A DNA stretch of 64,000 nt from Pseudoalteromonas piscicida (GTDB lineage: Bacteria; Pseudomonadota; Gammaproteobacteria; Enterobacterales; Alteromonadaceae): assembly GCF_002208135.1 (NCBI RefSeq), contig NZ_CP021646.1, forward strand, positions 3,432,501 to 3,496,500. Direction: 5' to 3'. The notes beneath the pieces are model-generated. The model did not search any database. It saw only the letters and a list, made by a program, of their open reading frames with translations, and had not been told where the DNA came from. This document shows, one piece after another, positions 1 to 64,000 of this stretch (within the stretch, counting starts at the first letter, position 1; each line of letters opens with the position of its first letter). The position numbers were made by a program, and so were the translations under genes.

Positions 1-784
1 TGTGGTATGCCACAAATATCTCTCTTGAGTTACTTTCTACTTCATCAACTTGAGTCAACCTTCCTGCCTCAATAGACTCTAACGCTAGCGCTTCTGGCAC
101 AAATGCGGAGCCACCACATTGAAGAATAAGATCGAGTGCTATTCTGCCGGTGCTGGTTCTAAAATAAGGAGGCGTTGCGCCAGTAAACTGTTTTGCATGC
201 CATAGAGAAAAAGCGGTTCCCCAATCAACATAAACGTATTGGTTGTCAAAAAAGTCTTCTTTCGTTGCATTGTCAAAAGTGCTTACCGGAATAATAGCAA
301 GGTCGCTGATAGGCTTAACAACCAGTTCATCCACTTTTGGCGGATCGAACAACACGGCAAGGTCCAGTGTTCGCTCTAATAGTAGTCGCGTGCTTTCTTG
401 CTGTGCTTTCACCTCAGCAACGAGCGATACACCAGGCATAGCAGATACAATATGATTAATCCCAAATTGTAAAAATGCGTCCCAAATATTAGCGGTGCCA
501 CTCAACGACAATTGCTTGTGCATATTGTTTGCCAGTGCAACATCGACTTTGGCGCGCTGCATCCCAGTTAAGATCATTTTGGCGTGTGGTAACAATCTTT
601 CACCCGGCGCAGTTAACTGAATATTGTTACGCTGGCGAATGAAAAGATTCACTCCTAAACTTTGCTCAAGCTGGCGGATCCTAAAACTTACAGCTGACTG
701 AGTGATGTATAAATTTTCTGCCGCTCGACCGAAGTGACGGGTTTTGACAACTTCGACAAAAGTTTTTAATAGATCTATGTCCAT
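1..784 (-). CDS. hdfR: HdfR-like LysR-family transcriptional regulator (3' end cut off by window)
   Basis: DNA-binding transcriptional regulator of the LysR family. I translated it by hand: the ATG lies at 782-784 and the frame is open to the window edge (261 codons). The N-terminus carries the LysR winged helix-turn-helix (about residues 1-60, with RHFGRAAENLYITQSAVSFR), and resembles E. coli HdfR very closely there. The remainder is the substrate-binding domain; its last residues are missing. It is divergent from maoP with 87 bp between start codons, the same arrangement as hdfR/maoP (yifE) in E. coli, which supports the name. In E. coli HdfR represses flhDC; the target here is unknown. The effector is not known. 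Confidence 0.8.
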   Translation of the reverse strand, partial: MDIDLLKTFVEVVKTRHFGRAAENLYITQSAVSFRIRQLEQSLGVNLFIRQRNNIQLTAPGERLLPHAKMILTGMQRAKVDVALANNMHKQLSLSGTANIWDAFLQFGINHIVSAMPGVSLVAEVKAQQESTRLLLERTLDLAVLFDPPKVDELVVKPISDLAIIPVSTFDNATKEDFFDNQYVYVDWGTAFSLWHAKQFTGATPPYFRTSTGRIALDLILQCGGSAFVPEALALESIEAGRLTQVDEVESNSREIFVAYH

Positions 785-871
785 TTTTCTTCCTGACGAT
801 AAAAATTACTCGTTTAAAAAATTATAAAACTTGGTCCATACTCCAGCCAGATAATCTTAGAGGACTCAGTT

Positions 872-1243
872 ATGGATCATAATTTAGCGACTTTGAAAAA
901 TGCATTTGCAAGCCCCAGAGCCTTTTATGATGACGCCAACTTCCCTAGAGGATTCGGACGCAGTGGTCACTTCACGCTACAAGAAGCCGAAATTCTTGAA
1001 CGCTGTGGTGCCACATTAAGAAGCTTATACAGCAAAGCAGAAGAACCTCAAAACAGTTTCCAATCTCAATTTGTTCAGGTAATGGAAGGGTTAATTCCCC
1101 CAACTAACGCTGTAGAAAAAGCTTGGACCAAATATTTGAAGCATACTACGTGTAAGACAAAGTTTCACACGCTATTTGGACGCTCTAAAGTGCAAAACGA
1201 TGGTAGCGTGGTGATCCCTGTAGATATTGACGACGAGCTATAA
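872..1243 (+). CDS. maoP: MaoP / DUF413 protein (macrodomain Ori organisation protein)
   Basis: A 123-residue protein of the DUF413/YifE family. The conserved core is visible: ANFPRGFGRSGHFTLQEAEILERCG near residues 18-42 (shown here only as a landmark with FPRGFGRSGHFT), then a VEKAWTKY segment and FHTLFGR. In E. coli MaoP acts with the maoS site to constrain DNA mobility in the Ori macrodomain. It sits divergent from the hdfR-like gene exactly as in E. coli, so orthology is well supported. The start is ATG with AGAGGA-like Shine-Dalgarno sequence 7-12 bases upstream. The C-terminus is acidic. I could not recognise a maoS-like palindrome in the 87-bp upstream gap. The function is inferred from family and synteny. 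Confidence 0.85.
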   Translation: MDHNLATLKNAFASPRAFYDDANFPRGFGRSGHFTLQEAEILERCGATLRSLYSKAEEPQNSFQSQFVQVMEGLIPPTNAVEKAWTKYLKHTTCKTKFHTLFGRSKVQNDGSVVIPVDIDDEL

Positions 1244-1267
1244 GCAAAATCATCTAAATACTACCAA

Positions 1268-1330
1268 GCTTAGACACCAACAAAGTAACGTTATTTCTTT
1301 CGTTGATGTCTAAGCGGTTCCCCTTTTATT
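1268..1330 (+). terminator. Probable maoP terminator hairpin
   Basis: A 14-bp inverted repeat with one mismatch (GCTTAGACACCAAC at 1268-1281 against GTTGATGTCTAAGC at 1302-1315) lies 25 bases after maoP and is followed by CCCCTTTTATTT. The loop is long (20 bases), partly filled by a second short pairing, so termination efficiency is uncertain. Confidence 0.4.
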
Positions 1331-1467
1331 TATACCATCTCAATCTCGATCACCTCACCATCTTCACCTTCATCTTTTAGCAATTTGTTCTTAGTCATTA
1401 CCTGTTTATTAGCACAATCATTGCAATTAAGCTCAGTTAGGTTAAGAATTAATAAAACAGGAAATGA

Positions 1468-2715
1468 TTGGCGAAGGTTGTGTTACGGAAAATCTTAATC
1501 ATTGAAGACACCCCCACGATTGCGAAGGTGCAAAAGCATATAGCTACCACTGTGGGATACCATGTAGATATTGCGGGCTCTCTGGCTGAAGCCAAAGTGT
1601 TATTATCACAACACAAGTATTTTTGTGCTGTGGTAGATTTTATGTTGCCAGATGCCCCACTCGGCGAAGCGATCCCTTGTACAGTCAAGGCCGACATTCC
1701 TACCATCGTGATGACTGGTAACCTTGACAGTCAAACTCGCTCAATCGTTGAGCAATACCCTATCATCGACTATATCACCAAGGAAAATAAACAAGCCTAT
1801 CATTATTTACGTCGCCAATTAGAACGTCTGCCAAGAAATGAAAATGTCAGAGTACTGGTTGTGGATGATTCTATCTCGTCTAGAAATTATGTGTCAGCGC
1901 TGCTCAATCGCCATAAATATCAGGTAATGGAGGCCTGCGATGGCATAGAAGCACTCACGGTATTAAGAGACAACCCAGACATTTCCGTGATAATCACCGA
2001 TAGCGAGATGCCTAACATGCGAGGCGAAGAACTATGTATCGAAATTAGACGGCTCTACACTGATGATGATAAAGCGATAATTGGTATATCAGGTGTTGAA
2101 ACCGAAAACTTGTCGACACGCTTTTTGAAAAATGGCGCTAACGACTATCTCAGAAAGCCCTTTAACGCTGAAGAATTTTACTGCCGCCTTAGCCAGAACG
2201 TTGATATGCTAGAACATATTCAAACGATACGCAGGCAAGCAAATACAGACTATTTAACCAGTCTGCCCAATCGCCGTTACTTCTTCGATACCGTAAAGAA
2301 AAGTCTAAAAGCTAGACATAAAAAGGAACTCTACGGACTAATTGCAATGATAGATATAGATCATTTTAAGCAAGTAAATGACAAATATGGTCATGAGGGC
2401 GGCGATGCAGTGCTTGAGTCTATCGGACAGGCATTTGCTAAATATTTTACCAATGATTTAGTCGCCCGATTAGGCGGTGAAGAGTTTGCGATATATTTCA
2501 AAGATACGGTGGCTGAACATTGTAAAGAAAGACTAGAATGCTTTAGGGAATACTTGGAGCAAAATAGTAGTGAACTGACTTCACAGCAGATCTCATTTAC
2601 CGTTTCAGTGGGACTTGCAGCACAAATAACTGCAGATATTGAAAGCCTGATAAAACAAGCGGATGAGTGTTTATATCAGGCGAAAGCTTCGGGAAGAAAC
2701 CGCTTAGTTCACTAA
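1468..2715 (+). CDS. Response regulator with two receiver domains and a GGDEF domain (putative diguanylate cyclase)
   Basis: A 415-residue signalling protein. Receiver domain 1 spans about residues 7-120 with acidic pocket E13-D14 and phospho-acceptor D57. Receiver domain 2 spans about 127-245 with V-V-D-D at 131-134, D178 as phospho-acceptor and K230 before P231. The GGDEF domain is C-terminal, with GGEEF at 336-340, so it should make cyclic di-GMP from two GTP. The inhibitory RxxD I-site expected five residues before GGEEF is not present (the positions read FTND), so classical product inhibition may be lost. The start is TTG at 1468 with AGGA five bases upstream; the ATG at 1464 is in another frame. 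No partner histidine kinase is adjacent. The 3' end overlaps the convergent rarD by 12 bp. Confidence 0.85.
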   Translation: MAKVVLRKILIIEDTPTIAKVQKHIATTVGYHVDIAGSLAEAKVLLSQHKYFCAVVDFMLPDAPLGEAIPCTVKADIPTIVMTGNLDSQTRSIVEQYPIIDYITKENKQAYHYLRRQLERLPRNENVRVLVVDDSISSRNYVSALLNRHKYQVMEACDGIEALTVLRDNPDISVIITDSEMPNMRGEELCIEIRRLYTDDDKAIIGISGVETENLSTRFLKNGANDYLRKPFNAEEFYCRLSQNVDMLEHIQTIRRQANTDYLTSLPNRRYFFDTVKKSLKARHKKELYGLIAMIDIDHFKQVNDKYGHEGGDAVLESIGQAFAKYFTNDLVARLGGEEFAIYFKDTVAEHCKERLECFREYLEQNSSELTSQQISFTVSVGLAAQITADIESLIKQADECLYQAKASGRNRLVH

Positions 2716-3594
2716 GCGCTTTCTTTTATCTCGATAAGAATCAAAGCTAAACATCACAAGCGCTCCCCAAATAAAGGCAAACGTTATTGCTCGCTCTGCG
2801 TCAAAGGCTTCCCCGTAAAGCAGCACCGCTAATATAAACATCAAGCTCGGCCCGATATATTGAAAAAAGCCAAGTGTCGTATAGGGTATTCGCTTTGCAG
2901 CTGCGGTAAAACATAACAAAGGCAATGTTGTTACCACCCCCGCACTTATCAATAAGGTGTTGGTGTACCAATCGTTATGCCAAAGGTTACTCGTAGCACT
3001 TGGCTCAACCCACCACCAATAAGCAAGTGCAATTGGGGTAAGAATAAGTGCTTCAACCAGCAAACCAGGAAGCGATTCAACCGCTAATGTCTTACGTAGC
3101 AATCCATATATCGCAAAAGATCCCGCAAGTGAAAACGCAATAACGGGGAATGAGCCAAAACTGATTAACTGTAACACCACACCAACAATCGCCAATAACA
3201 CAGCAAACTTTTGTGCCGTTCTTAACCTTTCAGATAAGAATAACATCCCCAGCAGCACGTTAAGGAGTGGGTTGATGTAATAACCTAAGCTAGCATCTAA
3301 CATAAAGCCGTTATTGACAGACCAAATAAATAAACCCCAGTTAAAACCCAATAGCAACGCGGTGAGTGTCAACATCGCCAGTAACTTAGGATTAATCAGT
3401 ATGGCCTTAATCTTGGGCCATTGCCGCTTTGCCAGCACTATTAGCGCAATAAAAAATACAGACCATACAACGCGATGAATGAGTATCTCAATCGCATCAA
3501 CATGGACGAGTTGCTTAAAATAGATGGGTGCAAGTCCCCACATAAAAAAGGCGAGTACAGCGAGTAAGTGGCCTTTCTTTTGTTCTTCAATCAC
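2704..3594 (-). CDS. rarD: RarD, EamA/DMT-superfamily inner-membrane transporter
   Basis: A 296-residue, very hydrophobic protein with about ten predicted membrane segments in two EamA-type halves. The N-terminal GHLLAVLAFFMWGLAPIYFK and HRVVWSVFF segments are typical of RarD. The family belongs to the drug/metabolite transporter superfamily; its natural substrate is not established, despite the historic 'chloramphenicol-sensitive' name. The proximity to recQ matches the E. coli rarD-pldA-recQ neighbourhood. It is convergent with the GGDEF gene. The C-terminus is basic (RDKRKRLVN) and presumably cytoplasmic. Confidence 0.88.
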   Translation of the reverse strand: MIEEQKKGHLLAVLAFFMWGLAPIYFKQLVHVDAIEILIHRVVWSVFFIALIVLAKRQWPKIKAILINPKLLAMLTLTALLLGFNWGLFIWSVNNGFMLDASLGYYINPLLNVLLGMLFLSERLRTAQKFAVLLAIVGVVLQLISFGSFPVIAFSLAGSFAIYGLLRKTLAVESLPGLLVEALILTPIALAYWWWVEPSATSNLWHNDWYTNTLLISAGVVTTLPLLCFTAAAKRIPYTTLGFFQYIGPSLMFILAVLLYGEAFDAERAITFAFIWGALVMFSFDSYRDKRKRLVN

Positions 3595-3777
3595 GGGCGT
3601 TTAACCTTGGAGGGATTAACTAAGAGGTCAATCATTATACTTCTTTTCACTAATCACGGCGATGAAAGTTCGATGAATTCACAATCACAAAGTCTACAAC
3701 CCACAAGTGCTCAAAACTTATTCAAGTCTCTTCAGATTAGATAAAAAGCAAAGACAAGGTTCAAAAAAAGCTCTAAA

Positions 3778-5601
3778 ATGACGCCGATGGATACCCTCGT
3801 AAGCACCCCAATTAACGATCCTCATTCAGTACTGAAAGATGTTTTTGGCTACAGTACGTTTAGAGATGGTCAGCTTGATATTATTCAGTCTAGCTTAGCT
3901 GGTCAGGATACGCTTGTACTACTGCCGACAGGCGGTGGTAAATCACTATGCTATCAAGTCCCAGCTGTATTATTAGCAGGCGTGACAATTGTTATATCGC
4001 CCCTTATCTCTTTAATGCAAGATCAGGTCGCGCAGTTAAAAGCACAAGGCATAGCCGCTGAATACATCAACAATAGTGTCGCCTGGGAGCAGCAAAGAGA
4101 TACCTATGACGCGCTTTTCCAAGGCCGTTTAAAGCTGCTATACGTTGCACCAGAAAAAGCTTTACAACGAGACTTTATTGAGCGTATATCCAACTGTAAA
4201 ATCAGTTTATTTGCCATTGATGAAGCTCACTGTGTATCCCATTGGGGACATGACTTTAGACCGCACTATTTTCGTTTAAAAGAGTTACGTCAGCACTTTC
4301 CTTCTGTGCCAATGATGGCATTAACCGCAACGGCTGATTTAGCAACACGAAAAGATATTGTCCAGCAACTAGGTATGCAAGAACCATTTATCTATACCGG
4401 TAGCTTTGACAGACCCAATATTCGTTACACCATCGAAGAAAAGTTCAAACCACTGTCACAGTTGTTCCGCTATTTAAAAGAGCAAAAAGGTCAAAGTGGC
4501 ATAATCTACTGTGGTAGCCGTAAACGTGTTGATGACATTGCAGAAAAACTGGTTGATGCTGGATTCAATGCAGCAGGTTATCACGCCGGTCTAGATAATG
4601 ATCAGCGCCAATTTGTACAAAACCGCTTCGCCCGAGATGATATTCAAATCGTAGTAGCAACCGTTGCTTTTGGCATGGGGATCAATAAACCCAATGTGAG
4701 ATTTGTGGTCCACTACGATATTCCAAAAAGTGTAGAAGCGTATTATCAAGAAACAGGCCGTGCAGGACGAGATAGCTTAGCGGCTGAAGCCGTTATGTAC
4801 TTTGATCCTGCAGATATCCCCCGCGTTAGGCGCTTTTTTGAAGATATTCCAGACGAACAACGTCGTAAAGTGGAAGAACAGCGCTTTCAGGCGATGTCGA
4901 GCTTTGCTGAGGCGCAAACCTGCCGCCGTCAAATATTGCTCAATTACTTCAGCGAATATCAACGTGAGGCGTGCGGTAACTGTGATATCTGTCTTAACCC
5001 ACCGAAACAATTTGATGGCACATTAGTTGCGCAACAAGCGTTATCGTGTGTATATCGTGCAGAGCAACGCTTTGGTATCGGTTACATTGTAGATATTTTG
5101 CGTGGCGCAAATACCGCAAGGATCAGAGAGCAAAACCACCATACACTCTCAACTTACGGTATCGGGAAAGAGCACAGCAATGAGTTTTGGCTGAGTATCT
5201 TACGCCAATTGATCCACCATGGTTTATTGAATCAAGATATTACTCAAGGTGCAACGCTTAGATTAACAGAAGCGGCCCGCGCCGTACTACGCGGCGAATA
5301 CGTGCTTCAACTCGCAGAGCCAAGACTCGTGGCTAAGCATGTCTATCAAGATAAACTGGCTCAGTTCAATTACGACAAGAAATTATTTGCCAAGCTTCGT
5401 GCACTCAGAAAGCAGCTCGCGGATGAAGATGATGTGCCACCGTATGTCGTATTTAACGACCGAACCTTGGCAGAAATGGCACAAAGAACGCCAACGACTG
5501 ACAGCGAGTTTTTGCAAGTGTCTGGTGTCGGTTTTACTAAGCTCAGCAAGTACGGAGCACCTTTCATGCAGTTAATCCGCAATTATTTGGAAAGAGAATA
5601 A
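3778..5601 (+). CDS. recQ: ATP-dependent DNA helicase RecQ
   Basis: A 607-residue superfamily 2 3'-5' DNA helicase of the RecFOR recombination and replication-repair pathways. Visible landmarks in order: Walker A TGGGKS (51-56), DEAH box (148-151), QETGRAGRD motif VI, the zinc-binding cysteine cluster (CRRQ...CGNCDIC), a winged-helix region and a C-terminal HRDC domain ending FMQLIRNYLERE. The length is the same as E. coli RecQ. Two in-frame ATGs exist (3778 and 3787); neither has a strong Shine-Dalgarno sequence. The stop codon overlaps the next start by one base (TAATG), so the downstream small gene is translationally coupled. Confidence 0.96.
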   Translation: MTPMDTLVSTPINDPHSVLKDVFGYSTFRDGQLDIIQSSLAGQDTLVLLPTGGGKSLCYQVPAVLLAGVTIVISPLISLMQDQVAQLKAQGIAAEYINNSVAWEQQRDTYDALFQGRLKLLYVAPEKALQRDFIERISNCKISLFAIDEAHCVSHWGHDFRPHYFRLKELRQHFPSVPMMALTATADLATRKDIVQQLGMQEPFIYTGSFDRPNIRYTIEEKFKPLSQLFRYLKEQKGQSGIIYCGSRKRVDDIAEKLVDAGFNAAGYHAGLDNDQRQFVQNRFARDDIQIVVATVAFGMGINKPNVRFVVHYDIPKSVEAYYQETGRAGRDSLAAEAVMYFDPADIPRVRRFFEDIPDEQRRKVEEQRFQAMSSFAEAQTCRRQILLNYFSEYQREACGNCDICLNPPKQFDGTLVAQQALSCVYRAEQRFGIGYIVDILRGANTARIREQNHHTLSTYGIGKEHSNEFWLSILRQLIHHGLLNQDITQGATLRLTEAARAVLRGEYVLQLAEPRLVAKHVYQDKLAQFNYDKKLFAKLRALRKQLADEDDVPPYVVFNDRTLAEMAQRTPTTDSEFLQVSGVGFTKLSKYGAPFMQLIRNYLERE

Positions 5602-5888
5602 TGACCACACTCACTTTGGATAATTCACACGAGGTGATTATCATCAGCTGTGAAATCACACCTCAAGACGATGAGTTTGAACTTTGGGGGCAAATATTCT
5701 TACATCAAGATGAGATTCAATTGATTGAATTCTCTGCTGGAGCAGATAGACATCAGTGGCGCTTTTCATATAAAGACTGTAATTTCAATTTAAATTTTGA
5801 GCATTACAGTGAAAGCGTATGGATAGTACCTGATGGTGTTGATGCCTTAGAACTCCTACCTTTCCTGCGCCAACAGCTTTCTCGTTAA
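5601..5888 (+). CDS. Small acidic protein co-translated with recQ (DUF3630-like)
   Basis: A 95-residue acidic cytoplasmic protein without signal peptide or membrane segment. It begins in the recQ stop codon (TAATG), so it is almost certainly co-expressed with RecQ. Its aromatic-rich pattern (FELWGQIFLHQ, HQWRFSYKDC, FLRQQLSR) resembles the small DUF3630 proteins found next to recQ in Vibrio and Alteromonadales; I recall that family rather than prove it here. No catalytic motif is visible. A role linked to RecQ is plausible from coupling alone. Confidence 0.6.
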   Translation: MTTLTLDNSHEVIIISCEITPQDDEFELWGQIFLHQDEIQLIEFSAGADRHQWRFSYKDCNFNLNFEHYSESVWIVPDGVDALELLPFLRQQLSR

Positions 5889-6000
5889 GTCCACATAAAG
5901 CTCTTTAAGTCTATAAATATTATTACTTTTGTTGCAGAACCAAAGCAAGCTGCAACAATATAATCCATACTAAAGGAATATTAGACTTAAAGGCTCTGTG

Positions 6001-7707
6001 ATGAATGTAAAGAGGATTTCGTGTAATAGTATTTTGCTAATATGTAGCTTAAACGCAGCTGCGCAAGCTGAAAAAGTGCCAGCAGTTGATTTTGCTAATA
6101 GCTGCGGTAATAACCGGGTTGAAGCACAAAGCGACCAAAATCTTTCACGCCAGCTAGACAGCAAACAAGTCTATCCAGAGCCTGCAAAGGGTAAGAAGGT
6201 CGTCGCTATCACTCTTAAACAACTTAATGTTTTCGATACCGACAAGCCAGAGGAAGACAATGCCCTATTCCGATTTGCCAACCGTTATCATATTCAAACC
6301 AAGCCCGAAGTATTAAAAAGCGTACTCCTGTTTCAAGAAGGAGATGCTTACAACCCAAGAAAATTAAGTGAATCAGAGCGACTCCTTCGCAATCAGTCAT
6401 ACCTATATGATGCTCGCATTTATGCTGCTGAGAACTGTGATGGTGATATTTTAGTTACGGTTGTAACAAGAGACCTTTGGACTCTATTACCCGATTTAAG
6501 TTTTAGCCGAAGCGGTGGGGAAAATACGTCTAGAATTGGATTTAGAGAAAGTAATCTATTTGGTTGGGGAAAGCGCCTTTCCTTTACTCATATACAAGAG
6601 GTTGACCGCTCCGGCTATCAGTTTGTCTATGATGACCCTAATATTTTAAACTCAAGATATCGTGGCCGTTTAGAATATTCAGACAACGACGATGGTGAAC
6701 GCCACTATATCGATGTGAGCTATCCATTTTTTGCAACCGATACACCATACAGCTATGGCTTTACGAGTTATTCAGACAAACGCGAAGAACCCATATACTC
6801 TGAAGGTGAAACTGTCTCAGAGTTCAGCCAATCCACCGATGTCACGCAAGTGTACTTCGGACATTCAAAAGCCCTATCCGGCAGTTGGACTCGTCGTCTC
6901 ATCGCAGGTCTTAGACACGAACAACATACTTTTCGTGAGATAGCTGATACCACTTTACCCATCGCACAAGATAGAACGCTAACCTATCCTTATGTTCAAG
7001 CTCAATGGTTTGAAGATTCCTATGTAAAGGTACGCAATTTCGACTCTATTTATCGTACAGAGGATCTTAATTTAGGTTGGAATATTAACGCTCTATTTGG
7101 CTACTCAGCCGCATCTTGGAGTGATGATACGGAGCGCCTTGTCTATTCATTTTCTGCTAATACTGCACACTACACCTCAGATCACAGTTTGTGGCGTTTT
7201 TATTTTGATGTCAGTGGTAACTGGAACAAAGACACAGATAAAACCGAAAACCTGATAGCTAAAACGACCTTTCAATACTACTTAAATACCAGTTTGTATG
7301 AGTCTTGGTTTATCAATGCAAGTTATACCTACGGAAACAACCTTACCTTTGACAATCAAATCACGTTAGGGGGTGAAACCGGGCTACGCGGATACCCAAT
7401 AAAGTATCAACAAGGGAGTCGCAGTATGCTACTCAATATCGAAAAGCGCTATTACTGGGAATATGACTTACTGCGCTTATTCAAAATCGGTGGTGCAGCT
7501 TTTTTTGATGTAGGGCGCGCGTATCACTCTCACCTACCGATTGAAGCTGATGAATCCGTCCTAAAAAATGTTGGTATTGGCTTGCGCTTAGCACCAAGCA
7601 GAGCCAATTCAGATATCATGGTTCATATTGATTTAGCCGCGCCAATTAATGGTCCGGATAACGTCGATAGCGTGCAGTGGCTATTAACGGTAAAAAATCG
7701 CTTTTAA
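6001..7707 (+). CDS. Omp85-superfamily outer-membrane beta-barrel protein with POTRA-like domain
   Basis: A protein of 568 residues. A signal peptide ends near AAAQA (about residues 21-25). Residues 65-165 look like a POTRA domain (VVAITLKQLNVFDTD; EGDAYNPRKLSESERLLR; DILVTVVTRDLWTL). The rest is a beta-barrel with alternating aromatic strands and the Omp85 loop-6 signature LRGYP near residue 464, finishing in a C-terminal phenylalanine. This is a BamA/TamA-type 'surface antigen' architecture with one recognisable POTRA, shorter than TamA. The ATG at 6001 is preferred over the GTG at 5998. No tamB-like partner is nearby. Its client is unknown; insertion or export of an outer-membrane component is the family-level inference. 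Confidence 0.75.
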   Translation: MNVKRISCNSILLICSLNAAAQAEKVPAVDFANSCGNNRVEAQSDQNLSRQLDSKQVYPEPAKGKKVVAITLKQLNVFDTDKPEEDNALFRFANRYHIQTKPEVLKSVLLFQEGDAYNPRKLSESERLLRNQSYLYDARIYAAENCDGDILVTVVTRDLWTLLPDLSFSRSGGENTSRIGFRESNLFGWGKRLSFTHIQEVDRSGYQFVYDDPNILNSRYRGRLEYSDNDDGERHYIDVSYPFFATDTPYSYGFTSYSDKREEPIYSEGETVSEFSQSTDVTQVYFGHSKALSGSWTRRLIAGLRHEQHTFREIADTTLPIAQDRTLTYPYVQAQWFEDSYVKVRNFDSIYRTEDLNLGWNINALFGYSAASWSDDTERLVYSFSANTAHYTSDHSLWRFYFDVSGNWNKDTDKTENLIAKTTFQYYLNTSLYESWFINASYTYGNNLTFDNQITLGGETGLRGYPIKYQQGSRSMLLNIEKRYYWEYDLLRLFKIGGAAFFDVGRAYHSHLPIEADESVLKNVGIGLRLAPSRANSDIMVHIDLAAPINGPDNVDSVQWLLTVKNRF

Positions 7708-7765
7708 CGGTGTCGCGCACCAATAAACATGATATAAAGCAGAAAAAATTTCTTAGGATACGATT

Positions 7766-8329
7766 TTGCATTTGTTAGATTTCGCACTCAGTCAATACAA
7801 GCTAATTGTAACTTTGGTAGCACTCTTATCCTTCCCACTGTTAATGAAAGCGTGTTGCAAACTATTAGAAAAAGTAACACGAGGGAAAATAGACTCGCAC
7901 CGAAAACAACGTGCAGATCTACTCGTTCGTGTACTCGTTGCGTTTGTATTCGTCTGTTTTATGCTCGTATTCTGGGGCATAGAGCTTCGTGGTTTGCTGG
8001 TGCTTGGTTCATCGTTATTTGCGATGCTAGGTGTTGCCATGTTTGCCGGTTGGTCACTGCTTTCCAACCTGACTTCATTTTTACTTATGTTTATTCAAAA
8101 TGATTACCGCGTTGGAAATTGGGTCAGAATTGTCGACGGTGCGAACTTTGTTGAAGGCTGTATTGTAGAGATGGGGTTGATGAGTGTAGTGCTGCGTCAT
8201 GTTGATGGTCATAAAGTCGTGTATCCCAACAATCTATTTGTTACTCGACCGGTTTTGGTGCTTAGTCAGGAACCCGTTAAACCTAAACAGGTTCCTGCGC
8301 CAAGAAGAACATTAGGCCCTAAGAAATAG
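7766..8329 (+). CDS. Small MscS-family mechanosensitive channel protein
   Basis: A 187-residue inner-membrane protein. Three hydrophobic stretches (about residues 10-28, 50-72, 74-105) precede a pore-like helix and a short beta domain (DYRVGNWVRIVDGANFVEGCIVE then VVLRHVDGHKVVYPNN), the core MscS signature. It is clearly shorter than E. coli MscS (286 residues) and lacks most of the cytoplasmic cage, ending in a proline/lysine-rich tail. The start is TTG at 7766, supported by AGGA seven bases upstream; no ATG fits. It is convergent with the next gene and overlaps it by 11 bp. Tension-gated osmotic release is inferred from the family. Confidence 0.78.
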   Translation: MHLLDFALSQYKLIVTLVALLSFPLLMKACCKLLEKVTRGKIDSHRKQRADLLVRVLVAFVFVCFMLVFWGIELRGLLVLGSSLFAMLGVAMFAGWSLLSNLTSFLLMFIQNDYRVGNWVRIVDGANFVEGCIVEMGLMSVVLRHVDGHKVVYPNNLFVTRPVLVLSQEPVKPKQVPAPRRTLGPKK

Positions 8330-9347
8330 GGCCTATATCGTCAATAAAGGTTTCTAGCTGCTGTTCAACAATGCTATTTGCATGTGCAAAGTAAGCTAAG
8401 TGAAAAACCGCATCTCCTTCATTCACCAAGGGCAGCATTTGTTGACCAATCACGATCCCGCTACGCGGAGCAATAACAGCTTCTTCGCTTTGACCAAGAG
8501 GGCTGTCTATATAGGCCAATATTTGACCTTTTGATACGCGCTCCCCCAAATTAACTTGAGCTCGAACAATACCATCAACATCTGCACGTACCCAACTTGT
8601 CGCTGCCGCGATAACCGCATCATGACGTTGCTTCCTGCGACGCCCACGCAGCATTCTGAGTTTGCGCATGACATTTTCAACTCCTTGCAACCCAGCGGCA
8701 ATGGCCAATGAGTCAAACCGCAAAGCCTCTCCTGCCTCATAGGTGATAACAGGAATGTCCAATCCAGCGGCTTCACTTCGCAACGAACCGTTACGTAGTC
8801 GCGCATCTATCGCAACCGGTGTACCAAACGCCATAGCCATTTCTTTGGTCATTTCGCAGGACAAGTCACCACGGATCTGCGGTAAATTAGAGCGATGAAT
8901 AGCGCCGGTATGTAAATCGATAATATGGGTGCATTTTTTTACCACTAAGTCGAAAAACATAGATGCCATTCGAGCCCCTAAAGAGCCTTGCTCAGAACCT
9001 GGAAAACAGCGGTTTAGGTCTCGTCTGTCAGGTAAATAACGAGACTTATGAATAAAGCCAAAGATATTCACGATAGGCACCGCTATCAACGTGCCACGTA
9101 GCGTTGCGGCATCGACTTTACTTAATAGCTGGCGCACGACCTCAACGCCATTCAATTCATCACCATGAATTGCGGCACAGACCAAAAGTACCGGCCCGGC
9201 CTCAGCACCATTAACGACTTCAATCGGAATGGTCATTGGCGTGTGGGTGTAGAGTTTGGCCACTTCCAACTGGACAGTCTGCCTTTCAGCAACACCCACT
9301 CGTGTATCTAATAACGTAAAGGGTTGGTTGATTTTAACCTTTGCCAC
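8319..9347 (-). CDS. Succinylglutamate desuccinylase/aspartoacylase-family zinc hydrolase
   Basis: A 342-residue member of the AstE/AspA branch of M14-like zinc metallo-hydrolases. Predicted zinc ligands are H61 and E64 (IHGDELNG) and H146 (IIDLHTG); RDLNRCFPG carries the substrate-binding arginine. The C-terminal part ([25 protein letters not shown]) has the barrel-like fold typical of the family. The GTG start is chosen because AGGA lies nine bases upstream within the end of rimK; an upstream ATG at 9374 would lengthen the overlap. It is last in a rimB-rimK operon and overlaps rimK by 14 bp. True substrate is unknown; location suggests work on glutamyl or amino-acyl products of the RimK system, rather than arginine catabolism, because no other ast gene is present. 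Confidence 0.8.
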
Positions 9348-10239
9348 GTGTAGCAGTCCTTTTCGCCGCTGCATTCTTCTCGATAAAGGAGATGATCAAG
9401 CTAGCTATGTCTTTACCTGTTGCCTTTTCAATGCCCTCAAGGCCCGGAGATGAGTTCACTTCCATCACCAAAGGACCACGCTCTGAACGCAATAAATCTA
9501 CACCGGCAACATTTAGGCCCATGGCCTTTGCTGCAGCAATTGCAGTACGGCGCTCTTCCGGAGTGATTTTTACCAAGGTCGCAGAACCACCACGATGCAG
9601 ATTTGAACGGAATTCACCCTCTTGCGCTTGACGCTTCATCGCGGCAATGACACGATCGCCGATAACGAAACAGCGAATGTCTGCACCACCAGCTTCTTTA
9701 ATATATTCTTGCACCATAATATTGGCTTTTAAGCCCATAAATGCTTCGATAACGCTTTCTGCCGCTTTACGTGTCTCAGCTAACACCACGCCAATACCTT
9801 GTGTGCCTTCTAGTAGCTTGATCACAACTGGTGTGCCACCAACCATTTCCAGTAAGTCTTTAACGTCATCAGGCTTACTGGCAAAGCCTGTGATTGGCAT
9901 GCCTACGCCTTTTCTTGACAGTAGCTGTAATGAACGCAACTTATCTCTTGAGCGAGTGATTGCAACAGACTCATTCAATGGGTACACCCCCATCATTTCA
10001 AACTGTCTGAGTACCGCACAACCATAAAATGTCACAGAGGCACCAATTCGCGGAACAATCGCATCAAAGCCGCTCAACTGCTGACCCTTAAAGTGAATTT
10101 CAGGCTCACTACTATTGATATTCATATAACAACGTAGCGCGTCAATAACCTCTACTTCGTGCCCACGCTGCTCTGCCGCTTCAATTAAACGACGTGTTGA
10201 ATATAAAGATTGATTCCTTGAAAGAATGCCAATTTTCAT
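9334..10239 (-). CDS. rimK: RimK, ATP-grasp ribosomal protein S6 glutamate ligase
   Basis: A 301-residue ATP-grasp ligase, almost exactly the E. coli length. Landmarks are [18 protein letters not shown] at the N-terminus, the ATP-binding region [18 protein letters not shown], and the metal-binding [13 protein letters not shown] near the C-terminus. RimK adds glutamate residues to the C-terminus of ribosomal protein S6 and also makes poly-alpha-glutamate in vitro in E. coli. The start overlaps rimB by four bases (ATGA), and the 3' end overlaps the zinc-hydrolase gene, so the three are one translationally coupled unit on the minus strand. The C-terminal [12 protein letters not shown] tail is basic. 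Confidence 0.95.
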
Positions 10240-10670
10240 GATTTATCCGTTTTATTACTTAAATATGACTGTTCTGGATCAACAAGGATGCGGCCTCGCA
10301 TCGCCGTACGGCCCAGTAACATTCTAAATTTCATGGTTTCTCTATCGCTTAGCGTGATTTCAATTGGCCAAGCCTGATTGCCGATAGTTAAATTTGTTTC
10401 TATTACATAACGTAGTTCTTTATGACCGCCCGAATCGGTAACAACGCGCTCATCTACTACTTTTGCTTCGCTACAGACTTCATAGTCGGTATTGTCTTGT
10501 TTGGGATGGATCCAAAACCTTACCCAAAGTTCATCTTGTTCTGTTTTGAAAGGCTCAACCTTAAAGGCGTGCAGACATGATGTTCTTGCTCCAGTATCTA
10601 CTTTCGCTTTGATTTTTTCGATACCTAAATCGGGTAAGGAAAGCCACTCTCTCCAACCAACTGTGATCAT
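10236..10670 (-). CDS. rimB: RimB-like retropepsin-type protease (RimK-associated, 'ATP-dependent zinc protease' family)
   Basis: A 144-residue protein with the aspartic-protease-like motif VDTGARTS (D25-T26-G27) and a second conserved block [16 protein letters not shown]. This is the family annotated as ATP-dependent zinc protease or RIMK-associated protease. In Pseudomonas, RimB works with RimK in controlling S6 glutamylation, and the gene here is directly upstream of rimK with a 4-base overlap. It has no signal peptide. It is first in the operon, and the promoter should lie in the 283-bp gap up to 10953. Whether it cuts glutamylated S6 or another target is not visible from sequence. Confidence 0.85.
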
Positions 10671-10953
10671 ATTATGCTCTCGTACAAAATGAGTTCGGAC
10701 TTATACGCTGATTCAAGTCACTTGAAAAACAAAATAAATTTATCCTAAAGATAAAAACGCTCTGTTAAGCCAAGCACCTTAACTTACAGTAACACCACTT
10801 ACACATTTTTCAAGGTAAAGCCCTATACTGAGTTAAAGTAAAACTTAGCACTCAAACAATTTATTTCATCGCCAAGATTTTAGGACCTAAATAAATTTGA
10901 AAAATAAATAATCTATGTCAATCTTGGAACGAACTTTCTAATAGGAATTAACT
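10671..10953. other. Divergent intergenic region between rimB and zntB
   Basis: A 283-bp A/T-rich gap that must hold the divergent promoters of the rimB operon and zntB. I see no strong palindrome, terminator or small open frame. A candidate Shine-Dalgarno (TAGGA) precedes zntB. Confidence 0.5.
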
Positions 10954-11919
10954 ATGGCTGGATTACTCCATGCGTTTGTGCTCGACGGTCAGGGGGGCGG
11001 TAGACTACTTTGCGATCTGAGTGAAGTAAAATCCGTAATTCACAAAGAACCTCTTTGGCTCCATTTCGACTATAGCTTCGACGAAACGACCGAATGGCTG
11101 AAGCAACAAACGTTTTTGGATGACTGGGAAAGAGAAGCGCTAACCGCAGATGAAACTCGTCCGAGGACGGCTAATGGTGATGAAGGCTTGCTGGTATTCT
11201 TGCGCGGTGTGAATCTTAACCCCAAGCAAAGCCCTGAAGACATGGTTTCTATTCGCTGTTTTGCAAACGATAAACTACTTATCACCTGTCGTAAGCGTCA
11301 TATTATGTCTGCCCAAGATATGCTGGCATCGCTTAAAAAGGGTCAAGGCGCAAAAAGTATCGGTGAGTTACTGTCTACATTGGTGATGCGACTTTCTGTA
11401 CGAATGCAAGACATCATCTGGCAGATAGAAGAGCAGCTTGACGAATTTGAAGACGCGATGGAAAGCAGTGAGCAGATGCCCAACCATCAGCAACTTTCAA
11501 CATTAAGAAGACAAACCATTGGTTTAAAACGCTACCTTAAGCCACAAAAACTTGCTATTAGCGAACTGCTATTGGCAAAGCTCGCTTGGCTCGACGAAGA
11601 TCACCATCACATGATTGAAGAGGCGAGCAATGCCTTAAGTCGATATATCGAAGAGTTAGAAGCGGCGATTGAGCGTGCACAAGTTATCCAAAATGCAATC
11701 ACCAACCATCAAAATGAACAGTTAAACCAAAGAATGTACGTAATGTCCGTTGTTGCTGCGTTATTCTTACCACTGGGGTTTTTAACGGGTTTGTTGGGGG
11801 TGAATATTGGCGGTATTCCTGGCACAGAATGGGGTGGCGCATTTAGCTTTTTTGTTATTATGTTAGTAGTGCTCACTGGCGGTATTGGCGTCTACTTTAA
11901 ACGCAAAGGCTGGTTGTAA
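10954..11919 (+). CDS. zntB: ZntB-like CorA-superfamily zinc/metal transporter
   Basis: A 321-residue inner-membrane metal transporter. The large N-terminal cytoplasmic domain and long helix (IEELEAAIERAQVIQNAITNHQ region) are followed by two C-terminal membrane helices. The signature GVNIGGIPG after the first helix is the CorA-superfamily GxN motif in its ZntB form. The ending YFKRKGWL is typical of ZntB. In Enterobacteria ZntB was first described as a zinc efflux protein and later as a proton-coupled zinc importer, so direction is uncertain. It is convergent with the tRNA-Arg gene 14 bp downstream. Confidence 0.88.
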   Translation: MAGLLHAFVLDGQGGGRLLCDLSEVKSVIHKEPLWLHFDYSFDETTEWLKQQTFLDDWEREALTADETRPRTANGDEGLLVFLRGVNLNPKQSPEDMVSIRCFANDKLLITCRKRHIMSAQDMLASLKKGQGAKSIGELLSTLVMRLSVRMQDIIWQIEEQLDEFEDAMESSEQMPNHQQLSTLRRQTIGLKRYLKPQKLAISELLLAKLAWLDEDHHHMIEEASNALSRYIEELEAAIERAQVIQNAITNHQNEQLNQRMYVMSVVAALFLPLGFLTGLLGVNIGGIPGTEWGGAFSFFVIMLVVLTGGIGVYFKRKGWL

Positions 11920-11933
11920 ATAGGAGTAATTAT

Positions 11934-12008
11934 TGGCGCTCTCGCTAGGGATCGAACCTAGAACTCAGCCTCCGGAGGGCTACGTGATATCCATTTCACC
12001 ACGAGAGC
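11934..12008 (-). tRNA. tRNA-Arg (anticodon CCG)
   Basis: Reading the minus strand gives a complete 75-nt cloverleaf: acceptor GCTCTCG paired with CGAGAGC, discriminator G and an encoded CCA. The D arm contains GTGGTGAAATGGATATCAC, the anticodon stem TAGCC/GGCTG holds loop CTCCGGA with anticodon CCG, and the T arm has GTTCGATC. It decodes CGG. The D-arm is of the type usually seen in tRNA-Arg(CCT), but the anticodon is CCG by sequence. Confidence 0.95.
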
Positions 12009-12205
12009 GTCGGCATCATAATAATGCTAAGATCAAAAAATTGCCAGACAATGTTTTCTATATGACTAATTAGTAACCTATTTTTTAAAAAAAGCTGTAC
12101 TTTGAGCAAAAAACCAGTTATTCAACTATGCTTTGAAAATAATAAAATAGACTGATATTGCTGCCAGTTCAGAAATATCGCGATACATCATTGAGGATCC
12201 CAAAT

Positions 12206-12388
12206 ATGACACCTATGACAACAGAGCAAGTTGCAGAGTTTCTTGAAGTAAAGGTTGAACGCGTAAGACGCCTCGCACGAGAAAACTTGCTAGTCGCCAA
12301 AGACACAGATGCCAGTGGCGAACCTATTTTTGACAAAGCCGATGTTGAAAAATACAAAGAGCTAGCACAGCGACTGGGTGGGATCTAG
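12206..12388 (+). CDS. Small excisionase/MerR-like helix-turn-helix protein
   Basis: A 60-residue protein that is essentially one winged HTH: MTTEQVAEFLEVKVERVRRL is an excisionase-family helix-turn-helix, followed by a small wing (DASGEPIFDKADVEKYKEL). The ATG at 12206 is preferred because GAGG lies nine bases upstream; an in-frame TTG at 12158 has no ribosome site. It stands alone between a tRNA gene and a convergent operon, with no integrase or recombinase near, so it is more likely a small transcription factor than an excisionase of a mobile element. Its target is unknown. Confidence 0.6.
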   Translation: MTPMTTEQVAEFLEVKVERVRRLARENLLVAKDTDASGEPIFDKADVEKYKELAQRLGGI

Positions 12389-12454
12389 CCCTTTCAGTAA
12401 CGATGGCCAGTCTTGTGTTCAGGGAATGTCACACGCTACTGGCTCAGCTAGTTG

Positions 12455-13267
12455 CTACGATAACCACTGCTTCAGTAACTGTCTCAGCTCCTCAGCTTCT
12501 GTTATTACGCCACGCTGCTCGTACCATTGAATACTAACAATCAAATAAATTTGGCAAAATACCGTCAGTTTAACTTGAGCATATGAGGGCATGGCTTGCC
12601 GCTTTAGAGAAAAGTAAGACTCAACAACCGTGAGTGCTTCTTCAACGTCACAGCTAAAGCTACACACCAGTGCCGCTAAATCAAAAAATATGTCACTGTG
12701 ACAAGCATACTCAAAGTCAATTAACCGAACTCCTTCTGGACTTTGAATAATATTGCTCATGACTAAGTCATTGTGACAAAACGCTTGATCCACGGGTAAA
12801 TAAGCTAAGTTTTTGATAAGCCATTCGATATCAACCAAGTGACGCAGCTTCTCATCAATAGCTTGGACATAACCGACTAAGTCTAGTACTTCATAAACTT
12901 CAAGCTCTAAGCTGTGCACCTGGATAACTTGCACTAACAATGCAGTGTTTAGCCTTGGCTCAACACACACTTCTGGCATAAAGGTGAACAGCGCCATACG
13001 AGTACGTAAATCGTACTGCAGTACGTCAGAAGTAATACCTTGCAGTGCTAATTTATTCTGTGCCTTTAAGGCCTCAGTAGGAATACCATGGCTATAGCAT
13101 TTTAATAGATAGCTTTCGCCTTTACTCACCATCAGGTAATTATTGTTACTCACACCTTTAGTTAGCTTTTCTAATCGCTCAGCTGAAACCTTGAATACGG
13201 TATCCACCTTTACTTTTAATTGTTCAAGCTCAGAGTGCTGCAAGCGTCTTTCCTTGCTTCGCTTCAT
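12455..13267 (-). CDS. Choline/thiamine kinase-like phosphotransferase (APH fold)
   Basis: A small kinase of the aminoglycoside/choline-kinase fold, 270 residues from the ATG or 262 from a TTG at 13243 that has a better Shine-Dalgarno (AAGGA, 7 bases). The substrate-phosphorylating loop FCHNDLVMSNII (H165-N166-D167) and the metal-binding LIDFEYA (D184) are intact; GVSNNNYLM is the glycine-loop equivalent. It overlaps the upstream PnuC-like transporter gene by 14-38 bp and is last in a YkoF-like/PnuC-like/kinase operon. With these neighbours, phosphorylation of imported thiamine (or its pyrimidine part) is the best guess; choline or ethanolamine kinase activity is the alternative. Confidence 0.7.
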   Translation of the reverse strand: MKRSKERRLQHSELEQLKVKVDTVFKVSAERLEKLTKGVSNNNYLMVSKGESYLLKCYSHGIPTEALKAQNKLALQGITSDVLQYDLRTRMALFTFMPEVCVEPRLNTALLVQVIQVHSLELEVYEVLDLVGYVQAIDEKLRHLVDIEWLIKNLAYLPVDQAFCHNDLVMSNIIQSPEGVRLIDFEYACHSDIFFDLAALVCSFSCDVEEALTVVESYFSLKRQAMPSYAQVKLTVFCQIYLIVSIQWYEQRGVITEAEELRQLLKQWLS

Positions 13268-13850
13268 ATTCTTCGTACCAACGCTTGTAGCCCCAACAAG
13301 CCATCAAGGTGTAGAAAATAAATAGTACCAGCGTAGGATAGAAACCTTTGAGGTAATAAAGGTAGATAGAGGCCGCATCAATCACGACCCAATATAGCCA
13401 GTTTTCAAGAATTTTCTTAGCCACTAAATAGGTCGTCACCACCGCAAAGCACGTGGTAAAACTATCCAGATAAGCGAGATCTGCCGCCATATAATGCTTG
13501 GTGAAATAACCCAACAGTACGGAAACCACAGAGGTGATAACAATGATTGAAAGGTGTTTTGATAACGACCAAGAAACAATTTCACTGGGTTTATTTTTGT
13601 CACCCTGACGCCACATCCACCAACCAACGACGGCCATGACCATATAGTAAAAGTGCAGCAGTGATTCCATCACTAGCGCTCCATTCCAATACAGCACGGT
13701 ATAGATAAAGGTGTTAATAAAGGCCACTGGCCAACACCAAATATTCTCTCGAATTGCCAGCAACAAATAGGCAACTGCCAGCACCACGGCGATGTACTCC
13801 CAACTCGACATTGCTGTGAACCCTGCAAAGGTTTCCGTAAACCAGTCCAT
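13230..13850 (-). CDS. PnuC-family vitamin transporter (PnuT/PnuC-like)
   Basis: A 206-residue inner-membrane protein with about seven predicted helices and the PnuC family hallmarks ENIWCWPVAFINTFIY and an aromatic-rich membrane core (FYYMVMAVVGWWMW; NWLYWVVIDAASIYLYY). PnuC transports nicotinamide riboside; the related PnuT branch moves thiamine and is often next to thiamine kinases. The gene starts in the stop codon of the YkoF-like gene (TAATG) and overlaps the kinase gene downstream. That kinase would trap the imported vitamin. Thiamine specificity is inferred from neighbours; no TPP riboswitch is visible. Confidence 0.8.
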   Translation of the reverse strand: MDWFTETFAGFTAMSSWEYIAVVLAVAYLLLAIRENIWCWPVAFINTFIYTVLYWNGALVMESLLHFYYMVMAVVGWWMWRQGDKNKPSEIVSWSLSKHLSIIVITSVVSVLLGYFTKHYMAADLAYLDSFTTCFAVVTTYLVAKKILENWLYWVVIDAASIYLYYLKGFYPTLVLFIFYTLMACWGYKRWYEEYEAKQGKTLAAL

Positions 13851-14116
13851 TAATCGCGGACACTATCAGTTGGGGATAAATCACCTGAGATAAACTTACA
13901 AACAAAAATACATTTCCCGTAAGCTTCAAATGAATGCTTCATTTCTTGATTCAATACCGAGGTCACTAAATCAAATTCACCAAAGACCTGAGTTGACATC
14001 GTGTTCGTGATCACCTTGATCCCTTCATGCTCATTCAGCCTATCAATAAAACCTTTAATGAAAGGAATATAGTCTTGGTGCAGTGGATACTTGCTTATTT
14101 CAACAGAAACTTGCAT
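13850..14116 (-). CDS. YkoF/MTH1187-type thiamine-binding-like small protein
   Basis: An 88-residue cytoplasmic protein with the ferredoxin-like pattern of the YkoF/DUF77 family (VSVEISKYPLHQDYIPFIKGF, then a short loop and VFGEFDLVTSVLN). YkoF of Bacillus binds thiamine and hydroxymethylpyrimidine. The ATG at 14116 is preceded by AAGGAG at the ideal distance. Translational coupling (TAATG) with the PnuC-like gene and the following kinase points to one vitamin-salvage operon. The family call is by pattern and context and is moderately sure. Confidence 0.65.
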   Translation of the reverse strand: MQVSVEISKYPLHQDYIPFIKGFIDRLNEHEGIKVITNTMSTQVFGEFDLVTSVLNQEMKHSFEAYGKCIFVCKFISGDLSPTDSVRD

Positions 14117-14145
14117 GGGCGCTCCTTACAAATGGCAGCCGATTA

Positions 14146-14646
14146 TTAATATTGCTGATTTAGATTTTCCCCACCGGTAAAATCCGATTTCGGGGTATAG
14201 TTAATCCAATCTTGCTGATAAATAATTTTACCTTTTTCGTCAAACTTTAGCACTATCAGAAATCGCCAAGGCCCTAACTCGCGTGACGCATAATTAAAGC
14301 GATTAAAAACGCCTCTGGTAACCACGGTTCGAGTCGTGGTATCGACTATCTTATCCTCTACCACTAAGACAGGTCGTTCATCCAGCACAGCAAAATTCCC
14401 AGCTGACCAATTAAAAAAAGCCGTGATCTGCTCTTTACCTTGTGCCTTATGACCAAAAACCATATCTTCCAACACGGCATCTTCTGCATAGAACTCGATA
14501 AACTGGGTAAAGTTCTTCCGCTGAGCATAGGTATTAAAGTAAGTATCGGCATGGCTGATGAATGTAGTTTTGTTACTGATATTAACCGAATTACTGCAAC
14601 CACTCAGTATTAATATAGGAAATAACAAGAACCCAAAGCGCATCAT
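14146..14646 (-). CDS. SnoaL/NTF2-like lipoprotein of unknown function
   Basis: A 166-residue predicted lipoprotein: the signal peptide ends in lipobox LSGC with C17 as the lipidated residue. The mature part has the NTF2/SnoaL-like layout (YFNTYAQRKNFTQFIEFYAEDAVLEDM...GKEQITAFF region, then a W-containing strand near the C-terminus), a cone-shaped fold used by many small ligand-binding or isomerase proteins. I chose the ATG at 14646, five bases after GGAG, over the GTG at 14652. It ends 29 bp before the YkoF-like gene, so it may share its promoter. No function can be assigned. Confidence 0.65.
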   Translation of the reverse strand: MMRFGFLLFPILILSGCSNSVNISNKTTFISHADTYFNTYAQRKNFTQFIEFYAEDAVLEDMVFGHKAQGKEQITAFFNWSAGNFAVLDERPVLVVEDKIVDTTTRTVVTRGVFNRFNYASRELGPWRFLIVLKFDEKGKIIYQQDWINYTPKSDFTGGENLNQQY

Positions 14647-14677
14647 AGCCACTCCAAAAGCCGTATTAATCGTGTAT

Positions 14678-14700
14678 AAAAAAAGCGCCTATAGCGCTTA
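14678..14700 (-). terminator. Rho-independent terminator of the GH109-like gene
   Basis: On the minus strand AAGCGC-TATAG-GCGCTT is followed by a run of seven T; it lies 27 bp after the stop codon of the GH109-like gene. Confidence 0.8.
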
Positions 14701-14726
14701 ATTCGACGATGATAATGTGTGTATTT

Positions 14727-16103
14727 TTATACCGTCACTATACCCAATGGTTTGGCGGTTTTCCACGCACCACGAGTAAAGTCTGGAATACTCAATGATT
14801 CACTGCGATTAGCCACTGACTGAGCCGATAATGGAGAAATTACAGACCAAGCGGCACCATCGTACACGTCTTGATCTAGCGCCTCACCATTACGCAAGCA
14901 GTAGATCATGCGCCAGAACATTAAAAAGTCCATACCACCATGACCGCCATTGCGCTGTGCTTCTTCACCCATTTTAGTCCAAAGCGGATGGTCGTATTGG
15001 TTGTACCATGGCTCCATTTCGTAATCCCATTCATGGAAGCTCTTAGCACCACCTTGCTCTAACGCGATACGATTAGGGAAACCTGCAAAGACCCCGTTGG
15101 TTCCTTGAATAAGGTTATGACGAGAATAGGGCCTCGGCGTAGTCGTATCATGTTGTACCATGATACTGCGTCCTTTGATGGTCTTAATCATCGTGGTATT
15201 CATATCACCCGCAATATAGTGTAGTTGATTGCGCTCATGATCTGCCGGAAATTCGCGTTTTGCATAGGCAGCACGTCCAAGTGCAGGAGAACTCATTGAG
15301 GTTAAGTAATCAAAACGGTCGCCGCGGTTAATATTCATGTACTGAGATACTGGCCCCAAGCCATGAGTTGGGTATAAATTACCATCTCGCTTAGTATGCC
15401 AATGGGTGCGCCATGAACCAGTCTTATGCTCAATTTCTTTCATTTGCCAACGCAATTCATGAATATATGCAGCTTCACCATGCAATAGCTCACCAAATAC
15501 ACCTTGGCGAACCATATTTAGTACCATCAGCTCATCGCGACCGTAATTGACATTTTCCATCATCATACAGTTCTTTTGCGTGCGCTCTGCAGTGTCGACT
15601 ATCTGCCACATTTCTTCAACGGTCAATGCCAACGGTACTTCAACAAATGCGTGCTTACCACTGTTCATGGTATCTATCGCCATCGGCGCGTGCCATTTCC
15701 ATGGCGTTGAAATGATAACGATGTCAATATCATCCCGGTTAAGCATATCTTGATAAGCTAAATCACCACCACGATACAGCGCAGGTTTCGGTAAGCCTCG
15801 CTCGCGCACGAGATAGTCCGCTGATTTTTCAAGCACTTCATCATGAGTATCACAAATCGCGACAATACGTGCGCCATCGATGTGACTCATGCGCTTAACA
15901 TGACCATAGCCACGTTGACCCACACCAATAAAACCTACTCGAACCACGTCCATTTTTGGTGCAACGAGCCCAATAACAGAGCGGCCTTGTTGCTTAGGTA
16001 CAATGCTATTATTTTGATTGGAGCTTGCACACCCAGCCACTACACTCGCAGCCGCTGCCGCTCCTGCGGCTTTTAAAAAGTCGCGGCGGTTTATATTTTT
16101 CAT
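14727..16103 (-). CDS. GH109-like NAD-dependent glycosidase (Gfo/Idh/MocA family), Tat-exported lipoprotein
   Basis: A 458-residue protein. The N-terminus has a twin-arginine motif (RRDFLK, residues 6-11), an alanine-rich helix and lipobox VAGC (C25), so it is probably Tat-exported and lipid-anchored. The Rossmann domain starts at [12 protein letters not shown]. The sequence then follows the GH109 alpha-N-acetylgalactosaminidase pattern: [64 protein letters not shown], and a C-terminal [11 protein letters not shown]109 enzymes use bound NAD+ for a redox-assisted retaining hydrolysis of alpha-GalNAc. The start at 16103 follows GGAG; a 17-residue longer frame exists. It is separated from the kinase gene upstream by a terminator, so it has its own promoter. 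Substrate is inferred. Confidence 0.82.
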
Positions 16104-16200
16104 TCTTACTCCTAAACGATACTTCTTAACAGCACTAATACTGCTTACTATCAAGCTAACCTATCCCAATCTTAGGTTCAAAACATTGCGATAAAGCCGC

Positions 16201-16225
16201 AAAAAAAGCGCTTGAAGCGCTTTTC
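16201..16225 (-). terminator. Strong terminator after the NahK-like gene
   Basis: The minus strand reads AAAAGCGCTT-CA-AAGCGCTTTTTTT, 18 bases after the stop codon of the kinase gene. It separates that transcript from the GH109-like gene. Confidence 0.85.
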
Positions 16226-16243
16226 TTAAAATATATTAAACCG

Positions 16244-17317
16244 TTAAATTGCTCTGATAATATTATTCAGACAATCCTCTTTTTCTAGCACACTGGAATA
16301 CAACGCAAACTGGTTCTTCGCACGGTCAAGATTATGATTGGCTCTGTGGGTTGCAAAATAATTATCTCCATCTAAGTGATCCGTTAAAAATCTCAGACCT
16401 ATCATGAATGGCATCACTTTCGCGCCAAGAATAAAACTATCTTTTTCTGCTTCAGTTACACTGTCTTGTAACGGTTCAATATACCCTTGCGCCAGCGCAG
16501 CAAAGATATTTTCTCTTACCTGCACATTACTCAAGTTCGTTGAGTCTTCGGCTTCAGGCGAACAGAAGGTACGCACCATATCGCCAAAATCAAACAACCA
16601 GTTACCTGGCATACAAGTATCTAAGTCAATAACGGCTCGCGCTGCATCACTCTGTGTTGAAAACAGCATGTTGTTGATTTTGGTATCGTTGTGGCAAGCT
16701 CTAAGTGGTACTTGTTTTTGTGCCTGCTGCAGCTCTTCTGCAAGCGCAAATTGCTGCTGAAAAGCGGCGATAACATCACTGCACTTTTCCGCGCGACCAT
16801 GCTCATCTTTCGCTAGTACTTGGTTAAATGCGTCAATACGCATCGCCAAGTTATGAAAGTTTGGAATGACATGATGTAACTGCGCGGCGTCAAAGTCATT
16901 TAGCGCATGTGCAAACTGGCCAAAGGCGTTTGCAGCCGTTAATGCTTGTTGTTCGTTTGCCACTACGTCTTCGCTATAACTGCGGCCAATAAATGCAAGC
17001 GCACGCCAAACTTCGTCATTAATATCGACTAAATATTGGCCTGAACTCGTCGCTAAGTGCTTTATGATAGCGAGGCTATATTCTCCATTTAAGGCTTTTG
17101 CTGTTAAGTGCTGTTCAATCGCTCGCGCATTTTCAACAAGGTGCAAAGGGTTTGGAAAGACCGTGGTATTTAGTTTTTGTACCACCATGGTTTTGTGGTT
17201 GTCCTGCAACAGCATAGTTGTGTTGATATGACCACTACCGATCGGCTTCATTTTAGCTTCTTCACTAATGAGACCGTATTCATCAGCAAGTTGTTGCGCA
17301 ACGGCTTGATACTCCAT
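16244..17317 (-). CDS. N-acetylhexosamine 1-kinase-like phosphotransferase (NahK family)
   Basis: A 357-residue anomeric sugar kinase of the APH fold. It follows bifidobacterial NahK closely at all key blocks: IGSGHINTT near residues 26-34, QKLNTTVFP, the catalytic ACHNDTKINNML (D211), metal-binding VIDLDTCMPGNWLFDFGD (D233) and RFLTDHLDGDNYF near the C-terminus. NahK phosphorylates GlcNAc or GalNAc at C1 using ATP. I start it at the ATG with GAGG five bases before it; longer frames (17386, 17404) run back over the upstream gene. Pairing with a nucleotidyltransferase gene 46 bp upstream suggests conversion of free aminosugar to a UDP-sugar without the GlmM/GlmU route. Substrate preference is not determined. 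Confidence 0.82.
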   Translation of the reverse strand: MEYQAVAQQLADEYGLISEEAKMKPIGSGHINTTMLLQDNHKTMVVQKLNTTVFPNPLHLVENARAIEQHLTAKALNGEYSLAIIKHLATSSGQYLVDINDEVWRALAFIGRSYSEDVVANEQQALTAANAFGQFAHALNDFDAAQLHHVIPNFHNLAMRIDAFNQVLAKDEHGRAEKCSDVIAAFQQQFALAEELQQAQKQVPLRACHNDTKINNMLFSTQSDAARAVIDLDTCMPGNWLFDFGDMVRTFCSPEAEDSTNLSNVQVRENIFAALAQGYIEPLQDSVTEAEKDSFILGAKVMPFMIGLRFLTDHLDGDNYFATHRANHNLDRAKNQFALYSSVLEKEDCLNNIIRAI

Positions 17318-17363
17318 ATTCACCTCAAAAGGAGTTAAGTCGGATGTAGTTGTGTGGAGACGA

Positions 17364-18245
17364 TTATCTTCCCTGACGTGCTTCATAAATCTTTCTCGCG
17401 ACAATGTCTAGTTCGCTCTTATAAGTTATACCGTACCAATGTGATTTAGCTTGATAGACCGACACTGATTGTAGGCCCGCATTGATACTGTGTTGGATAC
17501 AATCCGGCAGATAATACTCTTTTTTGACACCGTTGTCATAATTCCTTAAAAACGCATTAAATCCCGCTTCTAGTGAATCAAAAAGTGACCGCGTAACGCC
17601 CCAACAGGTCATCGAAGCAAGCGCCGAGTTTTCGATCTTACACCGCTTACCTGCAATATCACCTGACAACTCGCCGTTTTCAAGGCGAATATCTAACGCC
17701 TCTTCAACCGAGTGTAGTTGTTGCGCCTGTACCTGACAAACACCACGGTTTACTCCGCCCTGCTCTGATAAGGTATTCATAATTGGGTATGCGACCATCG
17801 CCATATTGGTATGATGCTGAAAATGTTCAACAAGCTGCTCAAATGCATCAGGGCCGTAATAATCATCCGCCGTAATAACTATCGCTGGTTTATCAACATA
17901 TGGTTTTGCACACAACAGCGCATGCCCTGTGCCCCATGGTTTTTCTCGCCCGGCTAAACAGTCGATAAATTCACTTGGAATATCGCTAAGCCGCTGCTGT
18001 ACTAAAGTGATGTTCAGCGCCTTCGGCAATCTCGGTAATATCACATTTTCGATTAGGCTTCGCACTTTGTCATTAATGATCAAAATAACATCGCGCACGC
18101 CGGCATGATACGCGTCAATTATGCTCAATTCCATAATGCTTTTATCGATACTTGGCAGCGCGGCAACCTGCTTATTACCACCAAAACGGCTTCCTAATCC
18201 ACCTGCCAAAATGATCAGCGTGGGGGGTTGTTCGATTCTTATCAT
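17364..18245 (-). CDS. Sugar-1-phosphate nucleotidyltransferase-like protein
   Basis: A protein of about 293 residues with a nucleotide-diphospho-sugar transferase fold. The signature LAGGLGSRFGGNK is near the N-terminus, GREKPWGTGHALLCAK binds substrate, and ITADDYYGPDAF supplies the metal-binding aspartates. The C-terminal part (EYYLPDCIQHSINAG) is typical of this class. It is directly upstream of the NahK-like kinase on the same strand and would convert the hexosamine 1-phosphate into a nucleotide sugar. Two starts are possible (ATG 18245 or TTG 18266); neither has a good ribosome site. The exact nucleotide and sugar are unknown. Confidence 0.75.
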   Translation of the reverse strand: MIRIEQPPTLIILAGGLGSRFGGNKQVAALPSIDKSIMELSIIDAYHAGVRDVILIINDKVRSLIENVILPRLPKALNITLVQQRLSDIPSEFIDCLAGREKPWGTGHALLCAKPYVDKPAIVITADDYYGPDAFEQLVEHFQHHTNMAMVAYPIMNTLSEQGGVNRGVCQVQAQQLHSVEEALDIRLENGELSGDIAGKRCKIENSALASMTCWGVTRSLFDSLEAGFNAFLRNYDNGVKKEYYLPDCIQHSINAGLQSVSVYQAKSHWYGITYKSELDIVARKIYEARQGR

Positions 18246-18355
18246 TGAAAAAATATCAAAACTCAAATAAGCGGATAAGTGTACTGAGCTTTTGCACAGA
18301 ATAAAAGCAATTGCGAGGAAAGGCGTCCTCGCAATTAGTCTTACACCAGTGTGAA

Positions 18356-19789
18356 CTAGCTAAACTTTTGGCATAAGTACTTTATTTCCTGGTATTCAAG
18401 CAGTCCTTCCTGTGCCCCTTCTCGGCCAAGACCGGAAAACTTCACGCCACCAAAAGGCGCTACAGGATTAGATATAATCCCTTCATTAATCCCAACCATG
18501 CCATACTCAAGCGCTTGACTTACTCGCCTTATTTGATTGCCATCATTTGAATAAAAATAAGCAGCAAGCCCTTCCGGCACAGAGTTTGCCATTCTTACAA
18601 CTTCATCTTCACTCTCAAAATCAATAATACTGACAATCGGTGCAAAAATCTCTTCATGGAAGATCCGCATCGTGCTATTCACACCCGTGATAACTACCGG
18701 AGCCATAAATTGGCCGCTTTGTTTATCACCTTGATAAGCGATGCTCGCACCTTTAGCTAACGCATCTCCCAACAGATCCTGTGCTTTTTGTTTGGCTTCA
18801 AGTGAAATGAGCGGCCCGATATCAACACCTTGCTCTAAACCATTTCCCAAGCTGAGCGCGCTAACCTGCTGGGTGAGCGTATTAAGTAGCTCTGCCGCGA
18901 TACCTTTCGCGACAAACACGCGATTTGCAGCCACACAAGTTTGTCCTGCATTTCTAAACTTCGCTGCCATCAAACCACTTACCGCGTGCTCAACATCAGC
19001 ACTGTCGAAAACAATAAAGGGTGCATTACCACCAAGCTCCATTGATGTTCTTTTCACCGTGTCGGCACATTGCTTTAACAACGCACTCCCCACTGGTGTA
19101 GACCCCGTGAACGTGAGTTTTCGCACGTGTGGTGACGCAGTAAGATGTGCAACTAACCCTTTAGAGTCACTAGTCACTAATACCTGAAAAGCGCCAACTT
19201 CCATTCCAGCCTGGATAGCCAACTTGGCAAGCGCTATAGCCGCAAGCGGAGTTTTCTCAGAAGGCTTTAGAATAAAACTACAGCCCGCGGCATAAGCTGG
19301 TGCTACTTTTCTAGTGATCATCGCCAGTGGAAAATTCCACGGTGTGATCCCAAGTACAACACCAACCCCTTGCCTAATGGTAGTTAGTTCATGTGATTGA
19401 GAATGACTAGGAATAACCTGACCATAAGCACGCTTGGCTTCTTCACTATACCATTCAATAAATCCAGCAGCATAATCCGCCTCTGCAAGTGCCTCTTTTA
19501 GCGGCTTACCTTGCTCCTTAGTGACGATTTCAGCCAATACCTGACGATGCTCTACTACCAGCTCGTACCATTTTCTAAGAACTTGGCTGCGGGCGTGTGC
19601 TGTCGTGCTAGCAAGTTTTTCAAAGGTTTCAACCGCTGCTTGTAGCGCTTTATCAGCTGCCTGATTATCTGCCTCAGAAACCTGAGCAAGGTGCTCTCCA
19701 GTTGCAGGGTTGACCACCTCGACTTGCATTTTACTATGATGTGCTTGGCCATCGATAAGTGAAAATTCGGGATTACTGATGAGTGACAT
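18356..19789 (-). CDS. gabD: NAD(P)-dependent succinate-semialdehyde dehydrogenase (GabD-like)
   Basis: A 477-residue aldehyde dehydrogenase, close to the 482 of E. coli GabD. The active-site glutamate lies in MELGGNAPFIVF and the catalytic cysteine in FRNAGQTCVAANR; ITPWNFPLAMITRK and FTGSTPVG are the usual cofactor-binding blocks, and PFGGVKFSGLGREG is near the C-terminus. It oxidises succinate semialdehyde to succinate, the last step of GABA breakdown. No GABA transaminase (gabT) is in the window. It stands alone between the nucleotidyltransferase and the isc terminator. Related semialdehyde dehydrogenases (glutarate, aminovalerate pathways) cannot be excluded. Confidence 0.82.
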   Translation of the reverse strand: MSLISNPEFSLIDGQAHHSKMQVEVVNPATGEHLAQVSEADNQAADKALQAAVETFEKLASTTAHARSQVLRKWYELVVEHRQVLAEIVTKEQGKPLKEALAEADYAAGFIEWYSEEAKRAYGQVIPSHSQSHELTTIRQGVGVVLGITPWNFPLAMITRKVAPAYAAGCSFILKPSEKTPLAAIALAKLAIQAGMEVGAFQVLVTSDSKGLVAHLTASPHVRKLTFTGSTPVGSALLKQCADTVKRTSMELGGNAPFIVFDSADVEHAVSGLMAAKFRNAGQTCVAANRVFVAKGIAAELLNTLTQQVSALSLGNGLEQGVDIGPLISLEAKQKAQDLLGDALAKGASIAYQGDKQSGQFMAPVVITGVNSTMRIFHEEIFAPIVSIIDFESEDEVVRMANSVPEGLAAYFYSNDGNQIRRVSQALEYGMVGINEGIISNPVAPFGGVKFSGLGREGAQEGLLEYQEIKYLCQKFS

Positions 19790-19810
19790 AGCGTTCCTCC
19801 TAGAAAAGCA

Positions 19811-19839
19811 AAAAGCCGTAGTATAAGACTACGGCTTTT
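19811..19839 (-). terminator. isc operon terminator
   Basis: A perfect 12-bp stem (AAAAGCCGTAGT / ACTACGGCTTTT) with a 5-base loop lies 40 bp downstream of the fdx stop codon and 22 bp before gabD starts; it ends the isc transcript. Confidence 0.85.
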
Positions 19840-19851
19840 ATAAAATTTGTC

Positions 19852-19873
19852 GCTAACAACCTAGGTTGTTAGC
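19852..19873. repeat. 22-bp perfect palindrome after fdx
   Basis: The sequence GCTAACAACCT and its exact reverse complement abut with no spacer, six bases after the fdx stop codon and 12 bp before the terminator hairpin. With no loop it looks more like a protein-binding site or mRNA-end structure than a classical terminator. Confidence 0.6.
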
Positions 19874-19878
19874 AGCAC

Positions 19879-20217
19879 TTAATGGTCTTCATTAACGATA
19901 TTGAGATTGTACTTTGGAATTTCAACCACCAAGTCTTCATCACTAATAATAGCTTGGCAACCTAAACGAGACTCCGCCTCTAGACCCCAAGCTTTATCTA
20001 GCATGTCATCTTCTAACTCATCGCTTTCTTCAAGTGAGTCAAAACCTTCACGAATAACGATATGGCAAGTGGTACATGCGCATGATTTTTCACACGCATG
20101 TGGAATACTGATACCATTTTTCAACGCCACATCGAGTACAGTTTCACCTGTTTTCGCTTCGATTGCAGCACCTTCCGGACATAACTCTTCATGGGGTAAA
20201 AAGATAATTTGTGGCAT
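19879..20217 (-). CDS. fdx: 2Fe-2S ferredoxin Fdx
   Basis: A 112-residue adrenodoxin-type ferredoxin that supplies electrons to IscS/IscU cluster assembly. Cluster ligands are C42, C48, C51 (in CEKSCACTTC) and C87 (LGCQA), identical in number to E. coli. It starts one base after hscA ends. It is the last gene of the operon: the E. coli and Vibrio gene iscX is not found after it, only a palindrome and a terminator. Confidence 0.96.
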   Translation of the reverse strand: MPQIIFLPHEELCPEGAAIEAKTGETVLDVALKNGISIPHACEKSCACTTCHIVIREGFDSLEESDELEDDMLDKAWGLEAESRLGCQAIISDEDLVVEIPKYNLNIVNEDH

Positions 20218-20218
20218 A

Positions 20219-22081
20219 TTACACCTCGTCTACCGACTGCCCTTGCAGTGCCTTTTTAATTGATTGGTCCATTCGGCGTGAAGCAAAATCACTACTCGCC
20301 TGATCGACTGCTTCGATCGCCTTTTTAATCTGCTCTGGATTGTCTGCACTTTCGCGAATTTGTGCAAGTTCAATCATTGCACCGCGAAGCGTATTGAGTT
20401 CATCTTCTGCCAACAGATGACCGTCTGTTGCGAGCGATGCCTCTAACGCCTCCAACACACGCAGTGCTTCAACCTGCTGCTCTTTAAGCATACGAGCACT
20501 CATGTCTTCTTTGGCATTACTCATCGAATCTTTTAACATTTGCGCCACTTGGTCATCACTCAAACCAAACGACGGTTTTACTTGGATCTCAGCCTGCACG
20601 CCTGTCGACTTTTCTTCAGCTGAAACACTCAGCAGACCATCAGCATCAACTCTAAAAGTGACTCGAATATGTGCAGCGCCTGCCGCCATTGGCGGAATGC
20701 CTTTCAGACTAAATTTAGCCAAGCTACGACAATCATCAACTAGCTCACGCTCACCTTGCAATACATGTAACGACATGGCCGTTTGACCATCTTTAAAGGT
20801 GGTAAACTCTTGTGCGCGTGCAACTGGAATAGTGGTATTGCGCGGAATGATTTTTTCAACCAGTCCACCCATAGTTTCTAGACCTAAAGACAATGGCAAC
20901 ACATCAAGCAGTAACATATCAGAGTCTGGCTTGTTGCCCACTAAAATATCTGCTTGGATAGCAGCACCTAATGCCACTACACGGTCTGGATCGATTGATG
21001 TTAGCGGCTCTTTGGCAAAGAAATTACCTACTTCTTCGCGCACCACAGGCATACGAGTCGAACCACCCACCATCACAACCTGCAAGACTTCCTCTTGTGT
21101 CACACCGGCGTCTTTTAACGCACGGCGACAAGAGCGTAAAGTCTTTTTAACCAGTGGCATTGCCATTTCAGCAAATGCTTGACGCGTGATCGTAACAACA
21201 AACTTTTGCTCGCGAACTGGTAGCTCTACGTTTACCGTTTCGTAGCTTGAAAGCGCTTCTTTACAGGCTCTTGCCTTATTGATAAATAAGCGTAGTTCTT
21301 TTGGATTTAAATCAAATAGTTGAGTTTGTTGTTTGAAAAAATCGACCAACAACGAATCAAAGTCGTCACCGCCGAGGCTAGAATCACCACCCGTTGATAA
21401 TACCTCAAACACGCCTTGGTTTAGGCGTAAAATAGAAATATCAAACGTACCGCCGCCAAGATCATAAACCGCAATCACACCTTCTTGATCAGAGTCTAGG
21501 CCGTATGCAACCGCTGCCGCAGTCGGCTCGTTAAGGAGTCTCAGTACTTTTAGACCAGCAAGCTCGGCTGCGTCCTTTGTACTTTGTCTTTGCGCATCAT
21601 CAAAATACGCAGGTACGGTGATCACTGCACCCATCACATCTTCACCAGCGAAGCTATCAATAGCACGTTGGTGTAATGTTTTTAAAATTTCAGCGGAGGC
21701 TTGTACTGGGCTTACGGCACCCGCTACGGTTGCAATAGCAAGCGAACCGTTGTTATCGACAAAGTTATAAGGCAATTGACCGTAACTTTGTTCTATTTCA
21801 GCCTGCGTTTTACCTAAAAAACGTTTTACTGAAATAAGCGTATTCGTTGGATCTTCAGCAGAAGCTGCTTGAGCTTGTTCACCAACGATAACCTCAGAGT
21901 CTGTATACCTTACTACCGAAGGCAGCATAGGTTTACCCATTAAGTCGCTGAGGGTTTTCGTTTCGCCACTTTGTACTGTCGCCACAAGAGAGTTGGTGGT
22001 ACCTAAGTCAATACCAATCGCTAATTTATGCTCATGAGGTGCCGCGCTCTGCCCCGGCTCAGCAATTTGCAATAATGCCAT
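20219..22081 (-). CDS. hscA: Fe-S assembly chaperone HscA (Hsp70 family)
   Basis: A 620-residue specialised Hsp70. The nucleotide-binding domain begins [15 protein letters not shown] and contains [25 protein letters not shown] phosphate motifs and [14 protein letters not shown]; the substrate-binding domain follows near residue 390. HscA, with co-chaperone HscB, binds the LPPVK motif of IscU and promotes cluster transfer. The IscU here does carry that motif. It is between hscB (41-bp gap) and fdx. Confidence 0.96.
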
Positions 22082-22122
22082 AATGCTCTTTTCACTTTAA
22101 CGTTTGTTGATGCTATACATCA

Positions 22123-22653
22123 TCAATCGAATAATTCATCTTCGATACGTGCTAATTCGTCGCGTAACTTGTAGACAAACTTTAGCTTACGAATATTGTC
22201 TGCTGCCGCTTCTAATATACTCATATCATCGCTTTGAAGCTGCTCGGCAAGGGAGGCGCTAAACTCTGTATCTAACGCTTTGATTTGTGTTTCGAACTCT
22301 GCAATCGCGCCATCAGTATCCGCCGCATTAGGTAATTCTTCTAACGCTTCACGCAACTCCATTTGTTGCATTAAAAACATCGGGTCTTGCAAAGTTTGTT
22401 GCTCTGCGCGTATGTCTACACCCTTTTCACTTAGCATATACTCAGCGCGTTTAACTGGATGTTTGAGCACCGCTAGCGCGTCATTGATCTCTGCGGTTTT
22501 CTGTACTGCGAGTAACTTCTCGCGCTCACTTTTACCAGCGAACCTATCTGGGTGAACTGCACGCTGTAGCTCTAAATAACCTTGATTTAGTTTGTTTAAA
22601 TCAACGTGATAATCAACAGGTAAATCAAATAATTCAAAATAACGCATACGCAC
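22123..22653 (-). CDS. hscB: Co-chaperone HscB (J-domain protein)
   Basis: A 176-residue type III J-domain protein (E. coli 171). MRYFELFDLPVDYHVDLNKL and the HPD tripeptide in VHPDRFAG mark the J domain, which stimulates HscA ATPase; the C-terminal helical domain binds IscU. A hairpin with an 8-bp stem lies just upstream, between iscA and hscB. Confidence 0.95.
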   Translation of the reverse strand: MRMRYFELFDLPVDYHVDLNKLNQGYLELQRAVHPDRFAGKSEREKLLAVQKTAEINDALAVLKHPVKRAEYMLSEKGVDIRAEQQTLQDPMFLMQQMELREALEELPNAADTDGAIAEFETQIKALDTEFSASLAEQLQSDDMSILEAAADNIRKLKFVYKLRDELARIEDELFD

Positions 22654-22663
22654 CTAATACAGC

Positions 22664-22687
22664 AAAGCCCTACCAAGGCAGGGCTTT
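22664..22687 (-). other. Intercistronic hairpin between iscA and hscB
   Basis: Minus-strand AAAGCCCT ... AGGGCTTT forms an 8-bp stem with an 8-base loop in the 54-bp gap. There is no T tract, so partial attenuation, mRNA processing or stabilisation is more likely than full termination. Confidence 0.55.
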
Positions 22688-22707
22688 AAGCTATTCACTG
22701 TTGCAAA

Positions 22708-23031
22708 CTATACGGTGAAGCTTTCGCCACAGCCACATTCGTCTTTCTGATTCGGGTTATTGAACTTAAACCCTTCATTCAGACCTTCTTTTGTGTAATC
22801 AAGCTCAGTGCCATCGATATAAACTAAACTTTTTGCATCAACGATGATTTTGACATCTTTGTCTTCAAATACTTCATCGCCTTCGTCTAAATCGTCGACA
22901 AATTCAAGAACATAAGCAAGACCTGAACAGCCCGTGGTTTTAATACCAACGCGCAGCCCTATGCCTTTTCCACGGTTACTCAAAAAGGCTAATACGCGAT
23001 TAGCGGCTGCATCTGTTAACGTCACTGCCAT
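22708..23031 (-). CDS. iscA: A-type Fe-S carrier IscA
   Basis: A 107-residue A-type carrier protein with the three invariant cysteines C35, C99 and C101 (TGCSG and CGCG). It accepts or stores Fe-S clusters and delivers them to 4Fe-4S targets. It starts nine bases after iscU ends on the minus strand. Confidence 0.96.
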
Positions 23032-23040
23032 AATAGTCTC

Positions 23041-23424
23041 TTACTTCGCTTGTTTACTCTTGTAATCTGCAATTGCAGCTTGAATCGCATCTTCTGCCAA
23101 AATTGAGCAGTGGATTTTCACTGGCGGCAACTCAAGCTCAGCACTGATATCAGTGTTTTTGATAGTCGCAGCTTCTTCTAACGATTTGCCTTTCACCCAC
23201 TCGGTCACAAGGGATGATGATGCGATCGCGCTACCACAACCATATGTCTTAAATTTCGCATCTTCGATGATGCCAGCTTCAGAAACTTTAATTTGTAGTT
23301 TCATTACGTCGCCACACGCAGGTGCCCCCACCATGCCCGTTGCTACGCTTGGATCGTTCTTGTCTAAAGAACCTACGTTACGTGGATTCTCAACGTGGTC
23401 GATAACTTTATCACTGTAAGCCAT
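23041..23424 (-). CDS. iscU: Fe-S cluster scaffold IscU
   Basis: A 127-residue scaffold with ligands C37, D39, C63 and C106 and the HscA-binding LPPVK motif at 99-103. It receives sulfur from IscS and iron to build 2Fe-2S clusters. A second intercistronic hairpin sits just upstream. Confidence 0.97.
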   Translation of the reverse strand: MAYSDKVIDHVENPRNVGSLDKNDPSVATGMVGAPACGDVMKLQIKVSEAGIIEDAKFKTYGCGSAIASSSLVTEWVKGKSLEEAATIKNTDISAELELPPVKIHCSILAEDAIQAAIADYKSKQAK

Positions 23425-23449
23425 AACTATTTCCTCACTACCTGCTTGC

Positions 23450-23468
23450 GGCTGGATTGTATCCAGCC
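23450..23468 (-). other. Intercistronic hairpin between iscS and iscU
   Basis: A perfect 8-bp stem (GGCTGGAT / ATCCAGCC) with a 3-base loop lies in the 60-bp gap; no T tract follows. It may protect or process the polycistronic mRNA. Confidence 0.5.
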
Positions 23469-23484
23469 AGCGGCTAAAACTTGC

Positions 23485-24699
23485 TTAATGGTGTGCCCAT
23501 TCAACGCTATCTAAATCGATGCCATCTTGGTGCATTTCCCAAAGCGGTGACATCTCACGTAAGCGACCAATAGAATTCTTAAGAAGATTGACGGTGTAAT
23601 CGATCTCTTCTTCTGTCGTAAAACGACCAATACTAAAACGGATAGAGCTGTGTGCTAATTCGTCATTACGGCCTAGAGCACGCAATACATAAGATGGCTC
23701 TAAGCTTGCTGATGTACATGCAGAACCAGAAGAAACCGCAATGTCTTTTACCGCCATTAGTAGACTCTCGCCTTCAACAAAGTTGAAGCTGATGTTTACA
23801 ATACCTGGTACCGATTGGTCGATAGCACCATTAAAATAAACTTCGTCCATATCCATCAAGCCGTCCAACAGACGCTGACGGAGCGCACTAATGTGTGCAT
23901 GGTCTTTTTCAAAGTCTTGCTTGGCAATTCTAAATGCAGTACCCATGCCCACGATTTGGTGAGTTGCAAGAGTACCTGAACGCATACCGCGCTCATGACC
24001 ACCACCGTGCATTTGTGCTTCTAAACGCGCGCGTGGCTTACGGCGTACGTACAATGCACCGATACCTTTAGGGCCGTAAACTTTGTGGCCAGAAAATGAC
24101 ATAAAGTCTACTTTCAATGTTTGTAGGTCAATTAATACCTTGCCAGCACTTTGCGCCGCATCAACATGGAACATGATCTTGCGCTCACGACACATCTCAC
24201 CGATAGTCGCGATGTCTTGAATAACACCTAGCTCGTTATTAACGTGCATTACGCTCACCAAAATAGTGTCTTCGCGCATGGTTGCTTCAAGCTTTTTCAG
24301 GTCAAGTAAGCCGTTATCTTCAACATCCATATACGTCACTTCAAAGCCTTGACGCTCAAGCTCACGACACGTGTCTAGCACTGCTTTATGTTCTGTACGA
24401 ACTGTGATGATGTGCTTACCTTTCTTTTTGTAGAACTGTGCTGCACCTTTGATTGCAAGGTTGTTTGACTCTGTTGCACCAGATGTGAAAACGATTTCAC
24501 GCGGATCTGCGTTGATTAAATCAGCGATATCATTACGCGCCTGATCAACCAGTTCCTCTGCTTGCCAACCGAAACGGTGTGAACGAGAAGCTGGATTACC
24601 AAAGTTACCATCCATTGTCAGGCACTGCATCATTTCGTCTGCAACACGCTGATCAACCGGAGCGGTTGCTGCATAATCTAGATATATCGGTAATTTCAT
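23485..24699 (-). CDS. iscS: Cysteine desulfurase IscS
   Basis: A 404-residue PLP-dependent desulfurase, the same length as the E. coli enzyme. The PLP lysine is in [12 protein letters not shown] (K206) and the persulfide-forming cysteine in [20 protein letters not shown] (C328). It provides sulfur for Fe-S clusters and for tRNA thiolation. It is directly downstream of iscR (23-bp gap) and under IscR control. Confidence 0.97.
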
Positions 24700-24722
24700 T
24701 TATCTCTCCGCTTGACGTCAAC

Positions 24723-25214
24723 CTAGAGTTGACAGCTCACTTGAATATTGTCTAATTGCTCGATAACACGTTTAACGTGCTTATCTTGCCGCGTTGCAAC
24801 GGACTGTACGTCTGTATCGGCGACTAACTCGGCTAGGGAAATACTGTTTAAAAACTCTTCAATTCGCACACTTAAGTCAGACCACAATGAATGAGTCAGG
24901 CAGCGCATACCGCTTTGGCAACCGCCGCCTTCACCGTGACAACGTGTTGCGTCAACAGACTCGTCAACGGCATTAATCACATCACCGACGGAAATTGTGT
25001 GTGCATCACGGCCTAATAAATAGCCGCCGCCTGGACCACGTACAGAGCTTACTAAACCATGTTTACGTAGACGGGCAAATAATTGTTCAAGGTAAGATAG
25101 CGAAATCTCTTGTCGTTCAGAGATATCTGCTAGTGGAACAGGGCCAATACCTGCGTGTAACGCAACATCTAACATTGCTGTTACGGCGTATCTGCCTTTT
25201 GATGTTAGTTTCAT
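24723..25214 (-). CDS. iscR: IscR, Fe-S-sensing Rrf2-family regulator
   Basis: A 163-residue Rrf2-type winged-helix regulator. [20 protein letters not shown] starts the DNA-binding domain; cluster ligands C92, C99, C105 with H108 follow. In E. coli the 2Fe-2S form represses isc through type 1 sites, lowering expression when clusters are abundant. Three type 1-like sites lie upstream of this gene (25253-25394), so autoregulation is well supported. Confidence 0.97.
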
Positions 25215-25252
25215 GCATAGCCCCCGCTAATTTACCAAGCCGCAAATTTTAA

Positions 25253-25277
25253 TTACTTGACTAAGATAGTCAAGTAT
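25253..25277. promoter_or_regulatory. IscR type 1 box, iscR-proximal
   Basis: ACTTGACTA-N3-TAGTCAAGT is a perfect inverted repeat centred at 25265, matching the type 1 IscR operator pattern, 51 bp before the iscR start. Confidence 0.85.
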
Positions 25278-25330
25278 TAACCAAGCATAATAACGGCTTT
25301 AAATCTGCAACCCTCGTATGCCTACCCGAA

Positions 25331-25355
25331 ATACCCGAGTAATTTAATCAAGTAT
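25331..25355. promoter_or_regulatory. IscR type 1 box, middle
   Basis: ACCCGAGTA-N3-TAATCAAGT, centred at 25343, fits the IscR type 1 consensus with fewer symmetric positions. Confidence 0.75.
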
Positions 25356-25369
25356 TATGGATATTGTAA

Positions 25370-25394
25370 TTACCTGAGTATTTTAGTCAAGTAT
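25370..25394. promoter_or_regulatory. IscR type 1 box, distal
   Basis: ACCTGAGTA-N3-TAGTCAAGT, centred at 25382, exactly 39 bp from the middle box and 117 bp from the proximal box. Confidence 0.8.
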
Positions 25395-25458
25395 TAGTGA
25401 TGAAGATTTATGCAAGATTTCACAAAGGGAATGGTTGATATTTAGACAATAGAAATGT

Positions 25459-25493
25459 AACAGTATTGGCGCGCTGACTTGGCCAATACTGTT
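25459..25493 (-). terminator. Inverted repeat after trmJ (possible terminator)
   Basis: A perfect 12-bp inverted repeat (AACAGTATTGGC / GCCAATACTGTT) with an 11-base spacer begins 13 bp beyond the trmJ stop codon. It lacks a clear T tract. Confidence 0.5.
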
Positions 25494-25505
25494 ATCTTGT
25501 TTAGT

Positions 25506-26234
25506 TTACTTGTTAGTGGATTTATCTATTGAGCTTAGGATCCCACGTAGAATATTAAGTTCTTGATCTTCCGGTCTAGCGCGGTTGAACAAACGCTTTA
25601 GTTTGGTCATCACCATGCCCGGATGCTGCTTGATGATAAAGCCGGTGTCATTCAAGGTATTTTCAAGATGCTCGTAGAATAATTCCATCTGCTTTGATGA
25701 TGGGTAAATCGCTTCATCCACTTCTTCTGACTGCTTTTGTTGCGTGTCTAGGTATGTCATGCGAGTTTCGTAGGCCAAAGTTTGCACTGCCATCGCAAGG
25801 TTAAGCGAACTATATTCAGGATTAGCTGGAATACACACATGATAGTTGCACAATTGCAGCTCTTCGTTCGTCAGACCACTATTTTCACGACCAAACACAA
25901 GCGCTACAGGACCATTCACCGACTCAGCCACCAATTTTTGTGCACACTCACGCGGATCTACCATCGGCCATGATAAAGTACGCGAGCGCGCACTGGTACC
26001 AATAGTTAACGCGCAATCAGCGATCGCCTCTTGAAGCGTATCGACTTTAGTTGCCGCACCCAACACGTCGGTTGCGCCAGCCGCCAATGCACTTGCATGG
26101 CTGTCCACTTCACATGCAGGATCAACTAAATAAAGCTTAGATAACCCCATCGTCTTCATTGCTCTCGCTACAGAGCCAATATTGCCAGAGTGTGAGGTGT
26201 TCACTAATACAATTCGAATATCTTCTAAAGCCAT
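25506..26234 (-). CDS. trmJ: TrmJ, tRNA (Cm32/Um32) 2'-O-methyltransferase
   Basis: A 242-residue SPOUT-class methyltransferase that methylates ribose at position 32 of several tRNAs with [25 protein letters not shown] is the N-terminal family motif and [12 protein letters not shown] plus [17 protein letters not shown] form the knotted SAM site. It sits upstream of iscR and divergent from suhB exactly as in E. coli. Confidence 0.95.
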
Positions 26235-26449
26235 TTACACGAGTCTCAAACAAAAATAATGGCGCAGTGTAGCATATCTCATTTGCGTTTATCCAAGCTC
26301 CACAACCAGAAATTAAAAACCTTTGCACAGCAACGGAGTATAAAAAACAACCAGACAAATTCACAATTGGTTATTTACTTTAGAGAAAAAACCGCTAGAA
26401 TACGCCGGCTCAAAATGATCCTGTTCTTTTACAACCTAAAGGTAATGCT

Positions 26450-27253
26450 ATGCATCCAATGTTGAACATTGCGGTACGCGCTGCGCGTAACGCAGGTAAG
26501 ATTATCCTACGTGCAAGTGAAGATTTATCGCGCGTTGAAGCCACTCAAAAAGGCACTAATGATTTAGTAACAAACATCGATACAGATGCGGAATCAATCG
26601 TTCGTGACACAATTTTAAAATCTTACCCTGATCACTCTATTGTTGGTGAAGAATTTGGTCATCACGAAGGCAAAGATGCAGACTACCTTTGGGTTATCGA
26701 TCCTTTAGACGGTACGACTAACTTTGTTAAAGGTATCCCCCACTACGCTGTTTCTATCGCGCTAAAAGTCAAAGGCCGCGTAGAGCAAGCTGTGGTATAC
26801 GATCCAATCCGCGATGAATTATTTACCGCATCTCGTGGTCAAGGCGCACAGCTAAACAACAAACGTATTCGTGTATCTAAGTCTATTGAATTACAAGGCA
26901 CTGTGCTTGCAACAGGTTTCCCTTTCAAGCAAAAGCACCACATGGACGCCTACCTAGAAGCATTCAAAGCATTATTCATTCATACCGCTGACATCCGCCG
27001 TGCAGGTTCTGCAGCACTCGATATGGCGTATGTTGCAGCAGGTCGTATGGATGGCTTCTTTGAAATTGGCCTTAAGCCTTGGGATACAGCAGCTGGTGAG
27101 CTGTTAGTAAAAGAAGCTGGTGGTATGGTCACTGACTTTGCAGGCGGTGCTAACTTTAACCGTAGCGGCAACATCATCTGTGGCGCACCTAAGCTCTGCC
27201 AAGCGATTGTAAAAGAAATTCGTCCAGTATTAACTGAGTCATTGTTAAAATAA
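26450..27253 (+). CDS. suhB: SuhB, inositol-1-monophosphatase
   Basis: A 267-residue Mg-dependent phosphatase, identical in length to E. coli SuhB. Motifs are GEEFGHHEG (metal ligand E), IDPLDGTTNFVKG and KPWDTAAGELLVKEAGG. Besides inositol monophosphate hydrolysis, E. coli SuhB joins rRNA transcription antitermination complexes. It begins after an AAGG Shine-Dalgarno and ends at a strong terminator. Confidence 0.96.
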   Translation: MHPMLNIAVRAARNAGKIILRASEDLSRVEATQKGTNDLVTNIDTDAESIVRDTILKSYPDHSIVGEEFGHHEGKDADYLWVIDPLDGTTNFVKGIPHYAVSIALKVKGRVEQAVVYDPIRDELFTASRGQGAQLNNKRIRVSKSIELQGTVLATGFPFKQKHHMDAYLEAFKALFIHTADIRRAGSAALDMAYVAAGRMDGFFEIGLKPWDTAAGELLVKEAGGMVTDFAGGANFNRSGNIICGAPKLCQAIVKEIRPVLTESLLK

Positions 27254-27270
27254 TAACTCTGACTTAGATG

Positions 27271-27300
27271 AAAAAACCCAAGCACTGCTTGGGTTTTTTT
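27271..27300 (+). terminator. suhB terminator
   Basis: AAAAAACCCAAGCA-CT-GCTTGGGTTTTTT, 18 bp after suhB; a near-perfect stem with T tract. Confidence 0.9.
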
Positions 27301-27382
27301 GTATCTGATTCAGTCTAAGAATAACAATAGTAAGAGCTAACTGTTATTCCAAACTCAGGTATTTAAGCTAAGCGCCGGATAC

Positions 27383-28558
27383 CTACTTAATTTCCACACG
27401 GGCTGAGCGCATCACGATTTCATCGTTTAGCTCAATACCAAGCCCCGGCTCTTCTGACACGGTAAAGATACCGTTCTTAGGCTGTGGATCTTGCAAGCAT
27501 AGCTCTCTGTTCCACTTTTTAATTGCGTAAGTATGGTGCTCGTGGATCAGGAAGTTTGGGATCGCGGTTTCCAAGTGTAGTGACGCTGCGGTTGCTACTG
27601 GGCCGCCACAGACGTGCGCCTGAATACGGATATCAAAGATATCAGCGTAGTCACATACCTTCTTAGTTTCCGTAAAGCCACCACATAAGCCAATATCTGG
27701 CTGCAGTACATCAATACTTTGATCTTCAAAATAAGGACGAACGCCCCAACGATTATACAAACGCTCACCACCAGCAATTGGCACTGAAGTCTTATTTGCT
27801 ACCTTTGCATGTAAAGAGTGGTTAAGATAATTCACTGGCTCTTCATAATACATACAATCAAATTCTTCAGCGATGTCCGCAATTTGAATGGCCGATGTCG
27901 CGCCCGGTAAGCTGTGGCATTCAAAAATAATGTCCACTTCATCACCTACCGCTTCACGTATAGCTTTCATTCTTGCACGGTATAATTTCATTTCCGCGCG
28001 CGAGATAAGTTTAGTTCTATCGTAATAGGTATTGCCATCTTTATCGTACTGGATGGGGTCAACTTTAACCGCATCGTACCCTTCAGCAATGGCTTTGTGA
28101 GCCGCTTCAGCATATTCGTGAGGTTGAACTAGTGCTTTAAACTCGCTGTCCCAGTCAAACTGTAATTGTGAGGCATAGGTACGAAGCTCGGGATTCACTT
28201 TACCACCAAGCAACTGATAAACAGGTAGGTTTAAGGCTTTACCTTTAATATCCCAAAGCGCGGTATCTATTGCTGACATAGCCGCATATACCACAGGCCC
28301 GCCACCTAAACCCCAAAAGCTTTCTCTCAGCATACGCGACCATAGCAATTCGGTTTGAAAAGGGTCGTGACCAATCAAAAAGGCTTCAGCCATTTCTTTG
28401 ATCATACTGGCCGCTGCGCTGTGACCGAGGTCGTATGCAAGCCCAGCTTCACCAACCCCTGAGATACCTTCATCGGTGTGAATACGAACAAAAACGGGTG
28501 TCCAAGCAGGTCTATCTGGACAATGAATATCGAAAACTTCGACGCGATTAACTTTCAT
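27383..28558 (-). CDS. Enolase-superfamily (mandelate racemase/muconate lactonizing) sugar-acid dehydratase-like enzyme
   Basis: A 391-residue enzyme with the enolase-superfamily N-terminal capping domain and (beta/alpha)7-beta barrel. Metal ligands appear to be E213 (FECH), E239 or E240 (YEEP) and E265 (AGGERL); H315 (QAHVCGGP) is a likely general base and K165 lies in the strand-2 position (VKVDP). The triad of acidic ligands plus histidine resembles galactonate/gluconate dehydratases, with E in place of the first D. It is 8 bp downstream of a class II aldolase-like gene. Substrate cannot be read from sequence; a sugar acid or similar alpha-hydroxy acid is likely. Confidence 0.75.
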   Translation of the reverse strand: MKVNRVEVFDIHCPDRPAWTPVFVRIHTDEGISGVGEAGLAYDLGHSAAASMIKEMAEAFLIGHDPFQTELLWSRMLRESFWGLGGGPVVYAAMSAIDTALWDIKGKALNLPVYQLLGGKVNPELRTYASQLQFDWDSEFKALVQPHEYAEAAHKAIAEGYDAVKVDPIQYDKDGNTYYDRTKLISRAEMKLYRARMKAIREAVGDEVDIIFECHSLPGATSAIQIADIAEEFDCMYYEEPVNYLNHSLHAKVANKTSVPIAGGERLYNRWGVRPYFEDQSIDVLQPDIGLCGGFTETKKVCDYADIFDIRIQAHVCGGPVATAASLHLETAIPNFLIHEHHTYAIKKWNRELCLQDPQPKNGIFTVSEEPGLGIELNDEIVMRSARVEIK

Positions 28559-28566
28559 GTTGACTC

Positions 28567-29334
28567 CTATTGAGCAAAGCTTGGGTCTAGGCGGTAAGCT
28601 TTACGAAGCATTGCAGGCCATGCTAATTGACCACCGGTGCTACCGCTATGCACGACATTCGCTTGGTTATAAATGTTATCAATAATGGGCTGTGGTACAG
28701 GTACCGCTTGTTGTCCCGTTGCTTGAATCGCAACTTGGATTTCGCATGCACGCTGTAAGTCATAAAAACGCATAAAGGCATCGCCTACCGTTGGTCCAAC
28801 AGTTAAACCACCATGGTTCACGAGCAGCATGTGATTGGTTGTACCTAAGTCATCTTGCAAGCGCTTTTTCTCATCCATATTCACCGCTAAACCTTCATAG
28901 CCGTGATAAGACAGTGATGGTAAGGAGAACATACTATGCTGACTCAAAGGCAATAAACCACACTCTAGGCTCGCCACTGCAATCGTCTCTTTGGTATGGA
29001 GGTGGATAACGCAATGCGCATCTTCTCGCACCTCATGGATTGCACTGTGAATAGTAAAACCCGCCGGATTAATCTTAAATGGCGTATCATCAAGAATATT
29101 CCCTTCAAGATCGACCTTCACTAAATTAGAAGCGGTGACTTCATCAAATGTCAGGCCGAAGGCGTTTACTAAATAATGATCCGTACCCGGCAAACGCGCC
29201 GACATATGCGTATAAATTAGATCTCCCCAACGAAAGTGCTCAACCAGTCGATAGCAAGCGGCAAGGTCAACACGCAGTTGCCATTCTTCTGCGCTTACTT
29301 TGTCTTTTAAATTTAACTGAGGTAATTCGAACAT
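28567..29334 (-). CDS. Class II aldolase/adducin-like protein
   Basis: A 255-residue class II aldolase-type protein. The likely zinc ligands are the HLH of VIHLHTKETIAV and a later histidine in LLVNHGGLTVG; the N-terminal ACYRLVEHFRWGDLIYTHMSAR block is typical of adducin-like members of the family. These enzymes cleave or epimerise phosphorylated sugars, but adducin-like proteins often have unknown roles. It is the first gene of a two-gene operon with the enolase-superfamily enzyme (8-bp gap), suggesting a short carbohydrate-acid pathway. No transporter or regulator is adjacent. Confidence 0.75.
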   Translation of the reverse strand: MFELPQLNLKDKVSAEEWQLRVDLAACYRLVEHFRWGDLIYTHMSARLPGTDHYLVNAFGLTFDEVTASNLVKVDLEGNILDDTPFKINPAGFTIHSAIHEVREDAHCVIHLHTKETIAVASLECGLLPLSQHSMFSLPSLSYHGYEGLAVNMDEKKRLQDDLGTTNHMLLVNHGGLTVGPTVGDAFMRFYDLQRACEIQVAIQATGQQAVPVPQPIIDNIYNQANVVHSGSTGGQLAWPAMLRKAYRLDPSFAQ

Positions 29335-29402
29335 GGGGATCCCTTATTTACTCCACATTTGGATGTATAGAAGTCTAAATTAGCTTAATTATATCTTCAA
29401 CT

Positions 29403-29430
29403 AAAAACCACCGCGAACGGTGGCTTTTTA
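29403..29430 (-). terminator. Terminator after cytochrome c gene
   Basis: On the minus strand GCCACCG-TTCG-CGGTGG followed by TTTTTAG, 26 bp after the cytochrome stop codon. Confidence 0.85.
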
Positions 29431-29455
29431 TCATCTTTGATATCTAACTTTGATG

Positions 29456-29779
29456 TTATTCAACTTTAGATAGATACTCTGCAATCGCATCGATTTCAGC
29501 GTCAGTGACATTGGCAACCATCGCCTTCATCGCCGCTGACATACCATTATTACGTTTACCTGATTTGATATCTTTCATTTGTGCGGCCAAGTACTCTTTA
29601 TTTTGACCATTTAGCTTTGGATACAGAGGCATGATTGGTGCTTTACCTTCTGCACCATGACAGGTTTGACACATCTTCGCTGTATACAATGCTTTACCAT
29701 CTGCAGCCATTGAACTTGCTGAACCTAGTGCGCAAATTGCCACCGTAGTCCCTACTAGTAGTTTTTTCATCTTGCTCAT
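29456..29779 (-). CDS. Periplasmic class I cytochrome c (c553/c5-like)
   Basis: A 107-residue monohaem cytochrome c. A signal peptide (to about residue 25, SSMAADG) precedes the haem-attachment motif CQTCH (C37, C40, H41); the Met ligand is probably in the RNNGMSAAM segment. It should be a soluble periplasmic electron carrier. ATG at 29779 or 29770 (MKKLLVG) are both possible starts. It is monocistronic. Confidence 0.88.
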   Translation of the reverse strand: MSKMKKLLVGTTVAICALGSASSMAADGKALYTAKMCQTCHGAEGKAPIMPLYPKLNGQNKEYLAAQMKDIKSGKRNNGMSAAMKAMVANVTDAEIDAIAEYLSKVE

Positions 29780-29851
29780 ATCATTACTCTTTTTATTGAC
29801 GGTTAACGTTGTAAGTCAGTGTAGACTAAAGTTTGACCTAAAGCCTAATCA

Positions 29852-30391
29852 CTACCACATCAAATCATCTGGGACTTCAAAGTCAGCGTAAGGGTCATCC
29901 TCATCCCCTTGCTGATTATCCTCTACGTGGAAAACGATATACTTCTCGTCTACCTCTGCAATCTTTCTGGCTGGTTCATCTTGTAACACGTAGAACTGTC
30001 CTTCTAAAACACAAATCGCTAAACGCCCCTTTGATAACGCCTTTTGTGTTTCTGAATTAACTTCTAACTCCTTCACCTTATTTTGGTATGTGAAGTTAAA
30101 GGTCACATTGCCGCGGATCTCATCTTGGTTATGATGCTCTAAGATCTGCTTCACGCGAGCAATTTGTTCTTTGTCTTTAAGTGTTTCTTGCTTCGCTTTG
30201 TTTAGCTCTTCGGCACGCTTTTGCTGCTCGAGCTTTGTTTGCTCAATATGTTTTTGAAGGTCTGTTTGGTCGCTCGTTGCGCCCTTTTTCTTTTTCTTCT
30301 GCTGCTTACGCTTTTGTGTTTTTGCAACTTTCGCTTTGTGCTCAGTTGTTAGGCCAGCTTTTAGCAACTGATCTTGCAGTGAACCCATCAT
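29852..30391 (-). CDS. yaiL: YaiL-like DUF2058 protein
   Basis: A 179-residue, charged, coiled-coil-rich protein starting LQDQLLKAGLTTEHKAKVA, followed by a lysine-rich stretch (QKRKQQKKKKKG) and a C-terminal beta-rich part (VTFNFTYQNKVKELEV). This matches the DUF2058/YaiL family, sometimes labelled nucleoprotein or polynucleotide-associated enzyme, function uncertain. It is divergent from an MFS carrier gene (185-bp gap). Confidence 0.8.
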   Translation of the reverse strand: MMGSLQDQLLKAGLTTEHKAKVAKTQKRKQQKKKKKGATSDQTDLQKHIEQTKLEQQKRAEELNKAKQETLKDKEQIARVKQILEHHNQDEIRGNVTFNFTYQNKVKELEVNSETQKALSKGRLAICVLEGQFYVLQDEPARKIAEVDEKYIVFHVEDNQQGDEDDPYADFEVPDDLMW

Positions 30392-30576
30392 GCAACTCCG
30401 TAAAATAGACTTTTCACTATTTTAACTCAGCTATTTCGATTGGCCAGAGAGGAATCGGTCAATCTAATGTAAAACTACCAAAATTATTTTTGCGCATCGT
30501 GATTTAGCGCAAAAAATTGTCATCTAGTTTGCTTTAATTTAAGCTGACTCATCGAAATTAAAAGCCTTATCACTTA

Positions 30577-31710
30577 ATGCCTGTCATTCATCTATTGCTC
30601 TGCTCTGTTACCATTTTTTTTGTGCTTTATGCACCACAGCCACTGCTAGCTGAGTTTGCAGAGCTATTTAGCGTGTCGGCGTCCGATGCTGGCATGCTGA
30701 TGTCAGCAACGATGCTACCTCTCGCTATCGCACCAATCTGCTACGGATTATTACTGGCAAAGTCCAACCCGCTACGCATTTTAAAATGGACTATGCTGCT
30801 ATTGGCACTCAGCAGTTTAGCATTTGCTTCAATGACTTCATTTTCAGGGCTATTGTTTACTCGGTTAATTCAAGGGCTATTATTACCCGCGGCACTCACT
30901 GCAATGACGGGTTATATTGGCCAACAGTTTAGCGGCGCTCAACTGAAAACGAATATGAGCCTCTATATTGGGAGTACGATAGCTGGAGGCTATTTTGGTA
31001 GAACCCTTGCAGCCAACTTTGCAGCCTGGTTCGAGTGGCAAAATTTCTATTACCTAAACGCATTATTATTGATTGTGCTGGCGTTTAGCATTCGAGCCAG
31101 TAAAAATAAGCCACCGATAATACAAGCCACCAGGATCCGTGAATACTTAGCACCGCTCAAGCAAGCGCGCCTAGTAAGATTGTATAGCTCTGTGTTTTGT
31201 ATGTTTTTTTGCTTCGCGGGCCTACTCAATTTTCTACCTTTTATACTGAAGTACGACTTTAATTTAACCGACCCCAGTAAAGTGGGCTGGGTCTATACAG
31301 GCTATTTAGTTGGCGCTTTAGGGTCTATCATTACGCCTTGGCTACAAGGTAAGTTTCATTCTACCTGGCGCTTTTTAGCTGTGATGTTCCTTATCTATGC
31401 CACAACCATTGCACTTTTACCCGTGGCGTCTATCTTCTTTTTTGTGATCTTATTTACGCTATTCTGCGCCTGTATGTTTGTGATCCATTCAACCGCTGCA
31501 CCATTAGCCAACGGTATTAGTCAGGCTCCAGCAACCGTCACCAATGGCGCTTATGTTTCGTTTTATTATTCAGGAGGCGTGCTGGGCTCTTATCTTCCGG
31601 GTTTGATTTATGAGCAAGCTGGTATCACTTGGTTTTGTGCGTCACTTTTTATCGTATGTACAGTCGGCTTAGTGCTAAGTTTGAGAAACACAGTCAACCC
31701 AGTGAGGTGA
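30577..31710 (+). CDS. Major facilitator superfamily transporter
   Basis: A 377-residue inner-membrane protein with 11-12 hydrophobic segments. The motif-A-like loop is weak (LLAKSNPLRILKW), but the overall spacing and TRLIQGLLLPAALTAM agree with the YnfM/NepI-type MFS efflux carriers. The substrate is unknown. It is convergent with the prolyl-tRNA editing gene and overlaps it by 36 bp at the 3' end. Confidence 0.75.
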   Translation: MPVIHLLLCSVTIFFVLYAPQPLLAEFAELFSVSASDAGMLMSATMLPLAIAPICYGLLLAKSNPLRILKWTMLLLALSSLAFASMTSFSGLLFTRLIQGLLLPAALTAMTGYIGQQFSGAQLKTNMSLYIGSTIAGGYFGRTLAANFAAWFEWQNFYYLNALLLIVLAFSIRASKNKPPIIQATRIREYLAPLKQARLVRLYSSVFCMFFCFAGLLNFLPFILKYDFNLTDPSKVGWVYTGYLVGALGSIITPWLQGKFHSTWRFLAVMFLIYATTIALLPVASIFFFVILFTLFCACMFVIHSTAAPLANGISQAPATVTNGAYVSFYYSGGVLGSYLPGLIYEQAGITWFCASLFIVCTVGLVLSLRNTVNPVR

Positions 31711-32187
31711 GTGTCCAGTGACTTGCCAAAAGCGCTTTAGATCTTCGAGCGCTAACACCCAAGTTTTGGTATTCACTAGGGGATGGCACTGCCACAAGTG
31801 CGCAGATTGCAGTTCATTATCAAGCCATAATTCGACTTGTTGCTCGCTGTCGTTATGCAGTGTGAGTACTGACACACAGCCTTGTTCCACACCTAAATAC
31901 TTTGCTAGCCTGTCCGTCGATGCAAAACCTAAGCGCGACACCCCTTGAGATTTAGACAGCGCTTTTAGATCTACTTGCTTATCTGCAGGAATAATAAAAA
32001 GAAAGTGTCGCTTACCATAGTTATCTCGGAGAAAGAGATTTTTCAGCCTCGTCCCCTTTCTTTCTAACTTTAGATTGTCAGCATCCAAACAAGTATGTAA
32101 AGGTGGATGCTCATAATCGAGATAGTTGATATCGAGCTGAGCGAGCCGCTCTGCAAGTGCTCTTGGATTGTTTCTGATCACAAACAC
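31675..32187 (-). CDS. Prolyl-tRNA editing protein (YbaK/ProX family, PrdX-like)
   Basis: A 170-residue member of the YbaK/ProX family of trans-editing deacylases. The pattern LDYEHPPLHTCLDAD, GTRLKNLFLRD and KQVDLKALSKSQGVSRLGFAS then LGVEQGCVSVLTL is that of PrdX/ProXp-ala, which hydrolyses Ala- (or Cys-) tRNA-Pro mischarged by ProRS. It overlaps the downstream lipoprotein start by 10 bp (on the minus strand the lipoprotein gene is upstream), implying coupling. Confidence 0.85.
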   Translation of the reverse strand: MFVIRNNPRALAERLAQLDINYLDYEHPPLHTCLDADNLKLERKGTRLKNLFLRDNYGKRHFLFIIPADKQVDLKALSKSQGVSRLGFASTDRLAKYLGVEQGCVSVLTLHNDSEQQVELWLDNELQSAHLWQCHPLVNTKTWVLALEDLKRFWQVTGHSPHWVDCVSQT

Positions 32188-32573
32188 TTACCTCGTAACT
32201 GAACGCTGCGCTGTCGCCAGTATACATCGGTAATTTTATGACCTCCGTTACAATAGTCCGCCTCAATCAAAGCCGGTTTTAATAAGGCCACGGCTTGCTC
32301 TTCTAGCTTGAGTTTTAGAGAGGGGGAATCTTCAATACGCTCAAACTCGGCAAAACGTTTTAGCTCTCTTCTTGATATTGGCCTACTTGAATCCAGCTCC
32401 ATTCGAGGTGTTGCTTGTACCGTTACAATGAAAGCAAATTCTTTATCACCCGCTGGCGAAAGGCGCTTATGAAGAGATTGTTTTTCGATAATAAGTTCAG
32501 GCTCATCAGGCTGTGATGCACAACTTGCTAGAAGCCCAACGATGAGAATAAAAAAGATATGACGCAGAACCAT
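32178..32573 (-). CDS. Small lipoprotein of unknown function
   Basis: A 131-residue predicted lipoprotein; the signal ends at lipobox LASC (C18). The mature chain has no motif I recognise: a basic RRELKRFAEFERIEDSP region and a C-terminal half with three cysteines (YCNGG, GKCL). It overlaps the PrdX-like gene by 10 bp, so both are on one mRNA. Transcription starts within the 130-bp gap that also carries the tRNA-Ala promoter. Confidence 0.6.
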   Translation of the reverse strand: MVLRHIFFILIVGLLASCASQPDEPELIIEKQSLHKRLSPAGDKEFAFIVTVQATPRMELDSSRPISRRELKRFAEFERIEDSPSLKLKLEEQAVALLKPALIEADYCNGGHKITDVYWRQRSVQLRGKCL

Positions 32574-32649
32574 AATTCGCTTAATTCGTTTTATTTTCAG
32601 TTCAGTGTAACAAAGACTATAAAAAAATAGCGAAATTTTTTGTCAGGGG

Positions 32650-32678
32650 TTGACGGGAATATAAAAAATGATTAAATT
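32650..32678 (+). promoter_or_regulatory. Sigma-70 promoter of tRNA-Ala
   Basis: TTGACG (32650-32655), a 17-bp spacer and TAAATT (32673-32678) lie 24 bp before the tRNA 5' end. Confidence 0.65.
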
Positions 32679-32702
32679 TCGCTTCGTCTACAGACGGAAT
32701 GT

Positions 32703-32778
32703 GGGGCTATAGCTCAGCTGGGAGAGCGCCTGCCTTGCACGCAGGAGGTCAGCAGTTCGATCCTGCTTAGCTCCACCA
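32703..32778 (+). tRNA. tRNA-Ala (anticodon TGC)
   Basis: A complete 76-nt tRNA with GGGGCTA/TAGCTCC acceptor stem, anticodon loop CTTGCAC (TGC) and encoded CCA. It is nearly identical to E. coli tRNA-Ala1B but here it stands alone, not in an rRNA operon. Confidence 0.97.
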
Positions 32779-32790
32779 CTTTCCGCTTTT

Positions 32791-32858
32791 CTTACTTCTT
32801 ACTTCTTACTTCTTACTTCTTACTTCTTACTTCTTACTTCTTACTTCTTACTTCTTAC
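32791..32858. repeat. Heptanucleotide tandem repeat (TTACTTC) x ~9.7
   Basis: 68 bp of uninterrupted TTACTTC units begin 12 bp after the tRNA-Ala CCA. The array is noncoding; it lies between the tRNA and the proBA terminator and is likely to vary in copy number through slippage. Confidence 0.95.
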
Positions 32859-32883
32859 AACATTAAAACCCTAAACCAAAAAG

Positions 32884-32914
32884 AAAAAAGCCCAAGTCTT
32901 TCGACCCGAGCTTT
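32884..32914 (-). terminator. proBA terminator
   Basis: On the minus strand AAAGCTCGGGTC-GAAA-GACTTGGGCTTT pairs fully with G-U allowed and runs into six T; a GNRA tetraloop closes it. It is 72 bp after the proA stop codon. Confidence 0.85.
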
Positions 32915-32985
32915 GCAGTTACTTATGTCATTCTGTGTCTACCACTGAGTATGATTCTTCCATCTACTCAAGCAGCATCAGTTCA

Positions 32986-34233
32986 TTATTCTCTGACTTG
33001 ACCTTCACCATTCACTAAAAACTTTTCTGTCGTTAGCGACTCTAAACCCATAGGTCCGTACGCGTGCAATTTGGTTGTAGCAATACCGATCTCGGCACCT
33101 AAACCTAACGCTGAACCATCGCTAAAACGTGAAGAGGCGTTAACCATCACAACAGAAGCATCTACACCGCGTTGGAACAAATCGGCAGCAGCTTTGTCTT
33201 CCGTACAGATAACTTCGGTATGGTGACTACCAAAGCGATCAATATGTGCGAGCGCTGCATTAAAATCGGCTACCTGACGAACTGCAATTTCAAGACTTAA
33301 GTATTCTTCGCCAAATTCGTCATCGCTTAACTCAACTGCATTATCGAAATAGGCTATGGCTTGTTTACACGCATTAATCTTCACACCGCTTTCAGCCAGT
33401 ACCGCAGCTGCCTTTGGTAAGAAAGTCGGAGCGATATCTTGATGTACAATTAACCCCTCTAGCGCATTACATACACCAGTACGCTGAGTCTTACCATTTA
33501 ACAGCAGCGCCATTGCTTTATCGAGATCGGCTGCTTTATCTACATATAAATGACACACGCCTTTAAAGTGCTGGATCACTGGCACTGTACTATTCTCAGT
33601 GACGAAGTTGATTAGACCCTCACCACCACGTGGGATAATAAGGTCAATATAATCTTTTTGCTGCATCAGCTCCATTAACAATGCACGATCTGGATCTGGA
33701 ATAACAGAAACCAGTGCAGCTGGTAGGTTATGCTTTTCAAGCGCCTGATGCATCGCTTTAGCAATTTCTAAAGAGCTCGCTAACGCTTCTTTACCACCAC
33801 GCAAAATAACACCATTACCTGATTTAAAACACAGCGCACCGGCGTCAGCGGTGACATTGGGGCGTGCCTCATAAATCATGCAGACAACACCAAGTGGCAC
33901 TCGCATTTTGCTGATTTTAATGCCATTTGGTCTTACGCCCATGTCTCTACGCGCGCCCACTGGATCATCCAATTGAATGATGGTCTCAATGCCTTCAGCC
34001 ATGCTTTCAATACGCGCTTGGTTAAGCGTTAATCTATCTATCATGGCGTCACTAAGTTGATTATCACGCGCTGCAGCTAAGTCAGCTTCATTGGCTTTAA
34101 TGATGGCATCGCTGTTTTCACGGATCCCTTTTGCCATATCTGCTAACACCGAATTTTTTTGCTCTGTAGATAATAGTGCTAACTGTTTCGCTGCTTTTGC
34201 AGCCTGTGCTGAAATATCTGTAATTAAACTCAT
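32986..34233 (-). CDS. proA: Gamma-glutamyl phosphate reductase ProA
   Basis: A 415-residue NADPH-dependent reductase of proline biosynthesis that turns glutamyl phosphate into glutamate semialdehyde. The active-site cysteine is in KTQRTGVCNALE; CLIYEARPNVTADAG-like and GNGVILRGGKEA blocks bind cofactor. The start lies four bases after proB ends, so proBA is one operon. Confidence 0.96.
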   Translation of the reverse strand: MSLITDISAQAAKAAKQLALLSTEQKNSVLADMAKGIRENSDAIIKANEADLAAARDNQLSDAMIDRLTLNQARIESMAEGIETIIQLDDPVGARRDMGVRPNGIKISKMRVPLGVVCMIYEARPNVTADAGALCFKSGNGVILRGGKEALASSLEIAKAMHQALEKHNLPAALVSVIPDPDRALLMELMQQKDYIDLIIPRGGEGLINFVTENSTVPVIQHFKGVCHLYVDKAADLDKAMALLLNGKTQRTGVCNALEGLIVHQDIAPTFLPKAAAVLAESGVKINACKQAIAYFDNAVELSDDEFGEEYLSLEIAVRQVADFNAALAHIDRFGSHHTEVICTEDKAAADLFQRGVDASVVMVNASSRFSDGSALGLGAEIGIATTKLHAYGPMGLESLTTEKFLVNGEGQVRE

Positions 34234-34236
34234 GTC

Positions 34237-35343
34237 TTATGACTTCTCCAATAATGCAATATCTTGTTCTGAAATAACGGGCCCGATGCTATCTTGAATT
34301 CTTTCGCTGATCGGATTCTCTTCATGTTCAGTTAAAAAGTTTAATAGGCAGCTACTGTAATTCGTAGTCGCTTTGGCTAAGCGCTTACCGTCTTTACTCC
34401 TTACGAGTACGGTGTCACCAACAGAAAATTCACCTTTTACCTCAGTGATTTCATCACCACTTAACTGCCCTACCACTTGATTTTCGTTAGAGCCATAATC
34501 GCTGTCCACAACCAGCTCACCTTGCTCTGAGGCTGTGTGAGTCATCCAATGCACCGCTTCTTGCATTGGCTTGTCATAGGCTGTAAATACGGTCCCCGGA
34601 TTTTTACCCGCCAACAACAATTCAAAAGTTGTTTCTTCAAAGCCGTTAACAATGTAAGTATCTATACCGTGAGACGTTGCCTTTTCAGCAGCTTCAATTT
34701 TGGTTTTCATGCCACCAGTGCCAACCTTACTTGTTGGACAACCTGCCATATCGTAGATTTCCTCAGTGATCTCTGTCACCTCTGAAATCAGTACTGCATC
34801 AGCATGTAAATTAGGGTTTTTGTTATATAAACCACTGACATCGGAGCAAATAATTAGCCCGTCGGCGTCTGCAGCCCCTGCTACCATGGCAGACAAATTA
34901 TCGTTATCACCCACCTTCAGGTCGTCTGTGGTCACGGTGTCATTTTCATTGATAATAGGCAGTATTCCATGATCGAGTAAAGTGAATATTGTTTCACGAA
35001 TACTGGTATATCGCTCCCTGTCACGCAGGTCGCCGTGAGTCAGTAATATCTGCGCCGAAGGGAAGTCGAAGAAACGGTCCCACGTAGCCATCATCTCGGT
35101 TTGGCCAGCTGCCGCCATCGCTTTTTTCACCGCAATGCTAGGCTGCTCTGAATTTGGAAATAAGTGCGACCCTGCCGCGACTGAACCTGAAGAGACGAGA
35201 ATCACCTCGATACCTCGGGCTCGACAACGCACGATGAATTGCGCGATGCTGAGTAAATAACGGGATCGACACCCATCTTGCTCTGGAGCGATTAACGCAC
35301 TCCCGATCTTGATTACTATACGTTTTGACTGTTTCATCGACAT
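34237..35343 (-). CDS. proB: Glutamate 5-kinase ProB with PUA domain
   Basis: A 368-residue kinase that makes glutamyl 5-phosphate, the committed step of proline synthesis. The amino-acid kinase domain starts KRIVIKIGSALI and contains LLTHGDLRDRERY and the IINENDTVTTDDLKVGDNDNL block; a PUA domain is C-terminal (about residues 275-350). I use the ATG at 35343, four bases after AGGA; upstream in-frame ATGs (35355, 35367) lack ribosome sites. Proline feedback on this kinase is known in E. coli. The 5' side faces a long unexplained gap. Confidence 0.95.
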   Translation of the reverse strand: MSMKQSKRIVIKIGSALIAPEQDGCRSRYLLSIAQFIVRCRARGIEVILVSSGSVAAGSHLFPNSEQPSIAVKKAMAAAGQTEMMATWDRFFDFPSAQILLTHGDLRDRERYTSIRETIFTLLDHGILPIINENDTVTTDDLKVGDNDNLSAMVAGAADADGLIICSDVSGLYNKNPNLHADAVLISEVTEITEEIYDMAGCPTSKVGTGGMKTKIEAAEKATSHGIDTYIVNGFEETTFELLLAGKNPGTVFTAYDKPMQEAVHWMTHTASEQGELVVDSDYGSNENQVVGQLSGDEITEVKGEFSVGDTVLVRSKDGKRLAKATTNYSSCLLNFLTEHEENPISERIQDSIGPVISEQDIALLEKS

Positions 35344-35908
35344 AAATTCCTGCATTAAATTAACCACCCACCCACGAGTTGGTACTCCAAATATCTCCTA
35401 TTAGAAGACAACAGAAAGCGCAATGCATCGACCACAAAGTCGGCAAATAGATAAAACAAACAGACGTGCGACGGCGAAGACCTTGGTCCCATCATATCGC
35501 CACACATGCTAAACCCAGACGCAGTAACAATCGTTAACTGGCTGACATTTCACTAATAGAAGATTGATTGTGACATCAAGTACTTAACCCTTGACGTCGA
35601 GCCGCTTCCAACAGGGCCACCATGGTTTGGTGCGGCCGGAAAGGCTGTACCGCAATGAATAATTGCGTAATGAGTAGATTGTGAATGATGGCGCGATTTA
35701 CTCCACGCCTTGAACGCTTATTACCTTAACGTAAGCACGGGTAAGATTGCAACCCTATCCCATGTTAATTATTTATGACGACCATAAATCAATTTTATAA
35801 TACCTTATTTTCAGTAATTTATTCACTTTACCCTCATTCGCGCTGTGTTATAACTGGATGCTAGCTATACTGATAAAAATGTTGGGATAATCCAACCGGG
35901 GAGAATCT
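35344..35908. other. 565-bp intergenic region with structured, coding-like segment
   Basis: This long gap separates divergent proB and the antiporter gene and has no full gene. On the minus strand 35576-35725 is an open frame of 49 codons without an ATG at its start, rich in arginine (RSRRG, EAARRQG). On the plus strand the same stretch has a hairpin of GGCCACCA with TGGTGCGGCC (35615-35638, one bulge) and CGCAAT-GAATA-ATTGCG (35651-35667). The flanks are A/T-rich and should hold both promoters. Confidence 0.5.
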
Positions 35909-37780
35909 ATGTCAGCAATCTACATTGCAGGTATTGCAGTATGTTCTGTAATAGCACAATGGCTTGCTTGGGCCTTTAAGGTTCCTGCAATTTTGTTTTT
36001 ACTTCTTATAGGCCTTGCTTTGGGGCCATTTAGTGGCACCCTAGACCCAGATGCCTTACTCGGGGATTTACTCTTTCCCGTCGTCTCGCTTTCCGTTGCA
36101 GTTATCCTCTTTGAAGGTTCACTAACCCTCCATTTTAAAGAACTAAAAGGGATTGGTAAGGTCGTACGGAATCTCTGTTCTATCGGAATGTTGGCAACCT
36201 TTGCGGTGATAGCAACGACCGCTATTTTCGTGCTGGAACTTAACTGGCAAGTTGCCGCCGTTTTAGGCGCGGTACTTGTCGTGACCGGTCCAACGGTTAT
36301 TGCCCCGATGCTCAACGCAATGCGCCCAGACAAGGATATAGATCGTATTTTACGGTGGGAAGGGATTGTAATAGACCCAATTGGGGCGCTCTTTGCGGTA
36401 CTCGTATTTGAAGCCGTCTCTTTAGTTGGTGGCGAAGGTATCTTCAGTCATACCCTGTGGGCGCTCGTATCAACGCTTGGTGTTGGGATCAGTATTGGCG
36501 TCGCATCAGGTTATCTCACCACTTACCTAATAAGAAAAGAATGGCTTCCTTTTGAGCTTCACAAATTCGCTATTTTAGCGCTAGTGTTGTTTAGCTTTAC
36601 GCTATCGAATCATCTGAGTCATGAGTCAGGTTTACTAGCCGTGACCATCTTTGGTATTTGGCTCGCTAACCAAGATGACTTGGAAATAGACTCAGTGTTA
36701 GAGTTTAAAGAAGATCTCTCAATGATCCTGATTTCGAGCTTATTTATCTTACTCGCGGCACGACTCAAGTTAGAAGATTTAATGCTGTTAGACACCGACG
36801 TCTTTATCTTTCTAGCTGTAGTATTATTTATTGCTCGCCCGCTGTCGATATTCTTATCAACGTTCAATACTGACCTACCGATTAAGTCTCGAATTCTGTT
36901 AAGTTGGATAGCTCCTCGAGGTATTGTAGCTGCAGCTGTAGGCTCAGTTTTTGCGCTGAGTATGACAAAGTCACAAATCGCGGATGCGGATAAAATGGTG
37001 CCGCTTATCTTCACCGTCATCATTGTTACTGTGGTACTACAAAGCTTAACGGCAACGCCTTTCGCGCGTCTTTTAGGCGTACGTCAACCCAAACCCAATA
37101 CCCTACTCATCATTGGTGCAAACCATGTAGCTAGAGCAGTTGCTAAGGGCTTAAAAGACCAAAATGTTGATGTTTATCTTTCCGATCCCGCATGGGAAAA
37201 CTGCAAGATGGCAAGAATGGATGGATTGCCTTGCTACTATGGTAACCCACAGTCGGAGCATGCTGAGCGTTACCTCCCGCTGACCAGCTTAAAATCAGTC
37301 CTAGCGCTTTCACCTAACCGTCACCACAACGCTTTGGGTGTACAGTACTTTTCTCACTTACTCGGCGATCAGTGTGTGTACTCGCTCAAGTCATCGACGA
37401 ACCATGCCAAGGCAAACAAAGATAGCGCAACTTTCCTTTCTCGCCAAATCTTGTTTGGTGACGAAGGTAACTACGCCAAGCTAAGTAGCATGATGGCTAA
37501 GGGAGGCAAAGTGAGCGTAACTCGGATCTCAGAAGAGTTTAAATGGGAGCAGTATAAAGAGGTTAATAGTGAAGCAATTCCGCTGTTTGTGCTCACAGAG
37601 CAGAACAAAGATGAGGAACCTATGTTGATCCGTCCATTTACCTCTGACATGAAAAAGCTTCCAGAAGAAGGCGACCGCGTATTAGCGCTACAACCGCCTA
37701 AGTTAACGGTGCTTAAAGATCCTAACGCGAATAAAGAAGGCCAAATTGGTGCGAAACTTAGCAGCCAGCAAATTACTTAA
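35909..37780 (+). CDS. CPA-family cation:proton antiporter with C-terminal TrkA-N-like domain
   Basis: A 623-residue protein. Residues 1 to about 390 form 12-13 membrane helices of a monovalent cation:proton antiporter; the ion-site segment reads EGIVIDPIGAL (D in the place of the conserved acid) and WIAPRGIVAAAVGSVFAL carries the conserved R. Residues about 395-500 look like a nucleotide-binding TrkA-N/RCK domain (NTLLIIGANHVARAVAKGL). The combination suggests Na+ or K+/H+ exchange gated by a nucleotide or metabolite. GGGGAG lies seven bases before the ATG. It is monocistronic. Confidence 0.85.
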   Translation: MSAIYIAGIAVCSVIAQWLAWAFKVPAILFLLLIGLALGPFSGTLDPDALLGDLLFPVVSLSVAVILFEGSLTLHFKELKGIGKVVRNLCSIGMLATFAVIATTAIFVLELNWQVAAVLGAVLVVTGPTVIAPMLNAMRPDKDIDRILRWEGIVIDPIGALFAVLVFEAVSLVGGEGIFSHTLWALVSTLGVGISIGVASGYLTTYLIRKEWLPFELHKFAILALVLFSFTLSNHLSHESGLLAVTIFGIWLANQDDLEIDSVLEFKEDLSMILISSLFILLAARLKLEDLMLLDTDVFIFLAVVLFIARPLSIFLSTFNTDLPIKSRILLSWIAPRGIVAAAVGSVFALSMTKSQIADADKMVPLIFTVIIVTVVLQSLTATPFARLLGVRQPKPNTLLIIGANHVARAVAKGLKDQNVDVYLSDPAWENCKMARMDGLPCYYGNPQSEHAERYLPLTSLKSVLALSPNRHHNALGVQYFSHLLGDQCVYSLKSSTNHAKANKDSATFLSRQILFGDEGNYAKLSSMMAKGGKVSVTRISEEFKWEQYKEVNSEAIPLFVLTEQNKDEEPMLIRPFTSDMKKLPEEGDRVLALQPPKLTVLKDPNANKEGQIGAKLSSQQIT

Positions 37781-37831
37781 CATGAGGTTTGGATAAGGAA
37801 TAAGTTAGCTTTACGGGCTTTATTTAGAAAC

Positions 37832-37866
37832 AAGTAAAAGCGGCGTAAGTTACGCCGCTTTTACTT
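37832..37866. terminator. Bidirectional terminator between antiporter and motX
   Basis: A perfect 17-bp inverted repeat around a single central base (AAGTAAAAGCGGCGTAA and its reverse complement). It serves the convergent antiporter and motX genes. Confidence 0.9.
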
Positions 37867-37926
37867 TCCACTCACAACCCACAGAAGTAATACCTATTGA
37901 TTCAACGGAGTTATCCTAAACTCAGG

Positions 37927-38565
37927 TTATATAGGTAATCTAGCGCGCTGTACCACACTATCAGGCATTTTATCCGCCAATTGCCCTAGTGCTACCTGAA
38001 TTCGCTTGTGCAGTTTTTTATCTGCAACTGCGGAATGGAACAACCATCGATAAGCATCTTCATAATCTCTAGGGCTACCATGACCTTGATTAAACACATC
38101 TACGAGTCTCAGTTGAGCGTTTAAGTTGCCAAGTGCCGCAGCTTCCCTCAGATAAGTTACAGCCATCGCTTTATCTTCTTGCACCAACTGGCCAACATCA
38201 TAGTAACGACCTAATTGTTCAAGCGCCGCGGCAAGACCCTGCTCTGCAGCCCTTTTCATGTAATAAAGACCGAGCTCAACATCTCTATCAACACACACGG
38301 CATAGGCTAGCATGTCACCATAAAGAAATTGATACGAAGGTAGCGCCATAATTTCAGCACGCGCTTCAATATCTTTAACCAGCTGGCATTCATCCGCTTT
38401 AACCCGAGCAAGGTGTTGATTTTTTTCAATGAGCGCTAATAGCTCCTGCTGCGTATACAAAGGCACAGCTTCGATTGCCTCTTCTGCAGATACTTTGCTC
38501 TGTATACTGAGACTTAAGGAAACACTCAATGCTGAAGCTGCAAAATAACGAAGTAAGTAATTCAT
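37927..38565 (-). CDS. motX: MotX, sodium-driven polar flagellar motor protein
   Basis: A 212-residue exported protein with signal peptide (to about residue 27, KVSAEE) and Sel1/TPR-like repeats (LGLYYMKRAAEQGLAAALEQLG and following). The segments QLVKDIEARAEIM, YQFLYGDMLAYAVCV and GSPRDYEDAYRWLFHSAV match Vibrio MotX. MotX, with MotY, forms the T-ring that anchors the Na+-driven PomAB stator around the polar flagellar motor. It is away from other flagellar genes, as in Vibrio. It marks the host as a Na+-motile marine bacterium. Confidence 0.88.
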   Translation of the reverse strand: MNYLLRYFAASALSVSLSLSIQSKVSAEEAIEAVPLYTQQELLALIEKNQHLARVKADECQLVKDIEARAEIMALPSYQFLYGDMLAYAVCVDRDVELGLYYMKRAAEQGLAAALEQLGRYYDVGQLVQEDKAMAVTYLREAAALGNLNAQLRLVDVFNQGHGSPRDYEDAYRWLFHSAVADKKLHKRIQVALGQLADKMPDSVVQRARLPI

Positions 38566-38759
38566 CGAAGACCCATCAAAGTAAAGCTGATTGTTTAACT
38601 ATAGCAGGCTGCAAAGGCAACTTACTTGCTCTGCAGCAATATCGACACTCAAATTTGATTAAGCATTATCCGCGCCAAGGCGAAGTCTAATTTTATCATA
38701 TGAGCAAACATTCGCTTATTTATCGGCAGGATGATGAAAAATTGTAGGGTAATGAACAT

Positions 38760-38785
38760 AAAAAAAGCTGCCACAGCAGCTTTTT
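38760..38785 (-). terminator. purA terminator
   Basis: AAAAAGCTGC-CACA-GCAGCTTTTT, 22 bp beyond the purA stop codon. Confidence 0.9.
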
Positions 38786-38806
38786 CTTTATCAATCGACA
38801 GCAGTA

Positions 38807-40461
<1,655 letters not shown>

Positions 40462-41517
40462 TTATAGCTCTAAATCATCTTCAACTTCAGCAAGACCTTT
40501 ATCTTCCCCATCCTCAGGCATAATGACTGCTTGCGCTAGGAGCATTTCTCTTAACTTGCCTTCAATTTCGTTGGCGATCTCAACATTTTCTTTTAAGAAC
40601 TTAATTGAGTTTGCTTTACCTTGACCGATTTTACTGCCGTTGTAGCTAAACCAAGCACCCGCTTTATCAACCAGTTTGTGCTTCACACCTAAGTCTATCA
40701 ACTCACCTTGTTTCGACGTACCTTCGCCGTACATGATGATAAACTCAGCTTGCTTAAATGGTGGTGCTACTTTGTTTTTCACAACCTTAACGCGAGTTTC
40801 GTTACCAACAACCTCATCACCTTCTTTCACCGAACCGATACGACGAATATCAAGACGTACAGATGCATAGAATTTAAGTGCGTTACCACCAGTTGTGGTT
40901 TCTGGGTTGCCAAACATCACACCAATCTTCATACGAATTTGGTTGATGAAAATACACAATGTGTTTGAACGTTTAATATTAGCTGTCAGCTTACGTAACG
41001 CTTGTGACATGAGTCGAGCCTGCAAGCCAACGTGTGAGTCACCCATATCGCCTTCAATTTCAGCTTTAGGGGTAAGTGCTGCTACCGAGTCAATAACAAC
41101 CAAATCAACCGCGCCAGAACGTACTAACATGTCACAAATTTCAAGCGCTTGTTCACCGGTGTCAGGCTGTGATACTAATAGCTCATCAACATTAACACCT
41201 AGCTTTTCGGCATAGATTGGGTCGAGTGCGTGTTCAGCATCAACGAACGCACATGTTTTGCCAAGCTTCTGCGCTTCTGCAATCGCTTGTAATGTTAGCG
41301 TTGTTTTACCTGATGATTCTGGACCATAGATTTCAACAATACGACCAGTTGGTAAGCCGCCGATACCAAGAGCAATATCCAGACCTAGTGAACCAGTTGA
41401 GATGGCTTCAATATCTAGCGCCTTGTTCTCACCCAGTTTCATGATTGAGCCTTTACCAAACTGACGCTCAATTTGTGATAGTGCTGCGTCTAATGCCTTT
41501 TGCTTGTTATCGTTCAT
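40462..41517 (-). CDS. recA: Recombinase RecA
   Basis: A 351-residue recombinase. The Walker A is [11 protein letters not shown]; the MAW motif and LexA-coprotease surface lie in the following core, and the acidic C-terminus (EDDLEL) is present. I start at the ATG at 41517 after GGAG; a TTG at 41529 adds four residues without family support. An SOS box lies 35 bp upstream of the start. Confidence 0.98.
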
Positions 41518-41551
41518 TTGCTTCTCCAATTCAGCGTAATGACACCTAGTA

Positions 41552-41571
41552 TACTGTATGAAATTACAGTA
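41552..41571. promoter_or_regulatory. LexA-binding SOS box of recA
   Basis: TACTGTATGAAATTACAGTA fits CTGT-N8-ACAG with full flanking TA/TA symmetry, nearly the E. coli recA operator. It is between recA and the upstream pncC. Confidence 0.92.
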
Positions 41572-41583
41572 TCAAGTAGAATT

Positions 41584-42075
41584 TTATGATTTTACCATCG
41601 CTATAGTGTTTTTTAATGCAAATTCAATAGCTTGAACTCTTACTTCGGACCTATTTCCAGTAAATACTTGGTGAAATGCCTGAACTTTTTCACTATTTGC
41701 AATAGCAAACCATACAGTACCTACGGGCTTATCAGCACTGCCCCCTGTCGGTCCTGCGATACCAGACACAGCAATAGCAACTTCAGCATGAGCAGCCTGC
41801 TGAGCGCCTCTGGCCATCTCCAAAACCGTTTGCTCACTCACGGCACCAAATTGCGTTAGGGTTTGTTGTGACACACCCAATAATTCGTGCTTAGCTTGAT
41901 TACTGTATGTCACAAAACAACGTTCTATATATGCAGAGCTCCCTGGCGTATCTGTTAACGCATAACTCACCCCACCACCTGTACATGACTCTGCGGTAGT
42001 GATTGTTACGCCGTTATTCGTTAGAATAGCGCCCAATTGTGCCGCATATTCGGCTATCTCTTTGTAGTGCTCCAT
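41584..42075 (-). CDS. pncC: Nicotinamide-nucleotide amidase PncC (CinA C-terminal domain)
   Basis: A 163-residue CinA-C domain protein that deamidates NMN to nicotinic acid mononucleotide in pyridine-nucleotide salvage. Landmarks: TTAESCTGGGVSYALTDTPGSS and AVSGIAGPTGGSADKPVGTVWFA, the family's catalytic Ser and substrate loops. It precedes recA as in E. coli (ygaD-recA) and is divergent from mutS with 24 bp between start codons, so both promoters must overlap. Confidence 0.93.
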   Translation of the reverse strand: MEHYKEIAEYAAQLGAILTNNGVTITTAESCTGGGVSYALTDTPGSSAYIERCFVTYSNQAKHELLGVSQQTLTQFGAVSEQTVLEMARGAQQAAHAEVAIAVSGIAGPTGGSADKPVGTVWFAIANSEKVQAFHQVFTGNRSEVRVQAIEFALKNTIAMVKS

Positions 42076-42099
42076 AGGAAAACCTTTTAGGTATCAACA

Positions 42100-44691
42100 A
42101 TGTCGTCAGATCTATATTCAGAACACACTATAAACCAACAAACCCCAATGATGCAGCAATACCTGCGAATTAAAGCTCAGCATCAAGAAATCTTGCTGTT
42201 CTATCGCATGGGCGACTTTTATGAACTCTTCTTTGACGATGCCATCAGAGCGGCGCAGCTTCTCGATATTTCTCAAACCTATCGTGGCAAAGCCGGTGGC
42301 AATCCGATTCCAATGGCGGGTGTTCCCTATCATGCAGTTGAAAACTACTTAGCTCGCTTGGTACAACTGGGTGAATCTGTTGCTATTTGTGAGCAAGTTG
42401 GCGACCCTGCAACCAGTAAAGGTCCTGTAGAACGTAAAGTTGTGCGTATTGTTACTCCAGGTACCGTCACCGACGAAGCACTATTACAAGAACGCCAAGA
42501 CAATTTACTTGCGGCGGTCTACCAACATCCAAAAAACTTAGGTTATGGCGTTGCCTACCTCGATATTAACTCTGGCCGATTTAATATCGTAGAGCTACAA
42601 ACTGACGAAGCACTTAATTCCACGCTACAGCGCTTGCAGCCCGCAGAATTGTTATATCCTGAATCATTTCAGAACCTTTTAGTGCTAGAAAGCATTAAAG
42701 GCAGTCGTCGCCGTCCAGATTGGGAGTTTGATTTAGACACTGCAAAGCATCTACTTTGTCAGCAGTTTGAAACCCGCGACTTAGTCGGTTTTGGTGTCGA
42801 CAATGCCAATATGGGTTTAATCGCTGCGGGTTGTGTCATGCAATACGTGAAAGACACGCAGCGCACTGCACTACCTCATATTCGCGCGATCACGCTCGAA
42901 AAGAATGAGCATGCAGTGATCTTAGATGCCGCGACGCGCAAAAACTTAGAGCTGACACTGAACCTCTCTGGCGGTGTTGAAAACACCTTAGCGCAGATTT
43001 TAGATAAGTCTTCAACGGCTATGGGTTCGCGTTTACTAAAACGCCGCATTCATACGCCCGTGCGCGAACGCAAAGAGCTCAACGCTCGACTCAATGCAAT
43101 TGCAAGCCTTATCGAACAACAACTTTGCATGGAAGTTTACGATGCACTAAAACACATTGGCGATATTGAACGAGTCGTGGCTCGTTTAGCATTGTTTACC
43201 GCTCGTCCGCGTGATCTAACACGCTTAAGAAGTGCACTACAAGCATTACCGCCACTGCATGAGATATTACAAGATGCGACAGATGCGAGACTTCAGTCCA
43301 TCATTTGCCATTCACCGGCATTACCTAAGTTACAAGATCTACTAGAACGAGCGGTTATCGACAATCCCCCCGTTCTCATTCGTGATGGTGGGGTGATTGC
43401 ACAAGGCTACAATGCAGAGCTTGACGAGCTACGCGCATTAAGCGCAGGTGCCACGGATGTACTAGAAAAGCTTGAAGAAAGAGAGCGCGAACGCACAGGG
43501 ATCTCGACATTAAAAATTGGGTATAACCGCGTTCACGGGTTTTATATTGAAATCAGCCGCGCCAATTCGCACTTAGTACCTGCAGAATACATCCGCAGGC
43601 AAACACTGAAAAATAATGAACGCTATATTATTCCTGAGCTAAAAGAGCATGAAGACAAAGTGCTTGGTAGCCAATCGAAAGCGTTGGCACTCGAAAAGCG
43701 CCTATATGAAGAGCTCTTTGAACTCATCGCTCCTTATATTGAACAATTGCAAGTCATGGCAGCGGCGCTTGCGGATTTGGACGTACTAAACACCTTAGCT
43801 GAACGTGCTCAGACACTAGACTATTGTAAACCCACACTTACCGAAGGTAGTGAAATTGATTTAGTAGACGGTCGCCATCCAGTCGTAGAACAAGTAAGTA
43901 AAGAGCCATTCATCGCCAACCCAGTAAAGCTCAACGATGAACGTAAAATGCTCATTATCACTGGACCAAATATGGGCGGTAAATCGACCTATATGCGTCA
44001 AACTGCGTTAATTGTGTTGATGGCACATATTGGCAGCTATGTACCGGCAAGCGCAGCCACCATCGGAATTGTCGACCGTATTTTTACTCGCATTGGTGCT
44101 AGTGATGACCTTGCTTCTGGGCGCTCAACCTTCATGGTTGAAATGACCGAAACTGCAACTATTTTAAACAACGCAACCGCCCAATCATTGGTGCTGATGG
44201 ACGAAATTGGTCGTGGTACAAGCACCTATGACGGTTTATCACTCGCCTATGCGACAGCGGATTATCTCGCCAGCAAAATTGCAGCAAAAACACTGTTTGC
44301 TACCCACTATTTTGAGTTAACCGAATTGGCTGAACAAAAAGTCGGCCTAGTTAATGTGCATTTGGATGCCGTTGAACATAACGATGCCATTGCCTTCAAA
44401 CACACTGTGATGGAAGGGGCTGCAAGTAAGAGTTTTGGTTTACAGGTAGCAAGCCTTGCCGGCGTGCCAAAAGCGGTAATTAAATTGGCTAAACAGAAAC
44501 TCGCTTTGTTAGAGCAACATCAAAGTGTGGTTGGCGATAAGCCGACTCATACAGCCGCACCTGTGCAGCAGAGTCTAATGCTTGCCAATGAGTCTTCAGA
44601 GGTTGAAGCACTACTTGCAGATATGGATCCCGATGATATGACACCAAAGCAAGCTCATGCTTTGCTATATCAACTTAAATCTATGTTGTAG
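42100..44691 (+). CDS. mutS: DNA mismatch-recognition ATPase MutS
   Basis: An 863-residue MutS. The mismatch-binding FYELF motif is in [13 protein letters not shown] near residue 39; the ATPase Walker A is [15 protein letters not shown], with [14 protein letters not shown] after it, and the C-terminal tetramerisation helix is present ([21 protein letters not shown]). Length agrees with the E. coli protein (853). It pairs with MutL and MutH for methyl-directed repair. A terminator follows within 6 bp. Confidence 0.98.
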
Positions 44692-44696
44692 AAAGT

Positions 44697-44722
44697 AAAA
44701 AGCGGCTAAAAGCCGCTTTTTT
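44697..44722. terminator. Bidirectional terminator between mutS and fadL-like gene
   Basis: AAAAAGCGGCT-AAA-AGCCGCTTTTTT, between the convergent stop codons (mutS 44691, porin 44738). Confidence 0.9.
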
Positions 44723-44737
44723 ATTGTTCACTCACAA

Positions 44738-45997
44738 TTAGAACTTGTGGTTATACTGAAGACCAAAAATCATCGCGTGGCCTTTAGAGCGGAACCCCCA
44801 CTCGCTTTTCGCTTTGTCAGTCTCGATAAAGTTTTGAGTCTTGCCTCGTAGTAAGCTGATACCAACATCAAGTGTTGCTTGATTTGGTAAAGTATACTCA
44901 GCACCAAAAGAGTACCAGGTACGGTCTGTATCTGGGATTGAAATTGACAGAAGGTTTTCATCCGCTGGAGATTCATCATACGCCATACCAGCACGCAACT
45001 TAACATACTCACTTAGCTGATAGTCAGCACCAACAGAGAAACGCAAAGAGTTTGAGAAGTTTTCTTCTTTAGTAAACGCAGACTGTGAAGTACCGATAAT
45101 CGCTTTAAGTTCATCAAAGCTGCTCCAACCTGTCCAGAGCACGCTGTAGTGTAGTGAGGTTTCTTGGTTTAGTTTATGAGAACCCGAGATCTCCGCAATC
45201 GCAGGTAGGGTAACATCTACATATCCAGGAACAGATACGTTGCTAGTACCACCCATCGCAGTAGGTAAAGCACTACGGAAGTGGCCATCAAAAGTAATGT
45301 CAGTTTCGCTACGATAGTGGAAGCCAAGACGGTTGTTTTCATCAATTTGATAAGCTACACCAACATTCCAACCGAACCCCGTATCATCACCTTCAAGGTA
45401 AACAGCTTCAAGACTAGCTGGCTGACCTAAGTTGTTCGCGCCCAAGTTACGGATAATTTTTGCATCGGCATAAACATGATTAATACCCATAGCAACACTC
45501 CACTGCTCATCAACTTGGTATGAAGCGGAAATACCAGCATTAACTGTGACGATTTCAGTTTCACCCGCGATTTGGCCTGCAACATAATCCTTATCGAACT
45601 CCGTAGATAGACCAAACTGTGAATAGATACCAGCACCAATCGACCATTGGTCGTTATATTTGTGTGTTGCATAAATAGCAGGAATAATAGCACTTGGTGC
45701 GATGCTGTTGTCATTTAACGCTGATGCAGGGATACCATTGCTAGTACCTGTTCCCGTCAGGCTTACGTCCGGTTGAACATACATAGCTGCTACTGATAAT
45801 TGCGTGCCTGATAGCTTACCCATCAATGCTGGGTTACGTGCAACCACTGACGCATCGTCGGCTGCAGATGCTTCACCCGCATAAGCACGACCAAGGCCAG
45901 ATACGTTTTGTTCCGCAAGTTGGAAGGCGGCAGCTAGTGCTTGTGATGACGATAAAATCGCACCTGATGCGATAAGACCTAATAATACTTTGTTCAT
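44738..45997 (-). CDS. fadL: FadL-family outer-membrane long-chain fatty-acid transporter
   Basis: A 419-residue outer-membrane beta-barrel. Signal peptide to about residue 22 (QALA), then mature N-terminus AFQLAEQNVSGLGRAYAGEAS with the NPA signature (VVARNPALM) and a barrel ending in a C-terminal phenylalanine (GLQYNHKF). FadL takes up long-chain fatty acids through its hatch domain. Several paralogues commonly occur, so fatty-acid specificity is inferred. AGGGGA is upstream of the ATG. I see no FadR- or PsrA-type operator. Confidence 0.88.
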   Translation of the reverse strand: MNKVLLGLIASGAILSSSQALAAAFQLAEQNVSGLGRAYAGEASAADDASVVARNPALMGKLSGTQLSVAAMYVQPDVSLTGTGTSNGIPASALNDNSIAPSAIIPAIYATHKYNDQWSIGAGIYSQFGLSTEFDKDYVAGQIAGETEIVTVNAGISASYQVDEQWSVAMGINHVYADAKIIRNLGANNLGQPASLEAVYLEGDDTGFGWNVGVAYQIDENNRLGFHYRSETDITFDGHFRSALPTAMGGTSNVSVPGYVDVTLPAIAEISGSHKLNQETSLHYSVLWTGWSSFDELKAIIGTSQSAFTKEENFSNSLRFSVGADYQLSEYVKLRAGMAYDESPADENLLSISIPDTDRTWYSFGAEYTLPNQATLDVGISLLRGKTQNFIETDKAKSEWGFRSKGHAMIFGLQYNHKF

Positions 45998-46371
45998 ACT
46001 CTAATCCCCTGTGAACTAACCATTTCTCTTTGTAATGGCTAAAAAAACCAATTCGAGTAACACTGCGTAGCCGCACCGTGACCTTGCTCACCTAGCCAAT
46101 ATCCAGCTATGCCACACACACAACAAATTGGCAGAATAATAAATTTATGACACCCTACCTAAAAGTGGAGTAGAAATCTCCTTTTTTGCGACTTTTCGTT
46201 GATTAAGTGAACATATAACGCACAAATTACGCACTTTATAAACTCATCGGATGAGATTAATTACCAAATGATAATAATTACCAATATCATTGACGTACCG
46301 TCATCCCTTATATACACTCTTTAATCTGAGTGTGAGTCATTCTGTGTGCTAATCGTGCCAAGGAGAACAAC
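45998..46371. other. Divergent intergenic region between fadL-like and 46372 gene
   Basis: 374 bp. A Fur-like site (46270-46288) and two direct AATTACCAA copies sit in the right half; an inverted repeat (ACACTC / GAGTGT, 46315-46334 region) lies nearer the downstream gene. The left half must contain the porin promoter; no gene is visible. Confidence 0.55.
46270..46288. promoter_or_regulatory. Candidate Fur box
   Basis: 19 bp, GATAATAATTACCAATATC, matches 15 of 19 positions of the classic Fur consensus. It lies 84 bp upstream of the 46372 start. Confidence 0.55.
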
Positions 46372-46689
46372 ATGTCGATAGCATTAATCGTTTGTGCATT
46401 GGTATTTTGCGGTCTCAGCGTTTATTGCCTGTGTAAAGCAAACTACTGTGCCTGTCGCCACGCGGGAGAGTGTGATAACCCGGTCAGCCAGTACTGGTTA
46501 GGTGCTATTGTCGCAGCACTGCTATCGCTGCTGCTAAACTGTGTAGCGTTACATTCGGAAAAGGGAACATTACTGTGGATATTAATGATGGCGAGCTGTA
46601 TGACTGGTGCTATGCTCTCTGCAAAATGGCAAAACCTCAAAAGACGCTGTAAAAACGCTTTCTTCCCAGTCGCGCAATCCAAGCCTTAA
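46372..46689 (+). CDS. Small three-helix inner-membrane protein (possibly DUF3325-like)
   Basis: A 105-residue hydrophobic protein with three membrane segments (about residues 3-22, 42-62, 67-84). The N-terminal part has cysteines (CLCKANYCACRHAGEC) that could bind metal. Size and layout resemble DUF3325 proteins that accompany TonB/PepSY iron-uptake operons, but I cannot confirm this. AAGGAG precedes the ATG. A Fur-like box upstream favours iron control. It overlaps the convergent HD-GYP gene by 4 bp. Confidence 0.55.
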   Translation: MSIALIVCALVFCGLSVYCLCKANYCACRHAGECDNPVSQYWLGAIVAALLSLLLNCVALHSEKGTLLWILMMASCMTGAMLSAKWQNLKRRCKNAFFPVAQSKP

Positions 46690-47960
46690 ATCAATAATTG
46701 ATCTCTTAGCAATCGTGAGAGGTTAATTTGATAATCAAGCGGCCTAACGCTTGCGATCACTTTTATGTCTGACTCGCTTAAATCCAAATCTTTTGCCGTA
46801 ACATGGTGGAGATGTTTGGTATTGTAAAACACACGTACAAGAGGTGCGGTGGGTGCATGTTTATTGCCTTCTAGTACCAGCCCTAATCGCTCGTTGGTCA
46901 GTTTAACAATAGTCCCTACGGGGTGAACCCCCATACACTTAATAAAACGCTGCACTAAAATAGGGTCAAATTGCTTTTTACTCGACAGCAAAAAGCGTAA
47001 CGCATTAATCGGTTCATCAGCCTCTTTATGGTGCTGATCTGAGGTTATGGCGTCGTATACATCCACAATTGCCATCATTCTTGCTGCAGTACTGAGTGCA
47101 TCTTCTTTAATCCCTCTGGGATAGCCAGTGCCATCTAAGCGTTCATGATGGTTGATGATCATGTCCAGCATAATAGGCGTAATACCAGACTCTCCTTTAC
47201 TCAACCCCAATGACTGCGCCACATGCTTTTTGACCGCACGATACTCAAGATCGGTAAAATTACCCGGCTTATTGATCAGCCCCTGGGGTAACTTAGCGTG
47301 ACCAATGTCATGCAACATCGCTCCCATGGCTAGCTGTTCAATGATGTGATGTTGCAAACCGAGATGCTTGGCAAATACGGTGATCAGAATTGCGCAATTG
47401 GTCATATGACGCCAATTGTAGGCATCTTTGTCTTTGATCCGAGTTAAAATCGCCATCGCATTTGAATTGCGCAGTACCGAATCGACGATGTCTTTACTTA
47501 CCTCATTGATGAGGCTCATATCGACCTTCAAACCCGATGTTACATCCCCATATAGGCTTTGGATCTGACGGTTATTTTTTTCAAACTTTTGCATCGCAAT
47601 AGCAAATTCTTGCTGCAAAGTTTGTTCTTTACTCACCGTTTTGGCTTTAGGTTTTGGCTTGCTGCGAGCGGTGGAAAGACTACCATCCATGCCATTTTTA
47701 GCGGCTGGTTCTTCAGACACTTGTGGCGTTTCAGTGACCGGTTCTGCTGGCTGTTGGTATTTCTGTGGTACAGGAATATCGCTCTGCGTAAAGTCGATGG
47801 TGAGCTCCAGTACCCCTTTATCAATCAGCTTTTGAATGATGGCTTCATCTCTGACCATTCCCCTAGATTTGATCTTAACGCCCGCGTCAGACTTATGCTT
47901 GTGAACATTATCCACAAACATTCCAGGTCTAAGATCTTCAATGGGAAGGACAATCTGCAT
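46686..47960 (-). CDS. HD-GYP cyclic-di-GMP phosphodiesterase with N-terminal DUF3391
   Basis: A 424-residue protein. The N-terminal 60-70 residues (IEDLRPGMFVDNVHKH) fit DUF3391, followed by a low-complexity linker. The HD-GYP domain begins near residue 190: AMLHDIGHAKLP has the HD pair and HHERLDGTGYPRG the GYP motif, with the metal-binding H residues intact. It should hydrolyse cyclic di-GMP, so it opposes the GGDEF protein at 1468-2715. No receiver domain is present. Confidence 0.88.
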   Translation of the reverse strand: MQIVLPIEDLRPGMFVDNVHKHKSDAGVKIKSRGMVRDEAIIQKLIDKGVLELTIDFTQSDIPVPQKYQQPAEPVTETPQVSEEPAAKNGMDGSLSTARSKPKPKAKTVSKEQTLQQEFAIAMQKFEKNNRQIQSLYGDVTSGLKVDMSLINEVSKDIVDSVLRNSNAMAILTRIKDKDAYNWRHMTNCAILITVFAKHLGLQHHIIEQLAMGAMLHDIGHAKLPQGLINKPGNFTDLEYRAVKKHVAQSLGLSKGESGITPIMLDMIINHHERLDGTGYPRGIKEDALSTAARMMAIVDVYDAITSDQHHKEADEPINALRFLLSSKKQFDPILVQRFIKCMGVHPVGTIVKLTNERLGLVLEGNKHAPTAPLVRVFYNTKHLHHVTAKDLDLSESDIKVIASVRPLDYQINLSRLLRDQLLI

Positions 47961-48185
47961 GAATCGCTTACACTACTTAGTTAGCCAATGAATATTAATA
48001 CCATTGAATGAGGTGAAACACCATCTATTCAGATTAAATTCACACAAAGGTATGGAGAAACCCAACCACTCAGAAAACGTTTGATAGTCCCGTGGGTTTC
48101 GAATACTAAGCATCTAGCTAAACCCTAGTTAAATAACTAACTACTCATTTTGAGGTTGAAGTATTCGTGAAATGTTGCAGGAAGG

Positions 48186-48216
48186 AAAACCCAACACCGT
48201 ATACATGCTGGGTTTT
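48186..48216 (-). terminator. rraB terminator
   Basis: Minus-strand AAAACCCAGCA / TGTTGGGTTTT (11 bp, one G-U) with a 9-base loop, 10 bp after the rraB stop codon. Confidence 0.75.
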
Positions 48217-48225
48217 ATACGGTTG

Positions 48226-48561
48226 CTATTCTTGGAAATAAGTTCCCCAGCCGTCGTATTCAACGCCAGCGTCTAATGCAACCTTTTCTAACTTGTCTAC
48301 GTCTTCCATGATGACGTCGGTATCCAGCTCGGCTTCTACGACAACATCGAAGCCCCAAATTTTACCACCGTCTTCGAGCTCAAGTTCAGCTGGCTCTTCA
48401 ACATCATAGCCCAATTTAAATGCCGCTAATGCTGCAGCTTCCAGCTTGTCAAAATCCTCACTTACAAAGTGATGCTCTACTTCGTAAAGGGTTTCAGGGT
48501 TTGAACCGTCTTCTAGCAATGAAGAAACGATGTCTTCACTTATCTCACGCCAGTTTTCCAT
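48226..48561 (-). CDS. rraB: RraB, regulator of RNase E activity B
   Basis: A 111-residue acidic protein. The pattern MENWREISEDIVSSLLEDGS...YEVEHHFVSEDF and the C-terminal YDGWGTYF are typical of RraB, which binds RNase E and inhibits its activity on a subset of mRNAs. The start shares one base with the stop of plsC, so translation is coupled. Confidence 0.92.
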   Translation of the reverse strand: MENWREISEDIVSSLLEDGSNPETLYEVEHHFVSEDFDKLEAAALAAFKLGYDVEEPAELELEDGGKIWGFDVVVEAELDTDVIMEDVDKLEKVALDAGVEYDGWGTYFQE

Positions 48562-49283
48562 TATGTTAATCTCGCTTTTGCATCTAGTTCCGCTATTCTT
48601 TGAGCCATTTTAGCATGGATCTGAGCTGCGTGATCCCTCGCAGGCACTTCTGGGTCTAAATATTCTGGCTCTAGTATGTCGATATAGACCTTGCCATTAT
48701 TCCAACGATTGAGCTTTATCTGCTCATGTGTTGAGCTCATGCATACGGGAATAATAGGTACTTTGGCGCTCATCGCAGTATGGAATGCCCCTGTTTTAAA
48801 TGGTAACAGCCCGCGACCATAGCTTCTGGTCCCTTCAGGGAACATCCAAACCGATAGTTTTGATTCAGTAATTTTTTTAGCTGATTTGGTCAGTGTACCT
48901 AAAGCTTTAGAACGATTAGCTCTATCAATCAAAATATTGCCAGATAGCCAATACATTTGCCCAAAGAACGGGATCCACTTTAAGCTTTTTTTACCCATGC
49001 TGACGGTGTTTTTTGGCACCACGGCCGGCAGCGTAAAGAGATCATAATTATTTTGGTGATTTGCAACGTACATCGCAGGGACAACATGCTTAGCATCTTC
49101 ATGCTCCGTGATCACCAACTCAACGCCTATCAACTTCGACATATAGCCATACCATTTGGCTATCGTATGCACATTGTTGGCATGAAAGGGGCGCGCAATA
49201 CACAATAACAATCCGCAAATACCACTAACAATAATAAACACTGCTAATAAGAGAATTCGTATAATGGCAATCAATTTAACCAC
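48561..49283 (-). CDS. plsC: 1-acyl-sn-glycerol-3-phosphate acyltransferase PlsC
   Basis: A 240-residue membrane-anchored acyltransferase with one or two N-terminal helices. The catalytic NHX4D motif reads ANHQNNYDLF and FPEGTRSYGRG is the substrate-binding block. It converts lysophosphatidic acid to phosphatidic acid. Position before rraB is a common gammaproteobacterial arrangement that I infer, not E. coli's. Confidence 0.93.
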   Translation of the reverse strand: MVKLIAIIRILLLAVFIIVSGICGLLLCIARPFHANNVHTIAKWYGYMSKLIGVELVITEHEDAKHVVPAMYVANHQNNYDLFTLPAVVPKNTVSMGKKSLKWIPFFGQMYWLSGNILIDRANRSKALGTLTKSAKKITESKLSVWMFPEGTRSYGRGLLPFKTGAFHTAMSAKVPIIPVCMSSTHEQIKLNRWNNGKVYIDILEPEYLDPEVPARDHAAQIHAKMAQRIAELDAKARLT

Positions 49284-49417
49284 TCCAGAATTAAAGTCTC
49301 GCGCATTATAGTAAATTAAGCGAACACTTGTAAGCTCAAAATGATGATAGTGTTAGAGAATGCCAAAGGAGTAGGTGGATATGATAGTTAAGATACTGAT
49401 CTGTCTATAGAAAATAA

Positions 49418-49441
49418 AAATGCCGCTGAGTAGCGGCATTT
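49418..49441 (-). terminator. rpoH terminator
   Basis: AAATGCCGCT / AGCGGCATTT, 10-bp stem with 4-base loop, followed on the minus strand by TTTATTTTC. Confidence 0.85.
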
Positions 49442-49469
49442 GACACACGATTTATCATTTTTGCAAAAT

Positions 49470-50327
49470 TTAGCTCATTGCGTTTTGCAGCTTTTTCATC
49501 GCTGACTTCTCTAGCTGGCGTACACGCTCTGCCGACACGCTATATTTCTCAGCAAGATCTTGTAGTGTTGCCTTTTCGTCAGCAAGCCAACGTGCGCTTA
49601 CGATATCTTGAGAGCGCTCATCAAGCGTTTTCAATGCTGCAAATAGGCGATTATGTGACTGCTCTTGCCACTGCTCTTGCTCAACTTCTTCGGCAAGGTC
49701 GCTACTTGTGTCTGTTAAATACTGTACTGGAGAGAAGTTACCCGCTTGGCTTTCGTCATCATCAGCAGATAGGTCAAAGCCCATATCTTGGCCTGCCATA
49801 CGAGACTCCATCTCGCGAACTTCTTTCTCACTTACACCAAGCTCGTTTGCAACCGTTGTCACTTCGTCTTGGTTAAACCAACCTAAACGCTTTTTATTTT
49901 TGCGCAGATTGAAGAATAATTTACGCTGCGCTTTTGTCGTCGCAACTTTAACAATACGCCAGTTCTTTAATACATATTCATGGATTTCTGCTTTAATCCA
50001 ATGTACCGCAAAAGATACGAGACGCACACCCACGCTTGGGTCAAAACGCTTTACTGCTTTCATCAATCCAATATTACCTTCTTGGATTAAGTCAGCCTGA
50101 GGTAGGCCATAGCCCGAATAACTTTTTGCGATGTGAGCAACAAATCTCAAATGAGACATAATGAGTTGCTTAGCCGCGTTAAGATCCCCTTCTTCCTGAA
50201 GACGTGTCGCAAGTTTTTTCTCTTCCTCAGCGCCAAGCATAGGTATTGTGCTTACAGATTGAAGGTAACCTTCAACACTTGCGCTCTGCTGCCCAGTTAG
50301 TGCTAATGCGTATAAATCTTTAGTCAT
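49470..50327 (-). CDS. rpoH: Heat-shock sigma factor RpoH (sigma-32)
   Basis: A 285-residue group 3 sigma factor. Conserved regions are visible: [44 protein letters not shown] region 2 (core and -10 binding; given here by the landmark [17 protein letters not shown]), the WFNQDEV region 3 block, and ...[43 protein letters not shown] region 4 (landmark [16 protein letters not shown]). It directs heat-shock gene transcription. GAGG precedes the ATG. It lies downstream of ftsX, as in E. coli, but a perfect CIRCE element sits 35-61 bp upstream of the start codon. Confidence 0.97.
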
Positions 50328-50361
50328 GTTTCACCTCAGTGATAAACCGTTTCGTGTATAT

Positions 50362-50388
50362 TTAGCACTCTAACATCTAGAGTGCTAA
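50362..50388. promoter_or_regulatory. CIRCE element (HrcA operator) upstream of rpoH
   Basis: TTAGCACTC-N9-GAGTGCTAA, an exact match to the canonical CIRCE inverted repeat. HrcA represses chaperone operons through CIRCE in many bacteria but is absent from E. coli. Here it would lie in the rpoH promoter or 5' leader. Confidence 0.9.
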
Positions 50389-50577
50389 ATGCAATCTACT
50401 TTATCTGATTTTTAAAATCAACCTTTTTAGAAGAACTTCAAAAATAAAAGATAACCAATTGAATATTAATGAAAATATCGAATTAACTAGGCTTCTTTTT
50501 ACGATATTATTTTTTTATGACAGTGCTAAATTTAATTAGTTCTGATTGTTTAAGTGCTAAAATCTGATAGTAATTGG

Positions 50578-50608
50578 CAATCGACTGCTACACTTTAGCA
50601 GTCGATTG
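50578..50608 (-). terminator. Inverted repeat after ftsX
   Basis: CAATCGACTGCTA / TAGCAGTCGATTG, a perfect 13-bp stem with a 5-base loop 18 bp beyond the ftsX stop codon. No T tract follows, so efficiency as a terminator is doubtful. Confidence 0.55.
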
Positions 50609-50625
50609 GTGTTTGTAGCGTTCAA

Positions 50626-51612
50626 TCATACCTTTTCAGGTTCAATCTCTTTGATATAACGGTGTACAGAAAGAAAGGAGCCTACAAACCCTAAAGTAAT
50701 CGCAGTGCCAAGTAGCACTAAAAGTTCATTCCCTGCCATTCCCTGAAGCACAAAGTTGCTTTGATATACCCCAACAACCGTAGATACGGCTGACTCCAGC
50801 CACCACAACATAAGAGCAACGCAGATAAAGGCAACCAAACCACCGACTATGCCATACCATACACCAGTCCAAAGAAACGGAGCCTGAATAAAGGTATTGG
50901 TCGCTCCCACCAGTTTTAGCACTTGGATTTCTTCTTTTTTATCCATGATGGATAAGCGTATGGTATTGCCAATAATCAAGATAACGGCGCTAAGTAATAG
51001 GAATCCCACGGTGATCACACTTTCTTTTAGTAACCCCAGTAGTGCATTTAGGCGCTCTAGCCATTCAATATCCAGCTTACCAAACTCAACCTCGCGCTCT
51101 TTTTCTAGCTTAGCAAGTAACTCTGTTGCTGCTTGGGGTTTTCTAAAACGGCTAACAGGCGTTACCAGTACAACATTAGGCAATGGGTTTTCTTCTAAAT
51201 AGTTAAGCGCCTGACCAAAGCCAGACGTTGATTTAAATTCATCCAAAGCTTGGTTTTTACTTATCAGTACTACTTTTTCTATTTCTGGATAAAGTGCAAG
51301 CCGCTTCACCAAGGTTTGTGTCTGTGCCTCTGTCATTTCATCTTTAACGAACAATGATATTTCAGATGCCTCTTTAAACCCACTACTTACCTGCTGTACA
51401 TTTTTCACTACCACATAAAGCGTCGCGGGCAATGTCAGGCTGAGTCCCAAAACTAGAATAGTCATTAAAGAGGCCATTGGCGTACGCCACATTTCCCCAA
51501 GGCTCTGTACACCTTGACGAATAATCATCAAACAAAAAAAGTAAAAATGATGAAATACCGACTTTTTACTCTGTTCAGCCTGATTTCCTCGTCCTTTAAA
51601 CAGCAAACTCAT
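50626..51612 (-). CDS. ftsX: FtsX, cell-division ABC-like membrane subunit
   Basis: A 328-residue inner-membrane protein with a cytoplasmic basic N-terminus, helix 1 near residues 45-68, a periplasmic domain (EIEKVVLISKNQALDEFKS region) and three C-terminal helices. FtsX with FtsE activates septal peptidoglycan hydrolases through EnvC. It overlaps ftsE by four bases (ATGA). Confidence 0.94.
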   Translation of the reverse strand: MSLLFKGRGNQAEQSKKSVFHHFYFFCLMIIRQGVQSLGEMWRTPMASLMTILVLGLSLTLPATLYVVVKNVQQVSSGFKEASEISLFVKDEMTEAQTQTLVKRLALYPEIEKVVLISKNQALDEFKSTSGFGQALNYLEENPLPNVVLVTPVSRFRKPQAATELLAKLEKEREVEFGKLDIEWLERLNALLGLLKESVITVGFLLLSAVILIIGNTIRLSIMDKKEEIQVLKLVGATNTFIQAPFLWTGVWYGIVGGLVAFICVALMLWWLESAVSTVVGVYQSNFVLQGMAGNELLVLLGTAITLGFVGSFLSVHRYIKEIEPEKV

Positions 51613-52286
51613 AACGTGTCCTCCGCCAGTGGATCTTGTAGCATACGGCCTTGATTAAGCGTGAAGCTACGGTACTTCATACGTGCTATTAACCCTAAAT
51701 CATGGGTAGCGATAAGAACGGATGTACCACGGCGGTTAAATTCTTCAAATAGGTTCAGAATTTCCATCGATAGTTCGGGGTCTAAGTTTCCAGTAGGTTC
51801 GTCTGCAAGCAGCAAAGGCGGAGAGTTAACAATCGCTCTTGCTATGCCAACACGTTGCTGTTCACCTCCAGATAACACACTCGGATGGCACTTTGCTTTA
51901 TCAAGCAAACCCACCTTGTCCAAAGCGGCATGTACTCTTTTGGTGATCTGTTTATGATGGGTTCCTTCAATGACTAAAGGTAGTGCGACGTTATCAAATA
52001 CGCTGTAGCGTTCTAGTAGGCGATGGTTTTGAAAAATAATCCCAATATCTCGGCGAACAAAAGGAACTTGCCGGTTAGATACCGTATTGAGATCGACACC
52101 ATTAATGTAGACACGGCCTGCTGATGGCCTTTCCATCACGCTAACCAACTTTAATAATGTACTTTTACCTGCGCCACTATGGCCGGTTAAAAATGCAAGT
52201 TCTCCATTTGCAAGTTCAAAGCTAACTTTTTCCAGCGCTTTGTGCCCACCAGGATAAGTTTTGCTCACTTGCTCAAATTTAATCAT
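51609..52286 (-). CDS. ftsE: FtsE, cell-division ATPase
   Basis: A 225-residue ABC ATPase with Walker A GHSGAGKST, signature LSGGEQQR and Walker B LLADEPTGNLD. It forms a complex with FtsX and couples ATP hydrolysis to septal cell-wall cleavage. Confidence 0.97.
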   Translation of the reverse strand: MIKFEQVSKTYPGGHKALEKVSFELANGELAFLTGHSGAGKSTLLKLVSVMERPSAGRVYINGVDLNTVSNRQVPFVRRDIGIIFQNHRLLERYSVFDNVALPLVIEGTHHKQITKRVHAALDKVGLLDKAKCHPSVLSGGEQQRVGIARAIVNSPPLLLADEPTGNLDPELSMEILNLFEEFNRRGTSVLIATHDLGLIARMKYRSFTLNQGRMLQDPLAEDTL

Positions 52287-52355
52287 GTTGGCCTCTTATA
52301 CTTATTTTAACCATGACACTCAGTCCGTGGCATTGTAGCAATTCGGCAATCGAAT

Positions 52356-52379
52356 AAAGCGGGCAAATTTGCCCGCTTT
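52356..52379 (-). terminator. Palindrome between ftsY and ftsE
   Basis: AAAGCGGGCAAA immediately followed by its reverse complement TTTGCCCGCTTT, 21 bp after the ftsY stop codon. It may terminate or attenuate ftsY mRNA before ftsEX, unlike the E. coli ftsYEX operon. Confidence 0.65.
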
Positions 52380-52399
52380 GTTGCAACTGATGTTTCTAT

Positions 52400-54565
52400 T
52401 TATTCTTGACTGAACAATGCCTCGATAAAATCATCACTCTTAAAGGTGCGTAAGTCATCAATGCCTTCACCTACACCAATATATCGAATTGGCACCTTAA
52501 ACTGATCCGCCACAGCAAAGATAACCCCACCTTTGGCTGTACCATCAAGCTTAGTTAACGTGATACCAGTTAAGCCAACCGCTTGATTAAACAGTTTTAC
52601 CTGACTAATCGCATTCTGACCAGTTCCGGCATCAATCGTCAACATCACTTCATGTGGCGCATCTGGGTCTAACTTTTTCATTACTCGAGCTATCTTTTCA
52701 AGCTCTTGCATTAGGTTATCTTTATTTTGTAATCGACCCGCTGTATCCGCTATTAATACATCGATATTTCTCGCTTTAGCGGCTTGAAAGGCATCAAATA
52801 CCACCGACGCAGAATCAGCACCAGTATGCTGGGCAACAACAGGGATGCTATTTCTTTCACCCCATACCTGCAACTGCTCTACTGCAGCCGCGCGGAAAGT
52901 ATCGCCAGCCGCCAACATGACAGATTTACCTTCGCTTTGAAACTGTTTGGCAAGCTTACCGATTGTCGTCGTTTTACCAACGCCATTTACGCCGACCATT
53001 AAGATAACGAAAGGTTTCTTATCGGCAGGGATCTCAAGCGGTTGCTCTGCCGTTTTTAAGATCTCTGACATTTCTTTTTTCATTAGATCGTATAAAGCTT
53101 CACCGTCTTTTAACTGCTTTCTATCAGCAGCATCAGTCAGGTTATCTATCAGCTTCATCGTGGTTTCAACACCAATATCTGCCGTTAGCAATTGCGTTTC
53201 TAGATCTTCGAACAACTCATCATCGATTTTCTTGCCTTTGAATATCGAAGCAAAGCCTGAGCCGATATTGACCTTGGTTTTCAACAAGCCTTTTTTAAGA
53301 CGGGAAAAGAACCCTTCCTTTTTTGGCTTTTCTTGTTCTTTAGCCAATTGTGCTTGACGTTCCGCCTCTTCACGCTCAGCTTGTTCTTTCGCAAGTTGTG
53401 CCTGACGCTCTGCTTCTTCACGCTCGGCTTGTTCTTGAGCGAGTTTTGCTTGACGTTCCGCCTCTTCACGCTCAGCTTGTTCTTTTGCTAATTGCGCTTG
53501 ACGTTCTGCCTCTTCACGCTCGGCCTGTTCTTTCGCAAGTTGTGCCTGACGTTCTGCCTCTTCACGCTCAGCTTGTTCTTTCGCCAACTGTGCTTGACGT
53601 TCCGCCTCTTCACGCTCGGCTTGTTCTTGAGCGAGTTTTGCTTGACGTTCCGCCTCTTCACGCTCAGCTTGTTCTTTCGCAAGTTGTGCCTGACGCTCTG
53701 CCTCTTCACGCTCGGCCTGTTCTTTCGCAAGTTGTGCCTGACGTTCTGCCTCTTCACGCTCAGCTTGTTCTTTCGCAAGTTGTGCCTGACGCTCTGCTTC
53801 TTTACGCTCGGCTTGTTCTTGAGCGAGTTTTGCTTGACGTTCTGCTTCTTCACGCTCGGCTTGTTCTTGAGCGAGTTTTGCTTGACGTTCTGCCTCTTCA
53901 CGCTCGGCCTGTTCTTTCGCAAGTTGTGCCTGACGTTCTGCCTCTTCACGCTCAGCTTGTTCTTTCGCAAGTTGTGCCTGACGCTCTGCTTCTTTACGCT
54001 CGGCTTGTTCTTTCGCAAGTTGTGCCTGACGCTCTGCTTCTTTACGCTCGGCTTGTTCTTGAGCGAGTTTTGCTTGACGTTCTGCCTCTTCACGCTCGGC
54101 CTGTTCTTTCGCAAGTTGTGCCTGACGTTCGGCCTCTTCACGCTCGGCTTGTTCTTTAGATAATTGTGCCTGACGTTCCGCCTCTTCACGCTCAGCTTGT
54201 TCTTGAGCGAGTTTTGCTTGACGCTCTGCTTCTTCACGCTCAGCTTGTTCTTTCGCAAGTTGTGCCTGACGCTCTGCTTCTTCACGCTCGGCCTGTTCTC
54301 GCTCTGCTTCTTCACGCTCAGCTTGTTCTTTCGCAAGTTGTGCCTGACGCTCTGCTTCTTCACGCTCGGCCTGTTCTTTAGCTAATTGTGCCTGACGTTC
54401 TGCTTCTTCACGCTCGGCCTGTTCTTTAGCTAATTGCGCCTGACGCTCTGATTCCTCACGCGCAGCCTGCTCCTTTGCTAACTGTTCTTGACGCTCCGCT
54501 TCTTGTTGCTCTTTGTCGGATTTACCAAAGCCCAACCAAGATAAAAATTTGTTTTTCTTTCCCAT
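52400..54565 (-). CDS. ftsY: FtsY, signal recognition particle receptor GTPase with large repeat domain
   Basis: A 721-residue FtsY, against 497 in E. coli. The C-terminal NG domain (about residues 430-721) is complete: RLKKGLLKTKVNIGSGFASIF starts the N domain (landmark KVNIGSGFASIF), G1 is GVNGVGKTTTIGKLA, followed by DTFRAAAVEQL, DTAGRLQNK and TKLDGTAKGG. It receives SRP-ribosome complexes at the membrane. Residues about 22-428 are some 25 tandem copies of the 16-residue unit EQAEREEAERQAQLAK, a highly charged probable long coiled helix replacing the acidic A domain. The ATG at 54565 is chosen; a GTG at 54571 adds two residues. Divergent from rsmD, as in E. coli. Confidence 0.95.
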   Translation of the reverse strand: MGKKNKFLSWLGFGKSDKEQQEAERQEQLAKEQAAREESERQAQLAKEQAEREEAERQAQLAKEQAEREEAERQAQLAKEQAEREEAEREQAEREEAERQAQLAKEQAEREEAERQAKLAQEQAEREEAERQAQLSKEQAEREEAERQAQLAKEQAEREEAERQAKLAQEQAERKEAERQAQLAKEQAERKEAERQAQLAKEQAEREEAERQAQLAKEQAEREEAERQAKLAQEQAEREEAERQAKLAQEQAERKEAERQAQLAKEQAEREEAERQAQLAKEQAEREEAERQAQLAKEQAEREEAERQAKLAQEQAEREEAERQAQLAKEQAEREEAERQAQLAKEQAEREEAERQAQLAKEQAEREEAERQAKLAQEQAEREEAERQAQLAKEQAEREEAERQAQLAKEQEKPKKEGFFSRLKKGLLKTKVNIGSGFASIFKGKKIDDELFEDLETQLLTADIGVETTMKLIDNLTDAADRKQLKDGEALYDLMKKEMSEILKTAEQPLEIPADKKPFVILMVGVNGVGKTTTIGKLAKQFQSEGKSVMLAAGDTFRAAAVEQLQVWGERNSIPVVAQHTGADSASVVFDAFQAAKARNIDVLIADTAGRLQNKDNLMQELEKIARVMKKLDPDAPHEVMLTIDAGTGQNAISQVKLFNQAVGLTGITLTKLDGTAKGGVIFAVADQFKVPIRYIGVGEGIDDLRTFKSDDFIEALFSQE
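53334..54505. repeat. 48-bp tandem repeat array within ftsY
   Basis: About 25 in-frame units of 48 bp encoding AEREEAERQAQLAKEQ and variants (QAKLAQ, KEAER, QLSK), with one shortened unit near the 54290-54310 region. Adjacent units are nearly identical at DNA level, pointing to recent expansion or homogenisation by slippage or unequal recombination. Confidence 0.95.
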
Positions 54566-54827
54566 ATTCACTTATGACCGTGTTAGATAAATTGCATAAA
54601 CCCAAAGCAAAATGTTGATGATCTTGATACCATACTCGAAAACGCCAATCCGCATCAGCTTATTGCTTTTGCTTGGATTGATATCACACTTAATTTTGGG
54701 CTCGAAAGGCAAGCCGAGGATGGCAACCTTAGTGCTTAGACAAAATTGCGTGCAAGTGTACCATGTTCCGTAAGGATGAAAAATCCTGACACCAAGAACC
54801 TTTAATAAAGAAGCAAATTACGTCGCT

Positions 54828-55412
54828 ATGAGAAAATCTAAGCCTAAGTCAAATACCCAACAGTCTGGTTTCATCCGCCTGATCAGTGGTAAGCATAAAG
54901 GTCGCAAGTTACCAGTTCATGATGTTGTGGGATTAAGACCAACAACAGATAGGATGAAAGAAACCGTCTTTAATTGGCTCATGCAGGACGTAAGAGACGC
55001 AAAAGTACTCGATTGCTTTGCCGGTGCTGGCAGTCTAGGATTTGAGGCTATTTCACGCTTTGCAGCAAGCGGAACCTTTATCGAACTTGATAAAACCGCG
55101 GCGACGCAGCTTAGCAATAATGCAACCTTACTCAAACTGAATAACGTTGAAATCATTAATACCGACGCGTTATCCATGCTGGCAAATAACCCTAAGCAAC
55201 AGCAATATGACTTGGTTTTTATTGACCCACCCTTTCGCAAAGGGCTTGTGACTCCTTGTTGTGACTTACTTGAGTCACAATCTTGGCTCAGCGAAGACGC
55301 ACTCATCTATGTTGAGTTTGAACAAGAGGCACAGCCTGACACACCAGATAACTGGCGAGTGATTAAAGAAAAACATGCAGGACAAGTGATCTGCCGCCTT
55401 TATCAGCGCTAA
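54828..55412 (+). CDS. rsmD: RsmD, 16S rRNA (guanine966-N2)-methyltransferase
   Basis: A 194-residue SAM-dependent methyltransferase. GKHKGRKLPVHDVVGLRPTTDRMKETVFNWL and the SAM motif LDCFAGAGSLGFEAISR are followed by catalytic motif IV FIDPPFRKG. It modifies G966 of 16S rRNA in the small subunit. It is divergent from ftsY. Confidence 0.95.
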   Translation: MRKSKPKSNTQQSGFIRLISGKHKGRKLPVHDVVGLRPTTDRMKETVFNWLMQDVRDAKVLDCFAGAGSLGFEAISRFAASGTFIELDKTAATQLSNNATLLKLNNVEIINTDALSMLANNPKQQQYDLVFIDPPFRKGLVTPCCDLLESQSWLSEDALIYVEFEQEAQPDTPDNWRVIKEKHAGQVICRLYQR

Positions 55413-55609
55413 AACTCCTTAATAATTCTTTCATAAAGAATGAAAAAACAGCCGCTAGCGTATGACATGACAGGGCTGGTGTTTTTAGCTATAATTTAGG
55501 CTTTACATGCGGTCTTGCTTCAGATTACAATACCGCACCATTTTTGAACCAATTGGCTAGTTTTTAGCCAGATAGAGCTAAGCTCATTAATTAGGTAGGT
55601 GAATTTTTA

Positions 55610-55825
55610 ATGCCAGTAATTAAAGTAAGAGAAAACGAGCCGTTTGACGTTGCACTACGTCGTTTCAAACGTTCATGTGAAAAAGCAGGTATCCTTTCTG
55701 AAGTTCGTCGTCGCGAGCACTACGAGAAGCCAACTGCTGAGCGTAAGCGCAAAAAAGCTGCAGCGGTTAAGCGTCACATGAAGAAGCTTTCTCGCGAAAA
55801 CGCACGTCGCGTTAAATTATACTAA
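55610..55825 (+). CDS. rpsU: 30S ribosomal protein S21
   Basis: A 71-residue basic ribosomal protein, [23 protein letters not shown] at the start (shown by [18 protein letters not shown]), nearly identical to E. coli S21. First gene of the rpsU-dnaG-rpoD macromolecular-synthesis region; a yqeY-like gene follows 20 bp downstream. Confidence 0.98.
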
Positions 55826-55845
55826 TCAGTATTGGTCTTGTATCA

Positions 55846-56292
55846 ATGAGCTTATTAGTTACGCTAAAAGACGCGCAAAAAGAAGCGATGAAAGCCAAAG
55901 AGAAACTTCGTCTTGGCGCGATTCGTGCGGTACTTGCTGAAATTAAACAGCGAGAAATCGACAACCAAACTACACTAGACGACGCAGGCATTACTGCGGT
56001 TTTAGTTAAGTTGGTTAAGCAGCGTCGCGATTCTTATACCCAGTATAAAGATGCAGGGCGTGAAGACTTAGCTGATATCGAAGCTAACGAAATTAGCGTA
56101 CTTGAGACATTCCTTCCTAAGCCACTTAGCGAAGATGAAATTGTCGAGCTAATTGATGCCGTGATTGCACAAACTGGTGCGTCAGGCATGCAAGACATGG
56201 GCAAAGTAATGGGTGCGATTAAAGCTGAAGCTGAAGGTCGTGCTGATATGGGTAAAGTCTCTGGTTTAATTAAGCAAAGACTTACCGCTTAA
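55846..56292 (+). CDS. yqeY: YqeY/GatB-tail-domain protein
   Basis: A 148-residue protein with the GatB/YqeY helical domain: LLVTLKDAQKEAMKAKEKLRLGAIRAVLA, then FLPKPLSEDEIVELI and GAIKAEAEGRADMGKVSGLIK. The family is related to the tRNA-binding tail of GatB. Its position between rpsU and dnaG, with a terminator after it, is common outside the enterics. Function remains unknown. Confidence 0.9.
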   Translation: MSLLVTLKDAQKEAMKAKEKLRLGAIRAVLAEIKQREIDNQTTLDDAGITAVLVKLVKQRRDSYTQYKDAGREDLADIEANEISVLETFLPKPLSEDEIVELIDAVIAQTGASGMQDMGKVMGAIKAEAEGRADMGKVSGLIKQRLTA

Positions 56293-56322
56293 GCCCACAT
56301 ACAATTGTATGATTGATAAGTG

Positions 56323-56353
56323 AACCGAGCCTTGCGCTCGGTTTCTTCGTTTT
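56323..56353 (+). terminator. Terminator between yqeY and dnaG
   Basis: AACCGAGC-CTTGC-GCTCGGTT followed by TCTTCGTTTT, 31 bp after yqeY. Partial readthrough would let rpsU transcription reach dnaG as in E. coli. Confidence 0.75.
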
Positions 56354-56469
56354 AGGCGTCATGCGTATCAATGCAGCGCTGATAGGATACCTTAATTGAA
56401 TTAAGTTGATTTTTTCTCGTCGCTACTTGATATAATGCGCTCACTCACTAGTACAACTTCGGAACATAA

Positions 56470-58209
56470 ATGAAAGGCAAAATCCCTAGACAGTTTATTG
56501 ATGACTTGCTCGCAAGAGCGGACATTGTCGAGCTCATAGACGGTCGTGTGGGATTGAAAAAGGCAGGAAAAGACTATCAAGCCTGCTGTCCATTTCACAA
56601 TGAGAAAACACCTTCATTTACCGTGTCACGTGATAAACAGTTTTATCATTGCTTCGGTTGTGGTGCTAATGGCAACGCAATTTCCTTCTTAATGGAATAC
56701 GACAAGCTTGAGTTTGTTGATGCCATTGAAGAACTAGCCGCCCTATTAAACTTAGAAGTACCACGCGAAAATGCCCCGCAAGGGCCGCAGCGTTCAATGG
56801 AAGAGAAAAAGTCTGACTATGACTTAATGCTCCAAGCGGCTAAGTTTTACCAGCATCAGTTAAAACATCATAGCAACGCCACTCAAGTCATCGACTACGT
56901 GAAAAGACGCGGCCTGAGCGGCGAGACTGTGCAAAAGTTTATGATTGGTTATGCACCGCCTGAGTGGGAGTCATTGTGTAACCAGATAGCCCGTAAGCCC
57001 GAGCACAAACAACAGCTGCTTGATTTAAAATTAGCATCGGAAAAGTCAGCTGGCCGCCAATTTGACTTCTTCCGCGATCGCTTGATGTTCCCTATTCGTG
57101 ATAAACGTGGCCGTGTCATCGCATTTGGCGGAAGGATAATGGGTGCAGATCAAGGCCCTAAATATCTAAACTCGCCTGAAACACGCATTTTCCATAAAAG
57201 TTTCGAACTTTATGGCTTTTATGAGGCTAAACAAGCCCATAAGCAATTAGATAAAGTGTTGATTGTGGAAGGCTATATGGACGTCGTTGCCCTAGCAGAA
57301 AAAGGCATTGATTACGCCGTTGCCGCATTAGGCACTGCAACCACAGCTGAACACATGCAAACTTTGTTTCGTAATACCGACAGAGTGATCTGCTGTTACG
57401 ACGGTGACAGAGCTGGCCGCGATGCAGCTTGGCGTGCGCTTGACCATGCTCTACCTAACTTAAAAGACGGTAAGTCACTACAGTTTGTATTTTTACCTGA
57501 TGGTGAAGATCCAGACTCATTAGTACAGCAAGAAGGCAAAGACGCCTTTGAAGCACGGCTAGAAACGGCAACCGATTATACGCAAGTATTGTTTACCAAA
57601 TTACGTGAGCAATGCGACCTTACAAATGATGCAGGCAAATCCAAGCTGCTTACCGATGCCATTCCGCTCATTAGCAAAATACCCAGTGACTACTACCAAG
57701 AGAGCTTGTTGACTACTTTAGCAAGGTTAATTGGTCGTACCCGTGAGCAACTGAGCGCTAAATTGGCAAGTAACAAACAGCAGAATAAAATTGAGCGCCA
57801 ATTTAAAGTCACGCCGATGCGCCGAGCAATTGGCTTACTGCTCCAACATCCACAGCTTGCGCAAACGATTGAATATATGCCTGAACTCGGTGAAATGGCG
57901 ATCCCAGGTATTCAACTGCTGCTGAGTTTACAAATGTTATGTAACGATAATCCGCAAATAAATACAGCGCAGTTACTTGAACATTATCGCGACCAAGCTG
58001 AATTCGATGCCTTGAAAAAGCTTGCGGTGTGGCAACATGGCGTTGCTGAAGATAGGCTAGAAGACGAATTTAAAAATACTTTTCAATTTATTGAAGATCA
58101 GTGTTTAAATTATCGTCTAGAGACCCTATTAATAAAGGAGAAAACCGAAGGCCTAACAAATGATGAGCGGCTAGAATGCGCACTCCTTACCCAAGCGCTT
58201 AAACAGTAG
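56470..58209 (+). CDS. dnaG: DNA primase DnaG
   Basis: A 579-residue primase (E. coli 581). Zinc ligands C40, H43, C61 and C64 (CPFHNEKTPSF ... CFGCG), TOPRIM domain with VEGYMDVVALAEKG and CYDGDRAGRDAA, and a C-terminal DnaB-binding helical domain. It makes RNA primers for lagging-strand synthesis. Confidence 0.97.
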   Translation: MKGKIPRQFIDDLLARADIVELIDGRVGLKKAGKDYQACCPFHNEKTPSFTVSRDKQFYHCFGCGANGNAISFLMEYDKLEFVDAIEELAALLNLEVPRENAPQGPQRSMEEKKSDYDLMLQAAKFYQHQLKHHSNATQVIDYVKRRGLSGETVQKFMIGYAPPEWESLCNQIARKPEHKQQLLDLKLASEKSAGRQFDFFRDRLMFPIRDKRGRVIAFGGRIMGADQGPKYLNSPETRIFHKSFELYGFYEAKQAHKQLDKVLIVEGYMDVVALAEKGIDYAVAALGTATTAEHMQTLFRNTDRVICCYDGDRAGRDAAWRALDHALPNLKDGKSLQFVFLPDGEDPDSLVQQEGKDAFEARLETATDYTQVLFTKLREQCDLTNDAGKSKLLTDAIPLISKIPSDYYQESLLTTLARLIGRTREQLSAKLASNKQQNKIERQFKVTPMRRAIGLLLQHPQLAQTIEYMPELGEMAIPGIQLLLSLQMLCNDNPQINTAQLLEHYRDQAEFDALKKLAVWQHGVAEDRLEDEFKNTFQFIEDQCLNYRLETLLIKEKTEGLTNDERLECALLTQALKQ

Positions 58210-58330
58210 AAGTTCTAGTCAATAGCAATTTTCGGTGCTATAATGTTCTATTCACTGCGTCATCAAAATTTAGCTGTTAAATAGCTGGCGCCTGTTGTAT
58301 CAACTTTTCAGAGTGGAAGCAAATTTCTCT

Positions 58331-60181
58331 ATGGATCAATCTCCTCAGTCACAACTCAAACTTCTGATTCAGAAAGGTAAAGAGCAAGGTTATTTAACTT
58401 TTGCAGAAGTTAACGATCATCTTCCACAAGACATCATAGACTCAGATCAGGTAGAAGATATCATCAGCATGATCAACGATATGGGTATTCAGGTCTCTGA
58501 AAATGCGCCTGATGCTGACGAGTTGATGATGCAAGAAACAACAACAGATGAGGATGCTGCGGAAGCAGCGGCTGCGGCTTTAGCAACAGTAGAAAAAGAA
58601 ATTGGCCGCACAACTGACCCTGTTCGTATGTATATGCGTGAAATGGGTACGGTTGAACTTCTAACTCGTGAAGGCGAAATCCAAATCGCTAAGCGTATTG
58701 AAGAAGGGATCAACCAAGTACAGATTTCTGTTGCAGAATACCCTGAAGCGATTACTTACCTGCTAGAGCAATGGGATAAGTACGAAGCAGAAGAGATGCG
58801 CCTAAGCGACATTGTTTCTGGTTTCTTTGATCCTAATGCAATCGAGGAAGACGAAGCACCAATTTCAGCAACACACATCGGTTCTGAGCTAAGTGATGAA
58901 GACTTAGATGACGAAGATGATGATGAAGATGATGACGATGATGACTCAGAAGAAGGCGATTCAGGTCCAGATCCTGAAGAAGCTCGTGAGCATTTTGAAC
59001 AACTTCGTACGCTGTACAATAAAGCGCGAGAAATTTTTGAAAGTAAAGGTCGCTCGCACCCTGATGCGAAAGCTGCAATTCAGGAAATCGGCGATCACTT
59101 CCGTACTTTCAAGTTAGTTCCTAAGCAATTCGACCGCATGGTAAATAACATGCGCGACATGATGGATAAAGTGCGTGTTCAAGAACGCATCATCATGAAA
59201 CAAGCAGTTCAGATTGCCAAGGTTCCAAAAAAGGTTTTCGTTAAGCACTTTGCTAACAATGAAACCGATACCGCATGGATCGATGCTGAAATTGCATCAG
59301 GTGAAAAACACTCAGCAAAACTGGCTGAAGTAAAACCTGAAATCGAGCGTTGTGTTAACAAGCTTAAAGCGTTTGAAGATAGCACAGGTCTTAGCATTGA
59401 GCGTATTAAAGACATCAACCGTCGCATGAGTATTGGTGAAGCAAAAGCTCGCCGTGCGAAGAAAGAGATGGTTGAAGCGAACTTACGTCTTGTAATTTCA
59501 ATCGCTAAAAAGTATACCAACCGTGGTCTACAGTTCTTGGATCTGATCCAAGAAGGTAACATCGGTCTGATGAAAGCGGTTGATAAATTTGAATACCGTC
59601 GTGGTTATAAGTTTTCAACATACGCAACTTGGTGGATCCGTCAGGCGATTACTCGCTCGATTGCGGATCAGGCAAGAACTATCCGTATTCCAGTGCATAT
59701 GATTGAAACAATTAACAAGCTGAATCGTATCTCTCGTCAAATGCTACAGGAAATGGGCCGTGAGCCAAGTCCTGAAGAGTTGGCAGAGCGTATGATGATG
59801 CCTGAAGACAAGATCCGCAAAGTGTTAAAGATCGCCAAAGAGCCAATCTCAATGGAGACGCCAATCGGTGATGATGAAGATTCACATCTTGGTGACTTTA
59901 TCGAAGACACTACTATTGAGTCGCCGATTGATTCAGCAACGATGGAAAGTCTTCGTGGCGCGACCAACGAAGTGCTGGCAGGCCTTACCGCTCGTGAAGC
60001 CAAAGTACTACGTATGCGTTTCGGTATCGATATGAATACAGACCACACGTTAGAAGAAGTGGGTAAACAGTTTGATGTAACACGTGAGCGTATTCGTCAG
60101 ATTGAAGCTAAAGCGCTACGTAAGCTGCGCCACCCTTCTCGCTCAGATCTATTAAAGAGCTTTTTAGACGTTAAGGGCTAA
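58331..60181 (+). CDS. rpoD: RNA polymerase sigma-70 factor RpoD
   Basis: A 616-residue primary sigma factor. The N-terminus [20 protein letters not shown] matches E. coli RpoD, so I start at the ATG at 58331, not the TTG at 58295. Region 1.2-2.4 landmarks: [47 protein letters not shown]; region 4 has [24 protein letters not shown]. The nonconserved region has an acidic stretch ([13 protein letters not shown] near residues 185-215). Confidence 0.97.
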
Positions 60182-60199
60182 AAAGTAGCAAATAAGATT

Positions 60200-60226
60200 A
60201 AGGCCGCTATTCAGCGGCCTTTTTTA
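60200..60226 (+). terminator. rpoD terminator
   Basis: AAGGCCGCT-ATTC-AGCGGCCTT followed by TTTT, 19 bp after the rpoD stop codon. Confidence 0.9.
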
Positions 60227-60255
60227 TACTAATTGGATTAAATAGGTACACACAC

Positions 60256-61128
60256 ATGGCTTGGATCCAAATCCGAATTTATTCAGATAAAGCCGATGCC
60301 GATGCATTAAGCGATATGCTTATGGATGTCGGTTGTCCATCTGTCACATTCATGGATAGTAAAAACAATCCCGTTTACGAACCAAAACCAGGCGAAGTCA
60401 TCTTATGGCCTGAGACAACGGTGATCGGTTTATTTGAAGCGAACCATGATATGCAAGCAGTCGTTGACTTTGTCCAGTCACAATACGACAAGCCGTTAAA
60501 CTACAAGCTTGAACAGCTAGAAGACAAAGACTGGGAACGCGAGTGGATGGATAATTTCCACCCAATTAAGTTTGGCGAGAGATTATGGATCTGCCCAAGC
60601 TGGCGTGATGTGCCAGATCCCAATGCCGTCAATGTGTTACTGGATCCGGGCCTTGCATTTGGTACTGGTACCCATGCCACAACCGCACTTTGCCTACAGT
60701 GGCTAGAACAACAAGACCTCAGCGGTAAAACGGTCGTTGATTTTGGCTGTGGCTCTGGGATTTTAGGAATTGCAGCGATCAAATTAGGCGCTGAGCGTGT
60801 GATTGGTATTGATATCGATCCACAAGCGCTTATCGCGAGCCGCGATAATGCCGAGCGTAATGGTGTTGCAGATAAACTAGAAGTGTATTTACCTGAAAAC
60901 CAACCGCAATTCAGTGCAGATATCGTCGTTGCCAATATTCTTGCACAGCCGCTTAGAGAGCTACACGAAATCATTCTCGGCTTCTTAGGCGACAAAGGTG
61001 CCATCGCTATGTCTGGTATTTTAGAAGAGCAAGCGCAATCCGTCGCGGATGTCTACGCACCATTTTTAAACCTAGACAACATTGCCCAACAAGGCGAATG
61101 GACGCGCGTCAGCGGTGTGAAAAAATAA
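60256..61128 (+). CDS. prmA: PrmA, ribosomal protein L11 methyltransferase
   Basis: A 290-residue SAM-dependent methyltransferase (E. coli 293). [19 protein letters not shown] and [15 protein letters not shown] are SAM-binding blocks. It trimethylates L11 at several lysines and the N-terminus. It precedes dusB-fis but has a terminator after it. Confidence 0.96.
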
Positions 61129-61191
61129 GGCTGCTAACTTAGCGCTGACAAAAGTACCAGCGGCTCAATGAAAGTTAGTAAGTTTTAACTG

Positions 61192-61228
61192 GTAAAGCCT
61201 GTAATTAACAGGCTTTACGCATTTTTTA
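61192..61228 (+). terminator. prmA terminator
   Basis: GTAAAGCCTGT-AATTA-ACAGGCTTTAC then GCATTTTTT, 64 bp after prmA. Confidence 0.75.
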
Positions 61229-61368
61229 CAGCATAAATTTTCGACTCAAATTGTACCTTTAAAATTGTTTTTGCATAAATTTCGTGCAAATTATCTGGGC
61301 TCTCAGGTTGTTATCAAATGTCAACCCATAAAGTTCAAAAAAAAAGCAATTATGTTCAATTTATAACC

Positions 61369-61397
61369 TTTGATTTTTGCGAAAAAAACCGTAAACT
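61369..61397 (+). promoter_or_regulatory. Candidate stringent-type promoter of dusB-fis
   Basis: TTTGAT (61369-61374), a 17-bp spacer and TAAACT (61392-61397), followed by the G/C-rich discriminator TAGCGCCCC. A G/C-rich discriminator is typical of stringently controlled fis promoters. Confidence 0.4.
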
Positions 61398-61431
61398 TAG
61401 CGCCCCTTGAGGTAAGGCGGATTAAACTGTA

Positions 61432-62397
61432 GTGCGTATTGGTCCATACCAACTTGAAAACAATCTTATCGTAGCACCAATGGCTGGGATCACTGACAGA
61501 CCGTTTCGACAACTGTGTCGACGTCTAGGTGCTGGGCTTGCGGTATCAGAAATGTTGTCTTCAAATCCAAAAGTGTGGAAAACCGATAAGTCGCAAAATC
61601 GCATGGATCACAGCGGTGAATCGGGCATTCGCTCGGTACAAATCGCAGGAGCGGATCCTGAGTTGATGGCGCAAGCAGCACAATTTAATGTCGCAAACGG
61701 TGCGCAGATCATAGATATCAATATGGGCTGCCCCGCTAAGAAAGTGAACAAGAAGCTTGCAGGCTCAGCATTGTTGCAATATCCAGAGTTGGTTGACGAA
61801 ATCGTAACCGCTGTGGTTGCTGCCGTTGACGTGCCTGTGTCGTTAAAAATCCGTACAGGATGGGACACAGACAATCGTAACGGAGTTGAGATTGCTCGCA
61901 TAGCTGAACGTCGAGGCATTGCTTCGCTAGCCGTGCATGGTCGTACAAGAGCATGTATGTATAAGGGCGAAGTTGAATACGCCACGATTAGAGAGATTAA
62001 ACGTTCAGTATCTATTCCTGTGGTGGCAAACGGTGACATTACGTCTCCTCAAAAAGCGCGACAGGTGCTGGAATACACGGGCGCAGATGCCATTATGATT
62101 GGTCGAGCCGCCCAAGGTCGTCCTTGGATTTTCCGAGAAATAGACCACTATTTGCAAACCGGTGAACATTTGCCAGAACCTGAAATAGCAGAGGTTCGAG
62201 CAATATTGATGGAGCACTTAGTAAATCTTCATCAATTCTATGGTGAGCCAATGGGAGCGCGCATCGCACGCAAGCATGTATCTTGGTATTTGCAGGCCCA
62301 TGACCAAGAAGGTCAATTTAGGCGAGTATTCAATGCCTTGGAGACGCCAGAAGCGCAAATCGAGGCATTAGAAGACTATTTTGAAACATTAGGGTGA
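61432..62397 (+). CDS. dusB: DusB, tRNA-dihydrouridine synthase B
   Basis: A 321-residue flavoenzyme, same length as E. coli DusB. VAPMAGITDRPFRQLCRRLGAG, INMGCPAKKVNKK (catalytic Cys) and AVHGRTRACMYKG mark the TIM barrel. It reduces uridine 17 in tRNA D-loops. The start is GTG at 61432, forced by an in-frame stop nine bases upstream. fis follows after 45 bp. Confidence 0.95.
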   Translation: MRIGPYQLENNLIVAPMAGITDRPFRQLCRRLGAGLAVSEMLSSNPKVWKTDKSQNRMDHSGESGIRSVQIAGADPELMAQAAQFNVANGAQIIDINMGCPAKKVNKKLAGSALLQYPELVDEIVTAVVAAVDVPVSLKIRTGWDTDNRNGVEIARIAERRGIASLAVHGRTRACMYKGEVEYATIREIKRSVSIPVVANGDITSPQKARQVLEYTGADAIMIGRAAQGRPWIFREIDHYLQTGEHLPEPEIAEVRAILMEHLVNLHQFYGEPMGARIARKHVSWYLQAHDQEGQFRRVFNALETPEAQIEALEDYFETLG

Positions 62398-62442
62398 ATG
62401 AATTTATTCATCCTTCAGGCTAACTAAGAAAGAGACATAACG

Positions 62443-62733
62443 ATGTTCGAACAAAATGTGACTTCTCCATTTATTACTAACGCTCATGTTCAGTCACAAG
62501 AGAAACCGCAACCTTTGCGCGATGCAGTTAAAAAAGCTGTACATCACTACCTAAAGCAGCTTAATGGTCAAGACGTACAAGACGTTTATGAGTTAGTTCT
62601 TTCTGAGCTTGAAGCACCTCTACTTGAAGAGGTTATGACTTATACTCGTGGTAACCAGACTCGCGCAGCGATCCTTTTAGGTATCAACCGTGGCACACTT
62701 CGCAAGAAGCTAAAAAAATACGGCATGAACTAA
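62443..62733 (+). CDS. fis: Fis, nucleoid-associated DNA-bending protein
   Basis: A 96-residue Fis. The C-terminal helix-turn-helix [29 protein letters not shown] is essentially that of E. coli (landmark [17 protein letters not shown]). It regulates rRNA promoters and recombination and sets nucleoid architecture. Cotranscribed with dusB, as in E. coli. Confidence 0.98.
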
Positions 62734-62758
62734 GCACTGCTGGTAAAATTTAGTTGAT

Positions 62759-62784
62759 AAAAAAGCACCTTCGGGTGCTTTTTT
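62759..62784 (+). terminator. fis terminator
   Basis: AAAAGCACC-TTCG-GGTGCTTTTTT, 25 bp after fis. Confidence 0.9.
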
Positions 62785-62944
62785 ATTGTTTAAAATTCAG
62801 CAGCTAGCGGACATTTATCCTTTTCATGTCGCACTTTTCTCATGTTTATCTCGCCTTTTAACATCGTCATCTTAACAATAATGCGCTAAAATACCGGCTT
62901 TCTAAGCTAGCCCTTAACTAATCATTGAGGAAACCTGAACCATC

Positions 62945-64000
62945 ATGGATATACATCGTCCAATTCGTCGCGCCCTACTAAGCGTGTCAGATAAAACCGG
63001 TATCGTTGAATTCGCCACAGCACTTGCAGCTCAAGGCGTAGAAATTTTATCAACTGGCGGTACTTGCAAACTACTTGCAGACAACGGCATTAAAGTAACA
63101 GAAGTATCTGATTACACTGGCCACCCAGAAATCATGGATGGTCGCGTTAAAACGCTTCACCCGAAAGTGCACGGCGGTATCTTAGGACGTCGCGGTCAAG
63201 ACGAAGACGTCATGACTGAAAACAATATTTCAGCAATCGATATGGTAGTAGTCAACTTATACCCCTTCGCACAAACTGTTGCGAAAGCTGACTGTAGCCT
63301 AGAAGATGCAATCGAAAACATCGATATTGGTGGTCCTACTATGGTTCGTGCTGCAGCTAAAAACCACAAAGACGTAACCATCGTTGTAAATGCGAATGAC
63401 TACAACCGTGTCATTGAAGAAATGAAGGCGAATTCTGGCTCTACAACGTACAAGACACGTTTCGACCTTGCTATTGCGGCCTACGAGCATACCGCACAGT
63501 ATGACGGTATGATTGCCAACTACTTCGGTAAAATGGTTCCTGATTATACTGAAGAAGCAGCTGAAGAAACCAAATTCCCTCGCACTATCAATATGCAATT
63601 CACTAAGAAGCAAGATATGCGTTACGGTGAAAATTCGCATCAAGACGCTGCTTTCTATGTTGAAAACAACATTGAAGAAGCATCCGTCGCGACGGCTAAA
63701 CAACTTCAAGGTAAAGCGCTGTCTTATAACAATATCGCTGATACCGATGCAGCACTTGAGTGTGTTAAAGAGTTTGATAAGCCTGCTTGTGTTATCGTAA
63801 AACACGCCAACCCTTGTGGTGTTGCGGTAGATGAAAACATTCTTGCCGCCTATGACCGCGCGTTTAAGACCGACCCAACTTCTGCCTTCGGTGGTATCAT
63901 CGCCTTTAACCGAGAGCTAGACGGCGACACGGCGGAAGCCATCGTAGCGCGTCAGTTTGTTGAAGTTATCATCGCGCCTAGCGTATCAGAAGAAGCCGCA
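62945..64000 (+). CDS. purH: PurH, bifunctional AICAR transformylase/IMP cyclohydrolase (3' part beyond window)
   Basis: The first 352 codons are open to the window end. The IMP cyclohydrolase domain starts [20 protein letters not shown] and contains [19 protein letters not shown]; the AICAR transformylase part follows with [15 protein letters not shown] and [11 protein letters not shown]. It catalyses the last two steps of purine synthesis. I translated it by hand; ATG at 62945 after GAGG. No PurR-type operator is evident in the upstream gap. Confidence 0.96.

Follow-up and report, generated by a model that had tools for sequence, protein, structure and literature searches.

The locus analysed here raises a question about the order of heat-shock control. 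HrcA and sigma-32 are usually described as parallel controls of chaperone genes, groESL being the constant target of HrcA. In this stretch of Pseudoalteromonas piscicida DNA (64,000 nucleotides, called the window throughout), a repeat matching CIRCE, the operator sequence of HrcA, lies before rpoH, the gene of sigma-32 itself. Is this repeat an operator, does the genome encode a repressor to bind it, and what else would that repressor control?

A perfect CIRCE element in front of rpoH

A pattern scan of the window found the inverted repeat TTAGCACTC-N9-GAGTGCTAA at 50362-50388, with 0 mismatches to the CIRCE consensus. Since rpoH runs from 50327 to 49470 on the minus strand, the element lies 35-61 bp before its start, and both the perfect match and the distance are as the preliminary description had given them. 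The features of the locus, in window coordinates, are:

49470-50327, minus strand: rpoH, heat-shock sigma factor sigma-32, 285 aa (TIGR02392, 420 bits with a cut-off of 323.1 bits; PRK06596, 443 bits)
50332-50337, minus strand: Shine-Dalgarno sequence GAGGTG of rpoH, kept in the genus
50362-50388, no strand assigned: CIRCE inverted repeat, predicted HrcA operator of rpoH (pattern scans and genus conservation)
50393-50398, minus strand: putative sigma-70 -10 element TAGATT, ending 4 bp before CIRCE (read from the sequence; columns kept in the genus)
50416-50421, minus strand: putative -35 element TTGATT, with a 17-bp spacer (read from the sequence and from genus conservation)
50522-50530, plus strand: half-site AGTGCTAAA, one CIRCE arm (sequence match)
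50553-50561, plus strand: half-site AGTGCTAAA, 31 bp from the first (sequence match)
50578-50608, no strand assigned: 13-pair hairpin between the ftsX-like gene and rpoH (fold and scan; terminator-like on the plus strand, no T run on the minus strand)
51612-50626: upstream gene which we take, from general knowledge, to be ftsX-like

The element was the single match in the window at up to three mismatches, where shuffles gave an expectation of 0.01, and, across the whole genome (5,317,048 bases, two contigs), the sole one with no more than two mismatches. Four other genomic sites had three mismatches, and a control pattern gave 2. Together with the genus conservation described below, this rarity rules out a chance match as the origin of the element. 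A comparison of 50200-50700 with Rfam gave no match at E-values up to 1. Beyond the ftsX-like gene, at window 52400-54571, lies a presumably FtsY-like gene whose first half holds a long run of charged repeats (AEREEAERQAQLAKEQ-type units).

Throughout the genus, a -10-like T-A-x-A-T-T is kept upstream and ends 4 bp before CIRCE, so that rpoH transcription should start at the operator. Near the position of the putative -35, some relatives carry TTGACA or TTGCAT. The window's own -35/-10 pair is weak and was not reported by a generic promoter scan. Lying just after the -10-like element, CIRCE would be transcribed, and the predicted fold of the rpoH leader is stable for an RNA of this composition (-18.3 kcal/mol, z -3.33). 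Both points fit an alternative in which the inverted repeat is not an operator but acts chiefly through the RNA, as a 5'-terminal hairpin of the rpoH transcript that controls its stability or translation; we return to it once conservation has been described. Nearer the gene, TTTATCAC ahead of GAGGTG (window 50332-50346) is kept in the genus; it could pair around the rpoH ribosome-binding site, as a possible thermosensor.

The genome encodes one divergent HrcA

A search of the genome returned one HrcA-family gene, of divergent sequence and outside the window (C1:2210702-2211634; L007:7700-8635). On one side lies a divergent gene that we take to be nadK, and next on the other what is presumably grpE, both named from their protein sequences. 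The position before grpE is the usual place of hrcA. A missing hrcA, which the preliminary description had named as grounds for abandoning HrcA control, is thus ruled out.

How far this protein resembles known HrcA depends on the part considered. Scored without its first three residues, it reached 41.7 bits with the HrcA C-terminal domain PF01628 (gathering score 22.2 bits) and 117.6 bits with the HrcA equivalog TIGR00331, whose cut-off is 197.2; all 12 same-genus genomes of the family sample described below also fell under 197.2. The solved HrcA 1stz was matched best by residues 2-84, the winged helix (phmmer, E 2.3e-17). An AF2 model (mean pLDDT 84.2) likewise retrieved 1stz as the best Foldseek match, at an E-value of 1.7e-20 but with a TM of only 0.54 and an rmsd of 8.4. 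The protein thus has the N-terminal winged helix and the overall fold of 1stz. Its nearest database relatives are about 50-70% identical over the full length and are Pseudoalteromonas proteins where named, and the next proteins are about 33% identical. The HrcA tree flags long branches meeting, and for this reason was not used for the origin of HrcA.

In the GroE titration model of HrcA, as set out in the passage concerned of PMC6032397, the activity of the Bacillus subtilis and C. trachomatis proteins depends on GroEL. In the HrcA of the window's genus, the C-terminal IGPTRM signature is replaced or degraded and, since TIGR00331 scores also stay under the cut-off, the dependence on GroEL may have been lost.

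The element is conserved and co-occurs with hrcA

Among 60 same-genus genomes, CIRCE was present at up to two mismatches in 59 and HrcA in all 60. In the exception, G016, whose assembly has 180 contigs, rpoH itself was not matched either (E 1e-70), so that the miss may be a gap. A second match with two mismatches was present elsewhere in 4 of the 59 genomes; the control pattern matched in one genome. Where CIRCE was present, at 65 genus loci (59 from the genus sample and 6 from the family sample), it ended 32-36 nt before the rpoH start in every case. The element thus lies in the start and promoter region of a heat-shock gene throughout these relatives, and the absence of conservation in close relatives that the preliminary description had considered does not apply. 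Information content over the 59 distinct genus regions is 1.99 bits per base in the arms, compared with 0.93 in the spacer and 0.73 in the 60 bp upstream. The spacer begins with T and ends with A in 59/59, extending the repeat by one pair.

These data bear on two alternatives. One is that the rpoH CIRCE is a relic, or is bound by another protein; although the divergence of HrcA could be taken that way, among 59 distinct regions the arms are kept near-absolutely and the flanks diverge, and the element and hrcA are absent together (see below), so that we find this scarcely credible. The other, the RNA hairpin introduced above, also seems to us quite unlikely: the arms are nearly invariant in sequence, beyond what pairing explains, and the presence of the element tracks that of hrcA, which a pure RNA element would not need. 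The preferred reading is that the element very probably serves as operator for the genome's one HrcA-family repressor, acting on rpoH.

Co-occurrence was followed in two larger samples, which share 35 genomes. In the family sample (246 genomes, 12 of them same-genus), CIRCE at up to one mismatch was present in 54, before rpoH in 53 of these, and hrcA in 52. Both hrcA and the rpoH CIRCE were found in 52 genomes, CIRCE only in 1 and hrcA only in 0. The one genome with an rpoH CIRCE and no detected hrcA, G168, has an assembly that is 95% complete. In G181, a genome with no hrcA detected, a perfect CIRCE-like sequence (L083:1501-1527) lies between two genes as an extended hairpin that may be a terminator; because of this copy, the CIRCE sequence alone is not proof. 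In G029, hrcA is split over two frames (C12:1805476-1806389) and CIRCE is kept with 1 mismatch; both may be decaying, or the sequence may contain an error. No hrcA was detected in 28 family genomes, of which 27 gave rpoH. G168 alone among them had CIRCE upstream of rpoH at up to two mismatches; in the remaining 26, the best upstream site had at least 5.

The order sample (394 genomes) gave the same picture. CIRCE at up to one mismatch was found in 46 genomes and strong hrcA in 47, a count that leaves out thirteen weak matches (20-24 bits over a short stretch). Every one of the 46 also has strong hrcA; in the one remaining hrcA genome, G551, the CIRCE before rpoH has two mismatches. In family f7, CIRCE is present in 31 genomes; its place was viewed in 19 of these and in G551, and 20/20 have one before rpoH. 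Genus g50 is divided, with both hrcA and CIRCE in 4/8 genomes and neither in the other 4/8. In two of the latter, after the shared TGAACTT-N2-TTGAC flank and in register with the sisters' CIRCE, the sequence has 5 mismatches (G143) or 8 (G108). With 8 mismatches in register, the G108 sequence was rejected as a clear remnant and is a trace only. The remaining two (G234, G249), aligned with their sisters, have no in-register remnant.

CIRCE precedes rpoH well beyond the genus

Named genomes were searched for stretches in which a perfect CIRCE precedes an RpoH-like start, with a pattern designed to exclude most members of the window's genus; at least 120 were obtained. When 80 of these were checked, 77/80 had an RpoH-like open frame. 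Among the matches listed, the record titles are mostly of Beta- and Gammaproteobacteria (Rhodocyclaceae, Halieaceae, Woeseiaceae, Dyella, Polynucleobacter, Rheinheimera, Alishewanella and others), with one Desulfuromonadaceae. Predicted control of rpoH by HrcA is widespread in Beta- and Gammaproteobacteria among these matches, which suggests that rpoH is a common HrcA target there.

The promoters differ between these bacteria and the window's genus. GGAACTT is the sigma-E -35 consensus. At up to one mismatch it was found in 46/79 CIRCE-rpoH contexts among the matches listed (L321-L400), versus 1/79 for shuffled motifs, and in 44 of those 46 it lies 8-10 bp before CIRCE. At this distance, the operator would cover the sigma-E -10; the repeat would then overlap the promoter, a further point against its being mainly an RNA hairpin. 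A sigma-E promoter in the window's own genus was considered and rejected, GGAACTT not being enriched there (5/55 versus 2/55 in the control). The promoter before rpoH is sigma-E-like in many relatives and sigma-70-like here.

rpoH is the sole CIRCE target found in this genome

The preliminary description had also suggested looking for CIRCE before groESL, dnaKJ and grpE. None is there: in this genome, the best sites upstream of groES, dnaK, hrcA and grpE have 7-9 mismatches, which rules out even a weak CIRCE at groESL, dnaK, hrcA or grpE. The best groESL site has 8 mismatches, so that the CIRCE before groESL that marks the chaperone regulon of HrcA is missing. These genes instead carry sigma-32-like sequences, identified by pattern match without a shuffle control: CTTGGGT-N14-CCCCAT at groES and CTTGAAT-N13-CCTTAT at dnaK, both weak with 3 mismatches, and GTTGAAA-N13-CCCCAT at grpE and CTTGAAA-N12-ACCCAT at hrcA, each with 1. 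At hrcA, a sigma-32-like promoter at up to two mismatches was present upstream in 31/40 genus loci, which are related and not 40 independent cases, versus 1/200 letter shuffles. It appears from these patterns that sigma-32 drives hrcA.

Other genomes show where CIRCE does and does not accompany chaperone genes. In nine other hrcA-bearing genomes of the family, no CIRCE precedes groES (best sites 7-9 mismatches). The groES starts compared here leave out G094 and one of the two copies in G312, which were not parsed. In the sister families f7 and f14, all four genomes tested carry a perfect CIRCE upstream of groES, and f7 has 12 further loci with CIRCE at up to one mismatch before groES. Family f20 has a single CIRCE per genome, before rpoH in 4/4 genomes having one. 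Upstream of dnaK, CIRCE was found in 0/20 genomes (best 6-9 mismatches). Because groES lacks CIRCE in the window's family and the single CIRCE of f20 is at rpoH, groESL control seems, on these operator patterns, to have been lost, or never held, in both families, while rpoH control stayed.

Additional half-sites upstream of rpoH

Besides the operator, the preliminary description had placed two half-sites at 50522-50530 and 50553-50561, and both are present. The 9-mer AGTGCTAAA occurs in 6 copies in the window (1.22 expected): two CIRCE arms, the two named half-sites and two elsewhere (14246, 50915). Across the genus, an 8-mer half-site has 29 copies in 17/59 distinct upstream regions (15,340 bases), where shuffled motifs averaged 0.5 copies with at most 17, and the rpoH coding sequence has 7 in 16,900 bases. 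The half-sites upstream of rpoH are thus enriched and non-random, with positions that are not conserved. Decayed second CIRCEs at a fixed place are unsupported as their origin, since their places differ from relative to relative, and several relatives have them as the arms of hairpins close to the ftsX end. At two loci, the repeat has an N10 spacer. In many members of f7 (L139, L140, L142, L145-L151), two tandem CIRCEs with a 31-bp period stand before rpoH; the window's two half-sites are likewise 31 bp apart.

The genus HrcA is rich in cysteine

Four cysteines (C19, C40, C111 and C198, in MKLN-start numbering) are invariant in 26/26 aligned clade members and in 17/17 of a second alignment, and two more near the C-terminus (mostly C290 and C293) are present in 24 and 21 of the 26. 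In 33 other HrcA proteins, the six columns hold cysteine in one only, at C40, while the C198 column also has it in 5/27 family relatives. Clade members (48) have 5-12 cysteines each, versus 0-2 in 59/61 database relatives. Nearer relatives have 3-8 (27 family proteins) and 1-4 (30 order proteins), mostly in other columns; these counts come from parsed rows, in which 75/90 HrcA proteins were recovered, 18/30 in the genus. One cysteine column is common to 27/27 family relatives. An unusual cysteine-rich HrcA is a feature of this genus and is new here.

Could this protein bind CIRCE, yet no longer read GroEL, and control rpoH as a sensor of redox state or metals by virtue of its many cysteines? 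The invariance of the four cysteines, their rarity in those columns outside the clade, the high count per protein and the lost C-terminal signature all favour this. However, the nearer relatives are fairly cysteine-rich too, and the residues may be neutral or structural, since their columns are not clearly more invariant than those of other residue types (Cys 4/10, W 5/5, M 5/8). We hold it rather unlikely; it is compatible with the operator reading and differs from it in the signal. A fuller version, in which the DNA-reading head was kept, the C-terminal signature lost and C19, C40, C111, C198 and mostly C290 and C293 gained, would have a Pseudoalteromonas regulon shrunk to rpoH under a rebuilt repressor, possibly a redox or metal sensor coupling oxidative or metal stress to sigma-32 inside a loop from sigma-32 to hrcA and back, by repression, to rpoH. 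This we put forward as a tentative possibility, on the unlikely side.

Discussion

The operator reading leads to the following model. HrcA, whose activity GroEL presumably maintains here as it does in B. subtilis, would bind CIRCE over the rpoH transcript start and block initiation. Heat or unfolded proteins would draw GroEL off, HrcA would release its operator and rpoH would be transcribed; sigma-32 would then switch on groESL, dnaK, grpE and hrcA itself. Once GroEL had been restored and new HrcA made, rpoH would be shut down again. Since the chaperone operons lack CIRCE, HrcA would reach the heat-shock response only through rpoH, and the sigma-32-like promoter of hrcA together with the rpoH operator predicts a loop in which sigma-32 activates hrcA and HrcA represses rpoH. 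Binding, repression, GroEL dependence and dynamics are all inferred here from sequence.

The prediction of HrcA control over rpoH made in the preliminary description is thus strengthened by the presence of hrcA and the conservation of the element. Its two-layer cascade holds in part: HrcA would stand above sigma-32, but above sigma-32 alone, because groESL, dnaKJ and grpE have no CIRCE.

How does this compare with known systems? The HrcA/CIRCE regulon of groESL and hrcA-grpE-dnaKJ, as in B. subtilis, shares with the present case the operator sequence, the HrcA-family gene before grpE and the operator at the promoter or start. It differs in that here groESL, dnaK and hrcA have no CIRCE, rpoH is the sole target found and hrcA is apparently driven by sigma-32. 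E. coli rpoH has several promoters, including a sigma-E one, as well as an mRNA thermosensor and control by FtsH proteolysis. As here, E. coli chaperones are driven by sigma-32, and its sigma-E promoter has a counterpart in the sigma-E-type -35 before rpoH in many relatives. E. coli differs from the window's genus, which shows no enrichment of that -35, and has no HrcA match: it was not matched in a search of 14 control genomes.

The closest precedent is Geobacter sulfurreducens, where a CIRCE upstream of rpoH was predicted in 2004 by Rodionov and colleagues, with a table position of -51 (PMC545781). According to the parts of that paper dealing with this regulon, Geobacter resembles the present case in its perfect CIRCE before rpoH and differs in having CIRCE also at its chaperone operons, groESL and hrcA-grpE-dnaK-dnaJ; groESL is there termed the only constant HrcA member. 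HrcA stacked above rpoH, as predicted for Geobacter in those parts of PMC545781, is therefore not new in kind. What is new here, judged by the CIRCE targets found, is a regulon reduced to rpoH alone. A literature search for CIRCE before rpoH in Beta- and Gammaproteobacteria found none. These regulons are the subject, going by its title, of Permina and Gelfand 2003, where an earlier description is possible.

Instead of acting in parallel, HrcA and sigma-32 seem in this genus to be stacked in series, with HrcA keeping only the sigma factor. The joint absence of hrcA and CIRCE, the traces in two hrcA-less sisters, the CIRCE at groESL in sister families and the differing promoter types together form a natural series in which the contraction of a regulon onto its master regulator could be tested. 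On the patterns described here, an old heat-shock repressor appears, in this marine bacterium and its relatives, to have come off the chaperone genes and to guard rpoH alone.
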